A stretch of DNA of 64,000 nt from NCBI GenBank assembly GCA_004369045.1, contig ML213510.1, forward strand, positions 1 through 64,000, written 5' to 3'. The notes under the pieces are model-generated. The model was given only the letters and a program-made list of their open reading frames with translations, had not been told where the DNA came from and did not search any database. The stretch is from Heliocybe sulcata (taxonomy: Eukaryota; Basidiomycota; Agaricomycetes; Gloeophyllales; Gloeophyllaceae). Every line of letters starts with the position of its first letter. Positions within the stretch are counted from its first letter, which is position 1. Shown in pieces: positions 1-64,000 of this stretch. The position numbers and the translations under genes are program-made.

Positions 1-558
1 GCTCTAGCGTACTAGTAAATAATACAGCTCTTATATACCCATTCAGGGGTTCGTAGGATAATATATTCAAGAAAGAAAGGAGCTCTAACATGAGCGTGAT
101 TAAAGAATGAATTGAAAGCGTTGGTAATCCCTCAGCCACCCGGCCCGAGACTTGCCCAACGGGCGTACGTTAGCCGGTCCAGTTCCCGAACCGTCACAAG
201 CTGCCTCCGCCCACTGATATTCCAGTACTCTCGTTGTCCCACCCTCGCGGCGTCGTGTCCACAGTCGAGGCCGTACTTGGGCCGGACCGCAGTATACCCG
301 TTGTCTCCATTTTGTTCTTCGGCTTGCGGAGCCTGTCAGCACGAAGGAACGCATCGTAGGACCGTCCTTCCAGAGCTCAGAACCGCATCTTCGACCTGAC
401 ACTCAGAGAGATGTGGCGCGAGATGGGCGTCGTGGGCCTCTTCGAATTCACGCATGCGAATCAATACACATGTACATCCCCTCAAATAATTACCAGTACG
501 CCTCTCCGTACATCAATAAATACCCCACCATTTAATAATACATTTTACGCATTAGCAC
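1..558. other. intergenic, no clear gene
   Basis: Downstream flank of the glutamate dehydrogenase gene. Short open frames exist on both strands but none has a recognisable domain. One minus-strand frame between about 380 and 195 has the look of a polar C-terminal tail rich in Ser, Thr and Gly, yet no upstream exons could be placed, so it is not called. Confidence 0.4.
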
Positions 559-2068
<1,510 letters not shown>

Positions 2069-3091
2069 TTTGCGGGGAGAAGGAGTTATGTCTACGCCGT
2101 CCAGGGAGGTGCTTTATATACCCAGAGGCAAGTGTTATCTTTGCTCCATGAACAGAACCTTGATACCAGCCAGATCGGCGCTCGTACAGTGGCGCCTCAT
2201 CGATGAAGTCATCTCTCATTGGCTGCTGCTACCTCGGACGGCGTCGGCCGTTGTCACGTGACCGCGTTTTCAGTTCGACGCGATCGCGAGCAATTCTCTC
2301 CGCCGGCTTTCCTTGCGGCCCGTCCTGTGCTCGTTCTAGTGTGGGTCGAGGACGCATGGCAAGCGCACTCTGCAGGCTGTAGCGCATGCACACCATGTCT
2401 ATTCACGGTGAAGTGAGCGCTCCGTCGGCCGACAGCGATCGAGTCAAAGTCGAAGGAAAAAGCTGAAGATTGTTCCGCAGGCAATCCCGGGTTCCTGGGG
2501 ACGCCGCGATTATCTGATAAGATCCTTGTCCAGCCTCATCCGACTTTGTCCGACACGTTGGGTTACGAAGAATTACAGTACTGGACTATCTGAGTTGTTC
2601 ATGATTGATCGCTTATGTCGAGAGGTTCTAAGCATGGCTCGTCGGCCATACCATCTCTCGAGCGAGTACGAAGTAATAATAATGTCAATTAATATCTGTG
2701 AAGGGAGCCATGTTGTGAAGGCCCTGACATCGATCGACTTGCCGCAGCTTGGAACGGAACACCGTGCTGAGCCGCTTGATCACTTGTACTTACGTCGACT
2801 TCTGTACAGGCGATAATCTGCAATAATGTTGTAGTAGTTCGTGGCTGCCTAACGCGTCCGGGGATATCACAAGCGTGTCGAACTTGGAACTCACGCCTCG
2901 TTATCAAGGAGGTTTCGAGCGCTGCCACCAATTGGTGAATGGTCGCCGTTGCGCTGCACCGTCTGCTTTTTAGCTTGAGGAGAACCAAGTTTCTGAGGGA
3001 TAGCGTCTGCAAAGGATCTACCAATTGCTCTCGTTTAAACAGTTCCGCTATATCCCTAGCCCTCACTCGGAAATACTGCTCGAGAGGAGCC
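2069..3091. other. divergent intergenic region between gdhA and S33 hydrolase
   Basis: About 1 kb between two start codons pointing away from each other, so it should hold both promoters. I see no convincing coding exon in it; the open frames at 2526-2816 and on the minus strand at 2689-3192 lack family features. No specific regulatory motif is claimed. Confidence 0.4.
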
Positions 3092-5224
3092 ATGACCGCA
3101 ATCGAAACTCTACAAGACGGCCAGACTACGGAAACATACGTCATCAAAGGTGCGCTATACACAGTTCCGTTGCAGTCTCTTACGCGTCCCACACGCAGAG
3201 GGCGTCAAAGTCGTCGAACGGTTCTTCCAGCTACCGTTAGACTACGCGAAACCCGATGGCAAGAAAATCCAAGTATTCGCTCGGCATATGATACCGAAGT
3301 GGAAAGCCAAGACTTCGAAGGAGGAGGACGAGCTACCCTATCGTATGTATCCGATGTTGGCTGGCTCCGGGCTGCGATTACGCCTTCTTGGTGACCGATG
3401 CTCGGAATAGTCTTGTATCTTCAAGGTGGGCAGTTCATCCGTGCAAGTCGAAATTAACCCTAACAGTTCCTGCAGGTGGTCCCGGTTTCGAGATACCTCT
3501 CCAGGACACTTCCGGCTTTGCCAAGGAGGTGAATGCACTTTGCACAAATCCGCTAAACAATACCTAACTTTAAATTACCTCCTCAGATTCACGAAAAAGG
3601 ATACCAGGTCCGCATATATCCTCTAGCTTTCAACAGTGAATGCAATTAACTGCGCTCCAGACTCTCTGGCTAGACCAGCGCGGGACGGGCCTCAGCACAG
3701 CCATATCTCCGGACGTCTTGACCTCCCTGAAGAGCGACCAGGAGATCGCCGATTACCTCAAGCACTTCCGCGCAGACAACATAGGTACTTTCTCGTCCCC
3801 ACGCAGCCGCGAGCCGTTCTGAGAATCTCTGGAGTCAGGGATTGCGAAGCGATAAGGCAGATCCTCATCGGCCACAAGCCACACCCGGAAGACCGCAAGT
3901 GGACGATCATGGGGCAGAGCTTTGGCGGGTTCTGCGCCATCACGTATTTGTCCTTCCATAGTCAGGGTCTGAAAGAAGTCTTTATGACAGGCGGGCTCGC
4001 TCCGCTAGTCGACCATCCCGATCCGGTATACAAGGCCACTATAAGTGAGTGTACAGGCTCCTTTATATTGAGTATGCGCTGATTTGAACTTGTAGAAAAG
4101 GTCGCGCAGAGGAACAAGATATATTATGAAAAATATCCGCGGGATATCAAGCGCGTGAGTCTCACTGCATTCAGAAATTGCGCCCGGTTTCAATCTGAAG
4201 GATACGATGGAAGGTCCGGGATCTCTTAACGTATCTAGAAGAAAATGAAGTTCTCCTACCGAACGGAGGCCGGCTGACGCCCCGCCGTTGGCAGCAGCTC
4301 GGGCTCGACCTCGGCATGTCCGGTGACTTCTCTCTCTCGCCTCATCACTGAAGCCTCGTCCGCAGGCGGTATCGACCGGATTCACCGTAAGCGCGCATAC
4401 ACACTCCCGACTTACGTATCGTCTGAACACCTCCAAAGAGCTCGTCCTGCGCGCTTCGAACGATCTAGCGCTGTTCGGGAAGCTGTCGTACAAGCTCCTG
4501 CAGACGGTCGAGCGGAAGCAAGACTTTGACGGCAATCCGCTGTTTGCGATTCTGCACGAGCCTATCTACTGTCAGGGGTGAGTCGCACTTTTATTCTATC
4601 AGCAGGGGGCAGAGGTGAAGTATGGGGCGGCGCAGGCAAGCGCCACGGTGGGCGGCTGCCCGTGTTGTTGAGCAGGACCCGCGGTTCTCGTGGGCGCATG
4701 TGAAGACGCTCGCGGAGACTGAGCCGATTTATTACTTTGGCGAGATGGTGAGATGGGTTCTTGTCCCGTTCGCTTCAGAGCTGACAGTTGTTATTTGCTG
4801 TTGCACAGATTTTCCCAGACATGTTCGACGATTATAGCAATTTGCGACCTCTGAAAGGCGCCGCAGAGCTGCTCGCGAGGGACAGCTCGTGGGGCCCGCT
4901 TTACGACTTGAAGCAGCTCGCTAAGAACGAGGTCAAAGTCAGCGCTGCTACGTACGTCCCCCACTTGCTCTTGAGCGTCTCTCGCTGATCGTTTTGTCGT
5001 CAGATATATCGATGACATGTGAGTCTCTAGTTGGCTGCACCGACTATCCTGTAAACTAACGATGTCACAGGTACGTGGATTATGGGTTGGCGCAGGAGAC
5101 GGCTGCGGCTATCCGTGGTACGGAGCAGTATATTACGAATCAACTGTTCCACAATGGGATCCATGCGGAGCCGAAAGAGGTGATGCAGCGGTTGTTTGCG
5201 CTTTCGAGGAGGGAGTATGATTAG
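3092..5224 (+). CDS. prolyl aminopeptidase-like alpha/beta hydrolase (peptidase S33)
   Basis: Predicted to release N-terminal proline or act on related small peptides; the exact substrate cannot be told from sequence. At least eight short exons are needed. The first is 3092-3149 (MTAIETLQDGQTTETYVIK) and the second opens at 3199 (EGVKVVERFFQLPLDYAKP). Later exons give YLQGGPGFE (oxyanion region), TLWLDQRGTGLST and the nucleophile elbow MGQSFGG, with its catalytic Ser. The last exons carry YVDYGLAQETAA and FHNGIHAEP, where the catalytic His is expected. This order, with the DQRG(T)G-type block before GQSFGG, is typical of fungal proline iminopeptidases. The stop is at 5222-5224. No signal peptide is seen, so it is probably cytosolic. 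Some internal splice sites are uncertain. Confidence 0.85.
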
Positions 5225-5593
5225 TGGTTGTCAAATCCAGCGGGAGCTTTGATACGGGAGGAAGTGTTGTCGTATTGTATGCATTTCATTCCATTATCGA
5301 CGATGCGATTTCAGGGTGTACTTCCTGTCTCCCGAGGTCTATTGCCATCCATGCTTGGAATAAAAAGGTATTCATGGTGCCGTTGAGACCTTTTACCCTA
5401 CTGAATCCGACAGTTACTGCATGCTGAATTATTGACAGAAGGTAACCTAACGTAGAATGCTCTGACTCCCGGGCAGGCGACATAATGTCGAGAGTGTACA
5501 GGAAGGTATCTTGAGGCGGCACCAGAGGTCAAGGAGCAAGGCACTGGATCCATTCAAAGAATAGAACTTGGTGACTAATATCACGAGCCACTC
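5225..5593. other. convergent intergenic region, nothing recognised
   Basis: About 370 bases between the ends of two convergent hydrolase genes. It should hold both 3' untranslated regions; no coding or repeat signal was recognised. Confidence 0.5.
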
Positions 5594-6792
5594 TCACACG
5601 ACGGACGCTTCCATGTATGCAGTTAGGGAGACCTCGGGCTCGTCCCAATGCATCTGGGTTACAGGTAAGCAGGATGAAAGAGGGATGGAATCAGATCACT
5701 TACAAAGTGGTTTGCCCCGGGAATTGACTTGACGTGAACAAAACCGCCTCCATTCTTTTTGTCGTCGTCCTCGATCGACCACATACCAGTAATCGAATAA
5801 GAGCAAGTAGCGTCTCCGCATAACAGAGATACCTTCATCTTCGGCAGCATCCTCCGGATCTCCGTATCGAAGCAAGCTTTAGTGTAGATGCCGTTCGCTT
5901 GTGCCATAGTCGTAAACATGACCGGCATCTCCTGCGGACCCTCATCAACCATTTCTGCAATGTCCTCGCTACTCATGCTGTAGATTGTAGGTGCACGCCT
6001 CGCACTGGGCAAGATGTGCGACAGCGTGCTGGGATCCCGAGAGGTTATGTCCCTGTGATCAAAGTATGACGTGATCCAGCGTGTATAGAAGGGCGTCTGC
6101 AGCTCTACGGGGATAGTGGTGTCCATGTGTGGAGACCAGAGCTGCGGCGGGAGTGGTAGCCCGAAGGCGATGGATGGCGGCTCTAATATACACGCACATG
6201 TCAGCAGTCTGTTAGTACTGCATGAATATAACATACCTTGCATGATATATGCTCTAATGTATGCTCCGAGACGCTTCTGCGCGCCTTCGGGGAGTTGGTC
6301 CACATTGGCAATTGCCGCAGTAGCCAGACCATTCCCCGCCGACCAGCCAAGGAGAGCAATACCGCCACTCTTGCCGTCGTGGGATATGGGCAGCGGGTTG
6401 TGCTGCTGAATGAAGGCATCGATGAATTTTGCAAATTCGAGTCCGCGAGCATTCAGGTAGGAGGCCTTCTCGTCGTCCGTGCCGCTGAACAGGATCGCCG
6501 ACTCTGACTCGAGCACAGGTGTAGATCCTCCATAACCTCGGCGATTGACAGCGACGAAGCGGACGTTTTGTTGGCCTGACAGAGCCTGTACCCTCTTGAA
6601 AATTGCTAGAGGCATAACATCAGAGGTACAGTGGGAGTCAGCCTACGACTGCAGCTCACCACTGGTGAAACCCATGCCATGGATGGCGATGATGGTGGTG
6701 TAAGAGGAGCTCTGAGGCGGAATACCGCTGTCCGTGTAGGAAAAGCGGGTTTCCGAAGCGTCAGCAACGAGAGTCAATGATTTGAGGGTCAT
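5594..6792 (-). CDS. alpha/beta-hydrolase fold protein
   Basis: A serine hydrolase of unknown substrate. The first exon encodes MTLKSLTLVADASETRFSYT and then IIAIHGMGFTSG, the strand plus oxyanion-type HG turn. After an intron comes VAVNRRGYGGST, the nucleophile elbow LLGWSAGNG (catalytic Ser), a lid region rich in Pro, and near the end PGANHF, whose His fits the triad. A final small exon after an intron beginning GTAAGTGATC gives MHWDEPEVSLTAYMEASVV and the stop at 5594-5596. The start is placed at 6792; an in-frame ATG at 6891 would add 33 residues and cannot be ruled out. It converges with the S33 hydrolase gene. No break was seen. Confidence 0.8.
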
Positions 6793-8005
6793 GGACGATA
6801 GTTTGAAAGGCGGTAAATGGCCTTTCGAGCTCGGGCGCAAGTGCACTTTGAAGTAAGACCGGAGACCCATCCTGGAGCTACAGAAGGCCATACCATATAG
6901 TCTTAGAGACTCCCCAAATTTGAAGGCACTGCCGCATTTTCGGACAGGCTACGCTGATATTTGTGGGTGCAGGCCCGAAGGATCATACTACCAAGACCGC
7001 GATGCCCGCAACTGACCGTATCCCCGCGGATGGATTCCCAAAGCTTCGCAGGCACCAGTGCTCAGAGACTCGTAGGGACGGGGTAGTGCGGCTGCTGCAC
7101 TACGGCACTGGTCTGTAGAACCTTCCTGAATGTTAGAATATGTACAGACGACCCTGCATTCTGCGACTTGAGAGAGTATAAGTAACCACTTTATATGCTT
7201 ACCAAGGACTGGCATGTGTCGAAAGCTTGCTAGATAGCTGACTGTAATGGCTAAAGCGACACATATTCCATGTAGCGGCATTACTTCAAGGGGCCGAGCG
7301 AGGTGCGTGCGACGCCGTCTATGCTTAACCAAACCCTCCCAGATCTGCAATTCCGAGTACTTGAACCCAGAACGGGCTCCCCACAGCCCCCACTTATCCT
7401 GAGGGAATTAAGGGAGAGCTCCCACGGTCTCTCCCATTACGGCAATCCACGCCACATCTCGCGTGGAGCGGAAACTGCCGGCTAGACGCCCAGGCGTCAA
7501 TGTCGTCTTTCTCGATCAGTTGGGCCATCCGTCCATCGCACAGTCTCTCGTGTCCACCCGCCGTCCCTCGCTGTCCTGGTCTTGTCTCAGTTTGCTGATG
7601 CGCTTGATCGTCCCAACTGGTTCGGCTGCTGGACTTAGCGCATTCCTGCTACACTGGCGACCGACTTAGATTGTTTTGTTGCTTCCGATGCTCTTCGCTC
7701 TCCGTTCAGCACACTTCATCCCGCGCATAGCAGACTTTTACGCCCAGGGAAGACACTTGGACAAAGGAGGAAGGTGGATAGATGTCGAGGGAGAGAATGC
7801 CGTGTGCCTGCCCGTATGTCTTTCTCATCACTATTACTATCTTCCCCTGCATCACTTTCTCAACTTGCTGCACTTGATTCCACCTCACCACCATTGGATT
7901 ACACATTATAAGGATGTAACAGTACCTATGGATCAGTACAAAATAAGATATGCATTAGATCTTTATAGTAATATCCTGCAAGACTCGCGTCCCGGGCACC
8001 CTGCA
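6793..8005. other. intergenic, nothing recognised
   Basis: About 1.2 kb between the alpha/beta hydrolase start and the 3' end of the Crypton gene. Open frames are short, and no domain, repeat end or RNA gene was recognised. The right part probably belongs to the Crypton flank, but the element's end cannot be fixed because Cryptons lack terminal repeats. Confidence 0.35.
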
Positions 8006-10367
8006 TCACAAGCCACTGTAACGTTGTGCGCGTTCCTCCGGCGATCCGTTCTTACTGCGACGCAGCTTCAGCTCACCGCGTCTGCCCTTTGCCTTTCGAA
8101 TGGCCTCAAGTAGGGCGGTTATACCAGCTGTGTGTTCCGGGTAGTCAGCCTTAAATTTTGCTTCATCGCGACGGTAACTATTGCAGCAATCAGCATCCGG
8201 AACGAGACGCTGACTACGATCACACTCACATATCAATGAATTCGGTTGCGATGGTCTTACGCTGCCCATACACGACGGCCCCGCCCTGCTTTATCTGCTC
8301 TTCGGTCCAGTCTCGCAACGGGACTGAGAGGGACCGCGATGAATCGGCATATTCCCAGTCACGAAGAACAAGCGTCCAACTGCCGGATCCGGTCGGTATC
8401 TTCGGAATAATCCACGCTGGATTCTTGCGCGATGGGGTGCATGGGGCTGCCGGTGGCTGGTAAGGTGTGAATTGCGGCGCCGATATCGACGCAATGGGCG
8501 GGAAATGGAAGTTTAGTGGTCGTGAGAAGAGCACTTCACGTCTGGGAGTTTCCATGCTGCTAATAGAGACTGAAGCATAGTTCGGCAGGACAGGAGGGAC
8601 AGCTGGAAATGCTGCATGGTATGGAATAGCAGCTGGAGGGGGAATGTGGTGCATCACCTGGACTTGCCGGACAAGCACCTGATTCTTCTCGTCAATGCGG
8701 GCCATAAGCTGATGCAAGTCAGCGACAGATGCTGCGCGCGTGAGCGCAGCCTCCCCCATCAGCGACTGATCAGCTTCCCGGGAGATCGGACATGGCGCAT
8801 CGGAGTGGTCCTCCTCGTAATTATAGAGTTCATCAAGTAGATATCTGATAAGTGTGTCACGCTGTGATAGAACCCCGTCAGATCATTAAGATCGCTCTGG
8901 TTGATGATCAGCTTACATGCTCTTTCTCGGCCCAGCCTCCCCACCATCGGACGACAGAAAGCGGCCATCACTCTCCGACAGGTGCAAACATAAACCTATA
9001 CTGGGCTCCTCCACGCCGAAAGCAGTGTGTCATGAAGCATCCTGCGCCGCGGAGACCAGCTCGTTCTGCAAAGTCATTGAGCTCCTTCTGCACCAAATCT
9101 GATGTCAGAGCGCGGTGGGGATGCACTTTACAGTCCGGTCCGATGAAGGGAAAGACATAGTCGTCAGGTTGCAGCTGGCGCCCAAGCAACACCTCGTAAT
9201 AGTCGAACCAATCAAGAATGTGGGCGTACATGTCGATCACGGGTGTTTTAGGCTGCGTGTAAATCTTATAATTATGTCCTGTTCAAAGTGATCAATGATA
9301 GGTACCAGTGCGACACTCGTGGAATCCATTTTGACGCACCACATAGAGCTTGATTCTTGTCCTGCTTGCATTGCCAGTTCTTCCGATTCTTGAGATTGAC
9401 CTCAAAATAGGGTGGATCAAGGGGTGTGCCACCTTTTCGCCATTCATCGTTGAATTCAAAATGCTTATACTGCAGCTGGGTACTTTCACAGTTCCTGTTC
9501 CCATGGTCAGTCAATTGCTCAATCAGTGAAGATGCTCTCGGAACTAGTACGGACCTGGTCCATATGACAAAGCTCAGGGAAGATCTGGCCAGAAACTGTA
9601 AATAGATAGCCTTTGTCTCTGCATGCTTAGGATTCTCGGGCAGATGCCACGGCTTCTCCGGGGCAAGCTGGGTCATCGACCACTCATACAACGTCTCCAT
9701 GCACTCCCTAGACATCGTGCGTGAGTGCTTTCTCTCCCCTCCATCGATCCCATGCTTATGTTTGATGGATCACATCATGTCTTCCACAACTGCGGAACGG
9801 ACAGGGTTGCCAGTCCACTTCTGTTGTGTCTCATGATACGACCACTGCCCTCGGTACGTGCCCCCATCACTATTTCCAATACTTTGTGAGCCTGATATCA
9901 ATGAGATACATATCCCAAATCACTCACAGTTGATCGTATTCGTGCAACAGAGCCGCGTGGATCTGCGCAGCAGTCGAATTGCCCAAATCTTGTTCGAAGC
10001 ATTTATGGACAAGATACATCGAGATTACTGTTGGCGTTGCCTCGACTGGGTGACCCTCTAGAGCGGTGCAATACATAGGGTCCTTGAGTAATACTGACTT
10101 CTCTGCTAGACCCAGCTCTCCGTCTCCAGGCTGGAAGGCCGTATTATTGCTGACAGACTGCTCTTGCTGAGTGGAGAAGCTGGCGAACCATTTCCGTGCA
10201 TTTGCAACTTGCTGCTGGTACTTTGCAGTAGTGTTCCGGGCATGCAGATACTGAGTGGTCTTTTCCTTTCCCAGTGCTTGCAGCTCCGCAAGACTCGCAG
10301 AAGGTGTCGACGTTGTCTTCCGGGCGGTGGAGTTCTTCCGTGCAGGCTTTGCTTTAGTCACAGCCAT
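8006..10367 (-). pseudogene. Crypton tyrosine recombinase (decayed DNA transposon gene)
   Basis: Encodes a tyrosine-recombinase transposase that would move the element by cutting and rejoining a circular form. Reading from 10367 (MAVTKAKPARKNSTARK), a Lys-rich N-terminus leads to a core-binding region. Then come the box-I-like Arg in WTRNCESTQLQYKHFEF, the box-II motif THCFRRGGAQYRFMF (H-x-x-R), RWWGGWAE and, after an intron, DTLIRYLLDE, whose Tyr is the likely nucleophile. The C-terminal half holds WTLVLRDWEY...PLRDWTEEQIKQ, which fits the GCR1_C-type DNA-binding domain that fungal Cryptons carry. Two in-frame TGA codons, near 9770 and 8968, sit in otherwise well-kept coding sequence; the second replaces an expected Arg. 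The copy therefore looks inactive unless unrecognised introns remove them. It interrupts a row of host genes. Confidence 0.8.
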
Positions 10368-11230
10368 AGCTGCAGATGAAGGGGACAGGAGACACACCAG
10401 GGCTCCCTGTAGTGCCCGTCCGCCCAGCAAAACAGTCCCGATTTAATCTAAGACCGCCCTGCTGATCACTATCATACACAGGTCAGCATCGGTAGTCTCT
10501 GCTGTAGTACGAAGTTACACTACAGGCACACACTGTATTTGCAGAAGTGAAATACAAAATACACAAAGAGTCTGTTCTCGATATTGCGCAGAGTGCACAT
10601 ACATCGGGTGCTTGAAGCGGAGAGCATGCCAGCAATCAGGAGCCTGCATCGCCAACGCCAGGACTGATCACTCACTCGACCCACTCACAACTCTCACACG
10701 TCTCCGCAATGCCCACCCACTGCTCCATAACATCGAACCCATAGGCTACTCAAACAAACTGGCCTGGGTGTCCTCGTGCTCCCGAGCAAGTTGATTGTCA
10801 GCAAGGTCGGGGACAGCCGAACACCACTCGCTGGAAGCAGATAGTCTCCGTCTGTTGCTCATCCTGCAGAGAAACCAGATGCAAGGCAAGTACGGTATCT
10901 GGATATTGAGCATGTTGTTGAGGATGGCGAGTGACATCAACGTAGTCGGCCGGGTAGAGTGGATACGCCGCTGACTCGAACGTGGACCTCTGTACAGGAT
11001 TGTACTGTCATCCGCCGAGACCAGAGAGGTTGGAAGCGAGGGCGAGATGAAGAGCGGCTGAAGGCAGCATGCTGGATGCGGAGACGTTGTGTCGGCGACG
11101 GCGATGGCGACGGCGACGAACGGCGTTTGAAGTCGCGTGAGTGGTAGTAGTACATCAGTAGAGAAAAACTCGCACTCACTTGACTCATATAGGAGTGAAT
11201 GATCCGCCGGCCGCCTTCAAATCCAACCCA
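10368..11230. other. Crypton 5' flank and intergenic sequence
   Basis: Upstream of the Crypton start. No direct or inverted terminal repeat could be found that would mark the element's end, as expected for Cryptons. No gene is recognised. Confidence 0.35.
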
Positions 11231-12853
11231 TCAGTCATCACTCACGCCCCCAAAGACTGGCACGCACCTCTCCTCAACGCCCACGCCTGCCAGCCCCGTC
11301 AGCGTACCCACAACCTCCCACAACCTCCTCCACCCATCCTTCATCCCCTTCCCCGTCGTGCCCCGCTGCAGCAGGCAAAAAGTCGATATCGTCACTCTCC
11401 TCCTCCCAAACCCACCCCCGAGCTTCCGTAGCTCTGCTGCCTGCTTTTCCTCCACGAGCACGCTGATCTGCACTCGGAGGTGGTTGGACCACATGTGGCA
11501 CGCCGACTTGAGGGGCGGAGAGGTCTGTGGGAAGGGTGCGGGCAGGGCGAAGAGGAGGCGGTCGAGCTGTCCAGCGCAAGTGACTGATGATTGGTGCTAA
11601 AGTTACAAGCCAATGGAGAAGCTGGCAAAGCTGGAGTGGGGAGGTGAGGCTGAGGATGTGGGTGAGCGAGTGAGTGACGGAGGGAAGGAGAGGGGGGGAT
11701 GTACATTCATCACTGCTTTTGCGCACATCATTTTTCAGAGCTTGTGCCTCTTGTTCTCGCGCCATCCGTCGGACTCCGGCTCCCTGTCATCAGTGTCGTC
11801 CTCGGGATCCAGCAGTCCAAGCTCTCCACACTCACCCCGCCCTCCCCCTCCGTCCTCTGCACCTGCGCAAGCCGGTGCCGCATCGTGCGCCAGTATCCAC
11901 CTGCCGCCTCCAATGCCTGTGTCTGCGTGCACGGCGCGGTGTCATGCAGTCACTCGCAGACAACGACGAGCTCTGCGAGCTGCGGTGACATGACGGCTTG
12001 CATGAGTATGAAGGTGGTGGTGTAGGGGCTCTGCGCGAGGAGGGCGGGCTTGGGGGATAGAGCATGTGGGCTGTTTTGCGAGCGCTGGAGACGGGTTATG
12101 TAAGGGAAGTTGAGATATGAGGAGGAAGGGAGCAACGCACGGCATAAAAGCTTGTAGGAGACCCCAGGTGTTTGCTTCCATATGCAGTGGGATGTCGTGA
12201 TGCTGAGACAGGTTGCCAGAGAAAGAAGCGGCCGCACTGCTCGCTGTGATGCGTTCTCGCCGTGCATGGCTGTTGAGGTCATGTCGCGGTTCTTCGTGGG
12301 TCGAGGGAGTGAGAACGGGTGAGAAGGAGCGGTCAGATGGCAGGGTAGCCATCTCGCTGACATGTCGAAGATGACACAAGGGTATTGAAGCGCGGCGGTG
12401 GCAGTGACGAAGACGCGAGCGTAGTACCATCCTCCGAAACCTTGACACTTGCAGTGGAGTGGTGAAACAAATAGGATCTTGACGCTCGAGACCAGCAGGG
12501 TGGCCTCCACGGACATAACGAGATTGTGGTAGCATCCTGTAATGTAGCAGTCAGCACTAGATAGCCAACCAGACAACAAACATCGACTCACCTGTATACT
12601 CGGGATCCGCCTCTCAACAAAGCCACCAAGAAGGGACAGCTTGCGCGCAACTCGCGGGAGGCCGAATCGTCCCTATATCAATCTCGGAGATCCATTCAAG
12701 ACCTCTTCTTGATGCGATGTCATCCTGACACTCAACCACAAGAACGGATACGTGGTGCTGGAGCCCGAGGGACTGCTTGCGGGATCCCCAGTTATTCGAA
12801 AGCGAGCCATAAGGCATTGAGGTGGGACGGCAGTCGACAGGACATCGACGCAA
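11231..12853 (-). CDS. possible unresolved multi-exon gene
   Basis: Two stretches on the minus strand read like exons, but I cannot join them into a model. About 11,494-11,231 gives an amphipathic helical segment (NHLRVQISVLVEEKQAAEL, then RVTISTFCLLQRGTTGKG). About 12,040-11,950 gives SPYTTTFILMQAVMSPQLAE followed by a possible GTGACTG donor, with a candidate next exon to about 11,740 (YWRTMRHRLAQVQRTE). The flavour is of an all-helical repeat protein. The family is not recognised, and start, stop and splice sites are open. It could also be a decayed gene. Confidence 0.2.
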
Positions 12854-13972
12854 GCACCGGGAGGTGAGCGTGATGAGCAGTAAAAAGAGTCAGCATGCAG
12901 TGGCTGTTGTGCAAGGAAGGATCAGTACTGAGTGTAGCACGGAAGGGGACTATAACGCACCTCGTATGTGACCTGCAATGTACGTGCAGCGAGGAGAGTA
13001 GGTTCAACAAGATTTCAAACTCCGCCATCAGACGCGTCAACCTCCTTCGGCGCGCGGTGGCTGAAGCCTTGGCTAAGGACATTTCAGTATCATTTTAGTG
13101 ATTATACCCCTTATATAAACACCAGAATGGTACTATTCAATGCTACCTGTGTATACATACAAAATTGTGCCCAGGACACGGTACTCCTCACTAACCGGCT
13201 TCTACGGCAGTATTACCGGACTCTGATTTAGTGGGTAATAGCTGGTAAAGTCCAGTAAGTAGGGGAAAGACTTACATTTAGCATAAATTCACGTGAATTT
13301 AAGCAGTCACACGTGAGCGCGCTACCCGTACTGACCCCAGGTTATACAGTGCAACGCGACACGGGCGCGATATATCAAATCAGGATATCAGACGCATCAA
13401 AGACATGCCGTGTCGCGCTATGCCATAGCACAGCAGTGTTCGCAGTCAGTACTAGATATCTGACTGATAAATAGATGTATCGACACTCTATTTCACACTA
13501 GTTATCTGATCACCACTTTGTATTGACAGCCTGCAGCTTTACAATTGTTGACTATGGCCAGGTCCTTTGCAACCGCGACCGCCCTCCCGAACCTATAGCA
13601 GCACTGGTACCTAGGGTTAGGTCTCGACGGAAGCATATCAAACGTGAGGGGAAGTGAACCAGGCCGGTGAACGGTGGCGACGAAGTTTGCAGTCAAAGGA
13701 CAGCGCCAAGCCTCTCAGCCACAGCCCGGCTATAGCATCGCCGGGATCCCGGGGTCAGGGGAGACCCCCATTTTAGGGCACAAAAATGGTATTCTAAAGT
13801 GTCACGATTAAAGCGACTTACCTTATGTTGTTCCGCGAATTGTTTTGCTCTTTCTAACTGGGAGTAGAATCCGTGCCTGCCAGTAGCGGTACGAGAGAGC
13901 GCGTTGCCACAATTAAGCATATTAATTCAATTCAGACGCACCCCATTACTATTTCAACTCATCCTCAGAATA
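12854..13972. other. intergenic, nothing firm
   Basis: About 1.1 kb with short open frames only. On the minus strand near 13,725 a stretch matches a Pol III A box (TGGCTGAGAGG), and a weak B box (GGTTCACTTCC) follows about 70 bases later. The arms do not fold into a cloverleaf, so no tRNA is called. Confidence 0.3.
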
Positions 13973-14060
13973 CATCAGGAAAATGCTAAATCGTCTTTTC
14001 TTCTTAGCGACATCTTTTTCGGTCTTAATTCCGATTTTCCCAGAGAAAATAAGGCAAGTC
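13973..14060 (-). repeat. MITE copy, cut by the assembly gap
   Basis: Begins CATCAGGAAAATGCTAAAT and runs into the Ns. It is closely similar, in reverse complement, to the right part of the small TIR element at about 54,433-54,633, including the CTTTTTCGGTCTTAA and CCGATTTTCCC blocks. The base pair before it is TA. Only the first ~88 bases are visible; the rest is in the gap. Confidence 0.75.
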
Positions 14061-14970
14061 NNNNNNNNNNNNNNNNNNNNNNNNNNNNNNNNNNNNNNNN
14101 NNNNNNNNNNNNNNNNNNNNNNNNNNNNNNNNNNNNNNNNNNNNNNNNNNNNNNNNNNNNNNNNNNNNNNNNNNNNNNNNNNNNNNNNNNNNNNNNNNNN
14201 NNNNNNNNNNNNNNNNNNNNNNNNNNNNNNNNNNNNNNNNNNNNNNNNNNNNNNNNNNNNNNNNNNNNNNNNNNNNNNNNNNNNNNNNNNNNNNNNNNNN
14301 NNNNNNNNNNNNNNNNNNNNNNNNNNNNNNNNNNNNNNNNNNNNNNNNNNNNNNNNNNNNNNNNNNNNNNNNNNNNNNNNNNNNNNNNNNNNNNNNNNNN
14401 NNNNNNNNNNNNNNNNNNNNNNNNNNNNNNNNNNNNNNNNNNNNNNNNNNNNNNNNNNNNNNNNNNNNNNNNNNNNNNNNNNNNNNNNNNNNNNNNNNNN
14501 NNNNNNNNNNNNNNNNNNNNNNNNNNNNNNNNNNNNNNNNNNNNNNNNNNNNNNNNNNNNNNNNNNNNNNNNNNNNNNNNNNNNNNNNNNNNNNNNNNNN
14601 NNNNNNNNNNNNNNNNNNNNNNNNNNNNNNNNNNNNNNNNNNNNNNNNNNNNNNNNNNNNNNNNNNNNNNNNNNNNNNNNNNNNNNNNNNNNNNNNNNNN
14701 NNNNNNNNNNNNNNNNNNNNNNNNNNNNNNNNNNNNNNNNNNNNNNNNNNNNNNNNNNNNNNNNNNNNNNNNNNNNNNNNNNNNNNNNNNNNNNNNNNNN
14801 NNNNNNNNNNNNNNNNNNNNNNNNNNNNNNNNNNNNNNNNNNNNNNNNNNNNNNNNNNNNNNNNNNNNNNNNNNNNNNNNNNNNNNNNNNNNNNNNNNNN
14901 NNNNNNNNNNNNNNNNNNNNNNNNNNNNNNNNNNNNNNNNNNNNNNNNNNNNNNNNNNNNNNNNNNNNNN
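14061..14970. other. assembly gap (910 Ns)
   Basis: Unsequenced run of N. A repeat enters it on the left, so a collapsed or unresolved mobile element is a likely cause. Open frames reported across it have no meaning. Confidence 1.
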
Positions 14971-15611
14971 GATGTTCAGCCACTCAAGCTCAAGCCTGTG
15001 GGAATACTTACGTAACTCCGCTCATTATCATAATCATTATCATGCAGAGCCACGAGTAACCTCCCGCGCCATCGCGCTCTTCTGGCTCGTGCCCTCTGTG
15101 ACTGGATGTCACAGATAGCGCTCGCCTCGCCGCATCCTTGGAAGATAGTCTGCACCACATCGGAAGAATGAGGCGATCTTGGATCTTTTCTATGCTGATC
15201 AGTTCCGCCTATCAGAATGAAGCTGGCTCGAGCGAACTGTGTTGTAGTCGAGGCCGAAGAAAAAAGAACCAGACGAGCATCCACCGTGGCGATCCGGGCT
15301 TTTCCGGTTGAGGCGCGCAGTACGTTCAACGCTGATGGTGTGCCCTCAACCTCGCAGCCGAGTCAGTCATTCGCCTTCAAGTTGGAGCAGGATGCGGATG
15401 ATCTGGCCATCTCGGGCGGAGCTATTGTACGGCCATCTGGCCATCTCGGGCTGATACTTGTTGCACGTGACAATGCCAGTACTGCTGTTATTACGGTCGA
15501 ACAAGGAGAAAGACGAGCGTGGCAAGCATAATATTGTTACACTAGTGAGTGCTCGCAGTCATGAAGAACGGGTATTTAATTCTCAAAATCGCATACATCG
15601 AGGAGCAATAA
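14971..15611. other. unassigned sequence upstream of DUF7770-like gene
   Basis: Contains a plus-strand frame of 104 codons (15,217-15,531) and a short ATG frame at about 15,559 (MKNGYLILKIAYIEEQ). One of these may hold the missing 5' exon of the next gene, but I cannot choose. Confidence 0.3.
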
Positions 15612-16240
15612 CTTAAACTTCTAGATCGTACGCTCTGCCCCGCAGAAAAACAATATTTCCTGTGGGAGAAATCAAAGCTAACCCCAACCTATTCGATGCG
15701 CCATTAACGTCAATCAGCATAAGAGGCACCGAAATACCTGATGGAAAGGTCTTCCACTTCATCCTTGCCCTTATTCTGCCGGCAGACGAGCAGGGTAGGC
15801 GACGGTCCATCACCCTGAACAACAGCCCCTCCTACACCGATCCCAACAACCTTATGCGAGGGGTTCTGCTCGTGGAATATCACAAAGACGACGACGTCGA
15901 CTATGTCGATGCCAACACTGCTCCTTCTTTCGTGATGTCCCTGTCGCCCGGAGCTACAGCGGCGTCTGTGTGCAACTATCTTCTAACCGAGCACAGCTTC
16001 GAGAAATACGAGTAAGTGAGCTACGCCGTGGAGTTCAAGTCAATACTAACGATCCGAAGCTTCAATACAGATGGACAAGGATGTCGCCACTGGTGTGCGA
16101 CGGCTCTCCAGAAACTCGCAAAAGCCGCCTTTCTGGACTCCGACTTTGAGACCCGGTTCGAGCGATGGGAGACAGATCAGAATGCAAAGTTCGGCTCCAA
16201 ATTCCCCATGCCGCGTATTACGGGATCATTTTACGACTAA
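15612..16240 (+). CDS. DUF7770-like protein, 5' end not resolved
   Basis: Function unknown. The visible part opens without an ATG at about 15,612, so a start exon lies upstream across an unplaced intron. It encodes a mixed alpha/beta protein with PNLFDAPLTSISIRGTEIP, KVFHFILALILP and NNLMRGVLLVEYH, then a 48-base intron (16,012-16,059, branch point TACTAAC). The second exon reads on as YDFNTDGQGCRHWCATALQK and ends with TAA at 16,238-16,240. The block F-x(5)-GxGCRxW preceded by a helix is what I remember of the DUF7770 family, common in basidiomycetes in many copies. The family call is from memory and moderate. No signal peptide can be judged. Confidence 0.55.
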
Positions 16241-16402
16241 TGGGTGAAGGTTATTGATATTCAGACGACAGTGACGGAGAGCAATATTGCCCCGTTCTCA
16301 CCGGCTTGTCAATGTATACCAGTTGCCAAACCGGTCACTAACATCCCAACGAAGTACAAATGGCAGATTATGGTATTCTCAGATAGATACAATACTTGGT
16401 AT

Positions 16403-17879
16403 TCATCCTTGGACATACATCTCGTGCTCTTCGGTGGGGTCTTCGCCCTCTTTATCATCACCAACATCGTCGCCGCTCTCATCTTCCTCCTCCTCCTCAT
16501 CGCTCACATCACTGTCATCGCTCTCTTGGAATGTCAACGAGATGTACTCGTCGCCAATCTGAGCCTGCTCAGCGGGGGCGCGATCGACGTTAGTCTCAGC
16601 AGATGAATCAGAGTTACCAGTAGACGTCTCAGCAGCAGCAGCAATAGCCGGCGCTGAGGGGACCTTGCGACTCCGATTCGCACGAATAACGTGCGGAAGC
16701 TTGCAGCCCTTGGTTTCACAGACGCCTTTCTCCGCAAAGTCGGGACATTCGCGGACGTGATTCTTGTCACAATCCAAGCCCTTCTCGCAGTACCCGAGCA
16801 CTGCAAAGTCACGACAGACGCCCTGACGTTGGCCAAGGCGGACGTGCGGATACGGGCAGTTATCGCGCGTGCACCGGCCGTTGTTAGCGAAGTGCATGCA
16901 CACAGGAGTGCGTTGAGGTGTCGGGTCATGAGAGAGGTTGCAGTCCTGAGCGGTGTTGGGACAGGTACCATGGAGGAAGGGCCAGCAGATCGCTATCTTG
17001 TCTGGGTCATGTTGATATGGGCATGTCAGTCCACGAGGGCAAGAGCCTATAAAGGTGAGACAACGTGAAGCAGAGGCGTCCGATGTACCTTTTGAGTAAA
17101 GCTCGCTGATGCAACACGGCAGGCCACGCACCTGTTGTGGTGAAACGCGGGCAAGGCTTGTCCAGGACCCTCTGTCGTTTGGGATTCTTGCGTGCTCTGT
17201 AGGCAGTGTTAGCGGTACGATAGCCAGGCTTGAGAGGTTGACGGACTGATATGGCCGGACGTTGTTATTCAAGGTCATGTTCCGATTCGGTCTCCCGGTC
17301 ATACGAGCATGGGAGGTTCTTGGTTTGTACTGGCGGGTACTGTTGATAAGATGCCCTGCAGCATTCCTCGCGTAGTCTGGCCGAGGTCTCGGGGGACGGG
17401 AAACGGGCCTCATAACAGGGACAGAAGAGGGCTTAGGAACTAGGAAAGGTCAACGCATAAGGAGGGGACGCTAACTACAGACTAGGATAACAGAAGAACA
17501 GTCAATTGAGACCTGTACTTACGGTCTTTGCGTACTAAGGAGCGACCCGAAGACTCGAAGGCAATCCCTCCGATGACTACTTCCTTCTTCTCGACATTGA
17601 CAGGCGGAGGCCGCGAGGGAGGCCTGCTAGTCGACGCAGCAGGAATCGAGGGCCTAAATGTACTACTACTAGGCGGCCTGTAATTCGGATTCACGTAGAC
17701 ATTACTCCTGGGACGTGGTTGGTAGGTGCTGGTCCTTGGGTGTTGACCGGATTTGGCGCTGTTGATTGAAGCTGACATGCTCTCGGTCGCGATTCCAGAC
17801 AGGCAGACGAGGCAAACTCACCTGTAAGACGGGCGATTTCGAGCTTTAGAGCTGCATCAGACGTAGAGGGGGAAGCCAT
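16403..17879 (-). CDS. CCCH-type zinc-finger protein with five tandem fingers
   Basis: Likely a nuclear RNA-binding protein; the five closely spaced fingers resemble the ZC3H3/Smicl and CPSF30-related group, which act in mRNA 3' processing and export. Exon 1 is 17,879-17,822 (MASPSTSDAALKLEIARLTG). A Pro/Ser/Arg-rich linker follows, then the finger array: SCPRGLTCPYQHD, ICWPFLHGTCPNTAQDCNLSH, VCMHFANNGRCTRDNCPYPH, VCRDFAVLGYCEKGLDCDKNH and ECPDFAEKGVCETKGCKLPH, each of the C-x(7-9)-C-x(4-6)-C-x3-H type. The C-terminus is strongly acidic (runs of Asp/Glu near 16,500) and ends MYVQG at 16,403. Four exons are inferred, with an intron splitting the first finger. The exact orthology is not settled. 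Confidence 0.85.
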
Positions 17880-18023
17880 GATGGAGAGCGGAAAGCAAGA
17901 ACTTACGCGTTGGAAGCCGACAAGGGCATGTATAAGCCAGGAAGTGGGAGCTATAAATAAATACAAATAATAGCCACATTCCTCAAATCCATACTTAATC
18001 CAAGGCGCTTCCGACTTGTTATA

Positions 18024-20551
18024 TTAGCTGTTGACAAACCGCCTAACTACTCCAGCCAGCTCATCGTCCACGTCAATAAGACTCTCCTGCTTCCTTGACA
18101 CCTCCATGAATACCGACCCGTCCACCGAGTTACCCTCCTTATCGATCCCCAGGCCGCGCTTTGAGATATGCCAGTGCTGTGGCTGCTGGCCTCTTGAGAA
18201 GATCTCCACAATGCTCGTATCTCTGCTCCCGTTGCCAATAAAACACGTATCATATACAAGAAAGGTGTGAGTAGCGTACCTCGAAAGAAGCTGGTGCCCA
18301 TCGTACAGGTGCTCCGATGTCGACTTGAAGCCATCGCTCGTGACCGTCCACGGCCCTCGCGAGATAACATGCCTGTTCTGAGGCTGCAGGATCTTAGCCA
18401 CAGATGGGAGTTGAGCATCAGCACCGGCGCTGTGGATTGCATTGGTTCAGTGTGTCTCGCGAACTCGAAGAGACTCTTGAACCGACCGCTTCCGCTCCTC
18501 GTCATCCTTGATCGCCCGCCGTATATCCTTCAGGACGACCGCCGACCTTTCTGCCAACAACTGCAGGTCACCCTCCTCAAATCCATCCTCATCCTCAGAT
18601 AGTACTGCGAGCGTGAAACGATTTTTCTACTCCCAATGTTAACAGTATCATAAGCAATAACAGGATGTTTGACCCTACACTGAGATAGTACAACCGTCTC
18701 CGCTTCGTTGCGACTGGATCTTCGCTGTCAGCAACATATACGCTAGTCACCGAAAAGGTCGGCGGAGGCTCCGACAAGTCCACCTGTGACGAGCCAGGAC
18801 TGGGGTCTGCACAGACCGTCGAGGGAGCGAGCGAAGCTGTCTCACTCCCGACAGTGGAAGTTGATACGCTCGGAGCGAGACGTTCAGCATCTTGGGTATG
18901 CACTGAGACAATTGTTGTGTCGACCTCTGATGTTGGACCAGTGGATCCTACCGTCTCTATGGCGACAGGCAGCCCGGTTGCATTCAGTGGGCTCTCAACT
19001 GGCGAGTCGGTGACAGGAATCATCGCAGCAGCATCTTCTGATGGATTCGGTGCCTCTGTAACCTCGATTGTCGGTTTAATGTCAGTGGTTCCAGGTGGTA
19101 CTGAAGGCGTTGATTGAGCATCTCTGGTGTCCTGTCCATTATCTGCCCCGGCAGGTTCGTTTGCAGCTCCGACGCTCTGATTCTCAGACACTTTTTCCTG
19201 CGAAGCAGCATTCTCGCCCAGTCTTGAGGGGCCACGGGCAGTTCCAGTAGACTTTCTCGCTTGGCCTTTTCCAAAAGACAAATAACCCGGCCAGCTCCAC
19301 TTCCGAACATCCATGCTGCCCAAGTCCATGTTCACGCTGACATTCGGCATAGCGAGGAATCCAGAGAGAGACCCTCCCCGTTGATGTCCAGAACTAGCCC
19401 TGATGGTGCCGTTCTTGGTAAGTAAGGGATCATTGGCGAGGGGATCCAGTGGAGAGGTAGACGGTGGCGTCCTGGATGAGGAAGCTATGCTATTGAGAGC
19501 TTGTAGAGCTTTTTTGCTCGATTTCCGGGAGGCGGCTGGGCGTTGAGGTTGAGATGTGATGGACAGGAGGTGGCGGGCGAGAGTAGATGGGAGGTCGGAC
19601 GACCTGAACTGGGTTGATGGGACAAAGTGAGGAGAGCAGAGCAGGAATGGTACAGCCGGAGATGTGATACCACATGTTAGAGTATCAACGATTGGAGTCA
19701 TGGCCTTGCATAGAGGATGTAGAGAAACACCTGTGCTCGGTAAATAAGCTCGGATACCATCATAACGCGGGACTGGACAGACCAAGGTGGTCACTGAACT
19801 CAGAATCATCGTCTATATCCCATTTCCACGCCCATATGGTGAAGAAGCGCTCCAGACAGGATTCTAGTGCTTGCTGACCCAGGATATCAAGGATCGAGGT
19901 AAAGGAACCATGTTTTACCTAAGGCCAGGTAAGGAAATGGGGGAAGCGAAACAAGTCAGTATACCTTGAATAGCTCGTACCCACGAAGAAGATGCCCGCG
20001 GAGTGCAAGATCATGAAGGGAGCTGTCGTGGTAGTCATAGGTCGGCTCCGCCTCTTTGCCTTTGCCTTTGGACTGGTCCTGCTCTCGTGCCTTCTCCTTG
20101 GCCCTGGCCTTGCCCTTGTTGGCAGGCGCGCGAGGTATCTTGGGCGTCTTTGCTAGCTCAAAGCACTGACGCTGATTTAATAGAGTAGGCGATCGGGTGG
20201 AACCAGGCTCACAGCATGTATCCAATAGTCTGGCTCTGGAGAGACCATAACCATACGTCTCGTCTGCGAATGGACATTATCGCAGACTCCCTCCGAGAAC
20301 ATGCTGGCTTTCTTGTTACATGCAATCCTAATTCTGCATTGTAGGACTCACTCTGCGAAGTTCACCAGCGCCTTGGCCAGGCCCACCTGCCTCAGGATGC
20401 GGTCCCGGGATACGGCACGCTCGCGCGCTGTGTAGAACAGGATATGGGCTTGCTCTTCGGCATCCTCATCGTGTTTATCGTATGTCGGCCGCGGCTGCAG
20501 GGTTGGATTGTAAATTGTCAGATACAGAAGACCCGGAGGGAGTCTGCTCAT
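18024..20551 (-). CDS. CCZ1: CCZ1, subunit of the Mon1-Ccz1 Rab7/Ypt7 exchange factor
   Basis: With Mon1, Ccz1 activates the Rab GTPase Ypt7 on late endosomes, vacuoles and autophagosomes. The start exon (20,551) encodes MSRLPPGLLYLTIYNPTLQP and then EEQAHILFYTARERAVSRDR and QVGLAKALVNFA, the longin-type opening of fungal CCZ1. After an intron come VHSQTRRMVMVSPEPDYWIH, a Lys/Arg-rich insert and SLHDLALRGHLLRGYELFK. The middle exon carries HPLCKAMTPIVDTLTCGI and a long low-complexity Ser/Thr/Pro region. The C-terminal exons give LYYLSV, RFTLAVLSEDEDGFEEGD and, at the end, SVFMEVSRKQESLIDVDDE before the stop at 18,024-18,026. It is head-to-head with the deubiquitinase gene, 162 bases between start codons. 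Some internal exon borders are uncertain. Confidence 0.85.
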
Positions 20552-20713
20552 GTCCTCAGCTAAGTCATGTCGTGGCTGTGGACTGCGAAATGAGGCCTGA
20601 GAGGGACATAATGTGGCGTGGGAGAACAGACTTGTGGACGCGTCCTCGCACCTGCGCACCAGTCCCATCATTCCAGTGCATTCCACCTTTTGTCTCCCTT
20701 CTCTTTCCATGCA
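20552..20713. promoter_or_regulatory. shared divergent promoter region of CCZ1 and USP
   Basis: Only 162 bases separate the two start codons, so both promoters and 5' untranslated regions must overlap here or extend into the neighbouring gene. No TATA or named factor site is claimed. Confidence 0.55.
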
Positions 20714-23700
20714 ATGGTCTCGCTACCCTCGCCATCATCATCGCCGACCTTGAACCCGCAAGAATCTTCATCGAGCTCGTCTGGTCGTAAACGGCAGCGC
20801 TCGCTTTCCATGCAATCCGACGCCTCATCCGCCAAACGATCGGCCTCCGAAGGGCCCTACCAGGAGTCGCCACCACAGGCCTCGCATTCAAATGCCATGG
20901 CTCATGATAATGATACTCAGATGAGTGAACTTGATGCAGAAGACAACTTGGAGCCTCCATCTTCTTCACCTGCCACCACTAGTGTGCCCAAGTACACACT
21001 CATGACAGGTCCAAAAAAACTCGAGGCTGTCGCATTAGTCAAACCAGTCCCCATGTCCGCAGGACAGACATGGTATGTTGTATCTAGAGCATGGTACAGG
21101 CGATGGGAGAAGGCATGCACCGGCCAGGTGGACAAGGATGGACCAGTAGAAGAAAAGGATCTTGGGCCTGTAGACAACTCGGACATCCTCGACAAGGACG
21201 GTAATCTACTCACATCTGTCACAGAAGGTGTGGATGTTGAGTTTGTGCCGAAATCAGTCTGGAGGATGCTTGAACATTGGTGAGTCTCATTTCGGCTACG
21301 AACAATCTAATACCTAGGGTTGAGCTGAACTCGGGTCAATCAAGGTACGGTGAATGTGAAACGCCTATATCTAGAGCAGTCATTCTCCGAGGCATCTCGC
21401 GACAGCCAGTCCTGGAGATCCACGTCCCCCGATTCCGAGTCTTTCGTCTCACCCAAAGCCCTGATCCATTCAAGTCAAACGCCACTCCCGTACATGTCTC
21501 CGCTAGTTCGATGTCCACGGTCTCAGAGCTACTTCACCGACTACGACACGCCGTCGCGCCCGAAGATCCCGAAAATTACGTTATCTACCGGGTCGATAAC
21601 GATGACCTGGAGGGCAGTCATTGTACCGTGCAGCAGCTTTTAACCTCGCAAATGGAGAAAATTCCAGAGAGTGAAGAAAATATCGAAGCATCGACAATTA
21701 GTTCCGGAGATACATTTGTGGTGGAGGTACAGGAGGATGGGAAGTGGCTCGTTGGCCCGCACGTCGCTGTAGGATCTGGGGCCAACGCCCGGCCCACTGT
21801 AAATGCTTCCACCGAGACTGCCCCTCTGTTTACCGAAGACAATGCATTCTTCGGACGGAGCCCTCCTGCGTCACAATTAAAAAATGCCGTTAGCAAGACG
21901 ACCTCCGACGCCTCCGCCTTCAAACCGTCCTCCGCTCTCGTATCCACTCCGTCTAGTCGTTCAAAGTCATTGCAGGAACCAGGTAGTCTCGGTTTGGGAA
22001 ACATGTAAGTGAGCTGGCGTGTGCATAGCCCGGCCAACTGACGTGCGTATTCAGGGGTAACACATGTTTCATGAACTCGGCACTGCAATGCCTGGCACAT
22101 ACGAAGGAGCTGACAGAGTATTTCCTGAGTGCGTTTTATCCATTTGTCCAGGGAATACCATCCCTGCCATACATGCACGTCTCACGCACGCGTTCGTCCA
22201 TCTCGCTTCCTAGCGGGCGTCTTCCAGGACGAACTGAACCCAGACAACCCGCTCGGCATGCACGGTGCGATTGCGGAGGCCTTCGGTGCGCTTCTCCAGC
22301 GGATATGGGCGACGAACTCCGTCTCGTCGTCGTACTCGCCGAGGGAGTTTAAGCAGGCGCTGCAGAGATTTGCGCCGCAGTTCAGCGGGTACCAGCAACA
22401 CGACTCACAGGAACTTGTGGCATTCCTGCTCGATGGGCTTCATGAAGATCTCAATCGGATCAAGAAGAAGCCGTATGTGGAGAAGCCCGACTGGGAGGGA
22501 GGTGGGGATAAGGAGCTCATTGAGTTGGCGAAGAAGTCGTGGGATGGGTACCTACTTCGCAACGATAGTGTGATCGTCGACCTGTTCCAAGGGCAGTATA
22601 GAAGCACTCTGGTCTGCCCTGAGTGTCGAAAGGTGAGAATGTATCCTGCGAGTGGTGTTTGAGTTGTTGATCATATATGGGCGCCCACAGGTCTCCATCA
22701 CGTTCGATCCGTTCATGTATCTAACTTTGCCTTTGCCGGTGAAGAAGAAATGGAAGCATGAGATCTACTACGTCCCTTGGGATCTCAACAAGCAGCATGT
22801 AAAGGTGATACTACTCGGTTCATTGTCCGCGCAGACTGTCTGACGATTGGAATCCTCTCAGCTCCCCATTGAGATCAATCGCGATGCGTCCTTCAAGGAA
22901 CTGAGGCAACTCCTTGGAAGATGGATGGGCGCTCCGCCTGACAATGTATGCCATATTTCCGATAGCTGAGATAGCAAGCTCACGTTTTTCCCCAGCTTCT
23001 CCCATTGGAAATATTCAGCCACCGGTTTTACAAGCTTTTCGACGATAACTGTCTTTGTGGAGACGTGGGCGCCAGCGACACTATTGTCTGCTTCGAGCTA
23101 CCTTGCAATGCTCAACTGAGCCCAAAATACAAGCGGCAGCCTGGTGATCCATTCATCATGCCTGTTTTCCTCTGCGATGTCACTCCATCTCGCGTGTCGT
23201 CGTATGGTCGATCCAATAATGCCAGTCTATTCGGGTATCCGTTCATATCCGTCATCACCGATGAGCAAGCGCGGAGTTTCGATCTGATGTATGGTGCCGT
23301 GGTAGAGCGTCTATCTCGATGGACGGCCAATGCGAGGCATCTATACTCTTGGGAGGAAGGTACCGCGGATGATATGGAAGAAGTACCAATTCCGATTGCT
23401 GGTTTTCCGTCTGTCATTTCCGTCACGGAGTTCAAGGAGAACGGCGACATCGTGACTGTGGACGAAGCTGTACCGGAGGAGGGTGACATCGTTGATGAGA
23501 AGACGGAGCTCGTCCAAGAAGACGTTACCATGAATGGTAGTCCTGGAGGGGTTCCCAAGATCACTGGGCCCAAGCAAGATGTCTTCAACTTGCGGCTACA
23601 ATCTGGACATGAGAAGTTCGGTTCTGGTTACGGTAGCAATGGGCTCAGTATTCCATGGGAGAAGCGGGAAGAGGCTGCACGGAGAGCGTCACCTGGAGAC

Positions 23701-25104
23701 CCCGCCCCTGTCCTCCTACAGGAGGGCGACGCGTTCTTTTGCGAGTTTGATGAGTACATGAAAGATCTCTTCTTCGGGGACACAAAGTCGTCTTGGGAGC
23801 ATGCTCTCTGGGAGCGCTTTGAGACCGTCATCCATCCAGAGTACGAGGAAGCGAAGAAGTCGGCGGAGAAGACGCAGAATCGTGGTATTTCGCTCCAGGA
23901 TTGCATGGCGGAGTTCACCAGAGAGGAGCAGCTCGGTGAGGACGACCTATGGTACTGCCCCCAATGCAAGGAGCACCGGCAAGCGACCAAAAAATTTGAC
24001 CTGTGGACGGTGCCAGATATTCTTGTGGTGCACCTCAAGCGGTTCAGCAACAGCCGGATGCTCCGGGACAAGATAGACGCTTTCGTGGATTTCCCGGTAG
24101 AGGGTCTGGATCTCACTGAATTGGCAGGAGAGCGGCAAACGGCGAAGAACTTGCGGGCTCAGGGTCTTGACGTCAGTGAATTCGGGGATCTGGATGGACC
24201 GCTCATCTATGATTTGTACGCCGTGGACGAGCACTTGGGTGGACTTGGAGGAGGACACTACCGAGCGTACGCTCACAACCATGTCACGGACAAGTGGTAT
24301 CATTTCGACGACTCCTTCGTGACACCTGCCAAACCTACGGACGCTGTGGTAAGCCTGGTCAGGAATGCGTATAAGTACTTCGCTGACTTTCCACTCCAGA
24401 ACGCCAATGCCTACCTACTCTTCTACAAGCGACGCACCAGTAGACCACTTGGCGGAAAGACACACGCCAAGATAGAAGAGGCGCGTTCAAAACCCCATCA
24501 TTACCCGAATAGCAGCGAGGCTGATGCTGACATCGCCGCCCACGATTCGCAACTCCCCCTCTCGCCCGACGCTGTAGCGCCGGTCTCAGGCCTGACCAAG
24601 GACCTACTCTTCTCCTCCATGGGCCTGTCCTCTGCCCTCCCCTACCGCAACCTCCCCAGTCCCGTTATCTCTTCCGGCTCGTCTCCGCCCCTGCTCGACG
24701 ACGGCGACGGCGAAATCGAGCCTCCGTCTTTTGATGACTCACAATTCGACGACCTCCTGGCGAGCAGCAACGATCCCGATCCCCTCGGGTTCGCGAATAA
24801 GCGCTTCGACTTCCCGAGCCCGTCGAGCCACGCGTCGCCCACGTCGTCGAACGAAGTGGAGGTGGACGACGAGGATCGGGTGGATAACTGGATGAACTTT
24901 CCCCCGAGTGCACCTGCGCCTGCGAAGATGTGGGACGTGGATTATAAGCCGGAGGAGAGCCAGAGTCCGCTGCCGAGCAGTAGTGACGGGCTGTCGCCAG
25001 TGTTGTCGCCGGTGTCGGATAACCCCTTTACGGAGGCGGCAGGCGAAGGGGACTTGGAGCCTCCGGATATTAGCAGCTCGCATTCTACAAGGGGTCTGGT
25101 CTAA
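20714..25104 (+). CDS. ubiquitin-specific protease, Ubp12/USP4-15 type
   Basis: Removes ubiquitin from substrates. About seven exons give roughly 1,350 residues. A low-complexity Ser-rich N-terminus precedes a DUSP-like domain (QTWYVVSRAWYRRWEKACTG, then VDVEFVPKSVWRML) and a ubiquitin-like region. The catalytic domain opens with the Cys box GLGNMGNTCFMNSALQCL, created across an intron, followed by DELNPDNPLGMHGAIAEAF and QQHDSQELVAFLLDGLHEDL. Zinc-binding pairs occur in LVCPECRKV and WYCPQCKEH. The His box is HLGGLGGGHYRAYAHN, followed by KWYHFDDSFV. A Ser/Pro/Asp-rich tail of about 200 residues ends at 25,104. All catalytic features are present. The start is the first ATG giving an uninterrupted first exon. 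It shares a short promoter region with CCZ1 and converges with the DAK gene. Confidence 0.92.
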
Positions 25105-25318
25105 GGACGTCCGGATCTGTAGCTTATCATGTTTAATCGCATACATACACATTGTAGTCTCAAGTTCTGTCCTTGCTATCACTCGCATTGTCACGAAGTA
25201 CAATCCATCGTATCATCATACAGCAACAACGTTTACAGTGTACAACATGGGCTGGTATGCGAATGTTACAGTACTGTTACACTTATGCTCGAGTTCAAAG
25301 CAGACAGATGTCGGGCCT

Positions 25319-27604
25319 CTATCCCAGCAACCCCTCCAAAATCGCCTTGACGCCCCACGCACCGGGGTCGGGTACCTTCTCTTGCTTCAACCTATCCCCC
25401 TCCACGTACGCGCTCCGACCGGCCTTGGCTTCGACATCACGTGTTTTGTCGGCGGCTGCGGCAGCTTTCTTGACCGCACCTATAGACCCACCAAATTAGC
25501 ATCGGTACTCAAATACAAATAAAGACAAGAGGACTGGCAGAGAGACGCACCAACAAAGTTCTCCCCCGAGGCGAGCGCGTCGGAGAACGCCGCGAGCGGG
25601 TCGACCAGCGTCCGACTAGGGGGCCTCGCCCGTGTGTACGTGTACAACTTCTCCAATGCCTCCTTTACACTCTCTTTCCACACGCCCTCGCCTACCTGCC
25701 CCTTGCCCTCTCCATGCGCTTGCAACGCCTGAGCCAGCGCAGAGAAATAGATGCTGTAGAGCGCGCCGCTCGTCCCGCCCATCGCGCTCTCCGCGACCTC
25801 CGAGACGGCGATGACGCTGCCCACGACGTCGTCGCCGCGTATCTGGCCCGAGGCGATGCGCGAGAGGACGGCGGATGCCCCGGATTTGAGCGTGAGCCCG
25901 CAGTCGCCGTCGCCGGCGATGGTGTCCATGCGCGTGATCTCGGGCTCTTCGTTGATGACCCTCTGGCAGGCGGATTTGATCGCGGATATGAAGGAGCTGG
26001 GGTCGGGGGCGGAGAGGGTCTGGGAGGAGGTGAGGAGGGCCGCGGCGGAGTCTGGCTTCTTCTGCGAGGTGGGGATCGTGGAAGGGGGAGGGGAGGCGGT
26101 GGACCAGCGCCAGCCCGGGGCGGAGGCGGGGGAGTCGAGGAGGGAAAGGATTAGGTCTGTGGAGGGAGAGGCTGAGCCCGCGGGAGGGAGGAGGAGGAGG
26201 GTGATGGAGAAGCCGGGCATGTTGAGGCTAGACTGTGTTTCCGTACGGGATCCGAATCCGAATCAGGATTATGCATTACAAGAGTGGTGGATCGGGACTG
26301 ACCATGAAGCTCCCCGAAAGAACACGATGAACCTTTACACCCTTTCCCTGTAATCCCTTGACGGCCTCTCCCACCACCGCGCACATCTCCAAATCGCTCA
26401 CCCCACCCAAGTTATTCACCATTAGTACGACCTCGTCGCTCCCGTCGTTTTTGAAGTCGACGAATCCGCGGTCCTTGTCGGAGGTGTTGGTGATGAATTC
26501 CAGGAGTTGGGGAATGAGCTTCGAGAGCGGGGGGACGGGGGAGAGCCGGGCGTGGCCGGGCTCGTTGTGGATGCCCATGCCGATTTCAATTTCATCGCTT
26601 TTTAGGTGAGATTGGGATGCGGCGGTGCCCGGGACCTACATCAGAAGAAAGTGGTGAGATGAGAATGAGAGAGGGGAAGACAAGAGGCACTGACGTGAGT
26701 GTGTTCGAGGCCTACGCCGATCGTGCCGAGGCGGGAGGCGGCCCATTCTGCGAGGGAGTAGACTTCGGGGAGAGAGGCGCCGTTCCGGGCGAGAGCACCC
26801 GCAAGCTTGTAGACGAGGACGGTGCCCGCTAGGCCACTGCGAACGGCATTGGTGTCAATTAGATTGGGGCGTATGCACGTTGGGAAAGAGACACGTACCG
26901 CCTTCCGACGATCTTGCCCTGACTCCTGCCGACTGCGACGTCGTCGCCGACAATGAGGAACTTGACTTTGTCGGCCTTGTCGGGGTGGAGGGCTGCATAT
27001 TGTTCTTTGGCGAGGCCGAAGTTGAGGACGTCACCGGTATAGTTTCTAGAAGAGGGGGCGGCGGGTTTAAGGTCGAGAAGTCTAGTTGGGAATAGAAGGG
27101 AAGAGGGACTAAGGGTTCAAGCTTACTTGACTATGATGAGCGTTCTAACCAGAGGTCATATATCAGAGGCCGCAGACTGGATAAGATAGGAGAACGCACC
27201 CCTTCTCGTTATCCACCAGGTCGATCCCCCTGCGCACTTGTACGGCATTGGGCGAAGCAAAAACGCTCCCGCAGACAGCAGCTAGTGGGATCTCGTTAGC
27301 CACAGAGCACAAACCATATTTAGCTGACGCACCGGTCAATATCCCGTCGCCTACGAAGCCGGCATGGGCAGGCTCGTGGCCGGACCCGCCTCCGCAGATT
27401 ATGGCAACCTTGGAGCGGTCGGGCTCGTTGATGTATACGACTGGGGTAATTTGGGATCAGAGTCGGTCACGGCAGTTGCAATGAGAGCTCACCCTTCTCA
27501 TTGGGATCGAGAGCAAGGGCAGGATTCAACCTGCAGAGGCCCTCGAGCGAGTCGACGACGAGTCTGTCTGGGGAGTTGAGGAAGTGTTTGTTCTGGACGG
27601 ACAT
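25319..27604 (-). CDS. DAK1: dihydroxyacetone kinase (DhaK-DhaL fusion)
   Basis: Phosphorylates dihydroxyacetone with ATP, in glycerol use and detoxification, in the cytosol. The start exon encodes MSVQNKHFLNSPDRLVVDSL. The N-terminal DhaK domain shows VAIICGGGSGHEPAHAGFVG and, later, MGIHNEPGHAR, which carries the substrate-binding His. A Ser/Pro linker leads to the DhaL ATP-binding domain with RMDTIAGDGDCGLTLKSGA (Asp cluster for Mg-ATP) and ESAMGGTSGALYSIYFSAL. The protein ends with VPDPGAWGVKAILEGLLG at 25,319. Several introns split the DhaK half. No break is seen in the parts read. It lies tail-to-tail with the deubiquitinase gene, 214 bases apart. Confidence 0.93.
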
Positions 27605-28567
27605 GGTTGTATGGAAAGCAACTCATGGTGGGTCTTATATAGCGGTGAAGAGTCCAGTGACTGAGCGAGTGACTGGCCCGGGCTCGATCAGTCGTATTCC
27701 GTACCAGATCCGGCTGTTTCCGGTCCCATCTAATTAACGCACCTGATGCAGGCTCGAGGCCGTTGTACACATCCATTCTCGATTCTATGTACCTCTCAGG
27801 AATAACAGACACTCTCGTCGAGCTCATGCTAGTAAACGGCATTCATCATTCGTCCGAGCGAGCCTTCATAAACGACTCGATGTTCCCGGCCCGGGCGGGC
27901 CATTGATATCGTACGGACATGCTGCCTACAGCGCTCACGACCAATGTTCCGGGAACAGTGCGACCTTCTCAGTACCATATACTGATTATCTTCTACGTGT
28001 CCAGAATTTCCCTATGCTTGACAGCTCGAGCTGTTGGCCTCATAGCGGAGAGCGAGGTGAGGACCTTGGTTCCCCGGGTGCCGATCGTCTGCATGTAATC
28101 ACCAACAGTGTCAACGGCGCTGTCAACGACGCTCCTGACCATTCCGTTTCAAAGCCTGAGCATAGCTTCGTGGAAATGGCTTTCGAGAAATGTGAGTGGT
28201 TTACGTCAAATGAAACCGATCTTGATGACCGAACAAATTCATGGTTGATCAGCTCTTCTATGCGAACTGTGTTTCAAAGTCGCCGTATGCCAAGGGCCAT
28301 CTGCTCCAACTGCGGGCTTATAGCTCACGACTCTTGCTCTCGCCAGAAGAAGCCGGCGTGCTGGCCTCTGCAGACCTCGACGCCTGGCTTTGACTAGCAA
28401 TAACTCAGGATGTTCGATGGTCTAATCCGCAGCATGCAGGTCACTCTTCTGCTAAGCGCAGCCCAGATGAGTGAATATATCTGATTGCTAGAAGTACATT
28501 CCTTTGCCGTGCACGCATTAGGCTAGATCCATCCGCGTTTCCTTTCCATTCCTCCTAGCGTAGCTTA
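27605..28567. other. intergenic with one unassigned 164-codon frame
   Basis: Upstream region of the DAK gene and downstream of the UCH gene. A plus-strand open frame of 164 codons (27,903-28,397) begins MISYGHAAYSAHDQCSGN and has a few Cys and His residues. I recognise no domain, and its composition does not argue clearly for coding. Confidence 0.35.
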
Positions 28568-29731
28568 TCACTCCGCCGGCGGACCCAGCGCCATCACATT
28601 GAAATTCATACTCGAGCTCCCCGAGATATACCGTTCCTTGATAAACATCGCGACATCCTAGCCACCACCATCAGCATCATCGCCCCTTCGTATTATGCCG
28701 CAGCGCCACTCACTTGTAGCAGGTCCGTACAAACCCCCCTATCCACCGGTCCGACCCTCCTCCCATCCAGCTCTACCAGCCTTATCTCCTCCTTCCCGCT
28801 CACCCCCACCTCGGCTTCTCTCGCGGTTTTGACGGGGGCCGTGACGAAGCAGGTGTAGTGCAGGTCGACGGAGGCGTCGGCGGAGGGCGCGGCTGATTGG
28901 CCAGAGGAGGCGGTGCTGGCGTGGATGGAGGCGAAAACGGGGGTCGTTTCCAGGAGGTGTGCGCGTTCGGAGGGGGATTTTTCTTGGCATTGCTCGATGT
29001 ATGTTGCGAGGGCGGAGCCCGGTTTAAGAACGACGTCGGACTACCGTGAATAATATTAGCGTTAGATACACGCTTAGAGTGTCAAGACGAGACTCACGTT
29101 CGCAAGGGCGTGGATCAATGCCATCGTCCCGCATGCGTTCCCGATCTGCACTCAAATCCATCAGCACCGTCCTCGCTTCTCTCCTCTTTACCTCCCTCTC
29201 CTCCTCACTGCACGATCAGAACGTGAGGACTTACAGTTTGCTTGATAAACACAAGCGTCGGATCCAACTGACTCTCCTGACCCTTCATCGCCTCGTCTTC
29301 CTCCTTCCGCTTGCGCTCGTACTCATCAGTGATGGGAAAGCAGAGGATAACGGCTTTGACGGGTTGCGGAACAAGTGCGAGGAGCTAGCGTAGAGGGGGC
29401 AATCAGTTATCGAGAAAGGCTACGGGTGCGAGGGTGCAAGTGGGCAGGCGCAAGGTACGTGGAGCAAGGTCTTGGAGTGTAGGATGCAGGAAATGACGGA
29501 CGCACCTCAGGATCTAGGCCGTATACATCGCAAAACTGGTGCTGGGACGTGATCAGGCCGGCTTGTTTCGCCCACTATGACCATCATCCATCATCTCGCG
29601 TCCAAGCTGAAGTATACAGGGACGCACGGAGTTTAGGACCTATATTCACGAGGTGGGTGAGTAGAGTATAGTGCAGAGGGAATATGAAAGACCTCTGGAT
29701 TGCTTTCGAGGGGGATCCAGCGGGATGCCAT
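28568..29731 (-). CDS. YUH1: ubiquitin C-terminal hydrolase, UCHL3/Yuh1 type
   Basis: Cleaves small adducts from the ubiquitin (or NEDD8/Rub1) C-terminus. It starts MASRWIPLESNPEVF, a near match to the UCHL3 opening. The next exons give FCDVYGLDPELLALVPQPVK and VILCFPITDEYERKRKEEDE, then FIKQT|IGNACGTMALIHALAN, which holds the oxyanion Gln and the nucleophile Cys. The His block is VDLHYTCFV and the Asp lies in VELDGRR. The end is SMNFNVMALGPPAE at 28,568. Six exons are inferred; the length, about 250 residues, fits the family. It is the second deubiquitinase within 9 kb, but of an unrelated fold class, so this is not a tandem duplication. Confidence 0.9.
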
Positions 29732-30930
29732 GATGGTGATAGTCTATGTAAAACGATGGTGGCAGTGCTTTTTCCATAAATATCGGTCAGATCTCTTCAT
29801 CTTGACTTGATCATGATCCGTCTGTCTACACACAGCTATTATATTTATGATGCTAGGCGCGTAGCCTGAACTTGAGCCACACTTGGTTCTACGGGAAGAG
29901 ACTATCGAGAACGCTCCTCTCAGCCATGCTGCCGGCGATTGAGAAGTGTTGATTATAGGTGAGCATGGATGCATCGCGATTCTACTCCCCCGACCGTCTG
30001 CTGCCGTAGATTTGTCTGGCAGCCCTGTTTGTCGGAGTTCTTCGGAGACTGCTATGGCAGAAAGTCGTAGGAGACACCTGCTGTTCCTCTCCTGAAGCGT
30101 GCGTACCGAAATAGACATGTTAGAGCGTTGACTTGATAGTTTCAGATGGTGGCAGGGCCGGGCTGGACTTTATTTCCCGAATGGAAGAGCCAGACCGACG
30201 TCGCCAGCAAAGACATTATATCGACGAATTATCACGACACAGCGCCGACATCATTCAGGGTATAGAGTTTGTGGAAGCCTGGAGTAAGTGGTTCATGGTC
30301 GGGGCGTATGCGAACGGCCTTCTCGCCTCCGCGGTTATTCTACCAGCCGTCGGACGTAGGTCTGGTTACGATATATCAATAGCGGCGTCAGGTGAGTTTC
30401 AACCATGTCCTCTCAGGAAAAAGTTTGTACTCACAGACTATTGCATTATAGCTGTCATTTAATCCTGCTTGATATTACTGTCACCATTCGTCTCAGCAAT
30501 AGCTGGGAGGTGGGCATAGCAGCCGGAGTCAAAAAATCTCGATAGGGAGTTTGTCTATCCAAGGAGTGCTTCTCGATACTACGAGGCCCAATAACGACAC
30601 CTTCCATCTTTATCATAGGTATTTCAAGCATATTAGTAGGTGGTATTATCACTTCTGGTATTCTTCTTCACGAGTAATCTACGATATCATGAATTTTGTC
30701 CCAAGACAGAGGTTGCAACTCGCGACTAACAGTACCTTCCGATCCACTAGTAGTCACTCACCGGCCACCACCCAGGTAATGTTTCTCATTTGCACAGACT
30801 GGTGACGAACACAAGTGCGTCGCAGAGACACAGAAACACAGAATCGGTAGAATAGTAATGATAAATTATTCCGATTGTCCGGAAAGATGAGACCGGAATG
30901 GAAAGGCCCGAGAACAGAGCAAGCTTCCTA
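29732..30930. other. intergenic, nothing firm
   Basis: About 1.2 kb. A plus-strand frame (30,133-30,462) encodes a charged segment followed by a possible hydrophobic helix (WFMVGAYANGLLASAVILPA), which could be part of a small membrane protein, but no family is recognised and no complete model could be made. Confidence 0.3.
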
Positions 30931-33900
30931 TCAACCGCCGCCCTTTGTATTCGTGACGGACGCCAGCGGCTTTGAAGCAATTCTCTTCGCCCTCGGCTCT
31001 TCTCTCACCTCCCTCCTGTCTGTCTTTAGTCTTCTCGCAGCTCTGCCCTCATCAGCGTCTGCCAACTTCTCCTTCCACTCCTCCTCCTCCCTCTTCCTCT
31101 TCACCGGGCACGCGACTCCAGGACTTGCCGGGAATCCCCAGAGTCTGTTACACCAGTCGTCGAGATCCTTACCCGGTCTGTCCTTTCCGACAGCGGCGAG
31201 CGCGATGGTTTGGTACTCTGGAAGAGATGTGGCGTCTGACCAGGTGCGTTCGGATCGGCGGAAGACTTTCGAGATGCGGGGGAAACGGAGAGCGTAATAC
31301 TGATAGGTGCATTAATTAGCATCATGCATGGAAGTGACGAATACAGAAGAGACGACGAACTTTGCTTGATCGGTTCTTCGTAAACCCAGCGCCGAAGACT
31401 TCGATAACGATCGGGTCCTCGAGTATCACCTCGGGCTTCGGGAAACCATTCATACCACTCATAGTGTAAGTTAGTTGATCTGGGGACTGCGAGCTTGTCA
31501 GCTTGACTGCATATACAGTATTTCCGCTCGGAAGACGTAACCATCGCAGAAGACGTACGTGGTCACCATAGAGCATCGTGTCAGAAGCACGGATCCGGAA
31601 GTTCAGCTGCTCCAGATCTTCGCGGCTCAGTCCATATGATACCTCGAAGAGGATATGGAATCCACGTTCCGCAGGGGGCTGCGTGCAACCAAGTAAGTTC
31701 ATTTAGAACTAAACATAAGTGAAAGGACGTGACTGACGTCGCCTTTACAATCTTCGACATTTTTCAGAGCACCGAGGTAAAAGGTCGTATACGTCCCAGG
31801 TGCGACTGATAGTGACCTTTTAGTCAGCAGGACATAGTAGTCAAGCAACATCCCCCTCACCTCTCAGTTCCCGTCCTCGATCTTTGTCCCATCTTGCCGC
31901 GAGGAGTACCAGGTCCACCGCATCTCCGTAACCAGGTATATAGTCCTTTTTGAGCTACGGAATACCGATCATGTTAGCATTGTATACAGGCGGCGGCAAA
32001 TGAACGTAGGCGCATACTTTAACCCAAGGACTCCACCCACCATACCACCCACTCTCAGATTTCAATACTAGCCCCTCCTCGCGCCTTGTCAATGTACCCG
32101 CAAACACGTCTCTCATCCTCTCGGCCCCCTCTCCCTCACCCGCTTCCCCTATGCAGAATCGCTCAGCGATCATTGTGTACCCTCGTTCGGGGACGATGAG
32201 TGACTCAAGCAGCGCGCGGCGGGCGGCGTAGGGGGTGGACAGGAGGGAGAGGTCGTCGAGGAGGAGCAGGTCGAAGAAGACAAGGGCGAGGTGGCGTGGA
32301 GAGGAGGTGCTTGTGCATGAGGTCTGGGAGTCGCTGTGGGGGTTGTCAAGTACGAGAAGGACGGATGAATGCGGGTTTGGCACGCACTTGTCTACCGGGG
32401 GGGCTCGGAACCGCCGGCACCCTCGGACGCCTTGAGCGGTGCTCTCGATGAGGTCGCCGATGTGGTAGAACTCTGTTGTCAGATTATACCGTATTATAAA
32501 CATGCAAATAAGAGACGAGCAATACGGCCCACAGCCGACATACCATCGATTTTGTTCGTCTCTTCGCAGAAAGCGACCATCTCAGCTTCCAGTACTATGC
32601 TCTTCCGAATCTTCGTGTGGCTTCGTTTACGAGGACTGAGACGAGGCCTGGAACCATCCGAGTCTTCAAATCCGAGCGAGCGTAGGATTATTCTATGCAC
32701 GACGCCCTGTAAATTCTGACGGACGAAGGAATAGACACGAAGACTGACGGGTGGACAGCAAATCGATCCATCGTCGAATCTCGTCTGCTCTTGCTGTAAA
32801 TCGTTATCCCCGGCGTACCATCACTAAGGACTTGGACATGAATCTGAGCACGCTCGCCGTCGTACTTGGTCTCAGCCCAAATGCGGTTGGTGGCAGCGAA
32901 TTGCTGGAGAGCGTGCGCGCACGATTGAGCTTTGCGGCATTTGGGAATCTGCACGAGACAATGCCACAGATGTTAGTAATAGGTCTGAGACGATGATGGG
33001 CGGGAACTGGTATAGCTCACCTGTATCGGAACTCCGACTTGTGGCTTGCAAATCATGAGTGGCAGAATTGATTCTAGTGCTCTAGCAGCGTCTTCGAACG
33101 AACTAGTACGGCTGTAAGTTCTCAGCAAGACCCTGCTGGGATCCCATATCTTCATTGCATCCTCTTTCGTCAACATCGTTACTGCGTTGCTGTTATACTG
33201 CTTCAGAGCAGCTGTATAATGCATCTCATTTAGCGGGTATAGAACGGGCCGCAAGTCTTTCAAGATGATCTGTGTGACGAAAGAAGCGGCGCTAGGAGTG
33301 AGGCAGGAGTATATCGAAGTCAACATGTCGAGGCGAGGACGCCGGTGGGACTTGGGATGGTTGGCGCGTATCGCACTGGATGAGTAGGCGGATGTTGAGG
33401 CAAGCTCGGTGAGGAAGGTGTCGAGGTCTTGGAGAGAAATTTGGTCTTGCTGCGCGAAATCTTGCGTCTATTGTCCGGAGTTGGTCAGCCACGGTGATAG
33501 ATTAAGCACACCGGCGTAAAATACTAGCATCCGACATAGATTGCATAACATCCTCAATGACTGTACCTAAGCAACCTTTCGTCGACTGCGCGTCCCAGTT
33601 CGCGAGGCGGTCTCTTGCAGCACGCGGTGCGGACGCGAAGATCTTGATGAGATACTGAGCGAGCCTTGACTCTTGCAACTCATATTTGCGGCAGACGTCT
33701 TCCTCCGGGAAGAGAGAGCGAAATACTACAGCCGTGGCGTTCGCCGGAGCCCGCCCCTGGTCGTCTGTTAACTCAGCTACCCAGCGGCGGAAAATCTCCA
33801 GAACAGGTGCAGGCTGTGTCCCCCTCTGGCTGAACCGTGCTTTACGTGGTTGAATACGCGATATGTTTTCGAGCAGTGATATAAAACTGTTGTGGTTAGG

Positions 33901-33961
33901 ATGGACGCGTTGTGGGAGAGGAGAATACTCACAAGGAGAGGGAAAGACTAGGAGAGCCCAT
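30931..33961 (-). CDS. ATP-dependent DNA ligase (LIG4/LIG1-like, no BRCT seen)
   Basis: Seals nicks through an enzyme-AMP intermediate. The first exon (33,961) is short: MGSPSLSLSL. An N-terminal ligase domain follows (FISLLENISRIQPRKARFSQ; later LYPLNEMHYTAALKQYNS). The adenylation motif I is AETKYDGERAQIHVQ, with the Lys that becomes adenylated. Later motifs are SIVLEAEMVAF (III), HLALVFFDLLLLDD (IIIa), EEGLVLKSESGWYG (IV) and WVK plus LKKDYIPGYGDAVDLVLLAA (V). The OB-fold part ends with a basic tail (KRKREEEEWKEK... to TNTKGGG at 30,931) that may direct it to the nucleus. No tandem BRCT region is visible, which argues against classical LIG4. Many introns are inferred; exon borders in the middle are approximate. 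Confidence 0.85.
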
Positions 33962-34191
33962 CGCATCAGGTATCTACAGTGCCACAGGATATGTACAGAG
34001 AAAAGAAAAGGAGACCTGTGCAACAGGATGTCACAACATTTGAGTGGGTGTCATTCGCGCTGCTCAAACGCGTTGTTGGCCCTTGTTGAGTCCGTGGGAA
34101 CATTGCTCGAGCCACAAGTCCCCAGCCACGTGCGTACTGCTTAGTCAGGTGACACAATGGCCCGCTCGTTGCGGACTGCACAGAGGACGTT
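33962..34191. promoter_or_regulatory. shared divergent promoter region of DNA ligase and CAF40
   Basis: 230 bases between two start codons pointing away from each other. Both promoters must lie here or overlap the neighbouring 5' exons. No individual factor site is claimed. Confidence 0.5.
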
Positions 34192-35532
34192 ATGGCCAGG
34201 TTGCTCTCGCCTAAGCCCGTCTCATTCATGCAGAACACTCCGCCCTACAACTTCTACCAGCGCGGCTCTGGCTCAGCCTTCCCCGACGCCCCAAGCACCA
34301 TACCGCCCACGCCTGGCCTGACCCAGCCGACGCCTCATCAGCCCATGAACCATTATACAGGCAGCTCGATGGGTGCGGGCGTGCCGCCCGGGCACGATGA
34401 GAGCAAGGTCTATTCTCTGGTGGTCGAGCTGATGGACCCAGCTACTAGAGAGGGTGCGCTCCTGGAGCTGAGCAAGAAACGGGAGCAGTACGATGATCTG
34501 GCGCTCGTACTTTGGCATTCGTTCGGTGCGTCCTGGGACTCGGCTGCCCCATGCACTCCCAGCCCATAAGGTTCTAGGTATTATGCCTGCTCTCTTGCAA
34601 GAGATTGTGTCCGTCTATCCCCTCCTCTCTCCACCCAATCTCACGGCGCACGTCTCGAACCGCGTCTGCAATGCCCTGGCCCTACTTCAATGCGTAGCTT
34701 CCCACTCCGAGACCCGTCAATTGTTCTTGAATGGTACTGCCGGCTCCATGTCTGCGCTGACGTTGGACTAACTCACAATCAGCTCATATACCACTGTTTT
34801 TATACCCCTTTCTGAACACAACCTCCAAAACCCGGCCCTTCGAATACCTCCGTCTCACTTCGCTCGGCGTTATCGGGGCCCTGGTCAAGGTACGTAGCAC
34901 CTTTGGCACCACCTCTGCCTTTCGTATTCCCATCAGGCATTCGCTCACATTTGCCCGGCCTGTCATCTTTTCCTATCCGCCTGACCCACCGCTCTCGTCC
35001 CTAGCAAAATGACAACACCACCGTTATCCACTTCTTACTCTCCACCGAAATCATCCCCCTCTGCCTCCGCATCATGGAAACCGGCTCCGAGCTCTCCAAA
35101 ACCGTCGCCATCTTCATCGTTCAAAAGATTCTCCTCGACGAAACTGGCCTCACGTACATCTGCCATACATACGAGCGCTTCTACGCCGTCGGGACCGTTC
35201 TGAGCAATATGGTGACCCAGTTGGTGGAGACGCAGGCGGTGAGGTTGCTTAAACATGTGGTGAGGTGCTATTTGAGGTTAAGTGACAATCTGAGGTGTGT
35301 GTGGACGGGGAAACTGGGGAAACGTGGCTGATGCGTCCAATGATTCACAGGGCGAGAGAGGCCCTCCGAGCGTGCTTACCCGAGCCGCTACGGGACAACA
35401 CGTTCGCCTCCCTCCTAAAGGTAGGTCGCCCCCTTCCGTGCCAAAGTCTAACTTGTTAACAGTGTCTCGCAGGGCGATATGGTAACGAAGCGCTGCCTCA
35501 CGACCCTCCTCAACAACCTCAACGAGCAATAA
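34192..35532 (+). CDS. CAF40: CAF40/CNOT9 (RCD1) subunit of the CCR4-NOT complex
   Basis: An armadillo-repeat protein of the CCR4-NOT deadenylase, where it serves as a peptide-binding hub in mRNA decay. The start exon encodes [20 protein letters not shown] and a Pro/Gly-rich leader. The conserved domain then opens with [20 protein letters not shown] and LALVLWHSF. Later exons give [91 protein letters not shown] and [20 protein letters not shown], ending [15 protein letters not shown]...TLLNNLNEQ at 35,532. Every block is nearly identical in pattern to RQCD1 proteins, so the call is firm. It is the last recognisable host gene before the repeat-rich part. Confidence 0.96.
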
Positions 35533-35998
35533 TCATGCCCTCACTCAATAATGTCAAAATGCTATCCTAGATACCTGACCTCGTCGTGCTATCCTACCGC
35601 TGCAATCTGACCTGGACTTTGCTTGTATTATCAGCTTCCGCCAGACTCGACTGAAGACCAAGAACCTGTATAAGTACTCAGAGTAATATGGTGCATACAT
35701 ACATACCGTTTTGTAGAAGCTTCTCTTTTCTGTAGGGAGTATTATCAGTGATCATATACTTAGCTGTCTGGGACCTAGTGAGGCATGACCTGACAATTTA
35801 GAGGTGATAGCACCTCTGAAATTGGAGGTGCTGCTAAAAATGAATAATGTGTGCCACAGCATGCTGGTATATAGTATACAAGATGTTGGAATGCATAGTA
35901 TAGAGTAAAACATACATTCCATATTTTCGATATTAGGCAGCTTGGACTGTCCCGTAGGTAGAGATTCCCATGATCTGGTGAAAGGCACGAAGACATGA
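35533..35998. other. gene-repeat border, nothing recognised
   Basis: Downstream flank of CAF40. AT content rises, and the first repeat of the TE-rich part begins near 36.0 kb. Confidence 0.4.
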
Positions 35999-36960
35999 TG
36001 AAACCCGCACAGACCTAAAGGGGAGACACAACCACAACGCAAGCACCAACCCCTTGGTGCCAGATGGCTGCGAGGTCCGGGGTAATGAAGGGTATAGTAA
36101 AACGTTTGGAGGGAGTCAATAGAAAGGATAGGGCTGAGACTGCCAACCACAGTGCAATGTATACTCTAATGCGTGACAAATAAATGCTAAAAATAGAATG
36201 CGATCAAAATGCGATGACACGTGACGTCACGCGCTCTAGGAGCGAAATGTGCGCTCTAACTAAAAATAGATGTAGACGCTAAAAATAGAACAATGCGAAA
36301 ACGGGAAACTCTGGTGTCTGGTGGGACACAGACAGCAGCAGCGATGGAAATAGGGACCAGCAGCGCAGCAACGAGAGACAGCAGGTAGTGGACGCAGTAA
36401 GCTCAGAGAGATAAGAGACACAGAGTTTAGAGGGGAACAGTAGATTTGCGCAGGGAGGTAGTGACCTAACCTAACCTGGGGTACAGTGTTGGGAAGTCTG
36501 ACTTAAGTATACTACAGAGAAAATCAAATAAACCGAGTACCATATGTTAACAAACTGAAACTACTCCTGAGAATGATCCATCACAAACCTCAGACAAAAG
36601 GGAACAATCTCCGTACACTACAGTGACCATGTGCAAAGGTGAGCGCATACCAAAAGGAGCATGGGAACGCGCTCAGCGCTGCATCAAAAAGCGCTGATAG
36701 GCCGTGTGGAGGCTGTGCCAGTGCCTGCAAGGCATGCACAGCCTCAGAATTGACTCGAAACTTGATGGACAGCACATGCAAAGGCACCACTGTGCAACAT
36801 GAGATCGGAGAGTCATCGGGAATTACCGGAAATAGTGAAAAGTCCATGGAAACTCGAGTTTTGCTCGTAGTGTTATGCCACAGATATGCTCACTCTCACA
36901 CTAAGCATGGAAATCTGCGCAAATAGCCTAAAAATGCATTTTCGGAGATCAGAGCCATGT
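35999..36960 (-). repeat. diverged copy of the 1.3-kb repeat family
   Basis: In reverse complement this shares blocks with the repeats at 42.5, 46.0 and 52.2 kb: TAAAAATAGATGTAGAC, GCTAAAAATAGAACAA and a late block ending GAAAATGCATTTT. It is closest to the partial copy at 38,560-39,204, which lies in the opposite direction on the far side of a DIRS-like gag region. No coding frame of note. Confidence 0.65.
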
Positions 36961-38575
36961 AGAGTTGGATCACCAGTTTACACCAATGCTGCCTAATGGA
37001 CTCAATGCAAGGCACAAGCGGCTTGAGGCTGTGAACTGCCAAGCTGGGAGCAGCCCACGTGAGTCTCATGCGTGCTGGCTTGTGGCATCCATGCTTGTGG
37101 CGTGATGCCAGGATCGTCCCCTCCCATATAGTCTTGCCAGCATGACACATCTGCCTTCCCCTTGTCCCCCTTTGACTCTGGTAGGCTTGGGCAACTTTTT
37201 TGTTTCATCTCATTACCCTTTCCTCTCCATGTGTTAAGCATAATCCTACTCTACTGCTTCATATATATTTATCTTGAATATTTTAGTATGACCCAGACAC
37301 CTGGTCCATCTTTGCTCGGCAGTAGTGATGCAAACTTCCTGCCCATGGATAAGAAACTGTATATGCCAGAGCACCTAGCCTGACTGGCACACCTCACCAG
37401 GGGGGAAAAGTTAGAGTTCAACAGATTAATCAGTGTCAGGAACACCTTCTGAGTGGAGAAGCAATCCCGTTGCAAGTCTGACAACTCACTTTCACCCACA
37501 TCTTTGGTAGAATCTCTGATTGAGATCCCAGACAAGGAGGAAACACCCTTGCACCTGAGCACTCCAAAGAACAGCAACAAGTTTCAGGCCACTATGCAGA
37601 TGTTGGCAAGTCTTAGTCCTTCCATCTTTGATAGCATTGTTGGCTTCGTCACTTCTAAGAGAAAAGCATCAGACAACTCCAACCTGGATGAGGTCTCCGA
37701 GCCCAAGAAGCTGAAGCTTCTCACAACTGAAGGTGAGACCAAGATCACCCCCAGTGTGACAGTACATTACCAAGGCATCCGCCCCAAAGTTCAGCTTCTG
37801 ATCAAACACAAGCAACACTTATGACTGTCACTCTTCACCAATGATGGCTTACAGAAGCTTGCTGAGGAGGGAGACATGATGCCAAGGAGGAAGCTTGCAT
37901 CCAAGATCTCAATCATCAACATCTCCCAGTTCAAGAAGGAGTCACTGCTGACCAAGGATGAATTCTGTGAGGCTATCGATGGTGCCATGATGGTCTTCAC
38001 CATGCTAGGCAACACTTCTTACATCCGGCAGTGGGATGACCATAGGAGCTGGTTGCTCAACCTGCTAGACTTCAAAGACAACTCCCACACAGTCTTGACT
38101 TGCGATATCAAACTTCGGCATGAATACTGGACTGGACCTTTCAAGTTCAACCTGATTCACTACAACACCAGGTATCAGTCAAAGCTGGCCAATCTCCAGC
38201 TGGCCCAGATGAAACAGCTGGAACACAATATGCATAGTTCACTGGGAGGTAGGTCTGCAGGCCTGGGCCCCAGTTCTTCAAGAGGTGCAGGACCTCAGGT
38301 GATTGGTTGGTGCACCCGTGGAGGAGGTACCAGTGCTGGCACTGGCAGGCAGTTTCTGGGAGGTAATGGGGGTGCTGGCCTGGCTCCCATCTGCCTGATC
38401 TGCTCACATAAGGGCCATTTCATCTGGGACTGCACCATGACACAATTCCCAGATGGTGCCCCTGTCTTTGCCAAGACCAGAGGTTGCACCCTGCACCCCT
38501 GAGGTGGTATTGAGGAGATCCACCAGATCTGGAATGTCACATGCAACATACTCAACAAGTGCACTAACTAAGCGA
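36961..38575 (+). mobile_element. DIRS-like retrotransposon, gag-like part (fossil)
   Basis: Open frames here read as a nucleocapsid-type protein: a polar N-terminal part, a helical middle (QLAQMKQLEHNMHSS), a Gly-rich stretch and a zinc knuckle CLICSHKGHFIWDC. This is the usual first gene of basidiomycete DIRS-like elements. It is separated by inserted elements from the RT, RNase H and tyrosine-recombinase parts at 42.2-45.7 kb, which probably belong to the same old element. It is broken, with a few breaks. Confidence 0.6.
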
Positions 38576-39204
38576 TATTCAAGTTTCTGTGGATTTTTCA
38601 TTATTTCCTTCTCCTGACAACACTCCGATCTCATCTGACAACTGCTCTGCTGCATTATGTAAGCATGCACACTCATCTCAGCCATTGCAGCAGTGTGGTG
38701 ATACCTTCCTGATGGGCAGCAGTGTTGTGCTACAGTGCTGTGCTGCCTCAGCATAGTGCCAGCCGTGCCTTTGCATATGACTTCCATCAAGTTTCGAGCC
38801 ATTTCCAAAGCTGTGCATGCCTTGCAGGTACTGGTCTGGCCTCCACACGTCCCATCAGCACTTTTTGATGTGACGCTGTGCACATCCCCTTTTGGTATGC
38901 ACTCACCTTTGCACATGGTCACTGTAGTGTATGGAGTATGTTCCCCTTTGTCTGAGGTTTGTGATGGATCATTTTTCAGTAGTTTCATGTTGTTAGCATA
39001 TGGTACTTGGTTTATTTATTTTTTGCTGTAGAATACTTAAAGTCAGACATCCCAATACTGTACCTTAGGTTAGGCTAGGTGGCTTACCTCCCTGTGCAAA
39101 TCTACTGTTCCCCTCTCCACTCTGTGCCTTATCTCTGAACTCTCTGTGTCACTGTTCACTGTCTCTTGTTGCTGTGCTGCTGCTCCTTCTGTCACTGTGC
39201 TGTC
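38560..39204 (+). repeat. truncated copy of the 1.3-kb repeat family
   Basis: Matches the reverse complement of about 36.3-36.9 kb over most of its length and shares GCGATATTCAAGTTTCT with the copy at 52.3 kb. It stops at 39,204, exactly where the terminal repeat of the DNA transposon copy starts, so the transposon appears to have landed in it. Confidence 0.65.
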
Positions 39205-40516
39205 TGTGGGGATGGGCAATGTTCAATCTTGCCAGACACTTATGTAAGTGGATTGTGGTGCAAATAGTGACCAACACCGCATCACTTCACACCAAGCTCA
39301 AAATTCATTTGAATAAGACCCTAACACACTGACTGCATGTGCCAAGAAGTATGTACAACAATAAATATAGCTGTTGAGATGTCAGATAGCCAGGATATCT
39401 CAGTCAGGCACTACTCCACTTCTGATGCATTATCTAATTCATCTTCATGATCCTTGTCCTTGACAGGACTGGGCACTCATGAATGCACCAGTCCTTTGTC
39501 TGGCCTTATCTTGAGGAGCTCCTGCTTTTCTACATCAGATAATTTGTTATAAAGCTTAGGAACCTCCTTGAGCTCCAAAAGCATCTCATCTTGCCACTTC
39601 ATTTGGCTCTTCTTCTTCTGGACAAGATGCTTCAGAGGCAATGCAAGCCACTTGTCAACCTGCAGATTAAGCTTCTCTGCTACTTTGCCAGTGATTGAAC
39701 CCAGTCCCTCTGGGGTCAGGATGAACTCAGGGGACTTGAGGCGAGCTTTCCGGCTGTCAATTCACACTTGCTTTGTTCTGTCCTTGACCACTAGCATCTG
39801 CACTGCCTCCTCTCCTGTGTTGACAAGCTCTACCGGCCAAGCATGCTCCACACCACTTGATTCAACCTTCTGTGCTTCCTGCATGAGATAGTGGTGATCC
39901 TTATTGCTGAGTTGTTTCATAAATAGTGCTGTCTCATTCTTGCAGTGCATATACAAGGCATTCTGCTTGTGCTCTGTAAGTCTTGGCTTATTACACAACA
40001 TCAGACAGGTACTCCCCAGAGCACCTTCGCAAGTGCCATTTGTTGCTGGTGCAAAAGCTCACCTATGTTCATCCAGAGTAGTGCTACTTATAGCACCACC
40101 CTGGATACACTCGGCACTGAACCACTCCCATGTCTTCAGCGTGCCCTTGCAGGAGGCTACTAGAATAGAACAAAGCTGCAGAAGACAGGGTGCCAGCTCA
40201 TGCACCCTTGAGATTAGTGCTGGAGTTTCCCAGGTGTTGCCATATAGGCATGCTCTCTTAGGGGTTGCATCTGATGAGAGGACCAGACCTGGATCACAGA
40301 TAATCCTGTGTAGGTGATTTCAGACATCCTTGTGAAGTGGGCCCAGATTGAGTGTGTTCACTCCCCGCCTGCATACAACACACACATAAGGGTGCGAGAG
40401 AATCTGTGCATAAAGTGCTAGCACAGCAAATTCAGTGAGTGTTGCATCATCATCCACAGCCATGTAGAGATTGTGTTCAAGGTTCGTGAACCTGGACCAA
40501 TCTTTCTTTCCATCCC
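39205..40516 (-). mobile_element. TIR DNA transposon, copy 1 (C-terminal part), unnamed family
   Basis: On the minus strand the broken frames encode LTEFAVLALYAQILSHPYV, NLGPLHKDV, LEHNLYMAVDDD and, further on, FAPATNGTCEGALGS, then KNETALFMKQLSNKDHHYL and VESSGVEHAW. The first three blocks align with the protein of copy 2 (48.1-51.6 kb). The outer end reads TGGGGATGGGCAATG and, like copy 2, has a TTGCACCACAAT block just inside. The 5' part is missing: a gypsy LTR begins at 40,517. Several stops lie in the frame, for example after NLGPLHKDV, so it is inactive. Confidence 0.65.
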
Positions 40517-40783
40517 TGTAAGGGCTCCCCTTCAGCCACCTTCGCTTTCAGCCACCGTGACGTGACGACACGTGTCACGCGGTGCTGCCACTTTGTGTTT
40601 TGCACTTGTTGAAGGGTTCTTTAACCTGTTCCTCTTTGGAACTCCCTTCAACAACGTGCAGGTGAGCCCTTAGATATTAGTAGTGGATGTATCTAGTGCT
40701 CATGAGTGTATATATTTGCTTTGGAACTCCCTTCAACAACATGCAGCCTTGCCAGCTCACTGGTTGTTAAGGTAGCCCTTACA
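40517..40783 (+). repeat. LTR of a Ty3/gypsy-like element
   Basis: 267 bases starting TGTAAGGGCT and ending AGCCCTTACA, a 10-base inverted pair with TG...CA borders. A gag region follows directly, so this is a 5' LTR. A second copy, split by an insertion, lies at 52,160-53,766. Confidence 0.75.
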
Positions 40784-41830
40784 GCAGGAACAGGTTTCTC
40801 TCTGAAGGACTGGGCTTTATTCCACACTTAGAGACTGCCACTGGCATCTGGCTGTCAGCATTCCTTCGCTACAGATAGTCAAGACCCAGTGGCCCTTCCA
40901 GTTGGATCATATAGCCCCCTCCTTTGTGCAGAAGCATACGGCCTCTCTACCTATTCCCTGGGCCAACTATGGACACTGTGACCACCTCCAGTATCCTAGC
41001 TAGGCTCGAACAGTTAGAGGCTCGCAGCTCTGCCGCTGCCGTTGAGGAAGTTAGTGTGAGAGAGAAGTTGGATCAGGTGTTGTTGTTGGTCTCTGGTCTG
41101 GCTTCTGGTGCGAATACCCCCTACTTTTCTGTTAACAATCCAGTCTCCCCGCACCCTGGTGACCTTTCCCACACACCTGTTACACCCCCCACACCTTCCC
41201 TTCCAACCGCTTTCGATGTTGAGGGACAATGGATCCCAGAGCGGGTTAGCCGCTCTGGCACTCCATGGTCTCCTCCCCCTGGTCCTGGAAACCCTTCCCC
41301 ATTTGCACCTCTACACTTCCCTAATCCCCCTGACTTTGATGGGAAGTGGGAGCATACTCAGCACTTCTGGAATCTCGTCTGTGCCAACCCCAGTCATTTC
41401 CCTGATGACCAGATGAGGATCTGATGGGCGCTTGGCTTCTTGAAGTCTGGGCTAGCTGCGGACTTCATGACGAACCTCTACGAGGTTGAACACGAGACTG
41501 GCAGCCCCTACTTCAAGGACTGGGCTGGTTTTGAGGCTGAGTTTGCGCGCGAGTTCATTTCCCCCTACGAATGTGTGGACACGGCCTTAACCTTGGTAGG
41601 CACCAATTACTACCAGGGTTCATCTTCGATCGAGGAGTATATCGACTCATTCCATCGGTTGCTCCGCCTTGCCCAGTTACACTCTTCGGATCCAGGACTC
41701 GCATCCCTGAATGTCCTGAACTTCCGCCGCGGTCTTCACCCGGATATCAAGACCCCGCTAGCCACCTCGTTGGGCCGCCCTTCTGACTCGGACCATACAA
41801 GACCTTGTGTCGATGCAGCAATGCCACAGT
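40784..41830 (+). mobile_element. Ty3/gypsy element, leader and gag region (fossil, partial)
   Basis: After the LTR and a leader of about 185 bases, the frame opens with MDTVTTSSILARLEQLEARS, a Pro-rich stretch, and a retrotransposon gag domain (PPDFDGKWEHTQHFWN; EAEFAREFISPYE; SIEEYIDSFHRLLRLAQL). No protease, RT or integrase follows, so only the 5' part is left. It is broken, with at least one break plus the loss of the rest. Confidence 0.75.
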
Positions 41831-42239
41831 AACTTGAGTGGTGGGTGTAGTTGCTGAAGAGGGACACGGGCATGCCAAAAGAGGAAGTGGGTTGGGCAGG
41901 TGATGCACCGCATGGAGGGAGCCGGAAACCGATGATGGAGGTGGTGATTTCATGTGTATGAGCGTCCTGAGCATGTGCCCTGACAGGTGGCGGTGGCGAT
42001 GATGGGAACAACAGGTGGGACACTGAGTGGGATGGTCGATTTAGAATGACTTGAGGGCCTAGACACTTCGGAACCGAATGGGCTGTGTTGTGCCGAGTTG
42101 CCGGTGACTCGATCGGAAAGATCTGTCTGCCAGAGCCTATGTGCTGTTGTGACTGTGCCCAAGAATAGCCTCTGAGATGAGAATAGATCATTTTGAACTG
42201 ACCTTGTCACCTTTTATTACTTCTTACATCTTACCAAAA
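41831..42239. other. unassigned sequence between gypsy remnant and DIRS-like RT
   Basis: About 400 bases without recognised coding or repeat content. It may be a further part of the gypsy element or a small unlisted repeat. Confidence 0.3.
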
Positions 42240-45200
42240 ACAGCTCTCTATCATACCCCTACAGTCATGCAATGCTACTTGACCATATTGCTGTGCTTTG
42301 TATTTCCTGTCACCAGGATAAGGGACAGGATTTCATGTCTAGCTGTGTGTATCTAGGTCTCTTCTGGGAGATCAAGGCCAAGGCTGTCTGCTTGCCTGAG
42401 AAGGAGCACCTAAAATTCTTGGGTTAGGTGCAGGTATTTCTTCAGAGGTTCTTAAGGGCTCAATGCCTGCTCGAGGACATCATGAAAATGCAAGGCTCAT
42501 TATGTCACATTGCCTTTGTATACCAGTGATAAACACAAACACACAACAAATCCCAGAAAAAGGAAGACCTAAACAAACAATGACAACCACACACCAGCAC
42601 CAATCTCTCAGTGCTACTGCAGCTGCAAGGCCCTGGGAGTTGAAGGGTATGAATGTAGCTCAGAGCGAGTCAATGGGAAATATAGGACCAAGACCACGAG
42701 CAACAAGAGCAACATAGCAAAGTGCTAAAAATAGAACAAGCAGAAAAAGCGACTGGGAGTAACAGAGCATGCTATAGAAGCAAATGCGCTAAATGCTAAA
42801 AATAGATGTAGACTCCATAAATAGAACAAAGTGAGAAGGAGACCTCTGGTGTACACACAACAAAAGCTCTGAAAGAGAAGGACAGAAAACACACAACAAG
42901 CAGAACAGCAAGGTGTGGGAAAATATGAACATGCAGGAGTGGAGGGCATAGCAACAGCTCCCACAACTGGCAATAGCTAGGGATGACTCGGGGCATAGAG
43001 CAGGAAAAGTTTTGAGAAGCACAGGATAGTGAGCGAGGCTTCTGGTGGTTTAGTGACAAGCAGTGGCTTGAGTGACAATTAGCAGGTTCAGCAATGATGA
43101 GTGGGATAGCAAACGAGGCACAGGAAAGAGAGGGGAACACTGGATTGCACAGGGAGGATGAGATATAAGCTCTTGGGGACTCTAGTAGCCTTGGCAACCT
43201 GAATTACAAGTACAGGAGGTGCTACTCAAGTAGTCTACCTGCATAAACCAAATACCTGAGGTCTATGCAAAACAGTAAGACAAAAGGACACTAGATGAAA
43301 ACCTGATCCTCAGAACAGGCTTCAAGAGCAGCAGCATCCATATGCAGAGGCAGCCATTGGCTGACACAAGTGTGGGAAAGTGTGCACATCACATTAAAAG
43401 CGGTGTTGATGGCCTGCCGGATGACAAGTGGTGCCGGCGAGGCATGCACAGCCTCTGAAATGACTCGAGCTGAATGAGACCACCTAGAATAAGACTGCCT
43501 GCCATTGCCAAAGTGTCACTGCATCGCTGCACTGCACCACTATGATGTGCTGCCAATGCCAATGCCAACACAGTGCCACTACACTGCTGCATATTGGGAG
43601 GCCAGTGATAGCCTGCAGAATGATTTGGAGAGGCTGTCTGACAAGATCAGAGCTCCAGAAAATATCAGAAAAATCTATAAAACCTCGAATATTGCTCATG
43701 CTGATGCACTGGGAGTACACTCTCTATTGCTCTGAGCGTGGGAACATGCGCTAATGTAGCGAAAATGTGTTTTCGGTGCCCAGAAACACATAGGGCATAT
43801 TACCGGGATGGGCACTCATGCCTCCCCAACCTCACAAAGTTTGTAGCCTTGTTCAAGAACAACCAGCTGGCAAGACACTTCCCAGTGTGTTTGATGGTAT
43901 CAGGCTTGAAGTGGTGGGCCGACCAGGTTGCCCTAGTCAGGGTCTACCATTCCCTTCACAGCATGGGCCCATTAGTTGATCACCAGATCTTTGTTGATGC
44001 CTTGATGAACTGAGGTATCAGCATCACCTGGGGGTGATCAATGAGATGTATGGCACATGAGCCTGGGATGCCATGGTAAATTCTGGGACATCGGATGGCT
44101 CGAAGGCATGGTAGTCAAGCTCATTATCCACCTGCCTGAGGAGCAAGGTATCAAAAATGCCGCAATCCTGGCCCATTTGGACAATCAGGGGATCATTGGT
44201 GCCTTTGACAAAGGCTGTAGTCACAACTTTGAGGTGAACTTATTGATTAGGTGTGCTGCCATCATTCACACCTCTTGCAACATTTCTCTAGTGCTCAATT
44301 ATGTCAAATCTGAAAAGAACTCTGCATACCACATCTCAAGTGGAGATCTGGGTGTGGCAGTTTCTTGCATCTGCTCTCAATTTCAAGCTCCCAAGGGAGC
44401 TCAACATGTTTTTGACCCATGTTTAGGTCACACATTTGAGTTCCACTTTGCTGTGATTATGTTTTTGCTTACTGTCCATCCTTGCAGGTTTTATTGCCAT
44501 AGTGAGGTGGCAGGAGGTGCATAGCCCCCACCAACCTCCAGCAGGTCTGTTGAGCAGCCTGGGGTTCTCACAGCACTACACTCATCTGGTATCCAAAAGG
44601 GTTGCAAACCATGGGTGGACTTCAACATCACCCCCAGCTCCTATCACCCACATGTTGCTGCCATTGATCAGCTGCATGCATGGACATTGCCATTCTCTAC
44701 CCACCTAGATTCTCTACTCCACCTGGAGCTGTCACTGGGAACCGCAAATGCAGTGCAACATCTTCTATTCATGGTGCTAGAGCTGTTGATGCTCACTACC
44801 TATGGTGCTGGCCTGCTATGTTTCCACCAATTCTGCAATACGGAAGACATCTCTGGGTTTTCATGCATGCTGACATCCCATTACTTCATTGCCCATCATG
44901 TGGGATCTGTCTGAGGCGGCACCTTGTCTGGTTTGCTGACTGGCCTTCACACCTAGCATGATGTCAATGATGCACCCTGGCATGGTGACTCTCACTTTGT
45001 GTCCCTTGTCCAGACTTCAGCATCAAAATGTGCCCACCCTCCTCTCACCACATGCAGTGGGCCCTGGTGACCATTGAGCACCTTCTATAACTGGAATTAC
45101 ATCTCAGCCGAGATGACCCCAGGGACTATGCCATCCTTGTGGTCACCCTTGTGGCATTCTGGGGCTGCTGTCATCTTGGTAAGCTCACTGTCCCCTCAAG

Positions 45201-45733
45201 CTCAGCATTTGACTGTCCCTGCCAAGTCACTTCCTTGCAGTGTCAAGGCCACCCACCTCGTGATTCCTTTTGGCAAGGTTGAAAAGGAGGCTGGTACTCA
45301 GATCTTGCTCACCAGTGGCAGCCTGCTCTGCCCCATCTGTGCATTGCACTACCACCTCACTGTCAACTTGCAGGTCCCAGACAGTGCACCACTCTTTGCA
45401 TATGCAGCTGCAGATGAAGGCTGGATGCTGTTGACCAAGTTGTCCTTCCTCTCCCACTGCAAGGAGGCCCGGGACCCCCTTCAGCTGTTGCAAGTCTCTG
45501 GCCACAGCTTCTGCATTGGCAGCACTACAGTCCGACCTGAGTCTGTTGCAGCCCAAGGCCACTGGAAGTCCCTTGTGTTCCTTCTATACTGGCACTGCCT
45601 CAAGGACTTGCTCCCCCTCATGATCTCGAAGTCCTATGATAGATCCTGCATTGCCTCTTTGAAGGCAGATTCTGATGTGTGCCATGTTCGCAACAACCTA
45701 TCTGCATATACTCACAATAGTCTCATTGCTTAA
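42240..45733 (+). mobile_element. DIRS-like tyrosine-recombinase retrotransposon, RT/RNase H and YR parts (fossil)
   Basis: About 42,240-42,524 encodes the end of an RT domain. From 43,805 the sequence carries an RNase-H-like region (LAHLDNQGIIGAFDKG) and, at about 45,070-45,733, a tyrosine recombinase with FGKVEKEAG, CPICALHYHL and a GHSF...G-x-WKS...LLYW box. The two parts are separated by the 1.3-kb repeat at 42,525-43,804. Order RT-RH-YR and the recombinase type place it in the DIRS-like order. It is broken, with several breaks, and CpG-poor, so it looks old. Confidence 0.7.
42525..43804 (-). repeat. 1.3-kb repeat, copy A, inside DIRS-like coding sequence
   Basis: In reverse complement it runs from TAATATGCCCTATGTG through the TTTTCGGTGCC region to GTGTTTGTGTTTATCAC. 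It interrupts the DIRS-like RT/RNase H region. It is nearly identical, in opposite direction, to copy B at 46.0-47.3 kb. No substantial open frame with a known domain lies in it. Confidence 0.7.
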
Positions 45734-46023
45734 GTACTGTGCTTTCTTGTCATCACTGTTTCATGATCTGCATTGTGCTCTGCTGTCCCTGCTGTTCATT
45801 AGCACTTAGCCATGTTTAATGCATATCTCATATGCAATGCATCATTGTTATGCCATTTGTAGGGTTTCTTTCCAGAGCATTGCCTCTGGGTTGGGGCAGT
45901 TGTTTCAGCCTTGGCCAAAACCTGGCTACTGTGAGCCTTTGGCTCTGGTTGGGTGTAGCCCGGGTTTTGTCTGGGAGCAGAAACAATGTGTTTCTGCCCA
46001 CCATTGCACTCAGTGCCCATCCT

Positions 46024-47305
46024 GGTAATATGCTCTATGTGTCTCTGGGCACCGAAAACACATTTTCGCTACATTAGCGCACGTTCCCACGCTCAGAGCA
46101 ATAGAGAGTGTACTCCCAGTGCATCAGCATGAGCAATATTCGAGGTTTTATGGATTTTTCTGATATTTTCTGGAGCTCTGATCTTGTCAGACAGCCTCTC
46201 CAAATCATTCTGCAGGCTATCACTGGCCTCCCAATATGCAGCAGTGTAGTGGCACTGTGTTGGCATTGGCATTGGCAGCACATCGTAGTGGTGCAGTGCA
46301 GCAATTCAGTGACACTTTGGCAATGGCAGGCAGTCTTATTCTAGGTGGTCTCATTCAGCTCGAGTCATTTCAGAGGCTGTGCATGCCTCACCGGCACCAC
46401 TTGTCATCCGGCAGGCTATCAACACCGCTTTTAATGTGATGTGCACACTTTCCCACACTTGTGTCAGCCAATGGCTGCCTCTGCATATGGATGCTGCAGC
46501 TCTTGAAGCTTGCTCTGAGGTTCAGGGTTTGGTCTAGTCTTCCATTGTCTTATTGTTTTGCATGGACCTTGGGTATTTGGTTTATGCAGGTAGATACTTG
46601 AGTAGGGACTTGTGTACTCACAATTTAGGTTATCTGAGGTTACTAGAGGTTCCCTAGCTTGTATCTCGTCCTCTCTGTGCAATCTAGTGTTCCCCTCTCT
46701 TCCCTGTATCTCTGTCTGAGTTTCCTGCATCTCCCTTGCTTTACTGCTAATCATCGCTAAACCCACTGCTTGTCGCTCATTGCTGGCAAGCCTTGCTCAC
46801 TATCCTGCACTTCTCAAAACCTTCACTGCTCTGCATCCCAAGTTGTCCCAAGCTATCACCAGCTATTAGGTGCTCTCACTAGTCCCACTGCTTTCACTTT
46901 GTCATATTTTCCCACACCTCATTGTTTCGCTCACTGCGTGCTTTTCATCTAGTTCTTCCAGAGTCTGTATTTTGCCAGACACCAAAAGTCTCATTTTACC
47001 TTGTTCTATTTTTGGAGTCTACATCTATTTTTAGTGTTTAGTGCATTTTGCTTCTATAGTGTGCTCTGTATCTTCCAGTTGTTTTCTCCACTTGTTCTAT
47101 TTTTAGCACTTCGCTATGTTGCTCTTGTGGCTTGTGGTCTCGGTCCTATATTTCCCATTGACTCCCTCTGAACTTCATTCATATCCTTTGATTCCTGGGG
47201 CCTTGCAGCCATGGCAGCACCAAGAGATTGGGGCTGGTGTGTGGTTATTTTTATTTGTTTAAGTCTTCCTCTTTCCGGGTTTCATCATATGTTCATGTTC
47301 ATCAA
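46024..47305 (+). repeat. 1.3-kb repeat, copy B
   Basis: Begins GGTAATATGCTCTATG and ends GTTCATGTTCATCAA. It lies just downstream of the DIRS-like recombinase and forms a long inverted pair with copy A. About 15 bases outside the shared start (AGTGCCCATCC) are also shared with copy A, so the true border of A and B may be longer than that of copy C, or A and B may be the inverted ends of one element. Confidence 0.7.
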
Positions 47306-48100
47306 TGGGTTCTGATTGGGTACCACACTTTTGTGGCCTTCAGCCACATTGGCATCTCAGCAGGCCCAATGGCCTTCAGCCATTGCCGCACCAGGCCCTC
47401 CCCAACCCAGTGAAATTGTATCCAACATAATATTGAATCAATTGTGTCTCTCTCAGTTTCTGTCTCTTGCATTGGTTCTATCAGCTGACCCTTTCCTTGC
47501 TCCTACCCACTCCCTAGCTTGGCAGAAAAATACTTTGCTGACATGATCTCCCCTCCCTCAGTCATTCTATAACCCCGACTGAGAGAGGTATCTTCCTTAT
47601 GACTTTCTTATGGTACTTATGAGTTTATTGTCACAGCAACTAGCTGTGCCACCAGACCCAAACAATAACAAACAGGCTTACTGATTCCTAACCAGATAAG
47701 CAAAGATGAGGAGGGGTCTTGAGATAGACAGGGGAAACAGAGGGTGAAGATAGATCAGAGATACAGATTGCAGATGTAGAGATGTAGTGCTGTTAGGCTA
47801 CTAGGTATCGACGAGGAGGCTAAGTCTGGGGTCTCATGGAAATATCTACAAGTTTTATATACACAATAGAATGGTGACTAAATGGAAATGTCACGGCTGA
47901 GTAATGATGAGTAATAATGAGTCATAGCTGACTAACTATCTATAATATCAAATGGTCTATAATCACATGTATGTACAGGAACCAATCAGGGAGATTGGAT
48001 TGAGTGATGCGATCACATGTGATCATCACTAATCAGAAGATGAGGTGGAGATGATGCAATATGACATGATGATGGTGCAATATGATGCCAAGGCAATATA
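47306..48100. other. AT-rich unassigned sequence
   Basis: About 800 bases between copy B and the TIR transposon. No domain or repeat end is recognised. The local text TGAGTAATGATGAGTAATAATGAG shows minor direct repetition only. Confidence 0.35.
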
Positions 48101-51100
48101 TTGGGGTTGGACAACGCTCGATCTCATGCTGATTTATTTGTATTTTTTTCGCTCCCAGCTAAGTGGTCATGCCAAGTGTCCCAACACAGTCGTGACAACT
48201 TTTCCATCGCTGTGGATACTCCTACCTCAAAATTGTGATGCAGACCTATAGTATATACCTAGTTCTAGTGCAGACATGGGTCCATGAGCAACAAGACTGG
48301 GTATCAGGTTAGATATAAATTGTATTTCGACAAGTACTCCGAGGATTCCTTCCATAATAGATGTCTGCACTAGCCCTCATAAATACTAATCAACTGAAGA
48401 AGAAATCAGAGGAAACGAGTGAGTTGCTGTGCTAAAAAGTTATCACGACTGTCGCACCTTCGAGGCCTCGTTTGTTAACGCCACAAGCGTGATGTGCAGC
48501 GTGACGGCGATGTTACACACGTGTCACGTCGACAATGTGAGGACCGGTAGCAATGTTCCTCGCTGCACCTGGGCAGGCCATACCACATTAAACTATATTC
48601 AATGCATCTCTAAAGTCATCACATATGTTTCTATAATTTATCGAATTTGTTCTGGTCCCAAACATTGACTTGAAAGCTTGACATCAGCCCTGTGAAGCAG
48701 TAGGTCAATGGGGAATACACGGAACCCAAAGAAGAGACACGTACCATACAGGAAGACAAGACCTGGGTGGGGTGAAGACAAAGAAAACACATCTGCAGAG
48801 AATATGAAGGGTAAAGCACCTTCCAGGCCTCGGAAGACAGTAAGTAGCTCTAGACTAGACCACCCAAAGTCTCACAGCAATTAACTGTGAATGCACTCAC
48901 TCCAGCCACTACGCGGGCGTGTTCTCGAGCTTGAAAGACAGCTGGAAGGTGCCGGAGAGCAACTATAGGAGTGCCAAGAATGTTTGCAGACTGCAGGCAA
49001 TGCTAGCAATAGCCATCAAAAATGAGCTAATGACTACCAGCGCTGGTATTGGAATGAACAAAAAAAGGCCAGCCAAGCAAAGAATACCAATTTAAGCCTC
49101 AGGAAGCATTTGAATCATATGCAGAGGGTTGAGCTTCCAGAAATGTGAGAACAGGCAGAAGTTGCAGAAGATGAGACTCAGAAGAGCAAGGATACCATCA
49201 GGGGCCAGGCCACCAAAGTCAAGGAACAGAAGGACCGGCTATCTTCAGCACAGCAGACAATTAAGAAACTGCAGTCATGCCTATGGAGGGTCCTGGTTTT
49301 GCTCGAGAGTGCTGTTGCCAAGGCAGAGCGGTGGGCCCAGATATGGAAGCTCACTGATAAAGGAGTCTATACTCTGGAAGCTCGTGAGATGGCGCATGCT
49401 ATGGCAGATGGTGGAATGTCAGAAGAGAAGGTTGGGCCTATGATGCACCATATGATAGCTTGCATGGGTGCTGAAGTTGTCGGAAAGCCGATGAGCTGGC
49501 ACACGGTATCCATGAGTATTTCGGAAGGTGGGCTGGCATCGAAGATGCAAGTAGCTTTGGAAGTCAAGGCAACAGACAGTACATGCCATTGCTCTCCGAC
49601 TACAGCTATCTATCAATAATATTCTGCAGCTGTAGTCATCAGCTCAGATGGGACCAGTCATCACCACGAGAATCTGGAAGCGCAATGTGCTACATACCTG
49701 GCACCATCATCTCATTCAGTTTCGGGACCATCCGTAGAAATGACACCGCAGATTCAGACACTCAGGGTACATAGTACCGCAAATCATGCCAGTGCTATGC
49801 AACTGGAGGCATGGAAGGCTACGATCACGGATATCTGTGGTTTGTACTGAGATAGTCCCCTTGCTGCAGAGTCTGTGTCTTGCTTACGGCCTGTTGACTT
49901 CGCTATATGCATTGCAGGGATGAATAGCAACCATGCAGAGGATTGGAAGGAATTGTCAAAGCTTATCCGTGAATGGGTGCACTTATCTTGGCAGACAATA
50001 CTCGGAGAGAGAGAGATTGAGTTGAGACCACCAGATGAGATTGCTGCACTTCTTGTGGAGTCCTTGTCAGGGCACATTGCTGCTGTTGGTGGAAGTTGGC
50101 TGGCACTCTCAGACATCGAGCGAGCTGAGCACCACCAGCAGATCGTCAATGAGATCAAGGTCTCTCTCGGAGCGGCAGCATATGCAGCCTTGTCCGAAGT
50201 TGAGAAGTTCAAGATCAATCGATTCATTTGGCTAGGCTGCTGCATGCACAAAGAGCTGAATAGTGTCAAAGGGGGAAATGCAGCTATGATCGCATGGTGG
50301 GTGCAGAATGGAGTCCCGGGGCCTGTACTTCTGCTGAATAAATTCAATGCTGCAAATTTGCCTCATATTCTCTCGCCATCAAGCTCATTGACACCTGCTG
50401 AGAAGCTTGCATTCAACTCCTCAACCTGCGGTGGAGTTAAAATCACCACCCTCTTGGGGTCCGAGTTCAAGCACAAGGATGACAAGAAAGGACAACAAGC
50501 TACTTATTCATACTGGATGGAGGAGCAGCTCGGGCATCCACACTCATTTCCGGACACCAGCAATACTCGATTCCAGTCGCACGGTGGAGTGGCGACTGTA
50601 TTGATCATACATCAGACTCTACACATCAAATTCATGGAATTTGTCCGGGATGGAAAGCAAGACGATTCAGGATTTATGAACCTAGAAGAAAACATATACA
50701 GGGGCCTGCAGGATCCTCCTACCCTTACCGAGCTTGCCATCTTGGCCATTTACGGTTAGGCCATATCTATTCCCTATATGCGTATTGTCCGAGGGAGTGG
50801 TGTTGCGAGCAGAAACGGTCTGGATCTTGGACCACTGCATCAAGATGTCATCACACACCTGCAGAAAATTATCGACAATCCAAAGATCCTATTATCCCCA
50901 TCTGCAACACACAAAACGGGTGCAATGCACGGCAAGTTCTGGGAGAGCCCTGACTTGTTTCCGGCTGTCCATGTACTGCTGCCCGAGCTTCCTCACATTG
51001 AACCCGTGCTTGTTGCCTTCTGTAAAGGGGCACTGGAGACCTGGCAGCACTTCAGTGCTGAGTTTGCAGAGGCAGGTGCTATCGCACAGATGACGCAGGC

Positions 51101-51580
51101 CAAGCGGGACCAGGAAGGGTCCTGACTACAAATGATGCCTGTGAGGGTGATGCTACGGGGGAAGGCCAACCTATCCGAGCATAAGCGGAACGCCAAATAC
51201 ATGTACCAGGAAAGATCTTACACGGGTCGCGCTCATGATGGATGAGCTGCGGGAGATTCTCAAGCACTACCATGCACTGCCGGAGGATGAAAAACAGCTG
51301 GTACTCCAGGAGAGATCAACAGAGAATGAGCAAGATGTTGCACGCCCCTGGTACTTCCACTTTCAGCATAATTCATGGAAATCCCAGTTCTACTGAGATA
51401 TTTGTACACAATCATATGCTATACATATCTCTAATATATATTTGTATATTCTCTGGGACTGTGTCGAGGCAGAACAACAGAATCCATGTGTTTTTGCAAC
51501 AAGGTCGAGTTGGGACGCACTTGCACCACAATTTGCTTACTAAGCGATTCACGTGACCATTAAGGATTGCCCAACCCCAA
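48101..51580 (+). mobile_element. TIR DNA transposon, copy 2, unnamed family, 3.5 kb
   Basis: Ends are TTGGGGTTGGACAA on the left and the inverted TTGGGGTTGGGCAA on the right, flanked on both sides by ATATA, a possible 5-base target duplication. On the plus strand it encodes a protein in pieces. About 49,299-49,610 gives EAREMAHAMADGGMSEEKVG and EGGLASKMQVALEVKA. The longest frame, 49,875-50,759, includes GCCMHKELNSVKGGNAAMIA, NKFNAANLP, FKHKDDKKGQQ, FPDTSNTRFQSHGG and LTELAILAIYG. It continues in another frame (50,778-51,125) with LDLGPLHQDV and HFSAEFAEAGAIAQM. So there is at least one frameshift near 50,760, and further stops downstream. I remember similar proteins from many mushrooms but know no named superfamily for them. 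Confidence 0.65.
49875..50759 (+). pseudogene. conserved transposase-like protein, central part
   Basis: 294 open codons inside the TIR element. Asp, Glu and His residues occur in strongly patterned blocks (HKDDKKGQQ, DTSNTRFQSH, VRDGK, NLEENIYRGL), as one would expect of a nuclease core, but I cannot assign a DDE triad with confidence. The copy-1 protein at 39.2-40.5 kb covers the later part of the same family. It could be a transposase or a cargo protein; being the main gene in both copies, transposase is the simpler reading. Confidence 0.55.
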
Positions 51581-52159
51581 ATATATCAAATGGTGCTTCC
51601 ATATCAAAGAGAAGCATGCAACAGTGATATATCAAAAGGAAGTGATGCAACAGTAATATATCAAAGATAGAAGCACATCACTGATGGAAGCTTGTAGAAG
51701 GTTTAGGCTAAACCCTAAAGATGTCATTGATGGGATCAGACACAGCCACTGTGCCACATCATGTGATGTCATGTGAATGTCATGTGTGTGTGACTTGTGA
51801 TTGTGGCATGGTGACATGTGGTGCAAAACTGTGACACTTATGCATGTATGACAGTGTGTCTGTTTATTAGAAGGGACTTAGAGTCATTTTCTTGTAGGCT
51901 CCCCCATACAATAGTGATGAATTAATAGACTAAGTACTTGCACCCCTACCCAACCAACACCTGTAGATTTTTGATTAGACCAGATACAAGCAGATATTAG
52001 GCCTTAGATTACAAGCCCATGAGGAGACTACTTCTCCTCAGGCCTTATATACTGCTTGAAATATAATACCAGAATATTCTATGATATTCCTCATCTGGGT
52101 TAAACAAGACCCATAACCAATTATCAGGATATTTCTAAGCAATTTCCAACAACACCCAC
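51581..52159. other. unassigned, short tandem ATATATCAAA units at left
   Basis: Between the TIR element and the split gypsy LTR. Near 51,580-51,665 the word ATATATCAAA or its close variants recurs several times at irregular spacing. The remainder, including TG/CA-rich sequence at about 51,740-51,840, is not recognised. Confidence 0.35.
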
Positions 52160-53766
52160 TGTAAGGGCTCCCCTTCAGCCACCTTTGCTTTCAGCCATTG
52201 TCACGTGACATCATGTGTCATGCTAATATGCCCTACATGTCTCTGAATGCTGAAAATGCATTTTCAAGCTGATTGCACAGATTTCCACGCTCTGTGCGAT
52301 AGTGAGCATATTCAAGGTGTCGCACTACGAGCGATATTCAAGTTTCTATAGATTTTTCTGTTATTTTCTGGCTTTTCTGGAGCTCCGATCCTGCCTGATA
52401 GACTCTCCAAATTGTTCCACACGCTATCGCTGGCCTCTCAATATGCAGCGATGCAGCGGTGCTGTGTCGCTGTCAGTGTTGGTACTGGCAGCACATCGTA
52501 GCAGTGTGGTGCAGCGATGCAGCAACGCTTCGGCAATGGCCAGCAGTCTTGTTCTAGGTCGTCTCAGTCATCTCGAGTCATTTCCGAGAGTGTGTGTGCC
52601 TTGCCAGCAGCCGTTCATCATCCGGCATTGCTTTTGATGTGACAAGCACACATTCCCACACTCGTGTCAGACAGCGGCTGCCTCCATATATGGACACTGC
52701 AGCTCCTGGAGCTTGTTTCGAGGTTCGGGGTTTGGTCTAGCCTGTCTTATTGTTTTGCATATAGCTATTGTTCCTATTGTTTAGCACAGGGACCTCGGAT
52801 ATTTGGTTTAGGCAGGTAGACTACTAGAGTAGCACCTCATGTACTCGTAATTCAGGTTTCCGAGGCTGCCAGAGTCCCCCAGAATTTGTATCTCGTCCTC
52901 CCTGCGCAATCCAGTGTTCCCCTCTCTTTCCTGCATCTCTGTCTGAGTCTCCTGTGTCTCTGTTGCTAATCCCGCTCATCGTTGCTAAACCTGCTAATCA
53001 TCGCTAAACTTGCTGCTTGTCGCTAAAGTGCTGGCAAGCCTCCCTCACTATCCTGCACTTCTCGGAATCATGACCGCTCCGCATCCCCAGTTGTCCCGAG
53101 CTATTGCCAGCTATTGGGTGCTGTTGCTACACCTGCCGCTGTCGCTTCATCATATTTTCCAACGTGTCGCTATTTCGTTCATCGTATGCTTTTGGTCCAT
53201 TTCTTTCAGGGCTTTTGCTGTCTGTGTTTCGCCAGACACCAGAGGTCTTTTTGCTTTGTTCCATTTTTAGAGTCTACATCTATTTTTAGCGTTTAGCGCA
53301 TTTCGCTTCTATAGCGTGCTCTGTCACTACCGGTCACTTTTGCTGCTTGTTCTATTTTTAGTGCTTCACTATGTCGCTCTTGTGGCTTGTGGTCTCGGTC
53401 CTATATTTCCCATTGACTCCCTCCGAACTACTATCATACCCTTCGATTCCTGGGGCCTCACAGCCGTGGCAGCACCAAGGGATTGGTGCTGGTGTGTGGT
53501 TGTTGTTGTTTGTTTAGGTCTTCCCCTTTCCGGGTTTTGTCGTGTGTTCGTGTTCATCAACGCGGTGCGGCCACTTTGTGTTTTGCACTTGTTGAAGGGC
53601 TCTTTAACATACTCCTCTTTGGAACTCCCTTCAACAACATGCAGGTAAGCCCTTAGATATCATTAGTGGATGTATCTAGTGCTTATGAGTGTATATATTT
53701 GCTTTGGAACTCCCTTCAACAATGTGCAGCCTTGCCAGCTCATTGGTTGTTAAGGTAGCCCTTACA
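52160..53766 (+). repeat. Ty3/gypsy solo LTR split by a 1.3-kb repeat
   Basis: Left part 52,160-52,223 and right part 53,562-53,766 together match the LTR at 40,517-40,783, with the same TGTAAGGGCT...AGCCCTTACA borders. No internal gypsy sequence adjoins, so it is a solo LTR. No clear target duplication flanks it. Confidence 0.8.
52224..53561 (+). repeat. 1.3-kb repeat, copy C, inserted in a gypsy LTR
   Basis: 1,338 bases from TAATATGCCCTACATG to GTGTTCGTGTTCATCAAC. It is the same family and direction as copy B. Its ends are fixed exactly by the uninterrupted LTR at 40.5 kb; only GC may be duplicated at the joint. It keeps many CpG sites that have become TG or CA in copies A and B. Confidence 0.8.
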
Positions 53767-54021
53767 TGTACTGTAGAAGCTTAGAATTAAGGCTTTCAGG
53801 CTATACCAAGAGAGCTCAGTCGAGTATGCAAATAATGACTCCATATTGGACTGTACCTATAACAAGAGGGCTAATCTACTGTCAGGTAAAGTACAGTACA
53901 ATAGATACACAAGTGCTTACCTCAGTCAAGTATGTGCATAATGAGTGAGGGAAGAGAATGGGAAGGGAAACCATCTGTATATACCTGTGCCATGTTGTCA
54001 CGTGTGTGAAGGTGTGCTCTT

Positions 54022-54092
54022 TATCAAGCTGGGAAGCCTGAGGCAAGCTCTATTAAGTTGAGGAATTACATGACTTACATGGCATGCAAAAA
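54022..54092 (-). repeat. partial inverted copia LTR
   Basis: Starts TATCAAGCTGGGAAGCCTG, the reverse complement of the copia LTR end, and includes the CTCTATTAAGTTG and GCATGCAAAA blocks. It is a shortened LTR piece lying directly against the 5' LTR in opposite direction. Confidence 0.7.
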
Positions 54093-54093
54093 C

Positions 54094-54682
54094 TATCGGC
54101 ATTTGTGCCTACGAGGTTAGCAACACTCAAGACTAGTGCAAAACAAAATGCGCTCTTGCCCGGGATTGAACCTGCAGCCTCCAGGCTGCAGGTAGGTGCT
54201 CTTACCACTACACCATTTAGTCATTGCTTACCGCTTTGACTTGGACCTCTTAGCTATTCTTTCTTCCTCACTTTCCTATTTCGTCTATACAGTTCCAAGC
54301 CACTTCCCACGCCCTGCAAAGAGCGAAAACGGCGCTGAGTCAAGCTCTCTTCTTCATCCAACTTAATAGAGCTTGACTCAGGTATGTCTTTTGCATGTCA
54401 TGTAATTATCCAACTTAATAGAGCTTGACTCACTTCAGGAAAATGTTAGCACAAAATGACTTGGTTTATTTTATCTTATTGTCTTAGCCGGTCTTAAATC
54501 CGCCTTAGAGACGTTTTAAGGCCTATTTTAAGCGTTTAAGCGCTTGACTTGCCTTATTTTTTCCGGGAAAATCGGAGTTAAGACCGAAAAAGACGTCGCT
54601 AAGGAGAAAACTCAATTTAGCATTTTCCTGATGCAGGCTTCCCTGTGCGCTGTTTGAGACCTCCAGGCTTCCCAGCTTGATA
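54094..54682 (+). repeat. 5' LTR of the copia element
   Basis: Runs from TATCGGCATTTGTGCC to CAGGCTTCCCAGCTTGATA. Without the roughly 200-base MITE inside it, its length is about 388 bases, matching the 386-base inverted LTR at 59,804-60,189. It holds two near copies of CCAACTTAATAGAGCTTGAC and a tRNA-like module. Confidence 0.8.
54433..54633 (+). repeat. MITE inserted in the copia 5' LTR
   Basis: About 200 bases with inverted ends CTTCAGGAAAATGTTAGC and CATCAGGAAAATGCTAAAT. The LTR text on both sides joins as GACTCA|GGCTTCCC in the uninterrupted LTR copy, so the borders are known to within two bases; CA may be the duplicated target. No coding capacity. A second copy starts at 13,973. Confidence 0.8.
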
Positions 54683-54696
54683 GGTTATGAGCCCAA
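54683..54696 (+). other. primer-binding site, complementary to initiator tRNA-Met anticodon arm
   Basis: GGTTATGAGCCCAA directly follows the LTR. GGTTATGAGCCC is the complement of the GGGCTCATAACC anticodon-arm sequence of eukaryotic initiator tRNA-Met, the internal half-tRNA primer known from Drosophila copia and relatives. Confidence 0.75.
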
Positions 54697-57600
54697 CGCT
54701 TTAGGACTCTCAAATGGCACTTTTAGCCCGTCATCTGCGCTCTAGAGGTACATCCAACCTCATCATGACCCATCCATCCTCCATCCATCTCCAATTCGAC
54801 TTTTCACACCTTCTACTGGTCCATCCAGACTGCAGAACGTCGAATTCGGTCTCCTATCGCTGCTCTACGCTTTTTCGCTGCGCGATTTCGCCTAGGAACG
54901 CTTCTGGACGCCCCAGGACCGCTTTCTGAGCTTCTACTCTTCTGCTTTCGCTCCAACTCGTCTTTCTGAGCTCTTAGCACTCCCTACTGCATTCCACACT
55001 CATCCTATACTCCTATCGCTTCCATCGACGCCCCATCGTTCTCCATCGCCCTACGTCGTTCTGTCGTCATGTCTACCACGAAGCGAACATTCCCTGACCT
55101 CGGGGAGCGCAACTACGGCGCCTGGGCTGACAACATGGAGGCCTTCCTGAAGACTCTCGACTTCTGGGATGTCACCAGCGACCCCAGCGCTGCGCCGTTG
55201 CCCGCTGACACGACCAACGTCACCCCGGAGGAGCGTAAGGAGATTAGGGACTGGGAGAAGCGCAAGGCGCAGGCGGCGGGGCATATATAATTGGCGATTG
55301 AGGACGCGCAGAAGGTGCATGTAAAGGAGGTGAAGGACAAGCCGGACCTGATGTGGCAGCGGTTGCGGGACGTGCACGTCCAACAGAAGCCAGGTGCGCA
55401 CTTCAACGCCTATGACTCGCTCCTCAGCCTCCGCAAGGAGGAAGGGGAGACCCTCGTCGCTCTCGATGCTCGCGGGGACAAGGCGCTGCAGGATATCAAG
55501 GCCCTGCGCCCTGCTACCCTCACCATCGACCAACTCGACGACAATCTCACTGCCATGGCCCTCATCCGGGCTCTCCCTTCCGAGTACAACAGCTTCGTCT
55601 CCTCCCTGCTCCTCCTCAACTCCCTCGACCGCACCAAGCTTCACGCTGCGTTCCAGAACGAGGAGTCCCAGTGCACCACCCGCAACGTCGACACCACGCT
55701 CGCTATGCGCGCTGTTGCCGCCGCTGGCCCCAGCACCTCTTCAGGCATACGCTGCACGTTCTGCGACTACGAGGGGCATCTGGAGGCCAATTGCAAGTTC
55801 AAGGAGAATGCAGCCAAGGTGCAGAAGGTCAAGACGGCTGAGCGTCGCCAGGATCGCCGTGGGGGCAAGAGGAAGACTCAAGGCGCGAACGAGGTGTCTG
55901 AGGACGTTGGCGAGTCTGCTAACGTCGCCGAGTATGCTGGCAAAGCAAGTGTCGCCCTCTCTACTGCTGAGCGCTCCTCCTGGCTCTCATCCCCGGCAGC
56001 GGCTAACTGGAACACGGATACAGGTGCTACTTCACACATGACGCCTCACCGTCACTGATTCATCTCCTACTCGCCCCACATCGTCCCAGTCCGTCTCGCC
56101 AATCATTCGATCATCTACTCTGCTGGGATGGGGTCTGTGATGTTCGAGCCGGTCATTAGAGGGTCAAAGGCGGCAGCTGTACTACTACACGATGTCCTTC
56201 ATGTTCCTCAGCTTGGGTCCAATCTATTATCTGTTTACCATCTCACCAAGGCCAAAGGCTATTGCTGCGAGATCCAGGGCGCGTCTGCCGCGTTCTACCT
56301 CAACGACAAGCTGGTCTTCACTGCATCTGTCAACGATCACAACACCGGGTACTTGGATGGCCGTACTCTGGTTGGCGCATCGCACGACGCTTCACTAGCG
56401 GACGCTGCACCACTCGACTTAACGCTTTGGCACCGTCATTTATCTCATGTGAACTACGACTACGTCCAGCGTATGAAAGATAAGCAGCTTGTCCAAGGCC
56501 TCACCATCCGCTCCTCTGCCGCTCCAGACCCCATCTGCGAACCATGCATTGCGACGTCCCACAGCACGCCACACGCCCTTCCTCTCCACTCGACCTTGTT
56601 GTCTCTGATCTCAAAGGTCCACTGCCTGTTGCATCATACGAAGGTTTCCGCTACTGGATCACCTTCATCGACGCTCATACGCGCTACTGGACTGTTGCGT
56701 TCCTGCGGGAGAAGAGCGACGCCTTTGCTGCCTTCAAGGTCTTCAAGGCGCAGGTTGAAAACGAGCTAGGAGCGAAGATAAAGTGCACTATGGATGATAA
56801 GGGTGGCGAGTATGTGGGACGCGAGTGGGAGGAGTTCTGCCGCAAGGAGGGAATTGTGCGCAAACACACTGAGACGGACGAGCCGTATCAGAACGGTATT
56901 GCGGAGCGCGCTAACCAGACGATTCAGGCTGCCGTGACTGCGATGCTCTTCGAGGCGAAGCTCCCGGCTTCCTTCTGGTCTGTTGCCGTGCGCTGCTTCG
57001 TACACGTCCAGAACCGTGTTCCTTGTGCAACGCTCTCTGGTGCTATTCCCTACTCGCTCTGGAAGAAAGGCAAGAAGCCGGACGTGTCCTATCTTCGTGT
57101 CTTCGGCTCTCTGGCCTACGTCCTCATACGCAAGAAGCAGTGCAAAGCGCTTCAACCCCACACGCGCAAGTGCATCTTCGTTGGGTATGCTGCTGGTACA
57201 CGTGCTTGGGTATTCTGGGATGCTGCGGAGCGCAAGTTCTTCAACAGTTCCAACGCTGTCTTCGACGAGCGCTGCTTCCCTGGCAACCACCGGAACATTA
57301 GCCCGTTCGGTGAGCCTGTTGAGTCAGTGGATGTACCCGATCCGGGGGGAGATAACGAGCTCCCTGTGGATGTACCGGATCAGGGGGGAGATGACGACGA
57401 CGACGACGATGCTCCGTTACCTCCACCTAGACCTCGCACTCCTTCGCCGGCACCTGCTCAGGCTCCTGCACCCCCACAAATCGATCCGGCACCATCGCCA
57501 CCTCCCGCAAGATGCTCGACACGCTCTACACGTCAGCGCGGCTCTTTGAACGAGAGCATGCTCCAACGCCGCAATGCAGCTCCTCCTGGTACCAGAGTCT

Positions 57601-59485
57601 CTCCTGCTGTGCCGGATGCTCGTATCAAGTCTGAATCACCGTCTCCGGATCCCCTCGCACTCCCAGCACCTCCTCCCGCTTCAGTCAAAGAGTTCTTGCC
57701 TCCAGACGATTCCGTGCATGAGGATGAGCTCAACATCAGACCTGAGGATGACGGCGATGCCAACTCAGCAGCTGCGATGTCTGCGGCACTGGACTACCTT
57801 CTGGACGGCCAAACTGTCGAGTACTGGTCTTTAGACGAGGCGCTGAACTTTGCTTTTGAGTCTGCTGTCCAGAACGCTTGTGAGGGCCGGGAACATGCTG
57901 GAGAGCCGCGTACGTTCCATGAAGCGATGCAGCGTCCGGAGGAAGAGCGCCAGCAGTGGTTGAAGGCCGCACAAGACGAGATCCAGTCTCTAGTCGAGAA
58001 TGGGACATTTGAGCTCATCGAGTGCCCTCCTGGCCGCAAGGCTATTGGCAGCCGCTGGGTGTTTCGTGTTAAGCGCAACGCGGATGGATCCATCGAGCGC
58101 TACAAGGGGCGACTGGTCGCGAAGGGCTTCTCACAGCGTCCTGGCTTTGACTACAACGAGACGTTTGCTCCTACGCCCAAATGGGTCTCGCTGTGCACTA
58201 CGTTGGCACTGGCTGCTCTGGAGGACTTGGAGATTGAGAGCATCGATATCTCGACCGCGTATCTGAATGGTATGCTGGAGGAGGACGTCTACATGAAGCA
58301 GCCGGAGGGTTTTGAGGAGAAAGGACCAGAGTGGGTTTGGAAGCTCCATAAGTTGCTGTACGGACTGAAGCAGGCTGGGCGTCGCTGGCACGAGAAGCTG
58401 AACGAGGTCTTGACTGCAAAGCTGGGCTTCACTCGACTCACCTGCGAGCACAGTGTCTGGGTCTATCGCAAGGACGACACGCGTATCATTGTTCCTGTCT
58501 TTGTCGACGATATGACCATTGCCGCTAAGTCTAAAGCCGCCATCCAGCAGGTCAAGGATGATCTCCGGCAACACTTCAAGCTGCGCGACCTTGGTCCAAC
58601 CTCTTGGCTTCTAGGCATCGAGATTACCCGTGACCGCTCTGTGCGCTCCCTTTCCATCTCCCAGCGCCAGTACATCCTCGACGTCCTACAGCGCTTCAAC
58701 ATGGCTGACTGCGACTCGGTGTCAACGCCTATGGACCCTGGTCTCAAGTTGAGCATGTCCATGGCTCCTCAGACCAAGGCCGATGTCAAGGAGATGCACT
58801 CTGTGCCTTACATCAATGCTGTTGGTGCCCTTGCCTACCTATCTGTTGCTATGCGTCCAGACATTGCTTACACTGTTGGAGTTTTGGCTCGCTTCAGCAA
58901 GAACCCTGGCAAGAGTCACTGGAAGGCGGTGAAGCACCTCTTTCACTATCTGAAGGGAACTGTCGACTGCAAGCTTACTTATGCTCCCTCATTGTTGACT
59001 GCCCTCTTCACTACTCTCACGGATGCTGACCATGCTGGCAACCCGGACAACGGTCGCTCTACTAGCGGCTGTGTTGTCAAGATGGGCACTGGCGCTATCT
59101 CCTGGTCTAGCTGACTTCAGTCGATCATGATGCTGTCCACCACTGAGGCTGAGTACGTTGCCGCCGTCTCTGCTGCTCAGGAGATACTCTGGCTGCGCAG
59201 TTTCCTCATGGAACTCAGCTACCCCACTTCCGGTCCATCTATGCTCCACATCGATAACCAATCGGCGCTACAAGTCACCAAGAACCCAGAACACCATGAT
59301 GCATGAAGCACTTGGACTTGCGGTTCCACCAGCTGCGCGACAAGGTTGCGCGTGGGTGGATTGCGCTGGCACATCTTAGGATGGATGTGATGCCGGCAGA
59401 TGTGATGAGGAAGGGGCTGGTGAAAGTGAAGGTGGAAGCAATGGTTAGGTTGCTTGAGCTGGGTGTCTGATAGAGGCGCTGTGTC

Positions 59486-59506
59486 AGGGGGGGGTGGGGG
59501 GGGGGG
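59486..59506 (+). other. polypurine tract
   Basis: A run of G broken by one T directly before the 3' LTR start TGTTGGCATT. Position and composition fit the second-strand primer site. Confidence 0.75.
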
Positions 59507-59800
59507 TGTTGGCATTCATGCCTACAAGGTCAGCAACACTCAAGACTAGTGCAAAACAAAATATGCTCTTGCCTGGGATTGAACCTGCAGCCTCCAGGCT
59601 GCAGGTAGGTGCTCTTACCACTACACCATTTAGTCATTGCTTACCTCTTTGACTTGGACCTCTTAGCTACTCTTTCTTTCTCACTTTCCTATTTCATCTA
59701 TACAGTTCCAAGCCACTTCCCACACTCTGCAAAGAGCAAAAACAGCACTGAGTCAAGCTCTCTTCCTCATCCAACTTAATAGAGCTCGACTCAGGTATGT
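59507..59800 (+). repeat. 3' LTR of the copia element, truncated
   Basis: Aligns with the first ~294 bases of the 5' LTR. It stops after CTCAGGTATGT, where an inverted LTR copy begins. Differences from the 5' LTR are mostly CpG to TG or CA. Confidence 0.75.
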
Positions 59801-59803
59801 TTT

Positions 59804-60189
59804 TATCAAGCTGGGAAGCCTGGAGGTCTCAAACAGTGCACAGGGAAGCCTGAGTCAAGCTCTATTAAGTTGGATAATTACATGACATGCAAAAGACATA
59901 CCTGAGTCAAGGTCTATTAAGTTGGATGAAGAAGAGAGCTTGACTCAGCGCCGTTTTCGCTCTTTGCAGAGCGTGGGAAGTGGCTTGGAACTGTACAGAC
60001 AAAATAGGAAAGTGAGAAAGAAAGAATAGCTAAGAGGTCCAAGTCAAAGAGGTAAGCAATGACTAAATGGTGTAGTGGTAAGAGCACCTACCTGCAGCCT
60101 GGAGGCTGCAGGTTCAATCCTGGGCAAGAGCGCATTTTGTTTTGCACTAGTCTTGAGTGTTGCTAACCTCGTAGGCACAAATGCCGATA
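59804..60189 (-). repeat. complete inverted copia LTR (solo)
   Basis: In reverse complement it runs from TATCGGCATTTGTGCC to AGCTTGATA, 386 bases, without the MITE found in the 5' LTR. It abuts the shortened 3' LTR tail-to-tail. Confidence 0.8.
60063..60150 (+). other. tRNA-like (Pol III promoter-like) module in the LTR
   Basis: Contains an A-box match TGGTGTAGTGG and, 43 bases on, a B-box match GGTTCAATCC. Between them lies a perfect hairpin CCTGCAGCC/TGGA/GGCTGCAGG. The acceptor and T stems pair poorly, so it is not a working tRNA. The same module occurs in reverse in the LTRs near 54.1-54.2 and 59.5-59.6 kb. Confidence 0.55.
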
Positions 60190-60729
60190 GAAACACAGCA
60201 GAGAGTGGAGTTGACCTCTGGTATTGATACATCTGATGCTTGATCTGCACTAGCTCGAGTAGAGGTGCTGCCATATGTTTCTAGGCAGTGTTCCAGAGGA
60301 GATCAGTAGTACTTAGCCTACTGTCAGAGATATTGTTTCCACCATCAGACATTCATTTTAATCTGTCAGACCATGGATCTGGGTAGAAACCAAATATATG
60401 AGAAGGGTCCCTAAAGCATCGCACAAATTAAATACATACTACCATACAGAGCTTCCTTTTTCTGCAATCCTGGATGGTTCAATGAGCTGGATGGCAACAC
60501 TCAAGATTATAGACATACTGTACCATAATTGGATGGTTGGTGTATGAGCATTCCCTGCTCAATAATGCTTGGTCTTGCCCACGTGATTATGAATCCTTTG
60601 GTGTTTTTACTTCCTGAGATGTGCCACCCATGTTGCTGTGCTTGAAACACCTCTTGGATCATGTCAGCAGCACCCAAGGCTGCTGATGCAGGCAGGAACA
60701 GTGCAAAGAATGCTACAGGGTGAGCCATT
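60190..60729. other. unassigned sequence
   Basis: About 540 bases after the inverted LTR with no recognised gene or repeat. Confidence 0.35.
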
Positions 60730-61095
60730 ATCCTGAAGATAACCAGCCTTGGAGAGAAGCTTGAATCTATTGCAGAGAGCATCAAGGATTTGCAGAAGGA
60801 TTCTAAGCACCTGCAGACACTGCAGATGAAGTTTGCAGACATGGAGAGCAGGCTGAAAACCCTCAAAGAAGAGAACAAAGCCCTTAAAGATTCTGTCAAG
60901 GCATCTAAGGCATGTATCAAGACTCTTGAAGGCGAGTTGATGGAGCATATCAATGAGTGCAAGACAGTAGCAGCAGAGGAAGTATCTAATAGAGGACAAG
61001 CAGGCCAGGAGAATCCAGACTACCAGAAGCACCTTGAGCAGGCTAAACAAAGTACCCTGACTATGGCAGATCCAAACCTAAATTTGAGTCTTTGA
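60730..61095 (+). CDS. coiled-coil protein fragment, unknown
   Basis: The frame reads EKLESIAESIKDLQKDSKHL, ESRLKTLKEENKALKDSVKA and IKTLEGELMEHINECKT, with regular heptads over some 75 residues, and ends NLNLSL at 61,095. No ATG opens the frame at a sensible place. About 220 bases on, another frame (61,222-61,450, with a stop) reads IAIQRIYLCFKWDLLDSELY, possibly from the same old protein. Given the surroundings, a mobile-element ORF1-type protein is possible. Function is not known. Confidence 0.3.
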   Translation: MLKITSLGEKLESIAESIKDLQKDSKHLQTLQMKFADMESRLKTLKEENKALKDSVKASKACIKTLEGELMEHINECKTVAAEEVSNRGQAGQENPDYQKHLEQAKQSTLTMADPNLNLSL

Positions 61096-61436
61096 GGCAT
61101 TCAGGCTTTCATATTACCTTCATACCCTGTTCATAGAATGATATATTTGAGCTACCAATGACACCTGGGAGTTCCAAACCCCACTGTAACCAATCTTCCA
61201 GCATGGCCTGGGGATGATATTATGCCGGTTGACATTGCAATCCAGAGGATATACTTGTGCTTCAAGTGGGACTTGCTGGATAGTGAGCTATATAATCTTG
61301 ATGGGATCAAAGAAATTATTATGGGTATCAAGAGAGATGGTCTTACCTAAGTCCCTGAAGCTATGCATGCTATGTGGGAGATTTCTGAAATTGATTTCAA
61401 CATGAAAGTTGTGAACAAATTCAAAGACTTAGCCAA
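61096..61436. other. unassigned, possible decayed coding remnant
   Basis: Short frame pieces around 61,220-61,436 look coding-like but are broken; no family is recognised. Confidence 0.3.
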
Positions 61437-62457
61437 GAGTCGTGAGCCCTAAAAATATACACATTTTACCACAACTGTGGTAAACTCATATGCACTACTT
61501 TAGTACTCCATATATGTTTATCCTTGTAGTTGGATTATATAGGATATAATGTGACCATGTTCTGGTATGCTTATACATGATTGAGCCAGGATTATATAGG
61601 ATGTATATATTGACTGTATATGGTTAAGGGGACATTATACTGGGCATGTATAGGATTGCACTGGATCTATACCAGAATTGTAGGGTATCTCAGGCTATTT
61701 ATACTGGGTTTATGAGATGTGGCAGGGGGTTTGTACGCTCTGTTTGTCAGTTTATATGGGATTGTATACTGCACTGCTATATTTATATATGGGGTGTATG
61801 ATATTAAGGTGCCTTTATATAAACTGGCAGGGCAGTTATACTGGATACATGCCATTTGCTGGTGCATTTATATAGTATCATACCGAATCTGGCTCATATT
61901 ATATGCATATATGTAAGCTATATACCTTTGCTGGTTGCTTTATATTGGATTTATATAAAATGTATGGGCACTTTGTATAACTATAGGGGAGATCTGGTTG
62001 CATTATATGAGATTTATATCCAACTTGGGGGGGCCCTGCTAGGTGGAATCCAGTATAACTGCCCTGCAAGTTTATATAAAGGCACCTTAATATCATACAC
62101 CCCATATATAAATATAGCAGTGCAGTATACAATCCCATATAAACTGACAAACAGAGCGTACAAACCCCCTGCCACATCTCATAAACCCAGTATAAATAGC
62201 CTGAGATACCCTACAATTCTGGTATAAATCCAGTGCAATCCTATACATGCCCAGTATAATGTCCCCTTAACCATATACAGTCAATATATACATCCTATAT
62301 AATCCTGGCTCAATCATGTATAAGCATACCAGAACATGGTCACATTTTATCCTATATAATCCAACTACAAGGATAAACATATATGTAGTACTAAAGTAGT
62401 GTATATGAGTTTATCACAGTTGTGGTAAAATGTGTATATTTTTAAAGCTCACAACTC
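61437..62457. mobile_element. foldback element with 410-base inverted arms
   Basis: Arms at 61,437-61,846 and 62,048-62,457 are nearly identical inverted copies over about 400 bases, joined by a 201-base AT-rich spacer. Outer ends are GAGTCGTGAGCCC and the inverted GAGTTGTGAGCTT. The arms are rich in TTATA and TATAT words and share a local hairpin ACCACAACTGTGGT. No coding frame is credible. The high identity suggests recent origin or gene conversion between arms. Confidence 0.85.
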
Positions 62458-62523
62458 CTTTGTCTGCCCTCACCTGATCCTGTGGTGGTGGATAACCTGT
62501 AGAGCCAATGTGGCATTGAGCCC

Positions 62524-62782
62524 TGTTAGCAGAGGCAATTCCATTTTCTTTCTCAGTATTGATGTTTCATTCCTATTGGCTAGTTGGTACTTGCCGTAGT
62601 TAGTAGGTAAAAACTCATCGGACAGCTGTGTCACCCCTCAGCCTGTTCACCATCCTTGGGGTAAGTCCTATTTCCTAGCTACTAGAGGTTACAGTCAGCT
62701 CATATGTATTGTAGACCTGTTTTCACAGGTAGAGTGTAATTCAGCCTGTTCACCATTCTCAGCTGAGGGACCTGTTTTCACA
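62524..62782 (+). repeat. 5' LTR of a second copia element
   Basis: 259 bases from TGTTAGCAGAGG to CCTGTTTTCACA with TG...CA borders, directly followed by a primer-binding site like that of the first copia element. It has two CTGTTTTCACAGGT-type blocks near its end. Confidence 0.7.
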
Positions 62783-62796
62783 GGTTATGAGCCCAA
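62783..62796 (+). other. primer-binding site, initiator tRNA-Met half-tRNA type
   Basis: GGTTATGAGCCCAA, identical to the site at 54,683-54,696, although the LTRs of the two elements are unrelated. Confidence 0.7.
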
Positions 62797-62952
62797 GTGC
62801 TCCATGACAGGTTCAAGGTTAATTTATATGTGGGTGCTGGTGCTAAGTTATTAGGCTACATGTTGAAGTGTTCTAGCCATGGCAGTCTTTACAAGACAAT
62901 GGTGTAAATAATAACTTAATTGCGGCACACCACTCACCATGACAACCACCAA

Positions 62953-64000
62953 AAATGGTGAATGACAAGCATTTATGGTTTGCCATGACCGAGGCGAAGG
63001 TCTTGAAGGCTGATGGGAAGAATTGGCTCGAGTGGAAGGGGAAGATCAAGGCCGCAGTCCGGGTAAAAGGACTGCGGGGTTATCTTACCAGGGAGACAAA
63101 GTGACTGGGAGAGAGCGAGGATGGGCAGAGTGTGTACCACGAGGCCTCGAACATTCCCCCACCCCAGAGGACATCATCACTGAGCCCTGGAATGATTACC
63201 AAGACCACCGAGTCTATGTGTGCGAAATGGGAGCAAGACAACAAGTGGGTCAAGACATCCATCACCATGAAAATGGATGATACCATTACGCTAGGCCTCG
63301 ATGACACCAATGAGATGACTGCTTATGATGTTTGGTACATCCTGTTGAGCAAGTACAAGTGCCAGACCCTGGAGGTGGCGGTCAATGCTTGAAGGTATCT
63401 CAAGTCGAAGAAGTTCAAGGAGAGCTCGAGTCTGGAGGCCCATTTTGATGACTTACATCATTTGCAAAAGGAGGCTAATAATCTGGGTGCTGGTATCCAT
63501 GACCCAGAGTTCCTCATCATCCTATGCGAGTCTCTACCGGTGTCCATGGAGAACATCACAAATCCTGTATGGATGGTGAACTGGGACCCAGATGAAGCTA
63601 TGCAAGCCATCACCTCCTTATATCTTAGCAAGCTCATGAGGAGTGGGAAACCTGTCATGACCAGAACCAATGGTGGTTTGTCAACAGTGGCATTTGTTGC
63701 GCATACTCCTAGCCAGGGATCACTGAAGACCACACTCGTTTGCAATTGGTGTGGGTGGGCAAGGCATTCAAGGCAAAATTGCTATTGCCCAGGCAGAGGG
63801 AAAGACAGCCAACAACTGTCATCTTGGACAATGAAGCCCGGACCCAAACATGGTTCGCCGGCTGAGAAGTTCATGCAAGAAAACAATCTGTATGACAATT
63901 CCAACTGCTCTCCTACAGCACCCACTGTACCTAGAGGTCCCCAGACGACTGCTCCGAATGTTGCATCACACGCTAATGGTGGCAATCCATGATTACAACA
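62953..64000 (+). mobile_element. second Ty1/copia element, gag region, leaves the window (fossil)
   Basis: After the LTR and leader, the frame opens with MVNDKHLWFAMTEAKVLKAD and KNWLEWKGKIKAAVRVKGLR, the usual copia gag start, and carries a zinc knuckle CNWCGWARHSRQNC near 63,740. It has at least one break. Protease, integrase and RT would lie beyond the window. Confidence 0.7.

Follow-up and report, generated by a model that had tools for sequence, protein, structure and literature searches.

A low-copy mobile element with TGGGG inverted ends and a 7-bp target duplication carries a decayed gene for a divergent putative transposase

The KDZ (Kyakuja-Dileera-Zisupton) group is common in mushrooms; elsewhere, Galileo has a 7-bp target site duplication and Dada has duplications of 6–7 bp. 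In the available part of PMC12730594, the hAT duplication is given as 8 bp, with 5, 6 or 7 bp in hAT5 to hAT7, and 7-bp duplications are known from a fungal hAT, the hAT7 of rusts. The same part of that source describes Kyakuja elements with 7-bp duplications and CA..TG termini that have no inverted repeats, and Plavaka / EnSpm (CMCT) elements with mostly CA..TG termini (TGT..ACA in PlavakaA) and duplications of 2–5 bp. As for end sequences, hAT ends start with [T/C]A[A/G]NG and those of plants follow [T/C]AGNGNNG in the excerpted text of PMC6027215. We analysed a stretch of 64,000 nucleotides (the window, C8:1-64000) together with its genome (31.6 Mb in 51 contigs), and found in the window what is probably a cut-and-paste DNA transposon (class II, TIR), in a copy now dead, with its own putative transposase. 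On the partial account in PMC12730594, the element resembles hAT, and hAT7 above all, in being of the cut-and-paste kind with short ends, a 7-bp duplication and one main gene; it differs in its TGGGG ends (G at base 2, where hAT has A), in that no hAT domain was reported for its protein, and in the spacing of its CxxH-like block. With Kyakuja, on the same account, it has in common that it is a mushroom DNA transposon with a 7-bp duplication, but Kyakuja has CA..TG termini without inverted ends and the element has no detected KDZ domain. Its TGGGG..CCCCA ends and 7-bp duplication do not fit Plavaka / EnSpm (CMCT) either.

The element, a decayed copy, runs from 48102 to 51579 on the plus strand (3,478 bp), and its borders are well fixed by inverted ends and by four empty sites. 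Comparison of the ends places the left one, TGGGGTTGGACAA, at 48102–48114 (plus strand) and the right one, which reads TTGCCCAACCCCA on the plus strand, at 51567–51579 (minus strand). These 13-bp ends have the consensus TGGGGTTGG[A/G]CAA and are complementary at 12 of 13 positions. The original prediction had given the ends 14 bases and a 5-bp ATATA on each side. A 14-bp version (48101–48114 and 51567–51580, about 3.45 kb apart) is complementary at 13 of 14 positions, and the borders can be placed in four ways, with duplications of 5, 6, 6 or 7 bases. We found that the right flank of the element matches seven places in the genome, the window included, and that four of the six others carry both flanks without the element (C6:1324576, C4:1727971, C45:62740 and C24:417113). 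In all four of these empty sites the matches to the left and right flanks overlap by exactly 7 bases, one of them reading GATGCAAAGGT-AATATAT-CAAATGG; at the remaining two places (C36 and C1) the match is limited to a part of the right flank. Because the flank is a repeat with four element-free copies and a 7-base overlap, the element extends from 48102 to 51579 and the target duplication is AATATAT, at 48095–48101 on the left and 51580–51586 on the right (letters checked). Inverted ends are thus present as predicted, at 13 rather than 14 bp, the extra T/A being part of the duplication, and the supposed 5-bp ATATA is in fact the 7-bp AATATAT. For random pairs of sites in flanking sequence with equal freedom of placement, agreement over at least 7 bases arises by chance in 0.3%. 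Next to TGGGG on its outer side stands A at C2:148333 and G at 39206, and this variation between copies agrees with the base being target and not end.

The repeat that received the insertion is MITE-like. It spans 47629–51836, would measure about 0.73 kb without the element, and has TGTCACAG..CTGTGACA ends identified by eye; its two parts lie at 47629–48101 and 51587–51836. Three other copies show 5-bp duplications (CCGAT, ACGGG and GTTAC, by eye), and the copy in the window is flanked by TTTAT and CTTAT, alike at four of five bases.

One might suppose that inverted repeats flank an unrelated decayed gene by chance. The bare 14-mer end, with at most one mismatch, lends itself to that reading: it occurs at 13 places in the genome versus 11 for a reversed control, which is no enrichment. 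At the four empty sites, however, the flank matches stop precisely at the inverted ends and overlap by 7 bases, and ends joined to their subterminal bases recur, the left at two places and the right at three, versus none in either control (window copy counted in both). The genome-wide search for 14-base ends proposed earlier shows no enrichment of the bare end and an enrichment of the extended one, and the chance reading, refuted by the empty sites, keeps a negligible probability.

The element is a genuine, low-copy, defined mobile element, as had been proposed; in addition to the four empty sites, the genome contains family remnants that keep the ends of the element and in which no protein was detected. 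We found five family places in all: the complete window copy, which is the only complete one, a truncated copy also in the window, and three further places that have family ends with no detected protein, one of them with both ends. Searches with the protein give at least two copies, the window element and the truncated one. The truncated copy (39207–40520, minus strand) had been described as sharing later protein blocks, the outer end and a subterminal block, and all of these were found: it has a right end, TGGGGATGGGCAAT, the subterminal ATTGTGGTGC block that it has in common with the window element, and a C-terminal protein part matching the window protein (tblastn E 5e-28) with the later blocks in common. 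Contig C2 carries a copy running from 148332 down to 147.5 kb, in which the left end and left module are present, the right end is damaged and neither protein nor duplication was visible. The same contig has, at 1.4815 Mb, a right-end fragment that has lost the first base of the end and is interrupted by a 660-bp insertion. The copy on C9 (347.6 kb) consists of the left end minus its outer bases and part of the left module. Outer end bases are lost at C2:1.48 Mb and on C9, as they are on the right side of the C2:148 kb copy. A duplication consistent across copies, which the original prediction had called for, was looked for and is seen at none of the four other family places; the 7-bp duplication is seen at the one insertion with its four empty sites.

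Both subterminal regions carry features of the family. Adjoining the left 13-bp end of the window element is CGCTCGATCTC, which is common, one base apart, to C2:148309–148332. Further in, at 48186–48452 (plus strand), lie nested inverted repeats with outer arms of 18 bp (48186–48203 and 48435–48452) and inner arms of 13 bp (48265–48277 and 48361–48373); both pairs are kept in the C2 copy, and the C9 copy has both inner arms and, of the outer ones, the left. A pattern for this left module matched four times, with an overlapping pair on C9, and twice in the control; the C9 copy rests on alignment instead. On the right, the block GCTTAGTAAGCAAATTGTGGTGC (51523–51545, minus strand) contains a short palindrome and is kept in other right ends of the family, and four aligned right ends have the consensus GGGCAAT, CTTA, an optional T, GTAAG and ATTGTGG[T/C]GC. 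The subterminal palindromes are putative binding sites.

Several copies show secondary changes. The 660-bp insertion in the C2 fragment (about 1481.6–1482.3 kb) is hAT-like, with TAG..CTA ends and the 8-bp GATGTGGC as its duplication. The left end of the other C2 copy (about 148.1–148.3 kb) is interrupted by 201 bp of inserted DNA, which has CATCA..TGATG ends, is flanked by a 2-bp duplication (GA) and is absent from the C9 copy, its empty site; ends of this type with a 2-bp duplication are those reported for PlavakaB in the accessible part of PMC12730594. Within the left module of the C9 copy (about 347.64–347.68 kb), GTGTCCCAGCACCGTC forms a 16-bp tandem duplication.

Inside the window element, the presumed transposase gene, now decayed, occupies 48708–51396 on the plus strand and comprises an N-terminal part with a coiled coil, a core with three blocks and a C-terminal part. 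A single frame carries the protein from 48708 to 51123, as far as it can be traced. The three blocks noted earlier, GCCMHKELN, FKHKDDKKGQQ and FPDTSNTR, do lie in one open frame (49851–50759), but the protein as a whole is broken. Six in-frame stops fall in presumed exons (48966, 49023, 49146, 49848, 50757 and 51123), a frameshift lies between about 51.12 and 51.15 kb, and a TAA at 49617, inside a presumed 51-nt intron, may be a seventh stop. That intron (49579–49629) and another of 66 nt (48840–48905) were placed by eye and preserve the frame; a further intron near 49.88 kb was rejected, as its 43 nt do not. The window copy is dead because its reading frame is broken by these six or seven stops and the frameshift.

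The truncated copy carries stops of its own. The stop at 50757, the only one that can be compared between the copies, corresponds there to a glutamine codon. The three blocks lie upstream of the compared C-terminal part and are absent from the truncated copy. Across the 146 aligned codons, 72 have an identical residue, and the codon differences number 57, 36 and 92 at positions 1, 2 and 3; over 144 codons, pS is 0.775 (saturated) and dN is 0.40. Saturated synonymous sites together with this proportion of identical residues indicate that the protein was under selection while active. In the lineages behind both copies the protein, as judged by its C-terminal part, was therefore under selection; both copies later died.

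The element shows a single gene of appreciable size, and its product is a putative transposase; the protein could instead be a passenger, though no other gene was recognised. The original prediction could assign it to no named superfamily, and our sequence searches agree as far as they reach: nothing reached a Pfam cut-off, and the pieces submitted to NCBIfam, PHROGs and the PDB sequences matched nothing. The Pfam queries were five pieces from the window (E ≤ 1), two read-through translations (E ≤ 10) and two leftover pieces (E ≤ 10), and included protein pieces of both the window and truncated copies. NCBIfam was searched with pieces P0001 and P0002, PHROGs with P0001, and PDB sequences with the piece 49851–50756 and a two-row alignment; for the N-terminal piece and the closing stretch of the truncated copy, the only library searched was Pfam. 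Below the cut-offs, the strongest match was DUF4472 to the N-terminal coiled coil (E 0.0019; 19.2 bits versus a cut-off of 26.6), a piece that also gave seven weaker matches below the cut-offs. We read these, together with DUF1281 (E 0.13), Lebercilin (E 0.07) and, for the C-terminal part of the truncated copy, Phage_TAC_2 (E 0.051), as coiled-coil bias or chance.

Structure prediction was poor because relatives are lacking. AlphaFold models had a mean pLDDT of 37.6 for 658 residues from the two-row alignment, a translation that includes the possible 51-nt intron, and of 37.5 for the 377-residue core alone. Foldseek returned 142 matches in the PDB for the core model at E ≤ 10 and none at E ≤ 0.001; no transposase was among the 50 of these 142 that were listed, for a model too low in quality to weigh against an RNase H fold. 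Viral and prokaryotic contig collections, which do not cover fungi, yielded no relatives: none of 82 pattern matches in one viral-contig scan was confirmed, and one match in a Bacteroidetes genome was taken as chance, its frame having no other block of the family. Among open-licence PMC papers, the peptide blocks as literal text were unmatched and the end sequence led to one irrelevant paper only, so that within this literature we found no description of the element in print. Uncharacterised mushroom proteins with blocks such as HKDDKKGQQ and FPDTSNTR are presumably of the same make.

The protein may use a DDE/RNase H-type active site. Candidate residues, chosen by eye, are the D in ISSDGTSH, a site in GMNSNHAEDWKE and the E in MHKELN of GCCMHKELN; the second of these is N, not D, in the window copy. 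The protein is best read as a divergent transposase, either of a new lineage or very distantly related to hAT. We tentatively propose, at somewhat under even chances, that the element belongs to an undescribed fungal TIR superfamily, recognisable by TGGGG[T/A]TGGGCAA ends, by duplications of 7 bp, by a left subterminal module rich in palindromes and by a transposase that no Pfam family covers.

We consider it rather unlikely that the element was mobilised by a hAT-like transposase as a very divergent member, or a sister, of that superfamily. Beyond the duplication length of hAT7, its ends, TGGGGTTG, fit the plant hAT pattern at four of the five fixed places (on the excerpted text of PMC6027215), and GCCMHKELN resembles by eye the CxxHxxxN stretch RCFNHTINL of a hAT locus in the same genome, L041. 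At C2:148 kb, the copy's damaged right end (TAGGTGGGCAAT) has A at base 2 and is nearer to hAT, which is weak ground; the four well-kept ends (48102, 51579, 39207 and C2:148332) all have G there. The FPDTSNTRFQS stretch, we presume, echoes the TRWnS block of hAT. In the other direction, the distance from the second candidate site to CxxH is 103 residues here and 27 in L041 (both assignments by eye), and none of the Pfam hAT models was reported for the protein, HMMER filters being such that weak matches are hidden. The hAT dimerisation model matches nine places in the genome, all above its cut-off and none on C8. Since the hAT and KDZ models both find members in this genome, the models work here. 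Around the dimerisation domain of four hAT loci, a scan for ends like TTGCCCA turned up none that was clear.

Membership of the KDZ group is largely refuted and very improbable. The KDZ model does match 21 places in the genome, 18 above the cut-off, which fits a mushroom-type fungus, and the 7-bp duplication is that of Kyakuja in the available part of PMC12730594; yet the KDZ domain PF18758 was not reported for the protein and has no match on contig C8, and the inverted TGGGG..CCCCA of the element contrasts with the Kyakuja termini given in that part. Also improbable is membership of a superfamily such as P/Galileo or Dada, whose duplications are about 7 bp long and which the Pfam models would have missed. 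Both have duplications similar in length to the 7 bp of the element, which is the likeness to Galileo of the P superfamily; the difference is that there is no sequence match, the protein having none at a Pfam cut-off, and the insertion sits in a MITE-like repeat and not in a multicopy RNA gene. We assign the element to none of these groups.

Returning to the reading of the element as a transposon with its own divergent enzyme, the transposase from the single long gene would recognise the 13-bp ends and the subterminal blocks, excise the element and join it to target strands 7 bases apart, and repair of the gaps would leave the 7-bp duplication. The borders and the length of the duplication are now available for a search for intact relatives. 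Should these relatives bear out both the ends and the 7-bp duplication, a group of 'hypothetical' mushroom proteins could be renamed transposases, gene counts would change in mushroom genomes, as would their transposon annotations, and one more branch of eukaryotic transposases would be open to tests. A new superfamily, if real, would account for a number of unnamed proteins in mushrooms.

Elsewhere in the window, a weak tblastn match to the C-terminal part of the protein (36911–37057, minus strand; E 0.009, 31% identity) is possibly due to chance. Two other weak tblastn matches, at 43547–43664 and 46164–46281, have identical peptides in opposite orientation and suggest that the window contains a large inverted repeat.
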